NCBI GenBank assembly: GCA_029060405.1
Contig: JAIDUB010000120.1
Coordinates: forward strand, 1-39,661
Reading direction: 5' to 3'
DNA length: 39,661 nucleotides
Origin: Duncaniella sp.
Lineage (GTDB): Bacteria; Bacteroidota; Bacteroidia; Bacteroidales; Muribaculaceae
Positions 1-39,661 of this stretch are shown in pieces; the first letter of the stretch is position 1; each line of letters opens with the position of its first letter. The notes under the pieces are model-generated. The model was given only the letters and a program-made list of their open reading frames with translations. It was not told the origin of the DNA and searched no databases. A program made the translations under genes and the position numbers.

Positions 1-6
1 GAAAAT

Positions 7-33
7 TTACCCGATTCGTACTGAGCCGGGTAA
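7..33 (-). terminator. Short hairpin, possible terminator of a gene to the left
   Basis: TTACCCG (7-13) pairs with CGGGTAA (27-33) around a 13-nt loop. Read on the minus strand the stem is followed by ATTTTC, a weak T-tract. On the plus strand no T-tract follows. It could end a leftward transcript, but no leftward gene is visible here, so the role is a guess. Confidence 0.3.
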
Positions 34-77
34 GGGAGATTATGTCGTTATTTTAAGTTTAAATGAAAGAGCCGTGC

Positions 78-137
78 ATGATTAATGATTCATGATTAAT
101 GATTCATGATTCATGATTCAAGATTCAAGATTCATGA
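78..137. repeat. Heptamer tandem repeat (ATGATTC/ATGATTA/AAGATTC)
   Basis: About eight and a half 7-bp units run head to tail: ATGATTA and ATGATTC alternate, then ATGATTC is repeated, then AAGATTC twice, then a partial unit. The array stops 7 bp before the -33 box of the downstream promoter. A 7-bp unit can change in copy number by strand slippage. It lies upstream of the promoter and outside any supported gene. Confidence 0.85.
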
Positions 138-144
138 CAGGCTA

Positions 145-176
145 TTTGCTCGGTTGGGGGATTGTGACTATATTTG
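145..176 (+). promoter_or_regulatory. Bacteroidota sigma-ABfr promoter of the GH97 gene
   Basis: TTTG at 145-148 (-33) and TATATTTG at 169-176 (-7, consensus TAnnTTTG) are separated by 20 nt, close to the Bacteroidota housekeeping consensus. Transcription would begin near 183, leaving a leader of about 25 nt before the ATG at 209. Confidence 0.75.
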
Positions 177-208
177 CGAAAGAATTTTAACTAAACAGAG
201 ATCAGTCA

Positions 209-2305
209 ATGAAGAAATTCCTTTTAACCTTATCTTTCCTTACCGGCTTAGCTGCTCAGGGAGCCGTGGGAGTAACGTCGCCCTCGGGTGATATCAACCT
301 TACATTTGATCTGGAGCAGAGCGGTGTGCCCGTGTACAGTATCGACTACAAAGGCAAGACCATTGTAGCTCCGAGCCGTCTTGGGCTGCTTGCCGACGAG
401 ACAGCGTTTACCGACGGTTTCACATTGGCCGGAGTGGATACGGTGACCGTAGACCGCACGTGGCAACCCGTGTGGGGCGAATACAGTGATGTGCGCGATC
501 ATTTCCGCGAACTTGCCGTAAAGCTGAAAGCCGAAAATCCGGCGAGGGAGATGACGGTGAGATTCCGCGTGTTTGACGACGGAGTGGGCTTCCGCTATGA
601 ACTTCCGGTACAGGACGGCCCGAATTATCTCACCCTCCGTGATGAACTTACGGAGTACAACCTCACCGGTGACAACACGGCATATTATATACCCGGTGAT
701 TACGATACCGACGAATATATATGGTCGGAAACCCCAGTGTCAGAAATTCCCGCTACGCTTGCGAAGTATCATAAACACACTGAGGCTCAGCGCGCGGAGG
801 GTAAGAATATACAGACCCCTATGCTCATGAAGACCACCGACAGCGTGTACGTGAACCTTCATGAAGCCGCCCTTGCCGGATATCCCGCGATGCTTCTTGA
901 TGTGGATGCCGACAATCATAAATTCAAGACTCATCTCGTTCCTGACCGTCTGGGTGTGAGCGCCTATCTTCAGATGCCGTTCAATACTCCGTGGCGCACT
1001 TTCATTATCAGCGATGATGCCCGCGACATACTTGCATCGCAGTTGATCATGAATCTCAACGAGCCTTGCAAGATTGAAGACACCTCATGGATAAAACCCA
1101 TGAAATTCGTGGGTGTATGGTGGGAGATGTTTACCGGCAATGTCAAGACTTGGGCTTATTCCGATGACCCATTGGCAAAACCCGGAGTGACTGATTATTC
1201 AAAACTACCCTCCAACGGCCGACATCCGGCCAATACTGAAAACGTGAAGCGATATATAGATTTCGCGGCCAAGCACGGTATTGACGGCGTATTGGTGGAG
1301 GGCTGGAACGAAGGCTGGGAAGACTGGGCGAGCTACCGCAAAAACCGCCAGTTCCTTTTCGACAAGCCATATCCTGATTTCGATCTACCGCAACTGCGCG
1401 ATTATGCAAAGGAAAAAGGTGTGAAACTTATAATGCACCACGAAACCGCCGCCAATGCAGCTGACTATGATTTCCAGCTCGACCGTGCGTTTAAGTTTAT
1501 GAAAGACAATTACTACGATGCCGTAAAGACCGGTTACGTAGGTGCAATTATCCCACGATCGGAACATCACACCTCACAGTGGATGGTGGATCATGTGAAC
1601 CGCGTGGCCGAGCGTGCTGCCGAGTATCAGATAATGGTCGACAGCCATGAGGCTCCGCGCCCCACCGGTATGTGCCGCACCTATCCCAACTGGCTTGCAC
1701 AGGAGAGCGCCCGTGGTGGAGAGTTTGAGTCTATGGGGGGTAATCCACCGTCGCATACCTGTATGCTGCCGTTCACCCGTCTTAAAGGTGGCCCGATGGA
1801 TTATACTCCCGGCCTGTTCGAGACTCGCTTGAGTTATTATGGTGAAGGAAAAGATTCACAGGCGGGAACAACTCTTGCCCGTCAGCTTGCGCTTTATCTT
1901 ACCATGCCGTCGCCCATTCAGATGGCCTGCGATCTTCCCGAGAATTATGAGCGTTTTCCTGATGCGTTCCGGTTTATAGAGGATGTGCCGGTTGACTGGG
2001 CTGACTCACGTTATCTTGAAGCTGAGCCCAACCGATATATCACCGTGGCGCGCCGTGACAAAAATTCCGACGACTGGTATGTAGGAGCGATTACCGATCA
2101 CAACGGTCGCACGGCCACGATCGACTTCTCATTCCTTCCTGAAGGTAAATATGAAGCTACCATATATGAGGATGCTCCTGATGCGCACTGGAAAGACAAC
2201 CCGCAGGCATACCGCATACGCAAAGTTACGGTTACACCTCAAACTGTCCTTTCCCAGCCTCTCGCCCCCGGCGGTGGCGCGGCTGTAAGAATTGTACGTA
2301 AGTAA
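209..2305 (+). CDS. Glycoside hydrolase family 97, inverting alpha-glucosidase (SusB-like)
   Basis: This 698-aa protein has a signal peptide (about residues 1-19) and the full GH97 plan: an N-terminal beta-sandwich, a central (beta/alpha)8 barrel and a C-terminal beta domain. It should release glucose from the non-reducing ends of alpha-glucans in the periplasm. Three glutamates line up with the catalytic residues of Bacteroides thetaiotaomicron SusB (E439, E508, E532) at a constant offset of 27: E412 in MHHETA, E481 in DSHEAPRPTG and E505 in RGGEFE. This HHE arrangement marks the inverting branch; retaining GH97 enzymes use an aspartate nucleophile instead. A good promoter lies upstream and a strong hairpin downstream, so it is probably monocistronic. 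No SusC/SusD pair is present nearby. The exact glucan preference cannot be read from the sequence. Confidence 0.92.
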   Translation: MKKFLLTLSFLTGLAAQGAVGVTSPSGDINLTFDLEQSGVPVYSIDYKGKTIVAPSRLGLLADETAFTDGFTLAGVDTVTVDRTWQPVWGEYSDVRDHFRELAVKLKAENPAREMTVRFRVFDDGVGFRYELPVQDGPNYLTLRDELTEYNLTGDNTAYYIPGDYDTDEYIWSETPVSEIPATLAKYHKHTEAQRAEGKNIQTPMLMKTTDSVYVNLHEAALAGYPAMLLDVDADNHKFKTHLVPDRLGVSAYLQMPFNTPWRTFIISDDARDILASQLIMNLNEPCKIEDTSWIKPMKFVGVWWEMFTGNVKTWAYSDDPLAKPGVTDYSKLPSNGRHPANTENVKRYIDFAAKHGIDGVLVEGWNEGWEDWASYRKNRQFLFDKPYPDFDLPQLRDYAKEKGVKLIMHHETAANAADYDFQLDRAFKFMKDNYYDAVKTGYVGAIIPRSEHHTSQWMVDHVNRVAERAAEYQIMVDSHEAPRPTGMCRTYPNWLAQESARGGEFESMGGNPPSHTCMLPFTRLKGGPMDYTPGLFETRLSYYGEGKDSQAGTTLARQLALYLTMPSPIQMACDLPENYERFPDAFRFIEDVPVDWADSRYLEAEPNRYITVARRDKNSDDWYVGAITDHNGRTATIDFSFLPEGKYEATIYEDAPDAHWKDNPQAYRIRKVTVTPQTVLSQPLAPGGGAAVRIVRK

Positions 2306-2338
2306 GAATTACAGGTACATAAACGATAGGAAATAATT

Positions 2339-2396
2339 AACTGCAAGCTGTCGGTTACCCTATTAAGGGTCAATCAGGCGGCTTGCAGTTATTTTT
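2339..2396 (+). terminator. Nested-hairpin terminator after the GH97 gene
   Basis: AACTGCAAGC (2339-2348) pairs perfectly with GCTTGCAGTT (2381-2390), followed by ATTTTT. Inside the loop a second stem, ACCCT-ATTA-AGGGT (2357-2370), can form. Confidence 0.8.
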
Positions 2397-2442
2397 CTGA
2401 AATATTACACTTTCGGGTATAGTTTCGGATGAATAAATTTCA

Positions 2443-2450
2443 TATATTTG
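2443..2450 (+). promoter_or_regulatory. -7 promoter box (TATATTTG)
   Basis: TATATTTG matches TAnnTTTG about 70 nt before the lipoprotein gene at 2520. No clear TTTG sits at the -33 spacing; the nearest are TTTC boxes at 2411 and 2423. Confidence 0.45.
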
Positions 2451-2519
2451 CGCGGATTATGCGCTGATAACGTAGAGCGATAACCGAAAATTCGATACAG
2501 TAATATTTGAAAAATTGAA

Positions 2520-3374
2520 ATGATGAAGAATTTCCTACATGCGATCTTCTGCTTGATAGCCTTGACTGTAAACTCGTGTGCCGACCATGATAATCCTGAG
2601 CTGGCGCCCATAGATACTTCAAAGGTGAAAATCACTGCCGATGTAGAGGTAACTCCTTCCAAGGCTTGGCTTAATCCTACGGAGGAAATAACGGTAAAAG
2701 TGTCGGATGTCGAAATGACAGCACCCAAAGGAGTGGTGCTCCGTAATATAAATCTGATGGTCGACGGCCGCACGGCTATTCAGAAACCTTATTCAGGTGA
2801 GACTCTTGAATTCAAAGTGCCTTTAAATTATGTGCAGACAGGGCGCATCAATATCGCTTTGTGGGGTGACCTCGTGCAGCAAAATTACCGTGATGCGCAG
2901 ATTATAATTGCCGATAATATCCAGCATGTGGTTTTCAGCGAGACACCCGAGTTCAAGTGTGACGTTATAGTCGATGTCACAGTCAGGTGTAAGCTTTCGT
3001 CGGGTGAAACGATTGATCGTTCATTTCAGGTGAAGTCTGATGGTGGAGAATATATTATGATTCCCGCATCGGAACTTTATTTTGCCGGAGATGCTTCGGC
3101 GACTCTTGAGGTAACTATGGCTGCTATTGCCGAAGTATATTCTACAAATTCTACTCTGAAAGCCGATGTCGCGCGATTATACTGGAGTGGAGGCAATGGG
3201 TCAGGTTCAACGATCAGATTCACTATGCCAAACACTCCCGGTTATCTCAATACGTGGGACATGGGCTCACGCCAGATTATGCTCATCGTAAATGCCGAGA
3301 TGTATGGCACATGGGAAAATGTAACGGTCACTCCATTGCATACCATGTTTGTGGTAGTACCGAAGGAGTATTGA
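2520..3374 (+). CDS. Lipoprotein of unknown function
   Basis: A 284-aa protein (283 aa if the ATG at 2523 is used). The first 20 residues are hydrophobic and end in the lipobox TVNSC, so it is predicted to be lipidated and anchored in the outer membrane or periplasm. The rest is rich in beta strands, with alternating hydrophobic residues throughout and no cysteines, which suggests one or two Ig-like or sandwich domains. I recognise no family or active-site motif. It has its own upstream -7 box and is separated from both neighbours. A cell-surface or adhesin-like role would only be a guess. Confidence 0.75.
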   Translation: MMKNFLHAIFCLIALTVNSCADHDNPELAPIDTSKVKITADVEVTPSKAWLNPTEEITVKVSDVEMTAPKGVVLRNINLMVDGRTAIQKPYSGETLEFKVPLNYVQTGRINIALWGDLVQQNYRDAQIIIADNIQHVVFSETPEFKCDVIVDVTVRCKLSSGETIDRSFQVKSDGGEYIMIPASELYFAGDASATLEVTMAAIAEVYSTNSTLKADVARLYWSGGNGSGSTIRFTMPNTPGYLNTWDMGSRQIMLIVNAEMYGTWENVTVTPLHTMFVVVPKEY

Positions 3375-3415
3375 TCGAGCAGATATAAGATATTCCTGTA
3401 CTTTTTATTCAGGTC

Positions 3416-4453
3416 ATGAAAAAATTCGACTTAAATACTACGGATTCTCTAAAAGAGCAGTTCAATGAGATTGTAACCTGCATCAGGGAAACACGAAGTC
3501 GTGTTTTTCGGATTGCTAACTCAGCTCTGATAGATTTATATTGGCAAATAGGTGAAATATTAGCCTACAGGGTTGCTAATTCGCAGTGGGGTGACGGGGT
3601 GATCAGGCAGTTAGCGGAATATATTGCTGAAAACACAGATGAGTGTAAAGGATTTTCCGACAAGAATCTGTGGCGTATGAAACAATTTTATGAGACTTAT
3701 TCTACTGCTGATGAAAAACTCTCATCACTGCTGAGACAAATTAATTGGACGAATAATCTGATGATAATGTCAAGGTGTAAATCAGATGAGGAAAGAACAT
3801 TTTATATCAGGCTTGTGGTGAATGAACGATTGTCGACGCGAGAACTTGAAAAGCTGATTAATCGTGGCTTATTCGAACGGACAATGATTGATAAGCCAAA
3901 ACTCTCAGCAGTGCTGAGAGAAATTGTACCTTCGTCAGAACGATCGTTTAGAGATCGTTACATAATGGATTTTATAGGAGGAAAGACTTATCCCGATGAG
4001 TATTCGATGAAGCAGGCAATAATTGCCAAAATGAAGGATTTTATACTCGAAGTAGGTAAGGATTTTCTATATATGGGGCAGGAATACAGGGTTCAGGTGG
4101 GCATGGAGGATTTCAGGATAGACCTATTGTTTTTTCACAGAGAATTGCGATGTCTTGTAGCCTTCGAGATAAAAATGGGCCGTTTTCGCCCGGCCGATCT
4201 TGGACAGTTGGAATTTTATCTTGAAGCACTCGACCGTGATGTAAGAAAACAACATGAGAATCCGAGTATTGGTATTTTGCTTTGTAAAGATAAAGATGAT
4301 GAAGTAGTGGAGTATGCCATGTCCCGTTCTTTGTCGCCCACTTTAGTATCGGAATACCGGTTAAATCTTCCTTCAAAGAAAGCCCTTCAAGAAAAAATAA
4401 AGGAGCTTTTTACCGAGACTTCAGTCGATGACGACAATAACTTGTTGAAATGA
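3416..4453 (+). CDS. DUF1016/YhcG-type PD-(D/E)xK nuclease-domain protein
   Basis: A 345-aa protein with the two-part plan of the YhcG family. The helical DUF1016 N-terminus (about residues 1-165) contains the typical stretch around LYWQIGEIL and NLWRMKQFYE. The C-terminal half is a PD-(D/E)xK nuclease: D236 in RIDLLFF, E251 and K253 in FEIKMG, and a following LGQLEFY helix form the D...ExK core. These proteins are predicted DNA endonucleases often found in variable genome regions and near restriction systems, though the cellular role of most is unproven. Here it stands alone, about 5.5 kb before the DUF262 cassette. No partner methyltransferase is present. The length is normal for the family and the catalytic residues are intact. 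Confidence 0.85.
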   Translation: MKKFDLNTTDSLKEQFNEIVTCIRETRSRVFRIANSALIDLYWQIGEILAYRVANSQWGDGVIRQLAEYIAENTDECKGFSDKNLWRMKQFYETYSTADEKLSSLLRQINWTNNLMIMSRCKSDEERTFYIRLVVNERLSTRELEKLINRGLFERTMIDKPKLSAVLREIVPSSERSFRDRYIMDFIGGKTYPDEYSMKQAIIAKMKDFILEVGKDFLYMGQEYRVQVGMEDFRIDLLFFHRELRCLVAFEIKMGRFRPADLGQLEFYLEALDRDVRKQHENPSIGILLCKDKDDEVVEYAMSRSLSPTLVSEYRLNLPSKKALQEKIKELFTETSVDDDNNLLK

Positions 4454-4564
4454 CAAAATATGACATCGCCTTTGTCTCTGAAATAAATATTAACAGCAAA
4501 AAAAGATTAGAAAAAATTATCAGGTTGTGTTACGTTTTGACGGGTTGATCGTATCTATGGTATA

Positions 4565-5065
4565 ATGGATATGAAAACCAATACTCTGACAGCCTCGTTC
4601 ATGGCCCTGCGTGAAAAACTTCACCGTAGCGCCTTAGGCTTCCTCAAAAACGATGAGGATGCCAAAGATGCCATGCAGGACACATTTTTCAATCTGTGGA
4701 GAAGCGGTGGCGCCGATACAGAGTCTGAGGCTCGCAACAAGCTTTTTGCGGTATTGAAGAATATCTGTATCGACAAGTTGCGCAAGCCCCGGACTATAGG
4801 AATAGACGATATCAACCCGGAAGGCTTGATAGAAGATCCTTCACCGTGGGAGGATATTAAGAAATATGAATCTTTGCTTACCTCGGGTCTCACTGATATT
4901 CAAAGACGTATTTATTCACTTGTGACACACGAGGGGATGGAATATGACGCGATAGCCTCACACCTGAATATGTCGGTTGAGGCTGTGAGGATGAATATGA
5001 GTCGGGCAAGGAAGAAGATACGTGATAATTACAAACTACTTGAAAATGAAAATGCAAGACGATAA
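4565..5065 (+). CDS. ECF-family RNA polymerase sigma factor
   Basis: A 166-aa sigma-70 factor of the extracytoplasmic-function type. Region 2 lies near residues 10-75, with the typical stretch DAKDAMQDTFFNLW. Region 4 lies near residues 105-160, with a helix-turn-helix around EGMEYDAIASHLNMSVEAV. It heads an operon with a small membrane protein, a small exported protein and an outer-membrane barrel, and it overlaps the next gene by 20 nt. In Bacteroidota such sets couple a signal sensed at the envelope to expression of surface proteins. A second ATG at 4571 could also be the start. No standard promoter is obvious upstream, which could mean that it directs its own transcription. Confidence 0.9.
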   Translation: MDMKTNTLTASFMALREKLHRSALGFLKNDEDAKDAMQDTFFNLWRSGGADTESEARNKLFAVLKNICIDKLRKPRTIGIDDINPEGLIEDPSPWEDIKKYESLLTSGLTDIQRRIYSLVTHEGMEYDAIASHLNMSVEAVRMNMSRARKKIRDNYKLLENENARR

Positions 5066-5528
5066 ACTGACATTGCGGGAAACCGAGCAGCTATGCCGTC
5101 AATATATGGACTGCAGCCTTTCCGTATTAGAGGAAACGGAGCTCAGGTATTTCCTTACTCAGGTTGATTATCATTCACCTTTGATTGATGAGGTGCGCGG
5201 TATCATGGATATTGACAGCTTCATTTCTGCTAAGCCTGTAGAAAAAGTCAGCTCGAGAAGAAAACGTATGTTTGGCCGATGGCCGGTTTATGCAGGCATA
5301 GCAGCGTCGATTGCTGCAGTAATAGGTATAGGTGCATCGATTATGAAGCAAGAATCTGACACAGTGGTCATTGCCTATGCTCAAGGTCGCAGGCTTAATG
5401 CCGAGCAGGCTTTGAAGCAAAGCAAAGCCGATATGGAGATGGCGGAAGATTTCATCAAGCGCATGACCGATATCGGAAACAGCGAACAGCAGATAATTGA
5501 AGAATTCTTTAATACTCAATCCTTATAG
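5046..5528 (+). CDS. Small single-pass membrane protein, probable anti-sigma factor
   Basis: About 160 aa from the ATG at 5046. An earlier in-frame ATG at 5022 lies deeper inside the sigma-factor gene, so the later start is preferred. Residues 1-70 are a soluble cytoplasmic domain of charged helices. A hydrophobic segment near residues 80-100 (YAGIAASIAAVIGIGASIM) would span the inner membrane. The roughly 60-residue tail is helical and extracytoplasmic. There is no FecR domain. Its position directly after the ECF sigma gene, overlapping it, and its topology suggest an anti-sigma factor that holds the sigma at the membrane. This rests on context and topology, not on a recognised domain. Confidence 0.7.
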   Translation: MKMQDDKLTLRETEQLCRQYMDCSLSVLEETELRYFLTQVDYHSPLIDEVRGIMDIDSFISAKPVEKVSSRRKRMFGRWPVYAGIAASIAAVIGIGASIMKQESDTVVIAYAQGRRLNAEQALKQSKADMEMAEDFIKRMTDIGNSEQQIIEEFFNTQSL

Positions 5529-5530
5529 CC

Positions 5531-5911
5531 ATGAAAAGAATCGTTTTTATAATATCTTTCATATTTCTCTCTCTTTCAGCCTTGGCTATCGCTCCGCGGC
5601 TCGAGGTTGAAACTCTGTTTGACGGGCAGTATAACAAGGAAAAAAATGTAAGAATAACCATTACGAGGAATCACGGTGAGTTGTTCCGTGTTATTCATGT
5701 CAGCGGTAATTCAGGTATAATCAAGTTAATTGAAGACTGTGTCCGTAAAGACTTGCTCAGGGCTGAAAAGTCGGTGGAGCAGGAAGGGGACGGTGGCAGT
5801 TCCATACTCATGCAATTCGTGAATAATGGAGAAACCATCAAAATCGGTCTGCAAAAGAATGGAGACTCGGCGTCTCTTTTTATAAAAGGAAGCGAGAAGG
5901 CTTTTAAGTAA
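5531..5911 (+). CDS. Small exported protein in the ECF sigma operon, function unknown
   Basis: A 126-aa protein with a signal peptide (about residues 1-19, ending in ALA). The mature part of about 107 residues alternates beta strands and one helix and has no cysteines or catalytic motif. It begins 2 nt after the preceding stop codon, so it is surely translated from the same message. The position between the anti-sigma candidate and the barrel suggests a periplasmic accessory of that signalling unit, but nothing in the sequence proves this. Confidence 0.75.
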   Translation: MKRIVFIISFIFLSLSALAIAPRLEVETLFDGQYNKEKNVRITITRNHGELFRVIHVSGNSGIIKLIEDCVRKDLLRAEKSVEQEGDGGSSILMQFVNNGETIKIGLQKNGDSASLFIKGSEKAFK

Positions 5912-5926
5912 CTCAACTGATTGAAT

Positions 5927-8065
5927 ATGAATGCTTTTAGATTGCTGCTCTCAGGAGCGGCGGCACTCCCTGTGTGCCTTTCAGCGCAAGAATATACCGA
6001 TTCAATACTCTCGGAATGGGAGAAGGAATTTAATCTTAATGAAGTAGTTGTGGTCGCAAACCGTCAGGTACTTACGATGGCTCCTGACCGTATTATATAC
6101 CTCACGAAAAATGATCCCTACGCTTTGGGATTGGATGGCGTCCAACTGCTCGACCGTATTCCGCGCGTGACAGTTACAAATGATCAGGTAAGCGTGGCCG
6201 GAAAATCGTCGGTGAAATATATCATCGACGGTCATCTGCTCGAAATGCCTGATGAGGCGATAGCGCTTCGATTGAAAAATCTTCAGTCATCGGGTATCGA
6301 AAAAGTCGAGCTTCTCACCACTCCACCTGCAAAATATGCGGCTGCGGCTAATGTGGCCTACATCAGCATTACTACCCGCGACGAGTCTCATGGTACCCGA
6401 GGAAACGCGTGGGGCAACGGTACTGCGCGTGAAAGTTTCAGTTATCATATCGGAGGAAACATAAGCCATACCACGCGAAAGGTGGAGCTGTCAGCTGACG
6501 CCGCGCTGCAGAATACTGAAGGAATTAATGACCTTGACCGTGTATATTCATTCGCCGACAATGTCAGCACTTCCGACCGTACCGACCGGTTCGCCAACCG
6601 CTCTCTTGGTGTGAACGGACTATTCAAATATAAGTTCGGCAGCAGTCTCAGCGCGGGTGTCATTGTGAATTACAGCATGATAAGGCATAGAAGCAACATC
6701 GTTGACGAGACGGTCGACAATGGGATTTCGTCTTTCTCGAAGAATGATTCTCATTCACGACCGAATGATGCGATCACGCTCACTTGCTTCAGTGACTGGG
6801 CGGTTGACGATAAAGGAAAGACACTCAGTCTTACTTACAACTTCTTCAACCGATACACCCATTCGTTTTCAGATGTGGGCACATTACAGGATGGGTATGG
6901 CTTTAACAAGCTTACCGATGAAGGCGAGAACATATACCGGATTAATTCAGTGAAGCTGGATGCCGTACTGCCGTTTCCGGAATTCAGAATAGAAGCCGGA
7001 GCAGCTTTCACCGGAATAGATAACAACACTGATTTGGTAATGGAAAATATTGTGGGGGACAACAGGGTTGACAACCTGCGGCAATGTAACACGTTCAATT
7101 ATGATGAGAAAACGGCGGCAGTGTATGTGAGTGCCGAGAAGAACTTCACCAACGGTTTCTTCGGCAAACTCGGGCTGCGATTTGAGCATACCGATGTCAA
7201 AGGTATACAGCTCATCGACAATCGGCATTCCTCCAAAAGTTACTGCTATATTTTTCCGTCGCTTAACCTAAGCCGCAACACTCCCTCAGCCGGACGGCTA
7301 TCGTTGTCTTACTCCGTGGGAATCACCCGTCCCGATTTCGGTGACCTCAATCCGTTCAGATATTATACGACGGTAAGCGACTATTTCTCGGGAAATCCTG
7401 ACCTTGACCCGGGAATATCCCATAACGCGGAGATCAATTACAGCTTCAAAGGCATTTATGCCGTGCTGTATAATTCTTATGTTCATAATGCCACGGGCTA
7501 CATTACAAGATTCAATCCCGACGGAAGCCGTTACACTATTCCTGAAAACTGCCTCAACACGTGTAAGACCGGTATGTATGCCTCCTATAACCGATCGCTG
7601 TTCTCGTGGTGGAATATGAATGTCGGAGGCGAGGTATTCTACACGATTGCAAAATCCAAGGACGCGGATTTCAAGATGATTGACGACCACGGCTGGAGCG
7701 GAAAAATCGAATTTAACACCTCGTGGATGCTCAACAGGCGGAAAACCTTGATTCTTAACCTCCGCTTCAGTCATTATTTTCCATGGAAAGACAGGATGAT
7801 ACATTACTCATCGATTTCATTGACAGGCTGCGACCTGCGTTATGCATTGCTCGACGGTAGGCTGAATCTCTCCATCGCTGTAAATGATCCTTTCGGGTGG
7901 AATATCACTAAATCCAAGTCTTATTACAATGATTATGTGATCGCTACACGCAACGACATTCATTCCCATTCCGTAGCGATGAGAGTGTCATGGTCGTTTG
8001 GCGGCCGGAAAGTCAACAATGTTTACCGCGACACGAAAGAGAGCGAGTCGCGTAGGGCGTATTGA
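5927..8065 (+). CDS. TonB-dependent-receptor-like outer membrane beta-barrel protein
   Basis: A 712-aa protein. The longer frame opens with TTG at 5921, so the ATG at 5927 is chosen. The signal peptide ends near AQEYTD (about residue 20). A short N-terminal segment leads into a plug domain (about residues 38-150, with EVVVVANRQ and VKYIIDGHLL). The rest is a 500-residue beta-barrel rich in aromatic strands, ending in WSFGGRK plus a charged tail. There is no carboxypeptidase-regulatory-like domain, as in the shorter outer-membrane beta-barrel receptor group of Bacteroidota. It is the last gene of the ECF operon and so the probable target of its sigma. The ligand is unknown, and no SusD partner is present. 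Confidence 0.85.
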   Translation: MNAFRLLLSGAAALPVCLSAQEYTDSILSEWEKEFNLNEVVVVANRQVLTMAPDRIIYLTKNDPYALGLDGVQLLDRIPRVTVTNDQVSVAGKSSVKYIIDGHLLEMPDEAIALRLKNLQSSGIEKVELLTTPPAKYAAAANVAYISITTRDESHGTRGNAWGNGTARESFSYHIGGNISHTTRKVELSADAALQNTEGINDLDRVYSFADNVSTSDRTDRFANRSLGVNGLFKYKFGSSLSAGVIVNYSMIRHRSNIVDETVDNGISSFSKNDSHSRPNDAITLTCFSDWAVDDKGKTLSLTYNFFNRYTHSFSDVGTLQDGYGFNKLTDEGENIYRINSVKLDAVLPFPEFRIEAGAAFTGIDNNTDLVMENIVGDNRVDNLRQCNTFNYDEKTAAVYVSAEKNFTNGFFGKLGLRFEHTDVKGIQLIDNRHSSKSYCYIFPSLNLSRNTPSAGRLSLSYSVGITRPDFGDLNPFRYYTTVSDYFSGNPDLDPGISHNAEINYSFKGIYAVLYNSYVHNATGYITRFNPDGSRYTIPENCLNTCKTGMYASYNRSLFSWWNMNVGGEVFYTIAKSKDADFKMIDDHGWSGKIEFNTSWMLNRRKTLILNLRFSHYFPWKDRMIHYSSISLTGCDLRYALLDGRLNLSIAVNDPFGWNITKSKSYYNDYVIATRNDIHSHSVAMRVSWSFGGRKVNNVYRDTKESESRRAY

Positions 8066-8093
8066 TATCGCTGCAATTTATTATCTGATACAG

Positions 8094-8124
8094 TTGCATA
8101 TCACATGCAAAAGCCGTAATTTTG
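8094..8124 (+). promoter_or_regulatory. Promoter of the MATE transporter gene
   Basis: TAATTTTG at 8117-8124 matches the -7 consensus TAnnTTTG. TTG at 8094-8096 lies 20 nt upstream as a near -33 box. The start codon follows about 100 nt downstream. Confidence 0.55.
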
Positions 8125-8227
8125 CAGTGCTCATCGGAGGGTCGATAGTCGCAACTATTTGGCTGGATAAGATGTCGGGTGCGCCCGGTCTTTTCCGGTC
8201 ATGTTTTTTTATGTCATAATACTCGAT

Positions 8228-9565
8228 ATGAAACAGCAGGAATTAGGTCTTGATTACGGCGGCGGTAACATAGCGCGCCTCTATTTCAAAATATTTTTCC
8301 CCACATTGCTGGGAATGATATTCAATGCGCTGCTCACGATAATCGACGGCGTGTTTGTGGGACAGCGTGTAGGGCCCGACGGCATCGCTGCCGTGAATAT
8401 CATTGCCCCGTTATTTATGGTCACGACCGGAATAGGACTGATGTTCGGCATAGGCTCGTCGGTAGCGGCCGGCATAGCGCTGTCGGGTAAGAACTACGCG
8501 CGCACCAACTCCATAGTCACGTCAGGATTCATTTTCGCCACGTCGCTCATAGCGCTGCTTATCATTGTAGCATACCTTTTTACCGAGCAGCTCGTGTCGT
8601 TATTGGGCAGTTCGGCTCAGTTGCATTATCACACCACGGGATATCTGATTTATCTGCTTCCCGGATTGATTCCGCTCATGTGGCAAAGCATAGGAATGAT
8701 GTTGATACGTCTCGACGGTTCGCCGAAATATGCGATGATGTGCAACGTGATACCTGCGGTTATCAACATTGTGCTTGACTGGTGGCTGGTGTTTCCGATG
8801 GATATGGGAGTGCGCGGAGCGGCACTTGCCACGTCATTATCATGTTGCGTGGGAGGTGTGATGGCGGTAGCATATTTCCGCAGGTCATATATCATCAAAT
8901 TCACTTTCAGGATAAAGCGCTTTTGGGCTGAAGTTATCAATCAGGCCCGCATCGGTTCGGCTGCATTCGTAACCGAGATAGCCATGTCGGTTATGATGTA
9001 TACCGGCAACTACGTGTTTATGCGCAGCTTCGGCGAGAGCGGAGTGGCAGCCTACTCGATAGCCTGCTACCTGTTTCCGCTTATCTTTATGATCAACAAT
9101 GCCGTAGCGCAGTCGGCTCAGCCCATTATCAGCTATAATTTCGGTTGCGGCAGCGATGACCGTGTGAAAAGCGCGCTGAGGGTAAGCGTGCTTACGGCTA
9201 TAGTGTGCGGCTTGATAGCGTGGGCCGGCATATCGCAGGGAGCGCGGATGATAGTGTCGATGTTTATATCGCCCGAATGCGAGGCCGGACGTATCGCTGT
9301 GACAGGTTTGCCCGTCTTTGCCATCGCAGCTATATTTTTCGGGCTCAACATCACATTCATAGGCTATTACCAAAGCACGGGAAAAGCCGCTGCAGCCCTG
9401 ATGCTCACGCTGCTGCGCGGGGTGATATTTCTTGTACCCCTCTTCATCATCCTTGCCCGCATCTTTCCGGCGTGGGGAATGTGGGCGGCCATACCATCGT
9501 CGGAACTGCTCACATTCCTTGTCATCCTCACCATGTATTTCTTCAGAAAAAATCGCAAGCTGTAG
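8228..9565 (+). CDS. MATE-family multidrug/Na+ antiporter
   Basis: A 445-aa protein with about twelve membrane spans in two homologous halves, the MATE arrangement. The opening region (GNIARLYFKIFFPTLLGMIF) and the motif VGPDGIAAVNI are typical of the DinF/NorM-like branch. The ATG at 8228 starts just before the conserved N-terminus; an upstream ATG at 8201 adds nine residues and is less likely. It should export cationic drugs or other organic compounds using a Na+ or H+ gradient in the inner membrane. It has its own promoter and no operon partner. Confidence 0.9.
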   Translation: MKQQELGLDYGGGNIARLYFKIFFPTLLGMIFNALLTIIDGVFVGQRVGPDGIAAVNIIAPLFMVTTGIGLMFGIGSSVAAGIALSGKNYARTNSIVTSGFIFATSLIALLIIVAYLFTEQLVSLLGSSAQLHYHTTGYLIYLLPGLIPLMWQSIGMMLIRLDGSPKYAMMCNVIPAVINIVLDWWLVFPMDMGVRGAALATSLSCCVGGVMAVAYFRRSYIIKFTFRIKRFWAEVINQARIGSAAFVTEIAMSVMMYTGNYVFMRSFGESGVAAYSIACYLFPLIFMINNAVAQSAQPIISYNFGCGSDDRVKSALRVSVLTAIVCGLIAWAGISQGARMIVSMFISPECEAGRIAVTGLPVFAIAAIFFGLNITFIGYYQSTGKAAAALMLTLLRGVIFLVPLFIILARIFPAWGMWAAIPSSELLTFLVILTMYFFRKNRKL

Positions 9566-9653
9566 CGTAAACTGCGACACGCCGTCATTATTTTTGCAGC
9601 CATGCAGCTTGGAAATTTAGTTGTGTGGCATATGAATATTATGATTTTTTTCG

Positions 9654-9661
9654 TAGCTTTG
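9654..9661 (+). promoter_or_regulatory. -7 box (TAGCTTTG) before the structured RNA
   Basis: TAGCTTTG matches TAnnTTTG; a second match, TATTTTTG, lies at 9589-9596. Neither has a clean TTTG at the -33 distance. The first would start transcription near 9668 and could serve the structured RNA, the downstream cassette, or both. Confidence 0.4.
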
Positions 9662-9718
9662 CATTAAACTAAAAAAATAGATACGAAAAAAGAATAATAC
9701 GACTCATAACATAACGAT

Positions 9719-9734
9719 TTGCATTGACATGCAA
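9719..9734. repeat. Short inverted repeat TTGCAT-TGAC-ATGCAA
   Basis: A perfect 6-bp inverted repeat with a 4-nt spacer, immediately before the rod-like RNA fold. It could be an operator or a small 5' hairpin. Confidence 0.5.
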
Positions 9735-9741
9735 TGACCAT

Positions 9742-9885
9742 ATCTCGATTCGGTTAAATCTGGTAAATCTAACTAAGGGTCGAAGGAACCGGTCAAAGCT
9801 TGCCCGGTGCGTCCTCTACCGAGGGCACAGGCTGCTTTTTCTAATTCTTGACCCGACGGCTTTACCAGAGCCTTACCGAAGAGAT
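9742..9885 (+). ncRNA. Candidate structured RNA with a 6S-like rod fold
   Basis: A chain of ordered complementary segments folds the whole stretch into one long interrupted hairpin. ATCTC (9742-9746) pairs with GAGAT (9881-9885), TTCGGT (9749-9754) with ACCGAA (9875-9880), CTGGTAAA (9760-9767) with TTTACCAG (9861-9868), and GGGTC (9777-9781) with GACCC (9850-9854). A large internal bubble follows (9782-9794 against 9839-9849). The apical arm is AAAGC (9795-9799) with GCTTT (9834-9838), GTGC (9807-9810) with GCAC (9825-9828), and CCTC (9813-9816) with GAGG (9821-9824). A rod with a central bubble mimicking an open promoter is the hallmark of 6S RNA, known in Bacteroidales. It contains no convincing reading frame. 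It could instead be a leader of the downstream cassette. Confidence 0.55.
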
Positions 9886-9891
9886 GCAGAC

Positions 9892-9922
9892 AAAGAGTGT
9901 TGTGTCCTCTTTTTGATACAAC
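9892..9922 (+). terminator. Possible terminator with two alternative hairpins
   Basis: AAAGAG (9892-9897) can pair with CTCTTT (9907-9912), ending in a T-tract to 9914. GTTGTGTC (9899-9906) can instead pair with GATACAAC (9915-9922, one G-U pair), which places the T-tract in a loop. The two are mutually exclusive. The first would end the structured RNA; the second would let transcription continue into the cassette. Confidence 0.4.
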
Positions 9923-9977
9923 CGGAGATTGCTGAAGCCCGTCAGTCGGATGCATGATATTTTTTTGAGAAATCAAG

Positions 9978-10358
9978 ATGGCAAACTATTTTTGTAAATA
10001 TTGTGGAGCAAAAGCAAGTTCTGCATCGTCTCTTACCAGTGCTTATTGTACACGTCATCCAAACGGTACCGGCAAAGGGAAACATGTGATATTCGAAGGT
10101 GAGGAGTCTTCAAAATATATTTGTGAATATTGTGGAACCACCGCAAGTTCTATTTCATCTCTAACCAGCAGCTACTGTACACGCCACCCTAATGGAGCCG
10201 GCAAGGGAAAGCATTCTCCCTTTGAAGGCGGAATCAAAAGCAGTTATACTTGTAAGTATTGCGGCAGAAGCGCGAGCAGTTTATCATCTTTGACAAGCAG
10301 CTTATGTACGCGCCACCCTGACGGTTCAGGAAAAGGTAAGCATTCACCACTAAAATAA
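9978..10358 (+). CDS. Protein of three zinc-finger-like CxxC...CxxH repeats
   Basis: A 126-aa protein made of three copies of a 43-residue unit. Each has C-x2-C-G, then SSL(T)S, then C-T-R-H-P-x-G and a lysine-rich KGKH. Putative ligands are C6, C9, C24 and H27 (or H36), repeated at +43 and +86. The spacing C-x2-C-x14-C-x2-H suits a small treble-clef or zinc-ribbon-like fold, so nucleic-acid or protein binding is likely. I know similar units from uncharacterised gut-bacterial proteins, but not a proven function. It begins 24 nt before a KAP NTPase and probably belongs to the same operon. No signal peptide or membrane segment is present. Confidence 0.8.
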   Translation: MANYFCKYCGAKASSASSLTSAYCTRHPNGTGKGKHVIFEGEESSKYICEYCGTTASSISSLTSSYCTRHPNGAGKGKHSPFEGGIKSSYTCKYCGRSASSLSSLTSSLCTRHPDGSGKGKHSPLK

Positions 10359-10382
10359 TAAAATCATAAAAATAACATAACC

Positions 10383-12329
10383 ATGAAACTAGATAATAAA
10401 ACATCGCTTTCGGATACTCCATTCAGAGAGAATGTAAATGACTTTGGAACCGAACGGTATGTAAATGGATTGATCAAGTTTATTGAAAATTCATCAGCCC
10501 CGATTACAATAGCATTGCAAGGAGAATGGGGAAGTGGAAAAACATCCCTGATGACCCGCTTGGAACGTGCTCTTTGTTCCGAAGATAACGCGCCATTTCT
10601 CGGCGTGAATATAAATACATGGGAATACTCAATGATGTCTTCACCGGAGATGACGGTTTATAAAATTCTTGCACGGTTAGTTCGCGAATTGACTGGTGAG
10701 AATACCGATTCCAAAAAGAAGGTATCGAATTTCATGAGAGCGTTATATAGAGGCGGTCGAGAAGCAATCAAAATGATCCCGGGGATGAATATTGTCATCG
10801 AAGCGGCTAATGTGTCTACGGATCTTCCGGCTGATGATAAAGAGCCGGATAAAGATGCGTCCTTGTCGGAGTTGCGAGATGAATTGCAGCAAGTGATAGA
10901 CATCCGAATCTCGGAATCGAACAAGCGAGGAGTAATAGTGTTTGTTGATGATCTTGACCGTCTGAATCCTCCGGTCGCCGTAGAGATTCTTGAACTCCTT
11001 AAAAATGTATTTACTTTAAATAGCTGTATATTTGTACTGGCGATTGACTACGAGGTAGTAGTGAAGGGTCTTGAACCAAAATTCGGAAAATTGACCGATA
11101 AAAATGAACGGGAGTTCCGGTCGTTTTTTGATAAAATTATTCAAGTGCCGTTTTCTCTTCCGGTGAGCAGTTATCGTCCTATGGATTTTGTATTGGATTC
11201 TCTTGTGAATATCGGCTATATCAGCGGGGTAGAAAAGGGAGATGGCAGAATCAAAGAGCCATTTCGGCAAATTGTAGAATACTCCGTAGGAAAGAATCCT
11301 CGTTCGATAAAACGATTGATTAACACCTTGTCACTTCTTTCATGTATTTCCAAGTGTGGGAAAGACGATAATAATGATTTTGTCAACACGCGTGCAGGAC
11401 GTATTGCAAACTTTGCAATAGTATCCATTCAGGTCTGCTATCCGAAGATTTACAAGATGTTGGCTTTAATGCCAAACTTCTTGAAATGGGATGAAGCAAT
11501 CGCAGCCCGCATGAATATTCATATTCCAAAGGAAGAAGAGGAAAATTTCGGATGGGAAGAAATCCTTGAAGCGGCCTGTTCGGTGGATAGTTATCTATCA
11601 CAGCGACATAACGATATCCGTAATCTTCTTGTCTTGATTCAAACAACGGTAGCAACGAACAAAGATATTGAAAATACAGATTTTGAAAATAATTTAAGAG
11701 CCATGATCGACAAATCATCAGTAACCGGAATAAGTGAACCTATAGCTGAATCGGAAGTTAATCAAAAACGTCTTATAGACATTCTCCACAAGAAAGTTTC
11801 CGAATTAATTAAAGCTAAGCGACCTGATATTCCGAGAATCCAACAGAAAAGAAACACCGGAAACGGCGGCCTATTTGTATATTATCCTGATAATAAATCT
11901 ATGGAAGTAATATTCCGTCCGAAAGTGGCCAATGATAAAATCGCTTGCGAAATTACGCTCGCTACCAGTGTTGCGCGTCCACAACACTTAATCGGAAAAA
12001 CTTTCGATGATATGATGGAAAATCAAAAACTCGGTGAGGCAATGAATTCAATAGATCGCATCCTTTCTCCACTGTTGAAGGAAGTTTATTATTTTGAGGG
12101 TCGCACATATCCTGAATCAGGACTTGGAACATATTTCAATAATTTCTCACAGGAGATGAAATTCCGAGTAGATCAGGGGTGGTTGCCGGATCATGTGTCG
12201 GCTAATGCGGTCTATTGGATAAATCTCAAAAGTGAAGCGTTATTTTCCGACATTGCCGTGATAGAGACAATAGCCGATGTAATTCTTGCTGCCTATGATT
12301 ATCGATGGGCTGCAACTCATTTAAATTAG
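10383..12329 (+). CDS. KAP-family P-loop NTPase
   Basis: A 648-aa protein with a KAP NTPase domain in residues 1 to about 330. Walker A is GEWGSGKTS (about residues 47-55), Walker B is VIVFVDDLDRL (about 183-193), and the family-typical stretch IIQVPFSLP follows near residue 255. Most KAP proteins carry a membrane-span insert between Walker A and B; none is evident here, so this form is probably soluble. The C-terminal 300 residues (after about 340) show no domain I recognise. KAP NTPases occur in several phage-defence systems, for example as QatA. Here it precedes two DUF262 proteins with a 24-nt gap, in an AT-richer block than the flanking MATE gene, which fits acquired DNA. Confidence 0.88.
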   Translation: MKLDNKTSLSDTPFRENVNDFGTERYVNGLIKFIENSSAPITIALQGEWGSGKTSLMTRLERALCSEDNAPFLGVNINTWEYSMMSSPEMTVYKILARLVRELTGENTDSKKKVSNFMRALYRGGREAIKMIPGMNIVIEAANVSTDLPADDKEPDKDASLSELRDELQQVIDIRISESNKRGVIVFVDDLDRLNPPVAVEILELLKNVFTLNSCIFVLAIDYEVVVKGLEPKFGKLTDKNEREFRSFFDKIIQVPFSLPVSSYRPMDFVLDSLVNIGYISGVEKGDGRIKEPFRQIVEYSVGKNPRSIKRLINTLSLLSCISKCGKDDNNDFVNTRAGRIANFAIVSIQVCYPKIYKMLALMPNFLKWDEAIAARMNIHIPKEEEENFGWEEILEAACSVDSYLSQRHNDIRNLLVLIQTTVATNKDIENTDFENNLRAMIDKSSVTGISEPIAESEVNQKRLIDILHKKVSELIKAKRPDIPRIQQKRNTGNGGLFVYYPDNKSMEVIFRPKVANDKIACEITLATSVARPQHLIGKTFDDMMENQKLGEAMNSIDRILSPLLKEVYYFEGRTYPESGLGTYFNNFSQEMKFRVDQGWLPDHVSANAVYWINLKSEALFSDIAVIETIADVILAAYDYRWAATHLN

Positions 12330-12353
12330 AACTCTGACTAAACAGTGAGGCAG

Positions 12354-14063
12354 ATGTCTGTAAATAATACAATCACATTGGAAAAATATCTGTCACTACC
12401 TGCTGAGAATGGTAGTGACGGATTTCTCATTCCTGATTTCCAGCGCGGATATGTGTGGGGAAAATCACGAGAGAAAAAAACAAAGAATTCAGTTGAGTAT
12501 CTTACTGATTCACTGATTGATGGATTTAATTCCGGAAGGGATGTCTTTCTTCAGGGTATCACGTACACAGCAAGTGATAGCGGAATTTCAATAATCGACG
12601 GTCAGCAACGTACCACCTTTTTCTATCTCTTGTTGAAGTTTCTCGGTTATGAAGACGCTTTCAAGTTACATTATGTAATAAGAAAAGAGAGCGACGATTT
12701 CCTTATGAAACTTGATCCAGAGGCATGGAAAGAGGAGGATAAGGATTGTCAATTCCAGGATATATTCTTCTTTCAGCGCACACTGAGTATATTTCATAAG
12801 GTACTGGCTGGTATTGACAGGGAGAAGTTTAGGAATTATCTTCTCAATCATGTCAGGTTTCTATGTGTGCAGATCGCTCCTGATAAAGCTGAAACGATCT
12901 TTACGATGATGAACGGCAGTAAGGCGGAAATGAAACAGGAGGAGCTTATTAAGGCGGAATTGTTACGACGTGCATCTTTACCTTCTGATGAAATCAAGGA
13001 CGTGGAAAGTCGGGATATAAGAGGAAGAATGGCGCGCGAGTGGGATAGTTGGCTGCACTGGTGGAACAGAGAAGATGTATCGACTTTCTTTTATGCTGAT
13101 AATCAGCTTGGATGGTTGCTACCTTTATATCTCGGTAGTGAGAAGGTATCGTTTGAATCATTCCGTCGAAAACTCGACAAGAATCCCGGTAACAAAATAA
13201 AAGAAGCAAAAGAGGTGTTTCGCTCGCTCCGCATGAAGCAGCGTCAGATTCAGGATGCTTTTTATAATGCAGTGATTTACAATTATATCGGAGCTATATT
13301 GCGAATGAAGCAAAGTGCAGAGGAACGATTTACGTTTCTCCGATGGTATTTCAATACCGAGGAATCGACACCTTCCTACGCAAAGATGAAAAAACTGCGA
13401 CGCTATTTTGACTTGGCAGTGATTGGCTGTAACCATAGTGAGATAACGGGAGCAGCAACTGATGAGCAGGTCAGCCAAAAGATCAGAGATTTTCGTGATG
13501 CACTCGACGGTATCATTTATAAATCATTTTATGAAGGCGGAAGCCGCTGGCTATTGAGACGCAACATACTTGAAGATTGCAACCAAAACGACGGTAAAGG
13601 TCGTAAATTCAATTTCGATATATGGAGTTGCCGCTCACTCGAACACATTTATCCCAAGTCGAAATTCGGTCACTACAATCCTGAGCGTCCCGATGTATGC
13701 CTTAACCATAAAGACGAGGAGATAGATAAGGAAAAATGCGAAATATTCAGAGGCATGCCCGGTGATAAAGATTATGTGAACGAACACCGGATAGGTAACC
13801 TTGTGCTCCTTTATGGCGACGATAATTCAAAATTCGGCGCTAAAGATTTTCAGCAGAAAAAAGATGATTTCTTCAATGTGGGAGAAGGTAATCGCCATTT
13901 TGAGAGCCGTCATCTTATTCATACCATTTCGGTTTTCGCTTCCTCAAAGTGGACGAAAGCTGAGATAATTGAACGTCAGAAAAAAGAACTTGCTGACTTT
14001 GATGCGGCATATTCAGAATATAAATCAACATCAGAAAGTAATATAGAAAATGAAGAAGCATGA
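12354..14063 (+). CDS. DUF262 plus DUF1524 (HNH) GmrSD-like restriction nuclease
   Basis: A 569-aa protein. The frame opens with GTG at 12345; the ATG at 12354 is preferred. The N-terminal DUF262 (ParB/sulfiredoxin-like NTPase) has IPDFQRGYVWG near residues 25-35 and the signature IIDGQQRTT near 80-88. The C-terminal DUF1524 has SLEHIYPKS near 427-435 and HRIGNLVLL near 478-486, followed by an asparagine-containing NSKFG: the His-Asn-His pattern. This is the architecture of GmrSD, a type IV enzyme that cuts DNA with modified cytosines, and of SspE. It is 24 nt downstream of the KAP gene and overlaps the next gene by 14 nt, so the proteins are likely made together. Target specificity cannot be read. 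Confidence 0.88.
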   Translation: MSVNNTITLEKYLSLPAENGSDGFLIPDFQRGYVWGKSREKKTKNSVEYLTDSLIDGFNSGRDVFLQGITYTASDSGISIIDGQQRTTFFYLLLKFLGYEDAFKLHYVIRKESDDFLMKLDPEAWKEEDKDCQFQDIFFFQRTLSIFHKVLAGIDREKFRNYLLNHVRFLCVQIAPDKAETIFTMMNGSKAEMKQEELIKAELLRRASLPSDEIKDVESRDIRGRMAREWDSWLHWWNREDVSTFFYADNQLGWLLPLYLGSEKVSFESFRRKLDKNPGNKIKEAKEVFRSLRMKQRQIQDAFYNAVIYNYIGAILRMKQSAEERFTFLRWYFNTEESTPSYAKMKKLRRYFDLAVIGCNHSEITGAATDEQVSQKIRDFRDALDGIIYKSFYEGGSRWLLRRNILEDCNQNDGKGRKFNFDIWSCRSLEHIYPKSKFGHYNPERPDVCLNHKDEEIDKEKCEIFRGMPGDKDYVNEHRIGNLVLLYGDDNSKFGAKDFQQKKDDFFNVGEGNRHFESRHLIHTISVFASSKWTKAEIIERQKKELADFDAAYSEYKSTSESNIENEEA

Positions 14064-16233
14064 GTTGCTCCGCAACGGAGAAAAGTATCCTTTGAAAGAT
14101 TTCTTCTCGGGCATAAATGAAAAGATTATTATTCCTGATCTGCAGCGTGACTACTGCTGGGGTGACTCGAATCTGGTGGAGAAATTTGTAGATTCGTTAT
14201 TGAAACTCGACCGGAATCAGCCTATCACATTGGGACTTATCTACGGATATGTCGATAATAATCTGATAGCCGAGCACTTGCAGCTGTGTGACGGTCAGCA
14301 GAGATTGACCACCATATTCCTATTGTTGGGTCAGCTTTACAGGCTTACCGGTGAAGACATTATAAAGCAGCATCTTATCTCGGATTTCGAGCTTAATAAT
14401 GATGACAGAGAGCCTTATCTGCTTTATGCAATTCGCGAAAGCTCTCTTTATTTTCTTTCGGATCTGACTTATTATTATTTTCTTGGTAACGGTAATATTA
14501 AGGCTGCCTCAGAAATAGAGAATCAACCTTGGTTTTTGGATAGCTATCGTCAGGATCCGTCGATAAAGAGCATGCTTGAGGCTTTGAGGACCATAGAGCG
14601 TATGCTCGGCAATAATCCTGATGCCGAAATGATTAAAGGCTTTGCCTCATTCATGCTCGATAAGGTGGAGTTTCTGTATGTGGATATGAACAATCGTCGC
14701 GACGGAGAGGAGACGTTTGTGATAATAAATACCACCGGAGAACCACTTACTTCAAATGAGAATGTTAAGCCTAAGGTTATCCGGGCCAACCGATCCATTG
14801 CCGACATAGCTTCAAAATGGGAAAATATGGAGCAATGGTTTTGGATCAATCGTAATAAATCGGCAAGACCCGAACATACGTCCGACGAAGGTTTTGAACA
14901 GTTTGTGAGAGTCGTGAAACTCATGCAGGCCACCTCCGATGACGATTATATTTTCATTCGTGGCAACGTTGAAAATATACAACTTGAGGATATACCGTTT
15001 AATGTCATCGAGGATACTTTTAAGGCCTACAAGCGGGTGTGTAGTATCGGCGGTTATGAAAAACGATATGATGAACGCCCCGATTATACCGACGGTTATT
15101 CCGAGAAAGATCTGTTTTCACTGTTGCCTACCGTGAGATATGTGATGCAATTTCCCGAGTGCATGGATGAGGATATTCTGCGGGTATTTCATATTTTCCG
15201 TAATAATGCACGATACAGAAATACTGATGTCAATAATACCGATCATATTGCTCCGGCCTACAGGGCTATGGCTAATGTGGAGGCTATGACAAAATCTGAG
15301 CCCGCTGATATTTTCAGCTCATCATACATGCCTGCCGATGAGCGCCGAAAGAACGAGCAGTTGAATCTTTGGCTTTCGGGTAGGGATCTGTCAGAATGTC
15401 AGCCTATAGAGAGCATACTCGCTAGGGCTGAGAATAACAAAATATTCCGTGGGCGAATATCAAATTTCTTAGATTGGACTGGCGGCGATGAAAGCAAAAT
15501 GAAATTTTATGTCGACAGATTTGACACGTTATGGCCTGTTTACAGCGGCCATGACCTAGATACACTGCGGCGTGCACTCTTGTGCCTGAATCTTTCGGAA
15601 TACCCTTTGAAATATCCCGGAAAAGGTATCAATACCTTCTGCAATGAGGCCGAACATTGGTATTCACTTATTAATATTGATGATAATAGTGTAAAGATCA
15701 AAAACTTACTCGATGAAAGCAGAACTCTTGATGAAATAATCGAATGTGATTCGGAGAAGGCCGGAAAATTTACAGAACTTGTAACCCATCCCGAATGGTG
15801 GGAGCGAATGGAGCGTGCCAATGTGCTGATCTACAATGATAATCTGTATGTCTTGTTAAGAAAAGAGCGCACATCATCTGATTATTGGCTTATATATCAC
15901 GGCGAGTCATTCGGATCTAACTATTTCGGTAAAGGATGGGCTGGCCTATGGAAGTATGATAATAATAACGGATTGTATTGCGATAATCATATCTATGATG
16001 TTACCATAGATCTCGAATATACGGGTAACTCGTTTAGACTGATCTTAAGTGAGTGGAAGCACAAGGATAAGCCGTTATTGCCTGATCTACAAGATATAGC
16101 CGAACAATTCAATATGGTTCATTATGATAGGTTTACGCGGGCGTTTTCGTTGGAACTGCCAACGGTCGACTCTATAAAAGAGTTGTCAAAGAAGGTTGCA
16201 CTTGTAATATCTGAGGCAGCATCCATAACTTAG
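14050..16233 (+). CDS. Second DUF262 protein, without an HNH domain
   Basis: A 727-aa protein whose N-terminus is DUF262: IPDLQRDYCWG near residues 28-38 and LCDGQQRLTTIFLL near 79-92. A helical middle follows. The C-terminal 200 residues (with WLIYHGESFG and KGWAGLWKYDN) are not DUF1524 and carry no HNH motif. It starts inside the end of the HNH-bearing partner (14-nt overlap), a sign of translational coupling. A nuclease-competent and a nuclease-lacking DUF262 protein side by side suggest a heteromeric complex in which this one senses or regulates. The novel C-terminus could be a target-recognition module; that part is inference. Confidence 0.85.
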   Translation: MKKHELLRNGEKYPLKDFFSGINEKIIIPDLQRDYCWGDSNLVEKFVDSLLKLDRNQPITLGLIYGYVDNNLIAEHLQLCDGQQRLTTIFLLLGQLYRLTGEDIIKQHLISDFELNNDDREPYLLYAIRESSLYFLSDLTYYYFLGNGNIKAASEIENQPWFLDSYRQDPSIKSMLEALRTIERMLGNNPDAEMIKGFASFMLDKVEFLYVDMNNRRDGEETFVIINTTGEPLTSNENVKPKVIRANRSIADIASKWENMEQWFWINRNKSARPEHTSDEGFEQFVRVVKLMQATSDDDYIFIRGNVENIQLEDIPFNVIEDTFKAYKRVCSIGGYEKRYDERPDYTDGYSEKDLFSLLPTVRYVMQFPECMDEDILRVFHIFRNNARYRNTDVNNTDHIAPAYRAMANVEAMTKSEPADIFSSSYMPADERRKNEQLNLWLSGRDLSECQPIESILARAENNKIFRGRISNFLDWTGGDESKMKFYVDRFDTLWPVYSGHDLDTLRRALLCLNLSEYPLKYPGKGINTFCNEAEHWYSLINIDDNSVKIKNLLDESRTLDEIIECDSEKAGKFTELVTHPEWWERMERANVLIYNDNLYVLLRKERTSSDYWLIYHGESFGSNYFGKGWAGLWKYDNNNGLYCDNHIYDVTIDLEYTGNSFRLILSEWKHKDKPLLPDLQDIAEQFNMVHYDRFTRAFSLELPTVDSIKELSKKVALVISEAASIT

Positions 16234-16268
16234 TTAATTGAACTTCCCCTGTCTGGCGGTGGTCATAA

Positions 16269-16571
16269 TGGAGTCAACTGCTCAAATTATTAACGCCACT
16301 GCCTGACTATGGAAATTCGCGACTGGATAGTGCAGACTACCGGTTCTCGAAATATTTCAGAGCAATAGGTTGGCGTCTCGCGGTGATAGATCTTTCCATG
16401 GACAATATCTATGACCGTCTTATTGCGGCGCTTACGGAGATTCAGCGCATGGATCTTTTGTCGACGCCCCTGCAGGTACAGATGGCGCTCTTTGCATTAT
16501 TCTGTCTTATAGATAAGGACGACGCTTATCCTTATTACCAAAATACCATCCGCCCCTGCCGTAACCAATAG
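16269..16571 (+). pseudogene. Open frame with coding character, probably a gene remnant
   Basis: The frame is open for about 100 codons but has no ATG near its beginning; the first usable start is GTG at 16383, giving 62 aa. The translation looks protein-like (SKYFRAIGWRL, then NIYDRLIAALTEIQRMDLL) and has an amphipathic helical end. A separate short frame begins with ATG near 16309 and stops at once. I recognise no family. The best reading is the tail of a broken gene left beside the cassette. It may also be random. Confidence 0.35.
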
Positions 16572-16594
16572 CGACAGGGGCGGATGATGTTTTT
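16551..16594. terminator. Bidirectional terminator between convergent genes
   Basis: CCGCCCCTG (16551-16559) pairs with CAGGGGCGG (16576-16584), followed by TTTTT at 16590-16594 on the plus strand. On the minus strand the stem is followed by ATGGTATTTTGG, a weaker T-tract. It can end the plus-strand cassette and the leftward glycosyltransferase operon. Confidence 0.8.
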
Positions 16595-16614
16595 ACAAGC
16601 GGACAACACACCGC

Positions 16615-17391
16615 TTATTTTTTCAACTTCTGCTTCAATTTGAATATATTTACTTCGCAGAATTTATAGATGTAACGTACCGCTTCATGGAAGATTGACG
16701 AGAATATGCCGTTTTTCTTATAAGCGCGCAGATGATCTTTCAGAATCCGCTTATGGCTGTTGAACCCCGATGTCGAGGCGCCGCCCTTGCGCATAGTGAC
16801 AAAATCTTTGGGAAGGTAACGTGTGGAAATATCGTGGATAAAGATGGCACGAAGAAGAAATTCAAAGTCCGATGCTACATGAAACGAGGGATCAAACAGA
16901 CCGAAATCATCGTAGACTCGTCGCCAGCAGTAAAATGATGGATGAGCCGGCATGAAGCCGTAGCGCATCATCCAGCGGCGGAATGATTTTGAGCTGTAGA
17001 CGCGCACGGTTTTAGTCAGATTATTTGGCAGGACATAATGAATGTCGCCATACACAGCGTCGACATCGGTGATTTCTCTGACCACAGTAGCGAGAATATC
17101 ATTTGAGGAGTAGAAATCATCAGAATTCAATATCCCTACAATATCGCCGGTAGCCATGGCGATACCTTTGTTCATGGCATGATATATACCCTCGTCGGGC
17201 TCGGAAATCCATTTCAGCCTGCCTTTGAACTTCGGCTCATACATACGGACTATATCCATAGTGTCGTCAGTACTGGCACCATCGACCACGATATATTCTA
17301 TGTCATCATACGTCTGCGCCAGAACACTATCGAAAGTGTCCTTTACCGTCTTACCGCTATTGTATGTCGCTGTGATGATTGAGACAGTCAT
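16615..17391 (-). CDS. Glycosyltransferase family 2
   Basis: A 258-aa GT-A-fold enzyme that transfers a sugar from a nucleotide donor during polysaccharide synthesis at the cytoplasmic face. Visible motifs are the N-terminal strand SIITATYNSG, the donor-binding VDGASTDDT (about residues 36-44) and the metal-binding NSDD (about 89-92). An acidic SDFEFLLR further on probably holds the catalytic base. The basic C-terminus may lie against the membrane. It is the last gene of the leftward polysaccharide operon, 43 nt after the GT4 gene, and its stop lies next to a terminator. Sugar specificity is not readable. Confidence 0.9.
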   Translation of the reverse strand: MTVSIITATYNSGKTVKDTFDSVLAQTYDDIEYIVVDGASTDDTMDIVRMYEPKFKGRLKWISEPDEGIYHAMNKGIAMATGDIVGILNSDDFYSSNDILATVVREITDVDAVYGDIHYVLPNNLTKTVRVYSSKSFRRWMMRYGFMPAHPSFYCWRRVYDDFGLFDPSFHVASDFEFLLRAIFIHDISTRYLPKDFVTMRKGGASTSGFNSHKRILKDHLRAYKKNGIFSSIFHEAVRYIYKFCEVNIFKLKQKLKK

Positions 17392-17434
17392 ATTTCTTAA
17401 TTTTGAATTCCCGAATTCTATTTCGAGTCTGTCG

Positions 17435-18496
17435 TTATGAGTTATTTCTTAAAAGAAGATGGTTGTAAAGATTTATATATTCCTGCGCCATCTTAGCCCA
17501 TGAAAATCGTTTGCAATTCTCAAGACCAGCAGAAATTATACGGGATCTTGTTTTCGGATCCCTAAGCAAATCAAGTTTGCTTAGAAATTCATTTTTTGTA
17601 AGTGATTCCATCAGAAGAGAATGATCACCGATTATTTCCGGGATTGAAGAAGCATCAAGAGCTATCACCGGACATCCGGAGCGTTGTGCCTCGATAACCG
17701 GTATGCCGAAGCCTTCGTATGAAGATGGATAAGCCAAAGCATATACTGAATTATATACTTTGTTTAACTCTTCATTATCAGGGAAAATAATTTGCTTATA
17801 CCTTCCGGGGAGATGTTCGTCCAGTAATGCGGTCTCTTCATTAGATAATTCCGAACCACATATAAGAAGATGAAATTCAGTGTCTTTTATACAATCGATT
17901 AAGAATGGGAAATTTTTATAGGATTGTCGACCTCCTACATAAAGTATATGTCCCTTAAGGTCGGGGTAAGGAGTTTCGTCGATAACGCGGAAATCTTCTG
18001 AAACACCGTTGTAAATAATGTGTACTCGAGATGGATCTACGTCAGGAACATATTTCATTAAGTCGCGTTTGGTATTTTCGCTTACACACACCACTGCATC
18101 GCTGTTCTTGATGGCTTGAACATTCAGTTCGGTTCTTATGCGTTGTTTTAAAGTCATTTTCGACTGTTGATATATGAAATCATGGACAGTGGTGACGTTA
18201 ATTGCATTTTTAAGTGAACACGTTCTGAAATATGATGAATGGAATATGAATTTTTCCTTAATGTTGATTCTCGGATGTAAAAACTGAGCAATCAGTTTAC
18301 TATTTAACTTCTTTTTAATGATCGAAGATTCGGGAATGTCAAGTCGCTGTCTGAACAGGTTGCAATCCGATGATTCATATTCGATATACCGTATATCTTC
18401 AGATGTTTTGAGCAGGTTTGAAATCAACTGTTGCCAAAAAACAGAAATCCCCCCCGCACGTTGAAGCGAAAATATGATATTATCCAATACGATCAT
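17435..18496 (-). CDS. Glycosyltransferase family 4
   Basis: A 353-aa GT-B-fold retaining transferase. The C-terminal donor-binding half has the EX7E element YEGFGIPVIEAQ (about residues 261-272) and the preceding ILYVGGRQSYKN segment. The N-terminal half begins with IIFSLQRAGGISVF, a glycine-rich acceptor loop. It acts on the growing lipid-linked repeat unit of a surface polysaccharide. Its ATG overlaps the end of the polymerase gene by 4 nt, so the two are translationally coupled. This block is AT-richer than the housekeeping genes nearby, as is usual for exchangeable polysaccharide genes. Confidence 0.9.
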   Translation of the reverse strand: MIVLDNIIFSLQRAGGISVFWQQLISNLLKTSEDIRYIEYESSDCNLFRQRLDIPESSIIKKKLNSKLIAQFLHPRINIKEKFIFHSSYFRTCSLKNAINVTTVHDFIYQQSKMTLKQRIRTELNVQAIKNSDAVVCVSENTKRDLMKYVPDVDPSRVHIIYNGVSEDFRVIDETPYPDLKGHILYVGGRQSYKNFPFLIDCIKDTEFHLLICGSELSNEETALLDEHLPGRYKQIIFPDNEELNKVYNSVYALAYPSSYEGFGIPVIEAQRSGCPVIALDASSIPEIIGDHSLLMESLTKNEFLSKLDLLRDPKTRSRIISAGLENCKRFSWAKMAQEYINLYNHLLLRNNS

Positions 18497-19728
18497 TTAT
18501 TCTGAGATATATCGGAATGTTCGTTATCAAGTGTTTCGGATAATCGGGCTTTACCCGAGTAATAGTAAAGAAAACACCAGAAAATGAATCCATATCTTAC
18601 ATAGTGTCCCCCCTTGATTAAAAAAGAGAAGAGAATAGAGAGACACATGAGATTGACAATACTATTTCTGTTATAATTCTTTATAAGAAACAAAAGTACT
18701 GCCACGCATCCTATTATTCCGAATTCCGAGAAGGCCCGGTTGAAAAAGGAATACCCGTCGGTGCTGTTGGTTCCGTAAAAATCATGATTAGACTTGTAAA
18801 TCGATGTATAGTTTTGCTCGTGTGTGCCCAATCCGGTTCCGCTTATTCGGTTAGGAGCGTGCATGGCAACCCATATATTGGTCAGGAATGCATATGATGA
18901 CATATTGAGAACTTCAAAGCTATATGGATCTAATTCCATGAAGCCCTTGAACGTATCGTCAAAACGCTTCGTAACGCTGGTCTTCGAGGCATGATTTTCA
19001 TTGTATTGCGACAGTGCCTGATAAGAGATCACAACGGCAAAAATCAAGCTGCTTAATATGATTATAAGTTTTGTTCGGGTAAATGTTCTGAAAACTAAAA
19101 ACAATATTCCGATAATGATTACGAGATAGGACACAGCCCCGAATGTGAGAATGAAACATAATTCGATGGCAATATATCTGCGTGATAGTTCCTGTCGGGT
19201 AGCGATTGCATAAAAGATAGCCGGTGTCAACAATATGCTCAGATATCCTGCTTCATCTACTATGGAAGTGATACGCATTATGCGCGGATACACTTCATCT
19301 ACCGTGTTGTTATATATAGACTGAAGGATATTTACACCGGTGAGATAGTAGATGAGAAATTGTAATAATCCAACAACCGATACGTAAAAAGAAAATGTGA
19401 GATATTTTTGAGCAACAGAATCAATATGTAACTTCAACTGATGAAACAGTATACTGTATCCTATAATGAAAGACGACAGCAGTATAAATTGCTGAAAGAA
19501 TTTTGAGTACGCATAATGGTTGAAATATATGCTTATGCATGAATAAACTAATATATAGGCAAGTAGAAAGACGGAATTTTTACTGATGAATGTCTTATTG
19601 TTTTTATTTATAGATATAGCTATGGCGCATAACAGGCAGCAAAACTCTATATAAAAATTACAAAAAATACCGAATACTATCAGCCACTGAATAAGATCGA
19701 TGTTTTTTATTCTGTGTGAAAGTATCAT
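18493..19728 (-). CDS. Wzy-like O-antigen/capsule polymerase
   Basis: A 411-aa integral membrane protein with roughly ten to twelve hydrophobic segments. A large loop in the second half (about residues 245-320) contains YAFLTNIWVAMHAPNR and a SGTGLGTHEQN stretch, typical of the periplasmic loop of Wzy/WaaL-type polymerases. It would join repeat units on the periplasmic side of the inner membrane. It overlaps the flanking GT4 genes by 4 nt on each side. No flippase (Wzx) is in this operon, so one must lie elsewhere or outside the window. Assignment is by topology and context; sequence identity in this family is low. Confidence 0.8.
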   Translation of the reverse strand: MILSHRIKNIDLIQWLIVFGIFCNFYIEFCCLLCAIAISINKNNKTFISKNSVFLLAYILVYSCISIYFNHYAYSKFFQQFILLSSFIIGYSILFHQLKLHIDSVAQKYLTFSFYVSVVGLLQFLIYYLTGVNILQSIYNNTVDEVYPRIMRITSIVDEAGYLSILLTPAIFYAIATRQELSRRYIAIELCFILTFGAVSYLVIIIGILFLVFRTFTRTKLIIILSSLIFAVVISYQALSQYNENHASKTSVTKRFDDTFKGFMELDPYSFEVLNMSSYAFLTNIWVAMHAPNRISGTGLGTHEQNYTSIYKSNHDFYGTNSTDGYSFFNRAFSEFGIIGCVAVLLFLIKNYNRNSIVNLMCLSILFSFLIKGGHYVRYGFIFWCFLYYYSGKARLSETLDNEHSDISQNK

Positions 19729-20867
19729 TTCCAGTAAGATTTAACAGAGTTGTGTGAATCGATTAATGCAAGTATCTTTTCAAAAGTATTAATCGAACTG
19801 CGCCGGAACTCATTGAAGTCAGCATATCTGTTGTCGAATTGAATCGGCGAAACATCATTTTCGGCGCACTTTTTTAAAATTTCTGAAAATTCCGAACTTT
19901 TGTTTATATCAAACAGATTCGTTTCCGGAATATATTCTTGAAATTCAGGAATCTTGTTTGCGATAACGGGGATACCGAAAAATGCGCCCTCAAGCATGGT
20001 CAGCGATACACCTTCGTATCTTGAAGGCATGATCAGGAAATCAAGGCTCGAATAGACTTCTGACAGATCTGATAGCCAGTTGATTATTTTGATATTCCCA
20101 TGGGCTTTGGCAAGTTGGTCTATCCGTTGTTTCAAAGGTCCGTCTCCTACGAAAACAAAAGTGAATTCCGGATACTCACCTGCGTGTCCTTCCAGAAATT
20201 CGATAAACTTGTCAAGTCCTTTGTGCCATGGTTCGAAGCGTCCGATATAACCGATAAGCTTGCTGTTTTGAGTCAATCCCAAATTGCGTCTTGATTCCTG
20301 CTTGTCGTTTTTGATTAAATTAGAAACATCAATATGGTTTTGCAGGATAATGACCCGGTCTTCGCGAATTCCATATTGTTTAAGATATGAAGCCTGAGTA
20401 GATGAAATGGTGATGAACCCGTCGGGACCCGCATATAGTCTTTTTCGGATTCCATCCTTTACTCTTCCTATCAATTTGTTGGAAGATACTTTGCTTAACG
20501 GTTGACATAAAGGGATATATGACCATACCGGTATACCCAACGACTTAGCGGCTTTAATAACGCCGAAGGATATTTCGATGTTTCCCTGAAGGCTGATTAC
20601 CAGATCCGGGGAAATCTCTCTTATTAAGGCGATAAGCTTTCTGTCAGTATATACTAAGCTCCTGATAATCTCCCCGCGGTTAGAGCAATGATTAATTGTG
20701 TAGAAGTTGCATCCGTCACTTTTCAATATTTCTTGAAAGTGTCTGTTTTTTTTCGATACGATAAATATCACGTTATACCGTTCCTTTATTGCACGATAAA
20801 TCTGCAGAGCCATCAATTCATGACCGCCGACATTTAAAGTATCACTATAAAACAGAATTCTTTTCAT
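19725..20867 (-). CDS. Glycosyltransferase family 4
   Basis: A 380-aa GT-B-fold enzyme. The open frame starts with TTG at 20873, but the ATG at 20867 gives the standard N-terminus MKRILFYSDTLNVGGHE, with the GT4 glycine-rich loop. The donor-site region is SRYEGVSLTMLEGAF (about residues 282-296), with the EX7E glutamates. IGYIGRFEPWHKG marks the start of the second Rossmann half. It sits 18 nt after the DUF4422 gene and overlaps the polymerase gene by 4 nt. Substrates cannot be predicted. Confidence 0.9.
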   Translation of the reverse strand: MKRILFYSDTLNVGGHELMALQIYRAIKERYNVIFIVSKKNRHFQEILKSDGCNFYTINHCSNRGEIIRSLVYTDRKLIALIREISPDLVISLQGNIEISFGVIKAAKSLGIPVWSYIPLCQPLSKVSSNKLIGRVKDGIRKRLYAGPDGFITISSTQASYLKQYGIREDRVIILQNHIDVSNLIKNDKQESRRNLGLTQNSKLIGYIGRFEPWHKGLDKFIEFLEGHAGEYPEFTFVFVGDGPLKQRIDQLAKAHGNIKIINWLSDLSEVYSSLDFLIMPSRYEGVSLTMLEGAFFGIPVIANKIPEFQEYIPETNLFDINKSSEFSEILKKCAENDVSPIQFDNRYADFNEFRRSSINTFEKILALIDSHNSVKSYWK

Positions 20868-20885
20868 GTGCAAAGAGCGAGATTA

Positions 20886-21746
20886 TTAATCTCTTAACCG
20901 GTCACGACTTCTGCTAAGCCGGAATGAAATGTTGTGACGGATTTTGTTGATAATGTATCTCATCACGGGATATCGACTGATTTCTTCGGTAATGAATCTT
21001 ACTGGTTCATACTTGATACGGATTCCTAAGGCGATTTTGTGTGTCAGAAATACATTCCATAATCGTTCGGCAAGGAAACCGTAGATGCGTTTCTGATACG
21101 GATTGTAATATTCCGTATGGGTGACTTTCTCCATTTCGGCCAGCACTCCGAAAAGAAACCTGCAATATTCATCGAATATATCCCACCGGGTAATAAACAT
21201 ATTGTAGGGTGACAAGAAATTGGATCTGTGCAATGTATCGATGAAAGCTCCGTAATACTCGGCGAAATCTTTTTTGATAATTTGTTGCACGCATCTCATA
21301 TCTTCGCTATTGTGAGCTATGGCATAATCCGTGGCTACGCTATAAGGAAATATGTTGGGACGGGGAGTAATTACATCATATTTTTTTAATAGCTTGAGTA
21401 TAGTCTTGACATCTCCGTCACTTATATATGAAGTGTCGTCGGTGGTGACAACCTCGCAGTATTTTTTTGAAGAAAAGTCAAAATATCGTCGGTAATGTGC
21501 CAGCCCTATGTAGTCGACATCTTTAAGGTTTTTCCATGCCCAGTAAAGCGCTGTCAGTTCGCAATATGATGCGTTTTTAATAGAGATGTTATCTCCGGTA
21601 TTATCAGTAAGGAATCCAAGGTCAATATCTTGGTGTAGTTCTTTACCTACTTGGATGGGTGTATATATACTGTCTTGCCTGATGGCCGGGTCATCTTTAT
21701 GGCAAGCTACGAGTATTTTTATTACCGGATTGTGCTCTTGGGTCAT
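20886..21746 (-). CDS. DUF4422-family glycosyltransferase
   Basis: A 286-aa protein matching the DUF4422 family of exopolysaccharide-locus proteins, predicted glycosyltransferases of GT-A type. Recognisable parts are IKILVACHKDD at the start, the SYCELTALYWAWKNL helix, and YIGLAHYRRYFDF, whose HYRR is the family hallmark. NIFPYSVATDYA and MFITRWDIFDEYC follow. It is the first transferase gene after the operon's regulator, with a 16-nt gap. The acceptor is unknown. Confidence 0.88.
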   Translation of the reverse strand: MTQEHNPVIKILVACHKDDPAIRQDSIYTPIQVGKELHQDIDLGFLTDNTGDNISIKNASYCELTALYWAWKNLKDVDYIGLAHYRRYFDFSSKKYCEVVTTDDTSYISDGDVKTILKLLKKYDVITPRPNIFPYSVATDYAIAHNSEDMRCVQQIIKKDFAEYYGAFIDTLHRSNFLSPYNMFITRWDIFDEYCRFLFGVLAEMEKVTHTEYYNPYQKRIYGFLAERLWNVFLTHKIALGIRIKYEPVRFITEEISRYPVMRYIINKIRHNISFRLSRSRDRLRD

Positions 21747-21762
21747 GACTGGTCAGATCAGG

Positions 21763-22668
21763 TTACTTTTTCTCTTTCAGGAAGCGCCAGGGGATGGGGG
21801 CGGTGGCGACGATGCCGAGGAGGGGGAAGTCGACGGCTACGGTGGCTTCAAGTTGATTGTCGGGATTTGTCCCGATTACTTTTCCGGTGGCTCCGCGGAA
21901 GCGGCCGTCGGCTATCATGACCGGGGTGCCATCGGCTATTGTGGCATGAATCTCTTCGTCGGGAAAATACAGCAGTATTTTCTCGGGCGCGATGTCGTTG
22001 AAATACATGAACATTTTCATGTCCATATCCGATACGATTGCCATTTTCCGTCGGCCGTCGGCCTGATAGTCATAGATGTATGCTATATCGTGATAGCTGC
22101 GTTTCATTTTCTCGCACGTGACAAGGTCGGTGCGGAAAAATAGAATGTCTTTCAGCAGTTCCACCATGCGGCGGTGCTTGCCTTTAGGGGTGGCAACCAA
22201 CCGCTCCACATCAGTGCGGAATGTTTCGGCAGCGGGATAATCACCTGCTATGCGCTCTGACATCGCCGCGCTATCGGTGCCACGGCATTTCATCGCAAAC
22301 CACATCCGGGCATCAGGTTGTGGCGCAACTTCCGGAGTGGGAGAAGGGTGTGCTGTTGTATTTGAGCGCAGATTCATAGGTATTGCCGAGAGATCAACGA
22401 TTTTCCCGCTTTTTCGCGCCATGCGGAGTATGGAATACAGTGCTCTCATATACGTGGCCCGAGTATTGGCTGAAAGATGTTTGGTCTCTGTAAGCCAGCT
22501 GCATAGAGAGTCAATCCATTGTCCGTCGATATCAGTGAGCGCGACAGTGTCAATGTCGCAGTACTCGCAGAGGCACTTTCGCGCAAACCCGAGCTTGCGC
22601 ACGGTTGCTTCACGGCCTTCGGCCAGCTTGGCGCTTATAGTGTAGTCGAATGCTTCAGAAAGATTCAC
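21763..22668 (-). CDS. Fusion of an integrase SAM-like domain with a NusG/UpxY-like regulator
   Basis: A 301-aa protein. Residues 1-95 resemble the N-terminal SAM-like core-binding domain of Bacteroidota tyrosine recombinases (TVRKLGFARKCLCEYCDID, then SANTRATYMRALYSILRMAR). No catalytic recombinase domain (R-H-R-Y) follows. After a proline-rich linker (about 106-119), MWFAMKCRG (122-130) starts a NusG-N-terminal-like region. The end (GTPVMIADGRFRGATGKVIG, 247-266) is KOW-like. NusG paralogues of the UpxY type begin capsule operons in Bacteroides and prevent early transcription stops. As first gene of a polysaccharide operon with a leader of about 180 nt, this protein probably does the same. 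The fused domain may recognise DNA. No UpxZ partner is present. Confidence 0.8.
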   Translation of the reverse strand: MNLSEAFDYTISAKLAEGREATVRKLGFARKCLCEYCDIDTVALTDIDGQWIDSLCSWLTETKHLSANTRATYMRALYSILRMARKSGKIVDLSAIPMNLRSNTTAHPSPTPEVAPQPDARMWFAMKCRGTDSAAMSERIAGDYPAAETFRTDVERLVATPKGKHRRMVELLKDILFFRTDLVTCEKMKRSYHDIAYIYDYQADGRRKMAIVSDMDMKMFMYFNDIAPEKILLYFPDEEIHATIADGTPVMIADGRFRGATGKVIGTNPDNQLEATVAVDFPLLGIVATAPIPWRFLKEKK

Positions 22669-22677
22669 GAAAAAAGG

Positions 22678-22694
22678 AACTGACTGCCGGCGCA
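22678..22694. repeat. Direct repeat copy 1 in the polysaccharide leader
   Basis: AACTGACTGccgGCGCA; it matches 22759-22775 at 14 of 17 positions, with all three differences in the middle. Copy 1 lies 10 nt before the regulator start codon. Confidence 0.5.
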
Positions 22695-22758
22695 GTAATT
22701 CTCTAACTCCCTCCCATAACGAACATATTTAACCGATATGAGAGGTAACTGCCTGAAC

Positions 22759-22775
22759 AACTGACTGTCTGCGCA
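22759..22775. repeat. Direct repeat copy 2 in the polysaccharide leader
   Basis: AACTGACTGtctGCGCA, 81 bp from copy 1. Both would be transcribed in the leader, so they could act as paired DNA or RNA sites for the NusG-like regulator; that is inference. Confidence 0.5.
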
Positions 22776-22852
22776 TTCCGTCATGAGTTGCCGAAGCGGT
22801 ATTATATCATTTATTCATGCGTTTATCCCATAGAAATATACACATGACCTTG

Positions 22853-22860
22853 CAAAGGTA
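22853..22860 (-). promoter_or_regulatory. -7 box of the polysaccharide operon (TACCTTTG)
   Basis: The minus strand reads TACCTTTG, matching TAnnTTTG. Transcription would start near 22846, giving a leader of roughly 180 nt to the start codon at 22668. No good TTTG lies at the -33 spacing. Confidence 0.5.
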
Positions 22861-22988
22861 ATATTTTTTTCTGAAAGGCGCTTTATTATGTGGATTAATT
22901 AATAGAAAAGTGTCAGTATCTTTCCGCGTGTCAGAAAGATGTGATGCCGGTTAAAGGTTTTTACATGTGTTGCTGACGGATATGAAAA

Positions 22989-23024
22989 TTCCACCGGTGT
23001 CTGCTGTAGCGGGACACGGTGGAA
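22989..23024 (-). terminator. Terminator of the 7-alpha-HSDH-like gene
   Basis: ATTCCACCG pairs with CGGTGGAAT around an inner GTGTC/GACAC stem with one bulge. On the minus strand the stem is followed by AATTTTC. It lies about 26 nt after the stop codon of the leftward SDR gene. Confidence 0.7.
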
Positions 23025-23050
23025 TTAAAGAAATCCGCGAAACGATTCTA

Positions 23051-23827
23051 TCAGTCAAGCGTCTGCACTCCGCCTCCGTTGACCATCAGGGTCTGTCCTG
23101 AAATCCATGATGCCATAGGCGAGGCGAGAAACAACACTGCCTGTGCGATGTCAGATACCTCACCAAGCCGATGAATGGGAGTATGGGCAAGCATTCGGGC
23201 TTCAATTTCCGGAGTCATCACTCCGGCAAGGGCGTGGGTGCGTGTAGCGCCCGGCCCGACACAGTTTATTCGTATGCCCATCGGTCCGAAATCATGCGCC
23301 AGATTTGCCGACATATGATTTAGGGCTGCCTTTGTCGAAGCATAGATAGCGATGCCGGGACTGTGGTTGATGCTGCTCATCGACGATATGTTGACTATAC
23401 TTCCGTAGCCGGCCTGCTGCATGTGAGGCGTGGCGAGCTGGCACAATCGCCACGGAGCGAATACGTTCATCGAATATATCCGTTCCACATAGGCGCGGTC
23501 TATGCTGAACGGACTCTCCGTGCCGCCGCCACCTCCGCCGGCGTTATTTACCAAGATGTTGATTTTTCCGTAAGTTTTCAGCGTGAAGTCCACCACCGCC
23601 ACGAGGTCGTCATCGACCAGTACATTACATGCACATGCGGTTGCTTCACCACCGTCAGCCTTTATTTTGGCCGCGATGTCTTCGGCTTTGGAGAGAGTGC
23701 GGTTGCTCACTACCACTTTCGCTCCGGCGGCTGCAAGGATCTCGGCGCATCCCGCGCCGATTCCGTCACCGGCTCCGGTGACGAGTGCCACCATTCCGGT
23801 AAGATCGAGTAATTCCATAGGTTTCAT
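23051..23827 (-). CDS. hdhA: SDR oxidoreductase, 7-alpha-hydroxysteroid dehydrogenase-like
   Basis: A 258-aa short-chain dehydrogenase from the ATG at 23827 (or 255 aa from 23818, the length of Escherichia coli HdhA). The cofactor loop is TGAGDGIG, the NNAG motif is present as LVNNAGGGG, and the catalytic Ser and Y-x3-K are in SSM and YASTK. From memory, long stretches resemble E. coli 7-alpha-HSDH, notably TPEIEARMLAHTPIHRLG and the ending SGQTLMVNGGGVQ. It would oxidise the 7-alpha-hydroxyl of bile acids in the cytoplasm. After the second beta strand the residues are SNRT where the NAD enzyme has SDIN; the missing Asp and added Arg suggest NADP preference. Other SDR substrates remain possible. 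It is monocistronic and divergent from pyruvate kinase. Confidence 0.75.
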   Translation of the reverse strand: MKPMELLDLTGMVALVTGAGDGIGAGCAEILAAAGAKVVVSNRTLSKAEDIAAKIKADGGEATACACNVLVDDDLVAVVDFTLKTYGKINILVNNAGGGGGGTESPFSIDRAYVERIYSMNVFAPWRLCQLATPHMQQAGYGSIVNISSMSSINHSPGIAIYASTKAALNHMSANLAHDFGPMGIRINCVGPGATRTHALAGVMTPEIEARMLAHTPIHRLGEVSDIAQAVLFLASPMASWISGQTLMVNGGGVQTLD

Positions 23828-23933
23828 GAAATAAAAACACCTCACACGCGCCTGTTGTTTCAACCATCAGACCATTTAATTTGTTAAAAAGACGGAACGA
23901 CAACGGAGTCTGTTCCGACATATTCATTGATTT

Positions 23934-25349
23934 ATGCAGAAATTCACCAAGATTGTAGCCACGGTGTCAGATAAGCGTTGCGACATCGAATTTATAAAAT
24001 CGCTCTCGGAAGCAGGCGTAAACGTAGTGCGCATGAATTCCGCCCATCTCGAATACGACGGATTTAAAAAGATAGTCGAAAATGCCCGCGCTGCCGATCC
24101 TGCGCTTGCCATAATGATGGACACGAAAGGCCCCGAGATACGTACCACCGTGACCGATACCGGCGAGCCAGTGAATTTCACTGCCGGAGATGTAGTAAAA
24201 GTCACAGGCAATCCCGATGGAGTGACTTCAACGAAAGAAATATGCCTGAATTACGCCAATATAGCTAAAGTGCTCAAGCCCGGCGACCGCATGCTTATCG
24301 ACGATGGCGAACTCGAATTTCTAGTTACCGGCATAGACGGCGATATCGTTACCGTAAAGGCTGAAAACGACGGCTCGCTCGGGTCTCGCAAGAGCGTCAA
24401 TCTTCCCGGAGTGAGCATCGACCTGCCCGCGGTGACAGAGCGAGACCGCCGCAATATCGGTTATGCCGTAGAGCTGGGAGTAGATTTCATAGCTCATTCG
24501 TTTGTGCGCTCGGCAGCCGACGTTGCTGATGTGAGATCGATTCTCGACAATCTGGGCTCAGACATTCAAATCATATCCAAAATCGAAAATCAGGAAGGTA
24601 TCGACAATTTCGACGAAATACTTGCAGCATCATATGGCATAATGGTGGCCCGCGGCGATCTCGGTATCGAAGTGCCGGCCGAGCGCATACCCGGTATTCA
24701 GGTGATGCTTATCAACAAATGTATCGCAGCCCACAAGCCTGTGATTGTGGCAACCCAGATGCTTCACACCATGATCGAGCATCCGCGTCCCACCCGTGCC
24801 GAGATTTCCGACGTAGCCAATGCCGTAGCCCAGCGCGCCGACGCCATGATGCTCTCGGGAGAAACGGCCTACGGAAAATATCCCGTGGAGGCTGTGCGCA
24901 CCATGACCAGCGTAGCCAAAGAGGTTGAGACCTCGTTGCGGTCTAAATTTGATGTGCCCCTGATGACCGATGCCGACGTAACTTCGTTTCTTGCCCGACA
25001 GGCAGTGATGTCAGAAATACGCGTTGGCACCAAAGCCATCTTCACCGACGCATTCCATGGCACCTCGGCCCGTTTCATAGCTTCATTCCGAGGCAACAAT
25101 CCTACGTTTGCCATATGCCATAACGTCAATGTGAGGCGCTGGCTTGCTCTCAGCTACGGCGTATCGGCCTATTATTTCCCCCACGAAGGAGAGATTGCCC
25201 CTCGCCATTCAGCGGAAGCTATACGTCAGATAGTATCCGAGGACCACATAGGCCTTGACGATCGCATCGCCTACCTTACCGGCACGCGACGCGGCGCCCG
25301 CGCCCTCGAGATCCTTACCCCCGCCGAAATCCTCGACATGGAGAAGTGA
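23934..25349 (+). CDS. pyk: Pyruvate kinase
   Basis: A 471-aa enzyme converting phosphoenolpyruvate and ADP to pyruvate and ATP, the last step of glycolysis. The start KIVATVSDKR, the substrate-binding MMDTKGPEIR, the signature IQIISKIENQEGIDNFDEI with the catalytic lysine, the metal site MVARGDLGIEVP and the ATQMLHTM motif are all present. A small C-terminal allosteric domain completes the usual length. The promoter is not clear; CGGAAC/GTTCCG (23893-23917) could form a small leader hairpin. Its stop codon is only 1 nt from that of the convergent FtsZ-like gene, so no terminator separates them. Confidence 0.97.
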   Translation: MQKFTKIVATVSDKRCDIEFIKSLSEAGVNVVRMNSAHLEYDGFKKIVENARAADPALAIMMDTKGPEIRTTVTDTGEPVNFTAGDVVKVTGNPDGVTSTKEICLNYANIAKVLKPGDRMLIDDGELEFLVTGIDGDIVTVKAENDGSLGSRKSVNLPGVSIDLPAVTERDRRNIGYAVELGVDFIAHSFVRSAADVADVRSILDNLGSDIQIISKIENQEGIDNFDEILAASYGIMVARGDLGIEVPAERIPGIQVMLINKCIAAHKPVIVATQMLHTMIEHPRPTRAEISDVANAVAQRADAMMLSGETAYGKYPVEAVRTMTSVAKEVETSLRSKFDVPLMTDADVTSFLARQAVMSEIRVGTKAIFTDAFHGTSARFIASFRGNNPTFAICHNVNVRRWLALSYGVSAYYFPHEGEIAPRHSAEAIRQIVSEDHIGLDDRIAYLTGTRRGARALEILTPAEILDMEK

Positions 25350-25350
25350 A

Positions 25351-26034
25351 TCAGTTAATCCCCGCGGATATTATAGCGATTTCTATCTTATCGTCGGGAA
25401 GAGAATTTGCGAAATATACTCCCCATGCCACATCGGTGTGGGGAAATTTGGCTATATAATCGGTTATGGCCGGGATTTCATTCATCCTCAGCGGCGTCGG
25501 TGAATCACGATTCATATATAAAACCATAATGAACCTTACAGTACTCATGACGTTGCCTAATTTTTTATCAGCATCCTCTATTGCTTTTTTTACGCGGCCT
25601 ACCCCTCCGGCTGAAGCCTTGGAAATATAGAAGCGGGAAGAAATCGACATAACGCTCCACAGGTCATGGTAATCAAGATTCACTAATGGCGAATCAATTA
25701 TTACTGACATAAGGATGCCGGCTGTTTCCGCAAATTCTTCAAGAGGCTTTACCGTGTAGGAATTTACAATTTTTTCGGGGTTATCCATTACTTCCGAAAC
25801 TACAGCGAGGGTTAAAACATCGGATTCGAGAAAGCGCCGGGCGATAGTTTTGAACTCTTCCGTGGCTTTTTCGGCCATTAGTATTACCATCCTGTCGTCA
25901 GGTCGGGGAGTAATGTCGTTACTGTGTTCAGCAAGAGTGACTTCAGTGGCAACGAGTGATTTTTCTTTCAATGTTTTTACGGCGTCTTTTGTAGCTGAGC
26001 CGATGCCGATAATACGAAAGTATACAGGTTCCAT
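25351..26034 (-). CDS. Small FtsZ/tubulin-fold protein without the GTP-binding loop
   Basis: A 227-aa protein from the ATG at 26034. Longer starts at 26073 and 26082 lie on or above the promoter, so they are rejected. By eye it follows FtsZ order: FRIIGIGSATKDAVKTL for the first strand and loop, then DRMVILMAEKATEEF and DVLTLAVVSE where FtsZ has its GGGTGTG tubulin signature, here absent (EKATEE). NLDYHDLWSVM, a central helix ending VGRVKKAIEDA, LRMNEIPAITDYI and the final IEIAIISAG match the FtsZ C-terminal domain. It is much shorter than FtsZ (about 400 aa) and has no C-terminal tail. GTP binding and polymerisation are unlikely. A role linked to division or as a pseudo-GTPase regulator is inference. 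Confidence 0.7.
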   Translation of the reverse strand: MEPVYFRIIGIGSATKDAVKTLKEKSLVATEVTLAEHSNDITPRPDDRMVILMAEKATEEFKTIARRFLESDVLTLAVVSEVMDNPEKIVNSYTVKPLEEFAETAGILMSVIIDSPLVNLDYHDLWSVMSISSRFYISKASAGGVGRVKKAIEDADKKLGNVMSTVRFIMVLYMNRDSPTPLRMNEIPAITDYIAKFPHTDVAWGVYFANSLPDDKIEIAIISAGIN

Positions 26035-26057
26035 ATATATTTGATTGAGATTTTCTG

Positions 26058-26065
26058 CAAAATTA
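26058..26065 (-). promoter_or_regulatory. -7 box of the FtsZ-like gene (TAATTTTG)
   Basis: The minus strand reads TAATTTTG, an exact TAnnTTTG. Transcription would begin about 26050, 15 nt before the ATG at 26034; this decides the start codon. The -33 box is weak. Confidence 0.6.
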
Positions 26066-26149
26066 GTTGCCATGTGTCGCATTTTGCGATACAGCTCTTA
26101 TATTTTCCAAAAATGGAATTTTTTTACTCTCTCCTTATTTTTTTATGTT

Positions 26150-26184
26150 GTATTGAAAAATGATACATCCTAATAATAATTTTG
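26150..26184 (+). promoter_or_regulatory. Dyad-plus-promoter element, copy 1
   Basis: GTATT (26150-26154), 7 nt, GATAC (26162-26166), 10 nt, TAATTTTG (26177-26184). It matches copy 2 before the AAA+ ATPase gene at 24 of 28 positions from AAATGATACA to TTTTGC. It faces right towards the 3' end of the WYL gene, so any transcript would be short or antisense to that gene. Confidence 0.5.
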
Positions 26185-26295
26185 CTGAAAATTATGAGTC
26201 CCTGACATGAATATGATATTTGCGTACAGGTACTTACTTCTACGACAAAAAAATTCTTATTACATACTATAAAAACACACGATGTAATTAAGAAA

Positions 26296-26327
26296 CGGCT
26301 TCGGTGACGAAGAGATCACCGAAGCCG
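26296..26327 (-). terminator. Terminator of the WYL regulator gene
   Basis: CGGCTTCGGTGA (26296-26307) pairs perfectly with TCACCGAAGCCG (26316-26327) over an 8-nt loop. On the minus strand it is followed by TTTCTTAATT. Confidence 0.75.
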
Positions 26328-26342
26328 ATGTTATGTAATTAC

Positions 26343-27368
26343 TCAATCATCGGCATAGTGCGCGGCGGCGCGGGTGACGTTTTCGGCTATGCGGGCGCGG
26401 AGTGCGGGAGGGGCTATGACTTCCACATGTCCGCCAAATCCAAGTATCAGTCGCTCAAGTTCGTTGTTGAGCACAACTTTGAGCGACAGCTGTATGCTGC
26501 CGTCGCGAAATCGCTGCTCCACTTTCTGTGAACGGTGAAACGGTTTTGATTCCACGTATGGTGCCTGATCACTGTCTACTTTGATCACCACACGGCGCGG
26601 GCGGTCATGGATGGTTTTGGTGACGCCGATGGTGTCGTCAAAGAAATGCCCGGGATCAAAGTCGACACATTGCTTGAATGGATGTGTGCGGTCAATTTCC
26701 ACATTCAATATGCGGTCGAGGGCAAAGATGTTGACCTGCGGGTTGTGGTTGGACGCTTTCTCGCATATGAGAAACCACCGGTTGCGGTATTCCTTGAGCA
26801 GATAGGGATATACTACGATGCTGTCGGCCTGCCGGGCCTTGAATGAGCGATATTCGATGCACAGGGTCTGCTGCTTCTTGACGGCGTCGTATATTATACC
26901 TATGTATTGCGCTCCTCGATATCCCGGCACATATTCCATATCCATGGCCGGGGTCGACGTACCCGTGTGGCGTGAAATCTGCTCGTTGAGCTTGCTTATC
27001 GTGTCGATCGACGATGCAAGCTGTGGGAAGCCCTGCAGCTGGCGGAGTATGTCGAGGGCGGAGTTGAGTGCATCAAGGCCCTCGTCGTTGAGCGGAAGAT
27101 GAGTGATGCTGTAGTCTGGATCTTCGTATTCGTAATACTTGTTGTCGCGCACCACGATTGGAGCATTGTAGCCGAGGCGGTCGCTGCGCATCAGTGCGAG
27201 GTCGTTTTGAAACGTGCGCCGGCTCACGGGATTGATTCTGCCCTCGTATTCAGCCAATGCATCGGTACAGGCGTCGATGAGGTCGTTGATAGTCCAGCGG
27301 CGGTAGCGGTTTTGCAGGCAGCGGTCGATCGTGGAAATGCGTATGAGGGTGGAGCGGTTAAGGGGCAT
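26343..27368 (-). CDS. WYL-domain transcriptional regulator
   Basis: A 341-aa protein from the ATG at 27368 (MPLNRSTLIRIS); the longer form from 27416 crosses the likely promoter. A winged helix-turn-helix DNA-binding region occupies about residues 1-85 (RISTIDRCLQN, then VSRRTFQNDLALM). A WYL domain follows in the middle (ICIEYRS-like CIEYRSFKA, VYPYLLKEYRNRWFLIC) and a WCX-like end (GFGGHVEVIAP). WYL domains sense nucleic acids or nucleotides and often control DNA-damage or defence genes. It is divergent from rtcB-prfH with a 95-bp gap, and so is the obvious candidate regulator of that locus, in place of the RtcR of enterobacteria. Confidence 0.9.
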   Translation of the reverse strand: MPLNRSTLIRISTIDRCLQNRYRRWTINDLIDACTDALAEYEGRINPVSRRTFQNDLALMRSDRLGYNAPIVVRDNKYYEYEDPDYSITHLPLNDEGLDALNSALDILRQLQGFPQLASSIDTISKLNEQISRHTGTSTPAMDMEYVPGYRGAQYIGIIYDAVKKQQTLCIEYRSFKARQADSIVVYPYLLKEYRNRWFLICEKASNHNPQVNIFALDRILNVEIDRTHPFKQCVDFDPGHFFDDTIGVTKTIHDRPRRVVIKVDSDQAPYVESKPFHRSQKVEQRFRDGSIQLSLKVVLNNELERLILGFGGHVEVIAPPALRARIAENVTRAAAHYADD

Positions 27369-27403
27369 GACAGAAAAAATTTTTGTAAAACTATAAAAAT
27401 TTT

Positions 27404-27421
27404 CGCAGCTGCGCAAATATG
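27404..27421 (-). promoter_or_regulatory. WYL-gene -7 box with adjoining palindrome
   Basis: The minus strand reads CATATTTG (27421-27414), one mismatch from TAnnTTTG. The perfect palindrome CGCAGCTGCG (27404-27413) directly follows, covering the expected start site. It is well placed as an operator for autoregulation. GAAATTTG at 27438-27445 is a one-mismatch -7 box for the divergent rtcB gene. Confidence 0.45.
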
Positions 27422-27463
27422 CTGCGCACCCACATATGAAATTTGCATAAAAATTCTTAATCT

Positions 27464-28663
27464 ATGATATTAAAAGGTAAGACCGCGACGGTCGAGATTT
27501 TCACGGATAATATTGAAGAGGCTGCTATGGAGTGGATCAGAGATCTATGCGATCATCCCGCGATGGAAGGGGTGAGGGTGGTACAGATGCCTGATGTGCA
27601 CGCGGGAAGCGGATGTAATGTGGGCACGGCCTACGGTATAAGTGCATACGTAAATCCCGATCATGTAGGTGGGGATATCGGTTGCACGGTTTCCATGCAC
27701 AGGCTTTCGGCTACGGTGAATCCTGAAGATTTCGCGCTGCTCGACCACCGCATACGCGAGTGCATACCGATGGGCGCTGAGATATGCGACGTAAACCGAC
27801 TTAACGAGAAAGAACTGTTCAGGTTTCTTGAGTCGCAGTACAGGAGGGCGCGCTCGGCATCACCCGGGCTCGTTGACGAGTTGCCGCGTATCGACGCCCG
27901 CTTCATCTCTGATTTCTGCCGACGCATAAAGCTGAACGAAGGTATCTTCTACAAGAGTCTCGGTTCGCTCGGAGGTGGCAACCATTTTATAGAATACGGC
28001 GAGGATTTATCGGCCGGTCATGGATGGCTGTCGATCCACTGCGGCTCGCGCAGCGTTGGAGCGAAGGTTGCCGCTTACTGGCACAGGATCGCGCAGAATC
28101 CACGCAGGGCGGAGTATATGGGTTACCTATGGGGTGAATCGATGCGCGGTTATCTCTCCGACATGGTTATAGCCCGGGCTTACGCTCTTTATAACCATCA
28201 TGTAATCCGCGACCGTATCTTTGCCGTGCTCCGTAAACTTTGCAAGGCAAAATGCATCGAATCCATCTTTACGACCCACAATTATATATCGCTCGACGGT
28301 GAGATGCCGGTGCTTCGCAAGGGTGCAATCGACGCATCGGCGGGAGTCAAGGTCGTGATTCCGCTGAACATGCGCGACGGCATAGCCATATGCATGGGAA
28401 AGGGAAACGGACAATGGCTCTCGACTGCTCCCCACGGAGCCGGACGGCAGATGAGCCGCAGTCAGGCGAGAAAACTCATCTCCATCGATGCATTCAGGGA
28501 CAGTATGACCGGAATATTTTCTACATCGGTAGATGAAGGTACCATCGACGAGTCGCCTATGGCTTATAAGGATTCTGCCGGAATATTGCGTCAGATAGCC
28601 CCTACGGCAGAGCTGTTGACTATAGTAAAACCGAAATTAAACATCAAGCATTCAGTAAAATGA
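27464..28663 (+). CDS. rtcB: RtcB-type RNA ligase (RtcB2 branch by context)
   Basis: A 399-aa RNA-splicing ligase joining 2',3'-cyclic-phosphate or 3'-phosphate ends to 5'-OH ends, using GTP and Mn2+. Metal-site and catalytic motifs are visible: [13 protein letters not shown] (about residues 42-54), GGDIGCTV (about 69-76), [10 protein letters not shown] (about 167-176), HCGSRSVG (about 192-199), and [12 protein letters not shown] near residue 326, containing the histidine that takes the guanylate. Its stop overlaps the start of prfH by 4 nt (ATGA). RtcB-PrfH pairs are known as a module that frees and repairs ribosomes cut in the 16S decoding centre, as by colicin E3-type toxins. The short length fits that branch. 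Confidence 0.93.
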
Positions 28664-29265
28664 AAAAATACGTCAGGATCACAGCCGGCCGCGGACCGGT
28701 GGAATGTGCAAGGGTGGTGACGCTCGTGGCCCGTGAATTGCTTAAGGCAGTTCCCGAGCTGACACTGAGCGACAGCGAGCCTCATAACAGTGAGGCCGGT
28801 TGCTATATGTCAATGACATTTTCCACTGACAGGGAGTTGCCGCGTGAAGTCATCGAGGAGTGGCAGGGGACGATACTGTGGCGTTCGACCGTCAATCCTT
28901 ACCGCCCAGCTCACCGACGCAGCAACTGGTTTGTAGGTGTAAGATTTTTCGACGGGCTTGAATTGCCCGAGGTGAATGAGGCCGATATCAGATATGAAAC
29001 TTCGAGGTCGGGAGGAAAGGGTGGTCAGAATGTCAATAAGGTGGAGACCGCCGTGAGGGCCGTGCATGTCCCCACCGGTATATCCGCGCGATGTTCTGAC
29101 GAGCGGTCGCAGTCGCAGAATAAAGTTCTTGCGCGTGAGCGGCTTCTGCTCAAACTCCGTGAGGTCAATGATACCCTGATTGCCGAGGAGCGGTCACGGC
29201 AGTGGAGCTGTCATGACTCTCTCGAAAGGGGTAATCCGGTAAAAAAATTCACAGGGAAATTATAA
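28660..29265 (+). CDS. prfH: Peptide chain release factor H (PrfH)
   Basis: A 201-aa class I release-factor relative. The peptidyl-tRNA hydrolysis motif GGQ is present in [14 protein letters not shown] (about residues 123-136), and the C-terminus is basic ([13 protein letters not shown]) as in ribosome-rescue factors. It has no codon-reading domain 2 of RF1/RF2. The N-terminal part ([15 protein letters not shown]) is the RF-H-specific region. It would release the peptide from ribosomes whose 16S RNA has been cut, after which RtcB seals the RNA. The 4-nt overlap with rtcB implies coupled translation. There is no sign of truncation. Confidence 0.92.
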
Positions 29266-29279
29266 TTTTTTTGTAACGT

Positions 29280-29314
29280 GTATCGGCAAATGATACACCT
29301 TGATGATAATTTTG
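29280..29314 (+). promoter_or_regulatory. Dyad-plus-promoter element, copy 2, before the AAA+ gene
   Basis: GTATC (29280-29284) and GATAC (29292-29296) form a perfect inverted repeat with a 7-nt spacer. TAATTTTG (29307-29314) follows after 10 nt. The dyad sits over the -33 region and would compete with RNA polymerase if bound. The start codon is at 29347. Confidence 0.6.
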
Positions 29315-29346
29315 CAACGTAATCAATAATTAAAGCGATAGTCGAT

Positions 29347-31044
29347 ATGAGAAAGCTCGAAATTACAAAGGAAAAGAAAAGCGAAAACAAAAAGATCAAG
29401 GAAAACGCACAGTTGACCCGTCCGAAAAGCATACTCGAAGCATTCGAGTACATAGTGGAGCTTGCCGAGAACTCCAATCTCGATGCCGACTTTTTCATGA
29501 AAGCCGACATGCAGATCAAGTATGCATCGCGTAAGCTCAAGCTTACTCCCATGCAGGTAGTGCTGCTTGCCATATTCGTCGACCGCAGCGAGGATCGTCG
29601 CATCATGATGTCGGAGATGGCAAGTTATACCGGCTGCCGCACAACCAAGTTTCTCCGGCTCGCCAATGATATTGACCGTCTCGAAGCCCTGCGCTACATC
29701 CGTGCTTCACGCAGCCGCGACTCGCTGAGTTTCCGCGTTCCCGCGCCGGTACTTGCGTCGCTCCGTAAAAATCAGCCCTATGTTCACGTAGAGGTGCCTG
29801 TACTCGATCTCCACGGATTCTTTGACCGATTCAAAAAATACATGGAGGAGATGAATAACGACGAGCTGACCTACGACAGATTAAAGGAGCAGACATTTGA
29901 GATCCTTGGCCAAATCAAGGATTCGGCATTCGTCCGCGGGCTGTCGCGTTTCGATCTCGCCGATAGCGACAAACTGCTCTTTATCTTCATGGCCCATCTG
30001 TTTGTAGATGACAATGATGACAATATCAGATTCAGTGATATCGAGGATCTTTATGACGATGATGAGCTTCCGGGATGGCAGCGCTCCGAACTGCGCACAC
30101 ACTCGTCAGATCTTTTTGAGTTCAAGCTTATCGAGAATGTCAACGAGGACGGCATGGCGCGCTCCGACGCTTTCAAGCTCACCGACTTCGCCAAGGAGGA
30201 ACTTCTGGGGGAACTGAATCTGTCCACCTCGGCAAAGTCAGACAAGGGGCTTATCAAGGCCGATACTCTTGCCGCGAAGAAGCTGATTTACAACGCGGCC
30301 GAAGCGGAGCTGATTGACGAACTCACGTCGATTCTCTCGGCCGACCGCTTTGCCGAGGTGCAGAAGCGCCTCGAGAAGGCCGGAATGCGCAAAGGATTCT
30401 GCTGTATATTTTACGGCGCTCCCGGCACGGGTAAGACCGAAACCGTGTATCAGCTCGCCCGTCTTACCGGCCGCGATATAATGCGCGTCGACGTCGACAA
30501 GATCAAGAGCTGCTGGGTGGGCGAGAGCGAGAAAAACATCAAGTCGCTTTTCGACCGCTACCGTAATATCTGCCGCAGCCGGGAGCTTGCGCCCATATTG
30601 CTTTTCAACGAGGCCGATGCCGTGCTGGGCGTGCGCATGGAGGGTGCGTCGAGAGCTGTCGACAAGATGGAAAATTCCATCCAGAACATTATACTTCAGG
30701 AGATGGAAGCTCTCGATGGTATCATGATAGCCACCACCAATCTCACCACCAATCTTGATAAAGCTTTCGAGCGCCGCTTCCTCTACAAGATACGTTTCGA
30801 CAAGCCCGCGGTCGAGTCTCGTGCCCATATATGGCAGACGATGCTCCCCGGACTCACCGATACCGATGCCGCCACGCTTGCAAAGCGCTTCGATCTCTCG
30901 GGCGGTGAAATCGAGAATATCGCCCGCAAGCATTCGGTCAACGCTATCCTTTCGGGTAAGGAAGATATCGATATCGAAGATCTTATAGACTGCTGCCTGA
31001 ATGAGCGTCTCAGCAACACTTCACGCGGTCGCATAGGATTCTGA
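29347..31044 (+). CDS. AAA+ ATPase of the RNA-repair locus
   Basis: A 565-aa protein. The N-terminal 330 residues are helical and highly charged, with a winged-helix-like part near 65-130 and no match I can name. The C-terminal AAA+ module has Walker A YGAPGTGKTE (about residues 355-364), Walker B ILLFNEADAV (about 416-425; Asn where Asp is usual, which I believe is common in this subfamily), sensor 1 ATTNLTTNLD and the arginine finger ERRFLYKIRF. It is a probable unfoldase or remodeller. It lies 81 nt after prfH with its own promoter and dyad. Its place beside rtcB-prfH suggests it remodels damaged ribosomes or tRNA-protein complexes; that is inference. Confidence 0.88.
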   Translation: MRKLEITKEKKSENKKIKENAQLTRPKSILEAFEYIVELAENSNLDADFFMKADMQIKYASRKLKLTPMQVVLLAIFVDRSEDRRIMMSEMASYTGCRTTKFLRLANDIDRLEALRYIRASRSRDSLSFRVPAPVLASLRKNQPYVHVEVPVLDLHGFFDRFKKYMEEMNNDELTYDRLKEQTFEILGQIKDSAFVRGLSRFDLADSDKLLFIFMAHLFVDDNDDNIRFSDIEDLYDDDELPGWQRSELRTHSSDLFEFKLIENVNEDGMARSDAFKLTDFAKEELLGELNLSTSAKSDKGLIKADTLAAKKLIYNAAEAELIDELTSILSADRFAEVQKRLEKAGMRKGFCCIFYGAPGTGKTETVYQLARLTGRDIMRVDVDKIKSCWVGESEKNIKSLFDRYRNICRSRELAPILLFNEADAVLGVRMEGASRAVDKMENSIQNIILQEMEALDGIMIATTNLTTNLDKAFERRFLYKIRFDKPAVESRAHIWQTMLPGLTDTDAATLAKRFDLSGGEIENIARKHSVNAILSGKEDIDIEDLIDCCLNERLSNTSRGRIGF

Positions 31045-31070
31045 AAAACACACTAAATACTGACATGGAA

Positions 31071-31110
31071 AGCCGCCGGATAACTGAATGAAAGCAGTTA
31101 GCCGGCGGCT
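31071..31110. terminator. Hairpin between convergent genes
   Basis: AGCCGCCGG (31071-31079) with TAACTG (31081-31086) pairs with CAGTTA (31095-31100) and CCGGCGGCT (31102-31110). The stem is long and GC-rich, but neither side has a strong T-tract. It lies between the stop codons of the AAA+ gene and the leftward hydrolase. Confidence 0.6.
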
Positions 31111-31132
31111 GCCATATAAGAACAAGAGAAGG

Positions 31133-32206
31133 TTACTTCAGGTATTCGCGGAAAAATTTCTCTATGGTGTCAAAAGGTATTTTGTCTTTTTGGTCATAGA
31201 GGTCAGTGTGGCTTGCGCCCGGTACCACAACGAAAAGCTTGCTGTTTTCTTTCCCCGGAGTTACGGTGAGTTTTTTATAGGCGTCGCTGCCGAAGTAGAA
31301 TGAATGAGCTTTCTCGCCGTGAACTATCATCACGGCATTTTCGATTTCGCCGGCACGGCTCATGAGGGGGAAATTTATCCACGGGATAGCCGACGTCACG
31401 TTGCGGCCGCCGTTGGAATTGAGCGAGCGTGGATGATAACCTCTTGATGTCTTGTAGTAGTCGTAATAGTCGCGGAGAAATTTGGGAGCGTCGTCAGGGA
31501 GAGTATCGGGTACTCCGCCGGCGAGAGCCGGGGTGCCGGTGCGGAAATCTTCGGTGCGCTGAGCAGCCAGTTGGCGGCGTCCGGAGTTGCGGGCGTCGGC
31601 ACTATCTTCGGCGTCGAAATATCCGTTGGAAGTCACCCGGCTCATGTCATACATGGTCGAGGCGACAGTGGCCTTGATGCGCGGGTCTGATGCAGCTGCG
31701 TTTATCGCTATGCCACCCCATCCGCATATGCCGAGTATACCCACGGCTTCGGGATGGACCATAGGATTCGTGACCAGATAGTCGACCGCCGCGCTGAAAT
31801 CCTCGGTATTGATGTCAGGTGAAGTCATGTAGCGTGGCTGACCGCCGCTCTCTCCGGTAAACGAAGGGTCAAACGCGAGAGTGATGAACCCCATTTCAGC
31901 GAGTTCCTGCGCGTATAATCCGGCAGCCTGCTCCTTCACCGCGCCAAAAGGTCCGCACACCGCGATGGCAGGTAGCTGACCTGTCATGTTCTTGGGAATG
32001 TAAAGATCAGCTGCGAGAGTTATGCCGTAGCGGTTGGGAAATGTCACTTTCCTGTGTTCTGCTTTATCGCTTTCCGGAAATGTCTTGTCCCATTTGTCGG
32101 TAAGATTCAGTTGTTCCATAGCTGAGAAGTTTTGAGTATTTGTTTCTTTAGCACCGGTCATTATGAAAAATGCCGAGAGCACTGTTAAAGTAAGAATTCT
32201 TTTCAT
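31133..32206 (-). CDS. Secreted alpha/beta hydrolase with a cysteine nucleophile
   Basis: A 357-aa protein from the ATG at 32206. The same frame is open for a further 250 nt, but that part lies inside the acetyltransferase gene; the chosen start overlaps its stop by 4 nt and opens with a signal peptide (MKRILTLTVLSAFFIMTGA). The nucleophile elbow is GICGWGG, with Cys where most hydrolases have Ser, as in dienelactone hydrolases. GASHTDLYD carries the histidine. The lid region (about residues 165-245) is large. Substrate is unknown. It is third in a leftward operon with a decarboxylase-cupin protein and an acetyltransferase. Confidence 0.85.
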   Translation of the reverse strand: MKRILTLTVLSAFFIMTGAKETNTQNFSAMEQLNLTDKWDKTFPESDKAEHRKVTFPNRYGITLAADLYIPKNMTGQLPAIAVCGPFGAVKEQAAGLYAQELAEMGFITLAFDPSFTGESGGQPRYMTSPDINTEDFSAAVDYLVTNPMVHPEAVGILGICGWGGIAINAAASDPRIKATVASTMYDMSRVTSNGYFDAEDSADARNSGRRQLAAQRTEDFRTGTPALAGGVPDTLPDDAPKFLRDYYDYYKTSRGYHPRSLNSNGGRNVTSAIPWINFPLMSRAGEIENAVMIVHGEKAHSFYFGSDAYKKLTVTPGKENSKLFVVVPGASHTDLYDQKDKIPFDTIEKFFREYLK

Positions 32207-32772
32207 GATTCGATGTCCTTGATTTTCCTTGCCGGAATACCTCCCGCTATGGTGCAAGCCTCTACATCGCGGCTCACTACCGCTCCGGCAGCTATTATGG
32301 CACCGTCGCCTATAGTGACACCGGGAAGTATGGTGACGTTGGCTCCTATCCACACCCGGTCGCCTATACTTACCCTTTTGCACACCATATCGCCGCGACG
32401 GTAGGGCGATTTGGAATGATTTACGGTGCAGATCGTGCAGTTGTGACCTATCAGGCAATCATCGCCTATCGTGATACCGCCCCAGTCCTGAAACGAGCAG
32501 CCCATGTTGATAAACGTGCGCTTGCCTATCGAGGTATTGAGTCCGCAATCAGTGTAAAATGGCGGAAAGAGCCCGAATCCGTCATCAAGGGGCTGACCGA
32601 TGAGCTCCGACATCAGTTGGCGGAGGTCATCGGGTGAGTGGTATGCACTGTTGATTTCGGTGGTGAGTCGCAGTGCCCGCTGGCTGAGTCCGTGCATGTG
32701 CTGATGCTCAGCGCTCCCGGCGACAATAAGATTGCCCTCGGCCGCGAAATTCAGAAATTCCGTTTCAGTCAT
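32203..32772 (-). CDS. Hexapeptide-repeat sugar O-acetyltransferase (Maa/NodL-like)
   Basis: A 189-aa trimeric left-handed beta-helix acetyltransferase. The N-terminal helix (ALRLTTEINSAYHS) is that of the maltose/galactoside acetyltransferase group. Hexapeptide turns run from about residue 75 to the end (IGDDCLIGHNCTI, then VWIGANVTILPGVTIGDGAIIAAGAVV). The catalytic His is in TVNHSK (about residue 118). It transfers acetyl from acetyl-CoA to a small sugar or similar acceptor in the cytoplasm. It is 10 nt downstream of the decarboxylase-cupin gene. Confidence 0.92.
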   Translation of the reverse strand: MTETEFLNFAAEGNLIVAGSAEHQHMHGLSQRALRLTTEINSAYHSPDDLRQLMSELIGQPLDDGFGLFPPFYTDCGLNTSIGKRTFINMGCSFQDWGGITIGDDCLIGHNCTICTVNHSKSPYRRGDMVCKRVSIGDRVWIGANVTILPGVTIGDGAIIAAGAVVSRDVEACTIAGGIPARKIKDIES

Positions 32773-32782
32773 CGCCTGATTA

Positions 32783-33601
32783 TTACTTGAGTTTGCCGTA
32801 TTCCTCGTCGGTCACCGGTTCGAGCCATACATTTTCAGTTCCCTCACCGGGCACCCCGAAGGCGAGATGGGCAAACCATGAGTCTTTGGCAGCTCCGTGC
32901 CAGTGTTTTACATTAGCGGGAATGTTGATTACCGTGCCGGGAAGAATTTCAACCGCCGGCTTGCCTTCTTCCTGATACCATCCACGGCCGGCGACACCTA
33001 CCAGCATCTGTCCGCCGCCTTTCTCAGCCTTGTGGATGTGCCAGTTGTTGCGGCATCCGGGCTCGAAAGTGACGTTTGCAAAAGGTATCTGATCAGTTGC
33101 GATCTGCGCGAGATAGCTGTTGCCAATGAAATATTTGGCATAAGCGGTGTTAGGTTCTCCGATGGGGAAAATCATCGAGCGCGCGAATTGAGCCTTTGCG
33201 TCTTCTCCGGCGATATCGTCGGTCCATACGTCTTTGGCCAGACGGAATGCGGCCCAAGCTTTGGGCCAGCCGGCGTAAAATGCTACGTGAGTGAGGATTT
33301 CGGCTATTTCAGTACGGGTGATTCCGTTCTTTTTCGCTTCCTGAAGATGATATATTAGCGATGTGTCGGTGATGCCTTGCGAGATGAGCGCTGTAATCGT
33401 GACAAGGCTGCGGTCGCGGAGCGAAAGCAGGTCATTGCGGCTCCATACCTCGCCGAAAAGTATATCATCGTTGAGGCGGGCAAATTCGGGAGCGAACTCA
33501 CCGAGCTGCTGGCGACCGGCTGTCTGAACTATTTTCTGTTGTGCCATGATGGATGTAAGTGTTAATAAACTTAGAAGGATTGTGAAAAATATTCGTTTCA
33601 T
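32783..33601 (-). CDS. Exported carboxymuconolactone decarboxylase-cupin fusion
   Basis: A 272-aa protein with a signal peptide ending in IMAQQ (about residue 21). A carboxymuconolactone decarboxylase/AhpD-like helical domain occupies about residues 35-125 (LRDRSLVTITALISQG, EILTHVAFYAGWPKAW). A cupin domain is at about 165-265 with metal ligands in NNWHIHKAEKGG and NVKHWHGAA. The AhpD CxxC pair is absent, so peroxidase activity is not expected. Such fusions occur with aldo/keto reductases and flavodoxins in gut Bacteroidota, pointing to quinone or electrophile handling, but no substrate is proven. It is the first gene of the leftward operon. Confidence 0.9.
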   Translation of the reverse strand: MKRIFFTILLSLLTLTSIMAQQKIVQTAGRQQLGEFAPEFARLNDDILFGEVWSRNDLLSLRDRSLVTITALISQGITDTSLIYHLQEAKKNGITRTEIAEILTHVAFYAGWPKAWAAFRLAKDVWTDDIAGEDAKAQFARSMIFPIGEPNTAYAKYFIGNSYLAQIATDQIPFANVTFEPGCRNNWHIHKAEKGGGQMLVGVAGRGWYQEEGKPAVEILPGTVINIPANVKHWHGAAKDSWFAHLAFGVPGEGTENVWLEPVTDEEYGKLK

Positions 33602-33623
33602 TTTTATGGTTTTTCTCTGATTG

Positions 33624-33653
33624 CAAATTTACATGTATTTTCCCATATCCAAG
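33624..33653 (-). promoter_or_regulatory. Promoter of the decarboxylase-cupin operon
   Basis: The minus strand has TAAATTTG (33631-33624) as -7 and CTTG (33653-33650) 18 nt upstream as a near -33 box. The start codon follows about 22 nt after the -7 box. Confidence 0.6.
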
Positions 33654-33716
33654 TGATGAAATTTCCTTGTGATTGTACCATTTTCTATGATGGAGGCATT
33701 ATGTAGCCTGAATTGT

Positions 33717-33747
33717 TTTGCTGACACATGAAAATATCGTAAATTTG
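33717..33747 (+). promoter_or_regulatory. Consensus promoter of the retropepsin-like gene
   Basis: TTTG (33717-33720), a 19-nt spacer and TAAATTTG (33740-33747) give a full-consensus Bacteroidota promoter. Transcription would start near 33754. This excludes the upstream ATG at 33718 as the start codon. Confidence 0.8.
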
Positions 33748-33768
33748 CCCGTAACACAGTTTCAATCC

Positions 33769-35100
33769 ATGATCATGCGAAAATTTATAAGTTCACTATT
33801 GTTATTCCTTTCATATTCGGGCCTGTTTGCTCAGTCATATAACGAGAAACTCGCTCTTGCGATGAATATGTCTGATTGGTTTGAGCTTGATTCCCTGTAC
33901 CGGTCGGCGCCGAATGACTCGGTAATGGAGTTTATGGATGTATTTTCCCGTTGCATTATAGGAAACCGGTTTAACCGTCCCGATATATCGATTCCTGCTT
34001 TCAGTGATCTGTTCAAAAATTATTCTGCCGAGATGGACCTCGGTAATATGCTCAATATGTCGATGATGTTTTCCATGGACCTAAGCAGGGTAGGTGAGAA
34101 TCAGGCTGCCGCCTCGCTGCTTACATCGCTGCTCGAGGGTACAAGGGAATACCTCGACTCAACATGGATTGGTTCGTTGCAGCAATACATAGGTATATAT
34201 ACGGCTCTTTCATCATTCAACCCTTATGGCATCAGTATGGACGGTGAGCAAGGCCTGATGCCATTCAGGCTCGTGCCCGTGGGTAAAGATGGCGAGAACT
34301 CTCTGCTGATTCATCTTGAGGATTGCACGGTCAACGGAAATGATGCCGATATAACTTTCGATACCGGAGCGGGAGTCAACATTATCTCCGATTCTCTGGC
34401 AGCAAAGTTTAATCTCACACCTTTAGACGCATATAACAATCTAGCCGGAATAGGGGTGCGGAAAGCGAGATATGCCGTGGCTCATGAGTTGAAGCTTGGA
34501 AATATCACACTGCGGGATGTGCCTTTCTGTATCATTTCTCTTGCAACCGGTAATGAAGAGGCCGATGTGCATTTCAAAAATTTAAATATCGTGGTAGGAA
34601 GCGAGATGATGCTCAGGCTTAAGGATCTGACAATCGATTTCAACCGAGGCGAGATAACAGTACCGGCCGAAGCTCCGCCGGTGGGAGTGACACGCCCCAA
34701 TATGTGTTTTTCTTCAGCTATGAATCTGCTTGCCCGTGGAAAAATTCACGATGTGCCCATGATGATGTGTATTGATACGGGCGATGCGGCAGACGGTATG
34801 TTGAGCCGACGATTTCTTGAGGATAATGAGCGGTATGTGCTTGAAAACGGCAAACTTGATACCATACGCCAGGCCGGCTTGGGGGGAATCAGTATATCGG
34901 AATGCTATCGATTGACTGATGTTTCGGCTGAGCTGGGAGGCAACACTGTAATATTGCCGCATATCGTAGTCTCTGCTACCGATACTCCACGCTTGGATTA
35001 CGACTGCATTTTCGGATTGAAATCTCTCATGCAATTCGATCGCGTGAGATTCAATATGGTTGATTTCAATATATCCACTTTTCCTGAATCGGTTCATTGA
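33769..35100 (+). CDS. Exported retropepsin-like aspartic protease
   Basis: A 443-aa protein. The first in-frame ATG (33718) lies within the promoter, so 33769 or 33775 is used, and either gives a normal signal peptide ending in GLFAQSY. Two pepsin/retropepsin-type active-site loops are present: ITFDTGAGVNII (about residues 200-211) and CIDTGDAADG (about 334-343), the D-T-G of each half, with the hydrophobic-hydrophobic-Gly partner strands nearby. The 180-residue N-terminal part is helical and unknown. It probably works in the periplasm or at the surface. The second loop lacks the usual Ser/Thr after DTG (Asp instead), so activity is uncertain. It is monocistronic. Confidence 0.8.
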   Translation: MIMRKFISSLLLFLSYSGLFAQSYNEKLALAMNMSDWFELDSLYRSAPNDSVMEFMDVFSRCIIGNRFNRPDISIPAFSDLFKNYSAEMDLGNMLNMSMMFSMDLSRVGENQAAASLLTSLLEGTREYLDSTWIGSLQQYIGIYTALSSFNPYGISMDGEQGLMPFRLVPVGKDGENSLLIHLEDCTVNGNDADITFDTGAGVNIISDSLAAKFNLTPLDAYNNLAGIGVRKARYAVAHELKLGNITLRDVPFCIISLATGNEEADVHFKNLNIVVGSEMMLRLKDLTIDFNRGEITVPAEAPPVGVTRPNMCFSSAMNLLARGKIHDVPMMMCIDTGDAADGMLSRRFLEDNERYVLENGKLDTIRQAGLGGISISECYRLTDVSAELGGNTVILPHIVVSATDTPRLDYDCIFGLKSLMQFDRVRFNMVDFNISTFPESVH

Positions 35101-35267
35101 TTCAGGGAAACATACCGGTCGAAAACTGACCGGGATATATCCGCTATTATTGCTGACGCTTCAGCATCACTGCCTCGGAAATCAGTGATGAAAACAGCCA
35201 CGCTGTAATTCCGTCCGTCGGGAAAAGAGAAATATCCCACATCGTTGTTTGCCATAATGCACTCCAT
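35094..35267 (-). pseudogene. C-terminal relic of a class A beta-lactamase
   Basis: A 57-codon leftward frame (ATG at 35267, or 35255) encodes the end of a class A beta-lactamase of the Bacteroidota CfxA/CepA/PER-like group. NNDVGYFSFPDGRNYSVAVF corresponds to the two last beta strands after the KTG box, and ASAIIADISRSVFDRY to the final helix. The rest, including the S-x-x-K, SDN and KTG motifs, is gone: upstream of the relic is the promoter region of the flavodoxin gene. The stop codon overlaps that of the convergent retropepsin-like gene. The fragment cannot be active. Identification is from memory of family patterns. Confidence 0.7.
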
Positions 35268-35403
35268 TTATGAAAAGCAGTATGTACATGATGTATGGAA
35301 ATGTATAAATACATCTATGTGCAATATATGGTAAAATGCCGATTTCGTAAAATCGTGCAACATTTGCGTTAATTTGTGAAATAATCGGGTAGGATATATA
35401 GAG

Positions 35404-35411
35404 TACTTTTG
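35404..35411 (+). promoter_or_regulatory. -7 box of the flavodoxin-aldo/keto reductase operon
   Basis: TACTTTTG matches TAnnTTTG, 20 nt before the start codon at 35432. No TTTG is found at the right -33 spacing. Confidence 0.5.
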
Positions 35412-35431
35412 CATAAGTAAGTTTCAAGATT

Positions 35432-36082
35432 ATGAAAACAAGAATTTTCAATATTATTTCAGCTGCTCTGTGCTTGCTGATGGGAGCGACATCGTGCATG
35501 GCCGGCTCTAATTCTGACAACAAGACGAATAATACAGATATGAAAACTGATAATAAAAAACTTGTAGTGTATTTTTCCCATACCGGTGAAAATTACAATG
35601 TGGGCTATATTACCGAAGGTAATACGCGGATAATTGCCGATATGATTGCCGACGCTGCCGGTGCCGACCGATTTGAAATTGTGCCCGAAACGGCTTATCC
35701 CGAAGACTATAACGAATGTATCGATCTCGCTAAAAGGGAGTTGCAGTCTGATGCACGTCCGGCTGTGAAAGGTGACATTGCAATAGAGGATTACGACGTG
35801 ATCTTCATAGGGTATCCTCAGTGGTGGGGCGAACCGCCCATGTGTGTCTACACTTTTATTGAAAGTCATGACTGGACTGGTAAGACGGTAATTCCTTTTG
35901 TCACCCACGAAGGGAGCGGGATGGGAGGCACTGACCGCAAGATCGATGCGGCATGCAAGGGAGCCGATGTGCTTGTCGGTAAAGGGCTTGCTGTTCAAGG
36001 CAAAGTAGCTCAGCAAAACCGCGATTCCGCCCGTCGCAGTGTCGATTCATGGCTCGGGAATCTCGGATATGTCAAACATTAA
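35432..36082 (+). CDS. Flavodoxin-like lipoprotein
   Basis: A 216-aa protein with a lipobox (MGATSC, cysteine about residue 22) and an Asn/Asp-rich spacer. A flavodoxin-fold domain of the Flavodoxin_4 type starts at KKLVVYFSHTGENYN, whose SHTGEN is the FMN-phosphate loop. IFIGYPQWWGEPP and FVTHEGSGMGGT are the other FMN-site loops. It should carry FMN outside the cytoplasm and pass electrons to an unknown partner. The aldo/keto reductase gene follows after 14 nt. Membrane-anchored flavodoxin-like proteins of this type are frequent in Bacteroidota redox clusters. Confidence 0.88.
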   Translation: MKTRIFNIISAALCLLMGATSCMAGSNSDNKTNNTDMKTDNKKLVVYFSHTGENYNVGYITEGNTRIIADMIADAAGADRFEIVPETAYPEDYNECIDLAKRELQSDARPAVKGDIAIEDYDVIFIGYPQWWGEPPMCVYTFIESHDWTGKTVIPFVTHEGSGMGGTDRKIDAACKGADVLVGKGLAVQGKVAQQNRDSARRSVDSWLGNLGYVKH

Positions 36083-36096
36083 GAAATATTAATAAT

Positions 36097-36936
36097 ATGG
36101 AAACTGTAAAATTGAGCAACGGCATTGAGATGCCGATGATAGGTTACGGAGTATATCAGGTTGACCCCGCAGAGTGCGAGCGTTGCGTGAGCGACGCCCT
36201 GAAAGTGGGTTACCGCATGATCGACACCGCACAGGCTTACCATAACGAGGAGGGTGTGGGAGCGGCAGTTGCCAAGAGCGGTATAGCCCGCAATGAGCTC
36301 TTCATCGTGTCGAAAGTGTGGATTTCAAACTATGGATACGAAAAAGCAAAGGCTTCGATTGATGAGAGCCTGCGTAAACTCGGCACTGACTATATCGATC
36401 TGATGCTTCTCCATCAGCCGTTTTGCGACCGCTATGGTGCGTATCGAGCACTTGAGGATGCTTACCGTGAGGGTAAACTGCGATCAATAGGCGTGAGCAA
36501 TTTCTATCCCGATCATCTCATAGACTTGGCTGAAAATGTTGAAATTCCTCCTATGGTGAATCAGGTGGAGACACATGTGTTTGACCAGCAGACAGGAGCT
36601 CAGAAATATATGGAGGAATACGGATGCCGCATCATGGCATGGGGACCTTTGGCCGAGGGTCGCAATAATTTCTTCAGCAATCCTGTGCTTGAGGCAATCG
36701 GTAAGAAATATGGTAAATCTGTGGCTCAGGTCGCTCTACGGTGGTTGTTGCAGCGCGGTGTGATTATAATACCGAAGTCGGTGCATGTGGAACGTATGGA
36801 ACAGAACCTCGATATCTTGGACTTCACGCTGAGCGACGGGGATATGACCGAAATAGCTCGTCTCGACACCGGTAGAAGCCTATTCTTCGATCATCATGAT
36901 CCCGACGTGGTGAAAATGTTCATGGGTTGGCGTTGA
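36097..36936 (+). CDS. Aldo/keto reductase
   Basis: A 279-aa NADPH-dependent reductase of aldehydes and ketones with a (beta/alpha)8 barrel. The frame is open further upstream but the ATG at 36097 gives the standard start METVKLSNGIEMP. The catalytic tetrad is visible: Asp in DTAQAY, Tyr in the same motif, Lys in IVSKVW and His in LLHQPF. IIIPKSVHVERMEQN is the cofactor phosphate-binding site. It is in an operon with the flavodoxin lipoprotein. Its 3' end overlaps the convergent AraC-family gene by 17 nt. Confidence 0.94.
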   Translation: METVKLSNGIEMPMIGYGVYQVDPAECERCVSDALKVGYRMIDTAQAYHNEEGVGAAVAKSGIARNELFIVSKVWISNYGYEKAKASIDESLRKLGTDYIDLMLLHQPFCDRYGAYRALEDAYREGKLRSIGVSNFYPDHLIDLAENVEIPPMVNQVETHVFDQQTGAQKYMEEYGCRIMAWGPLAEGRNNFFSNPVLEAIGKKYGKSVAQVALRWLLQRGVIIIPKSVHVERMEQNLDILDFTLSDGDMTEIARLDTGRSLFFDHHDPDVVKMFMGWR

Positions 36937-37747
36937 CGGTACGGAACCGGCTTGGCGACATCCCGATGTGTTTTACGCAGAAGCGGCTGAAATGGCTGAG
37001 CGATGAGAATTTCATCTCGTCGGCAATCTGTGTGATCGACATCGGGCTGTCGTTAAGTAACGAGATCGCTATGGCCGCTGCCGCACTGTTGATATGCGTT
37101 GATGCGTTGGTCCCGGTCACGCGCTTTATAGTGTCGGCGAGATATTTAGGCGATACATTAAGCTGTCCGGCATAGTGCGATACCTCTCTTTCGGTCGCCG
37201 GAACACCGGCTTCGATCATTGCAAAAAATTGTGAGGTGATGTAGCCCACACGGTCGGTAGTGAGTACATTGTCATTGTTCTTGGCATGAAAATCAAAAAG
37301 ATCATAGATCATTGTCAGCAGCAGACTTCCCATCATCTCCCGGTAGAATCTGTGATGTGTATCAGCGATACGCTGTCTGATATTGTCGAGATCGGTGATG
37401 AAACGTAAGGCATCCTCTCTGTCGGCATGAATCACCGGATTGTCAAAAAGGCTCACACAGCCCTGTATGGCATAACTGTTGGCGGGCAGTAGATTGTGAA
37501 GAAACCGGTCGGGAGCTGCAATGTACCTGCAGCGGAAATCGCTGTCGGCTTCGATTGACGTTACAAGCCGTGTCTGCGACAGTACAGCGATATCGTTGGC
37601 CTTGATCTCAAACCGCGTCCCGTTGTAATCAAACTTGCCGGCACCTCGCGTGCATATCATATGCACAACGCAGTCATAAAACGCCGGGGAGTTAATCATT
37701 CCGAAGTCAGTCGAAAATACTATATAATCATGCAGATCCTTTGTCAT
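36920..37747 (-). CDS. AraC-family transcriptional regulator
   Basis: A 275-aa protein. The N-terminal 150 residues form a cupin-like AraC sensing domain (HMICTRGAGKFDYNG, EIKANDIAVLS). The C-terminal 100 residues carry two helix-turn-helix units, including VSPKYLADTIKRVTG and SMSITQIADEMKFSSLSHF ending FCVKHIGMSPSRFR. It is divergent from an SDR gene and convergent with the aldo/keto reductase, so it may regulate either. Its -7 box TATCTTTG (37759-37752) ends only 4 nt before the ATG, which suggests a leaderless message or an internal start (ATG at 37699). Confidence 0.9.
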   Translation of the reverse strand: MTKDLHDYIVFSTDFGMINSPAFYDCVVHMICTRGAGKFDYNGTRFEIKANDIAVLSQTRLVTSIEADSDFRCRYIAAPDRFLHNLLPANSYAIQGCVSLFDNPVIHADREDALRFITDLDNIRQRIADTHHRFYREMMGSLLLTMIYDLFDFHAKNNDNVLTTDRVGYITSQFFAMIEAGVPATEREVSHYAGQLNVSPKYLADTIKRVTGTNASTHINSAAAAIAISLLNDSPMSITQIADEMKFSSLSHFSRFCVKHIGMSPSRFRTVNANP

Positions 37748-37751
37748 GATG

Positions 37752-37780
37752 CAAAGATAAATAAAAAAATACTACTTTTG
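37752..37780. promoter_or_regulatory. Divergent -7 boxes for the AraC and SDR genes
   Basis: The minus strand has TATCTTTG (37759-37752) for the AraC gene. The plus strand has TACTTTTG (37773-37780) for the SDR gene at 37800. The boxes are 13 nt apart, so both promoters share one small control region. Confidence 0.55.
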
Positions 37781-37799
37781 TCATCATATATTATTAACC

Positions 37800-38636
37800 A
37801 TGAATAAGAATGTAATGATATTGTCGGGGGCCGGCCAAATAGGTATGGCGATAGCCCGCCGCGTTGGTTACGGCATGAAGATTGTGATAGGCGATAAAAG
37901 CATTGCTAATGCCGTTGCTATATCCGACATAATGAATAAGGCAGGCTTTGATACGGTCGCGGTGGAAACCGATCTTTCGAGTCGGGATTCGATACTTGGT
38001 ATTATTGCCGAGGCCAAGAAATATGGAGAGATAACCATGCTGGTCAATGCCGCGGGTGTGTCTCCGTCGCAGGCTTCAGTGGAAGCGATTCTTAAGGTGG
38101 ATCTGTATGGTACCGCCGTGCTTCTCGAAGAAGTGGGAAAAGTAATTGCCGAGGGTGGTACAGGAGTAACCATATCGAGCCAATCAGGACATCGGATGCC
38201 GGCTCTTTTACCCGAGCAGGACCGACTCTTAGCCATGACTCCTACTGAAGAACTGCTGTCGCTTCCCATGCTTCAGCCTGAAAATATCGAGAACTCGCTT
38301 CACGCTTATCAGATGGCAAAGCGTTGTAACGTTAAACGTGTAATGGCTGAGTCCGTAAAATGGGGAGAGCGCGGAGCCCGTATTAATTCGATATCCCCGG
38401 GTATCATCGTGACTCCATTGGCTGTTGATGAATTTAATGGCCCGCGTGGTGATTTTTATAAAAACATGTTTGCCAAGTGTCCGGCAGGTCGTCCCGGCAC
38501 GGCCGATGAAGTTGCCAATGTGGCCGAACTCCTAATGCGTCCGCAGGGAGCTTTCATCACCGGAGCCGATTTCCTGATTGACGGAGGGGCAACGGCATCC
38601 TATTTCTACGGCCCCCTTCAGCCTGAAGGTAATTGA
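37800..38636 (+). CDS. Short-chain dehydrogenase/reductase
   Basis: A 278-aa SDR. The cofactor motif is degenerate at its start (SGAGQIG in place of TGxxxGIG). Asp follows strand 2 (VIGDKS), suggesting NAD(H). The NNAG motif is NAAG, and the catalytic Ser and Y-x3-K are in TISSQSG and YQMAK. A 40-residue insert between Ser and Tyr (ALLPEQDRLLAMTPTEELL and on) is longer than usual. The end FITGADFLIDGGATA is typical. It may be the target of the divergent AraC regulator. Substrate unknown. Confidence 0.9.
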   Translation: MNKNVMILSGAGQIGMAIARRVGYGMKIVIGDKSIANAVAISDIMNKAGFDTVAVETDLSSRDSILGIIAEAKKYGEITMLVNAAGVSPSQASVEAILKVDLYGTAVLLEEVGKVIAEGGTGVTISSQSGHRMPALLPEQDRLLAMTPTEELLSLPMLQPENIENSLHAYQMAKRCNVKRVMAESVKWGERGARINSISPGIIVTPLAVDEFNGPRGDFYKNMFAKCPAGRPGTADEVANVAELLMRPQGAFITGADFLIDGGATASYFYGPLQPEGN

Positions 38637-38643
38637 TCATTCA

Positions 38644-39252
38644 ATGCCTGCACCATCAAAAAAACTTACAGAAATGACTCTGGAAGAGCTATGGCAGCTT
38701 TTCCCGATAACACTTGTGCCTCACAGACCCGAATGGAAAGAGTGGGCGAGAGCCGAAATCATCAGTCTGGCAAGAATACTCGATGGTTTTCAGCCCGAGA
38801 TAAATCATATAGGGAGCACCGCTATACCCTGTATTAAAGCCAAGCCGATAATCGACATACTTGTGGAAATCTCGCCCGACGCTGATTGGACCGTAGCAAA
38901 GCGGTCTATGGAATCGGCAGGATATATCTGTATGTCAGAATCCGAAGGCAGAATGAGTTTCAACAAAGGATATACCCCGTCGGGTTATGCAGAAAAAGTA
39001 TTTCATGTACACTTTCATGTCACGGGCGACAACGACGAAATAAGATTTCGTGACCGGCTCATATCACATCCGGCCGACGCTCGTGAATATGAAGCGCTGA
39101 AACTCAGCCTCCTCCCACGATACCGTCATGACCGCGACGCCTACACCGCCGCCAAAACTGCATTCATCACCCGTATCCTGTCTACCTCCCGAGATCAATT
39201 CGGCATGCCTCAGGACCTGAGCACGTCAAATGGTATTCCGGATGACGTTTGA
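38644..39252 (+). CDS. GrpB-family (UPF0157) nucleotidyltransferase-fold protein
   Basis: A 202-aa protein from the ATG at 38644, 8 nt after the SDR stop. A later ATG (38674, MTLEELWQLFPI) matches the usual family start and is equally likely. The GrpB core is clear: INHIGSTAIPCIKAKPIIDI (about residues 58-77) contains the G-S and D-x-D-like features of the nucleotidyltransferase fold, and FHVHFHVTG follows. The biochemical role of the family is not established. The last 71 nt overlap the convergent GNAT gene, an unusually long overlap, and the last 15 residues are probably an unconserved extension. Confidence 0.88.
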   Translation: MPAPSKKLTEMTLEELWQLFPITLVPHRPEWKEWARAEIISLARILDGFQPEINHIGSTAIPCIKAKPIIDILVEISPDADWTVAKRSMESAGYICMSESEGRMSFNKGYTPSGYAEKVFHVHFHVTGDNDEIRFRDRLISHPADAREYEALKLSLLPRYRHDRDAYTAAKTAFITRILSTSRDQFGMPQDLSTSNGIPDDV

Positions 39253-39484
39253 ACCACGCAACGGCATAAGAACACGTAGCGCCTATTTTGTTGCCGTCAG
39301 CTAAAATTTTATCAGCGGCCATTTTGACTAATTGACTTGCCACACCTTCACCCCTGAGCGAAGCATCCACAAAAGTATGATTGATAGTGGCCACTCCGTT
39401 AGTTGCCGGAAACGTCACCTCGGCCAAAAGCTTTCCCGAAGAGTCAACCGCATAAATCCTGTCATTTTCAGTGATAAAATCCAT
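39182..39484 (-). CDS. Small GNAT-type N-acetyltransferase (YjdJ-like)
   Basis: A 100-aa protein of the short GNAT group. INHTFVDASLRGEGVASQLV (about residues 34-53) contains the acetyl-CoA-binding R-G-x-G-x-A loop. CSYAVAWFKRHPEY (about 71-84) is the family's conserved end. The last 15 residues run across the end of the GrpB gene and are probably unconserved. The substrate of these small acetyltransferases is unknown. Confidence 0.9.
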   Translation of the reverse strand: MDFITENDRIYAVDSSGKLLAEVTFPATNGVATINHTFVDASLRGEGVASQLVKMAADKILADGNKIGATCSYAVAWFKRHPEYHLTCSGPEACRIDLGR

Positions 39485-39627
39485 AAAATAAAAAATTGAT
39501 TGTCGTTAATAAAAAATCTATCCTAAAAATAAACGCATACTCCACCCAAGTAGTTGACTTCAGCAAAAGATAATCTCTATTGCATATTATTGCTGTCCGA
39601 TAAAAATTTTTGAGCGGATAAAAAATT

Positions 39628-39658
39628 AGGGTCGATTCCATTTGCAGGAGTCAACCCT
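39628..39658 (-). terminator. Terminator-like hairpin at the right edge
   Basis: AGGGT (39628-39632) pairs with ACCCT (39654-39658), with an inner GATTCC/GGAGTC pairing. On the minus strand the stem is followed by AATTTTTTATCC, a good T-tract, so it probably ends a leftward gene to the right of the window. On the plus strand TTTT also follows. Confidence 0.6.
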
Positions 39659-39661
39659 TTT

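Follow-up and report, generated by a model that had tools for sequence, protein, structure and literature searches.

The window analysed here, a stretch of 39,661 nt from a Duncaniella sp. contig, contains four genes of the forward strand that apparently form one operon. According to mechanical gene calls these are ZR, encoding a zinc-repeat protein (9978-10358; 126 aa), a gene for a KAP NTPase (10383-12329; 648 aa; Pfam KAP_NTPase, 3e-40), the TgvB-like DUF262-DUF1524 (HNH) gene P0003, with a GTG start (12345-14063; 572 aa), and the TgvA-like, DUF262-only gene P0004 (14050-16233; 727 aa). In the ORF map they are separated by gaps of 24 nt and 15 nt, followed by a 14-nt overlap. The four genes and their common strand had been proposed in a first-pass annotation, with which both the ORFs and the Pfam domains agree. 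That annotation also described the block as AT-richer than its neighbours; this applies to the left flank (46-49% GC at 6-10 kb, compared to 39-43% in the cassette block at 10-16 kb), but not to the right one (35-45% at 16-22 kb).

The ZR protein contains C-x2-C...C-x2-H repeats, three copies of 33 residues that recur every 43 residues, and has no hydrophobic N-terminus. The KAP protein carries GEWGSGKT and VFVDDLDR, the Walker A and Walker B motifs, which are conserved among its orthologues; its C-terminal third is variable (alignment of 14 sequences), and its highest 19-residue hydropathy mean is 1.80. P0003 matches Pfam GmrSD_N (1e-19) and GmrSD_C (4e-12), and P0004 matches GmrSD_N (7e-24) but not GmrSD_C. 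The motifs of both proteins are intact (DFQRGYVWG, DGQQR, FTMMN [FxxxN] and EHIYPK...GNLVLL in P0003; DLQRDYCWG, DGQQR and FVIIN [FxxxN] in P0004), and residues H434 and N485 of P0003 are invariant across 13 aligned rows. A PDB sequence search returned weak matches only; those of P0004 were led by a DUF262 protein (6e-7) and SspE (0.003).

The corresponding cassette at locus L024, in the Duncaniella MAG G588, encodes proteins 95, 96, 92 and 85% identical to those of the window, in gene order. Identity of P0004 falls from 97.5% in residues 1-80 to 54% in residues 641-720 (window 15970-16209). By this comparison the P0004 C-terminus is hypervariable, as might be expected of a target-reading or phage-contested part. 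Behind the cassette, L024 retains intact Asp-Al_Ex antiporter and aminotransferase genes in front of a glycosyltransferase gene (6633-9997), of which only remnants are present in the window (16234-16459).

The distribution of the cassette genes was examined in 297 Muribaculaceae genomes. This search yielded 16 KAP orthologues (at least 46% identity, best piece), two of them split into pieces; three weak matches, and relatives of 43% identity in G458 and G459, were excluded. In six of the 16, ZR is the gene immediately before KAP (the window genome G000, G588, G461, G398 and twice in G603). A DUF262 gene follows KAP directly in six of the 12 cases with a readable downstream side (G000, G588, G578, G463, G398 and G603:C168), contig ends intervening in G606, G442, G532 and G515. 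Co-occurrence is therefore well above chance. In contrast, the cassette is not one fixed four-gene set: all four gene types occur together in only three of the 297 genomes (G000, G588 and G398; a fourth candidate, G603, is interrupted by a contig end), and the other six of the 12 readable KAP genes have different neighbours. A 281-295-aa protein follows KAP in G461, G603:C50 and G656 (L086 8043-9832, L095 11094-11948 and L098 11490-13234), with a WYL protein behind it in two of them; the two of these three proteins that were tested had no Pfam match. The remaining neighbours are an opposite-strand gene (G655) and an unrelated ORF (G562, G460). KAP relatives were also found outside Muribaculaceae, in 9 further genomes of 393 from the same order, near none of which did BLAST detect ZR or DUF262 genes, and in viral sequences (four relatives, all distant; DUF262 relatives occupy 73 viral loci).

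ZR, too, occurs apart from the full set. It is present at 15 places in Muribaculaceae, several of them solitary and with signal-peptide-like starts. In G666, on a Hymenobacter plasmid, on a Myroides plasmid and in a viral contig it stands directly in front of DUF262 genes, with KAP absent. At five other Bacteroidota ZR loci, no DUF262 or KAP gene lies beside it. ZR-KAP is a separable module. Two of the ZR genes without KAP are followed by a single DUF262 protein (L148 8040-10037, viral contig; L139 8001-9998, Myroides plasmid). The same zinc repeat is present in five secreted-looking proteins, their signal-peptide-like starts recognized by eye, whose genes have no DUF262 or KAP neighbour (L130 6325-6783, L131 8237-8731, L132 8535-9125, L133 8839-9282 and L136 8840-9196). 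A WYL protein and, next to it, a small exonuclease-like protein (named by eye) are encoded near ZR or DUF262 genes at four loci (L103 6971-8395, L134 2326-3750, L152 4727-6145 and L033 4770-6217).

The DUF262 pair also stands without ZR and KAP, at eight loci with adjacent genes (one on a Segatella plasmid) and two with interrupted pairs. A tree was made of 21 HNH-DUF262 proteins, of which five are KAP-linked. The latter require four changes, at least three of them forced by well-supported branches, although shuffled labels need as few in 170 of 500 cases and the changes may be losses. The KAP-linked window type is firmly separated from that of L093/L090, and L089 is placed on a long branch. 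Since the KAP-linked proteins sit apart on this tree, KAP precedes DUF262 genes of two or more clearly distinct types, through repeated joining or exchange, and this suggests a functional link between KAP and DUF262 proteins.

Such a link is also part of the model given in the first-pass annotation, in which the four proteins form one undescribed complex: the HNH protein cuts under the control of KAP, sensing is left to the other DUF262 protein, and ZR recognizes a target. The close, co-directional and overlapping genes are consistent with this model, as are the different DUF262 types behind KAP and the ZR genes placed directly before DUF262 genes in the absence of KAP. The other neighbours of half the readable KAP genes and the eight solitary DUF262 pairs argue against it, as does the protection conferred by TgvAB as a two-gene system, described in the portion of PMC11411939 available to us. 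A single complex is therefore possible, but doubtful. P0003 and P0004 most likely constitute a type IV restriction enzyme that would cut phage DNA with modified bases.

Directly upstream of the operon, in a feature that the first-pass annotation had missed, the window encodes a structured leader RNA of 212 nt (9709-9920, forward strand), composed of a 5′ hairpin, a long interrupted rod with conserved internal loops and a 3′ hairpin. Its minimum folding energy is -71.8 kcal/mol, compared to -54.3 kcal/mol for shuffled sequences (z = -4.0). The box TAGCTTTG (9654-9661, forward strand) matches TAnnTTTG, the Bacteroidota -7 promoter consensus, and transcription of the leader would be expected to begin immediately downstream. 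Near the 3′ end, a hairpin formed by AAAGAG...CTCTTTTT and accompanied by a U-tract (9892-9914, forward strand) resembles a terminator. It would compete with a second hairpin, GTTGTGTC...GATACAAC (9899-9922, forward strand), and the two may act as a switch. The competing hairpin shows a compensatory UA to CG change at one pair (two of nine rows), but it is not kept in every subgroup of the leader family described below (54% of cells paired in the hold-out set), other 3′ folds occurring elsewhere.

The leader is 82.8-89.9% identical in six KAP loci whose KAP proteins are only 51-59% identical; in a seventh, L024, the leader and KAP are, respectively, 97.5% and 96% identical to those of the window. 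In these seven other KAP loci the shared leader stretch covers about 215-275 nt ahead of the operon. No leader was detected at eight of the 16 KAP orthologues, one of which lies beside ZR (L095). The identity of the leader with a known Rfam family was rejected: none of 16 sources tested gave an Rfam 15 match, neither the window region 9550-16700 (at E 1) nor the leaders of 15 further loci (at E 0.1), the four matches listed for the latter falling elsewhere. The Rfam DUF805b cis-regulatory motif occurs just past the leader in L220 (4573-4605) and L243 (3261-3293; below the gathering score).

Two covariance models were built, R1 from eight sequences and R2 from 50 members; the window, which is within both training sets, scored 250 and 203 bits, respectively. 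When applied to 63 loci, R1 matched its own eight strongly and L136 and L135 weakly. At E 0.001 it detected the leader in 70 of the 297 Muribaculaceae genomes, and from this genome list 40 places, and later 39 more, were drawn. The resulting 91-member set includes L135 and L101, matched weakly by R1 or R2 (26-40 bits). R1 also revealed a second leader copy in the same Duncaniella genome, ahead of a PvuRts1I-like gene, where a blastn-type search had recovered the window copy only. R2 matched two of 76 other loci (1.05 Mb), blastn searches of plasmids with the window and L211 leaders gave no match, and in viral stretches a strict leader pattern was not found, while a looser one occurred 15 times, none of them matched by R2.

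In the alignment of 50 members, 89.8% of cells are paired and 51 of 62 pairs have changed on both sides. The covariation score is 0.484, a value reached by 0 of 500 shuffled alignments (0.195) and compared to at most 0.097 for slid ones. Applied to a MAFFT alignment of 38 members that had not been fitted to the model, RNAalifold keeps 20 pairs, 13 of them with two-sided changes. R2 recognizes 39 members outside its training with 46-120 bits (L101 with 40 bits). In the hold-out alignment (43 rows, three of them antisense matches, with 40 distinct members counted), 55 of 62 pairs have changed on both sides, a count equalled by two of 500 shuffles, and the score is 0.557, compared to 0.155 for shuffled alignments; since these members were found with R1 and aligned to R2, their pairing is partly selected for and not fully independent. 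Alignment-free folding gave a mean z of -6.0, with 88 of the 91 members below -2 (15 shuffles each). A coding leader was rejected, the longest complete ATG ORF being shorter than 30 codons in 82 of the 91 members (30-63 codons in the other nine).

The leader occupies a constant position. In 87 of 88 loci (49/50 and 38/38) the gene 3′ of it lies on the same strand, mostly within 100 nt, while the gene 5′ of it does so in 34 of 49 and 26 of 37; no downstream gene is readable in L192 (of 51 leaders) or in L247 and L271 (of 40). The single opposite-strand case, L201, involves a doubtful 90-aa ORF followed by a 229-aa same-strand ORF. A conserved, covarying RNA thus precedes same-strand genes. The structure and same-strand position of a cis-regulatory leader are joined, in part of the family, by a putative promoter: 20 of 48 members carry TAnnTTTG between -125 and -80 relative to a fixed anchor (0.042 per shuffled stretch). 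A C(Y)TTTT tract near the leader 3′ end is present in 85 of the 91 (0.10 in shuffles).

BLAST sorts the 87 first genes on the same strand into 45 families; representatives were compared with Pfam (30 proteins, including some encoded by second or third genes) and PADLOC (20 proteins). One family of 12 is PvuRts1I-like, with an SRA domain; PvuRts1I prefers 5hmC. Eight leader-borne operons contain KAP, with ZR or KAP first. A DUF262 pair stands behind the leader at L202, and UDG superfamily proteins are encoded by the first gene in L221 and L226 and further in at L220 and L222 (the L222 match being below the Pfam cut-off). Other leader-borne genes encode PDC-M15A/B (L216), an EcoRI-type methylase (L256), a dynamin (L270), BspA-type repeats, DUF4595 and RibD_C. 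Since 15 of the 87 first genes look secreted, with signal-peptide-like starts, and some encode BspA-type repeat proteins, the leader is not specific for defence; a link to KAP alone or to defence alone was rejected on the wider use seen in the family scan and the hold-out set, secreted proteins included. In related bacteria the leader precedes many unrelated accessory genes, several of them likely DNA-targeting defence genes. In L199 (517-3159) two leader copies stand in tandem with different genes behind each, one of them tubulin-like. A transposase-like ORF on the same strand, which by eye we take to be of the IS1595 type, is located 5′ of the leader and PvuRts1I-like gene in L205, L210, L213 and L215. 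UDG-type proteins (Brig1-3) are described as phage defence in the portion of PMC13160076 that was available.

Taken together, these observations make it probable that the window feature is a leader-controlled accessory operon, in which a cis-acting RNA precedes ZR-KAP and a TgvAB-like pair, likely a two-part defence cassette. A promoter near 9654 would give rise to a transcript with the structured RNA within its first 250-300 nucleotides. The leader would act in cis, the choice between the 3′ U-tract hairpin and the competing hairpin being the decision point, and its 3′ end would set whether RNA polymerase or ribosomes proceed into the genes. ZR-KAP would then most likely sense or regulate in a nucleotide-driven manner, the zinc protein being the partner that binds nucleic acids, while the TgvAB-like pair would most likely perform type IV restriction of phage DNA with modified bases. 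A more far-reaching proposal, which we regard as tentative and rather unlikely, is that the promoter-leader module represents a new riboswitch-like class across Muribaculaceae that responds to stress or to a sign of phage attack (perhaps a nucleotide pool that is unbalanced or contains modified nucleotides) by turning on the operon behind it. Its targets would be above all systems against modified DNA (PvuRts1I-like, GmrSD/TgvAB-like and UDG-type), with KAP-ZR as a shared front module.

Alternatively, the RNA might be a trans-acting partner, a processed non-coding RNA that takes part in the working of the systems it precedes and to which ZR, KAP or other proteins bind. RNA binding by zinc repeats is known, L136 has a diverged leader in front of a ZR gene that lacks KAP, and 24 leader positions, many in loops, are invariant across 38 members, which exceeds the needs of a simple attenuator. 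However, ZR is the first gene in only six of the 87 leader loci, and no common protein partner is encoded, because the first genes span 45 families. The constant orientation and mostly short distance also fit cis action, and a trans-acting role is thus unlikely.

Closely similar leaders are combined with unrelated operons, and modules are mixed. Among 167 leader pairs at least 80% identical, the first-gene family differs in 84, a count somewhat inflated because small leading ORFs, and ZR-first versus KAP-first operons, count as different. Near-identical leaders stand before different operons in L216/L222 (99%), L226/L227 (97%), L214/L215 (95.5%) and L204/L210 (95%). In 10 of 11 pairs the block shared at the leader extends only from about -64/-184 to +188/+239, comprising promoter plus leader; it is the sole shared block in seven of the 11, the remainder also sharing pieces further off. 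Another alternative is that the leader is primarily a device of the DNA, either a small mobile element or a folded site of recombination, by which accessory operons are exchanged and in which the fold would aid recombination. The 84 mixed pairs and the tandem units of L199 might suggest this, as might L216 and L222, which have 2.9 kb of upstream sequence and the leader in common and then diverge. It was rejected as the main reading and is very improbable, given that G-U pairs outnumber C-A pairs (277 versus 104) and the pairing is therefore that of RNA rather than DNA, that 20 of 48 members have the promoter box at a set distance, that 87 of 88 next genes share one orientation and that no terminal repeats were seen by eye at the block borders in four groups.

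How bacteria time the expression of costly DNA-cutting systems is largely an open question. A single RNA family stands before dozens of accessory operons, and the present genome has two such operons (the cassette and the PvuRts1I-like gene). If the leader is a cis-acting switch, as we favour, the signal of one leader RNA may reveal the conditions under which defence and surface genes are turned on as a set. Use of the leader as a marker for finding new accessory and defence genes is also conceivable.

With respect to known systems, the first-pass annotation had presented the cassette as a candidate undescribed defence system. A defence role is plausible and the set is unnamed in PADLOC-DB and NCBIfam; the DUF262 pair, in contrast, has a described counterpart in TgvAB. 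Searching the literature for DUF262 together with KAP NTPase gave no paper, neither leader nor cassette is reported among the matches listed in the literature searches, and the portion of PMC9122126 available contained nothing relevant on KAP. PADLOC gave partial matches only: ZR had none, the best for P0003 was HEC-06, with SspE also matched (5e-8), the best for P0004 was SspE (6e-14), and KAP resembled the defence KAP NTPases PifA (3e-29), PDC-S20 (5e-26) and QatA (5e-21). PifA is a phage-exclusion protein. Membership in Qat was rejected, the QatA score being 84 bits against a cut-off of 600, with no QatB, QatC or QatD among the other three operon proteins.

In the available portion of PMC11411939, TgvAB is presented as a system of two genes that belongs to the GmrSD family of type IV restriction. 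It protects against phages with modified cytosines, for which each of the two proteins is required, as are the DGQQR motifs and the residues of the HNH domain. The window pair resembles it in its adjacent genes, in the DUF262 motifs of both proteins (QR, DGQQR and FxxxN) and in the C-terminal DUF1524 HNH domain (His-Me nuclease) of P0003 alone. It differs in that the HNH gene comes first and that ZR, KAP and a structured leader precede the pair. The leader, for its part, resembles the orphan leader RNAs and riboswitch candidates of the screen in PMC8040213, which, in the part of that source available, are likewise conserved, covarying RNAs before genes, found by comparison. It differs in the 45 first-gene families behind it, several of them DNA-targeting, and in having no Rfam 15 match in the 16 sources tested; the window leader may itself be among the many candidates of that screen.
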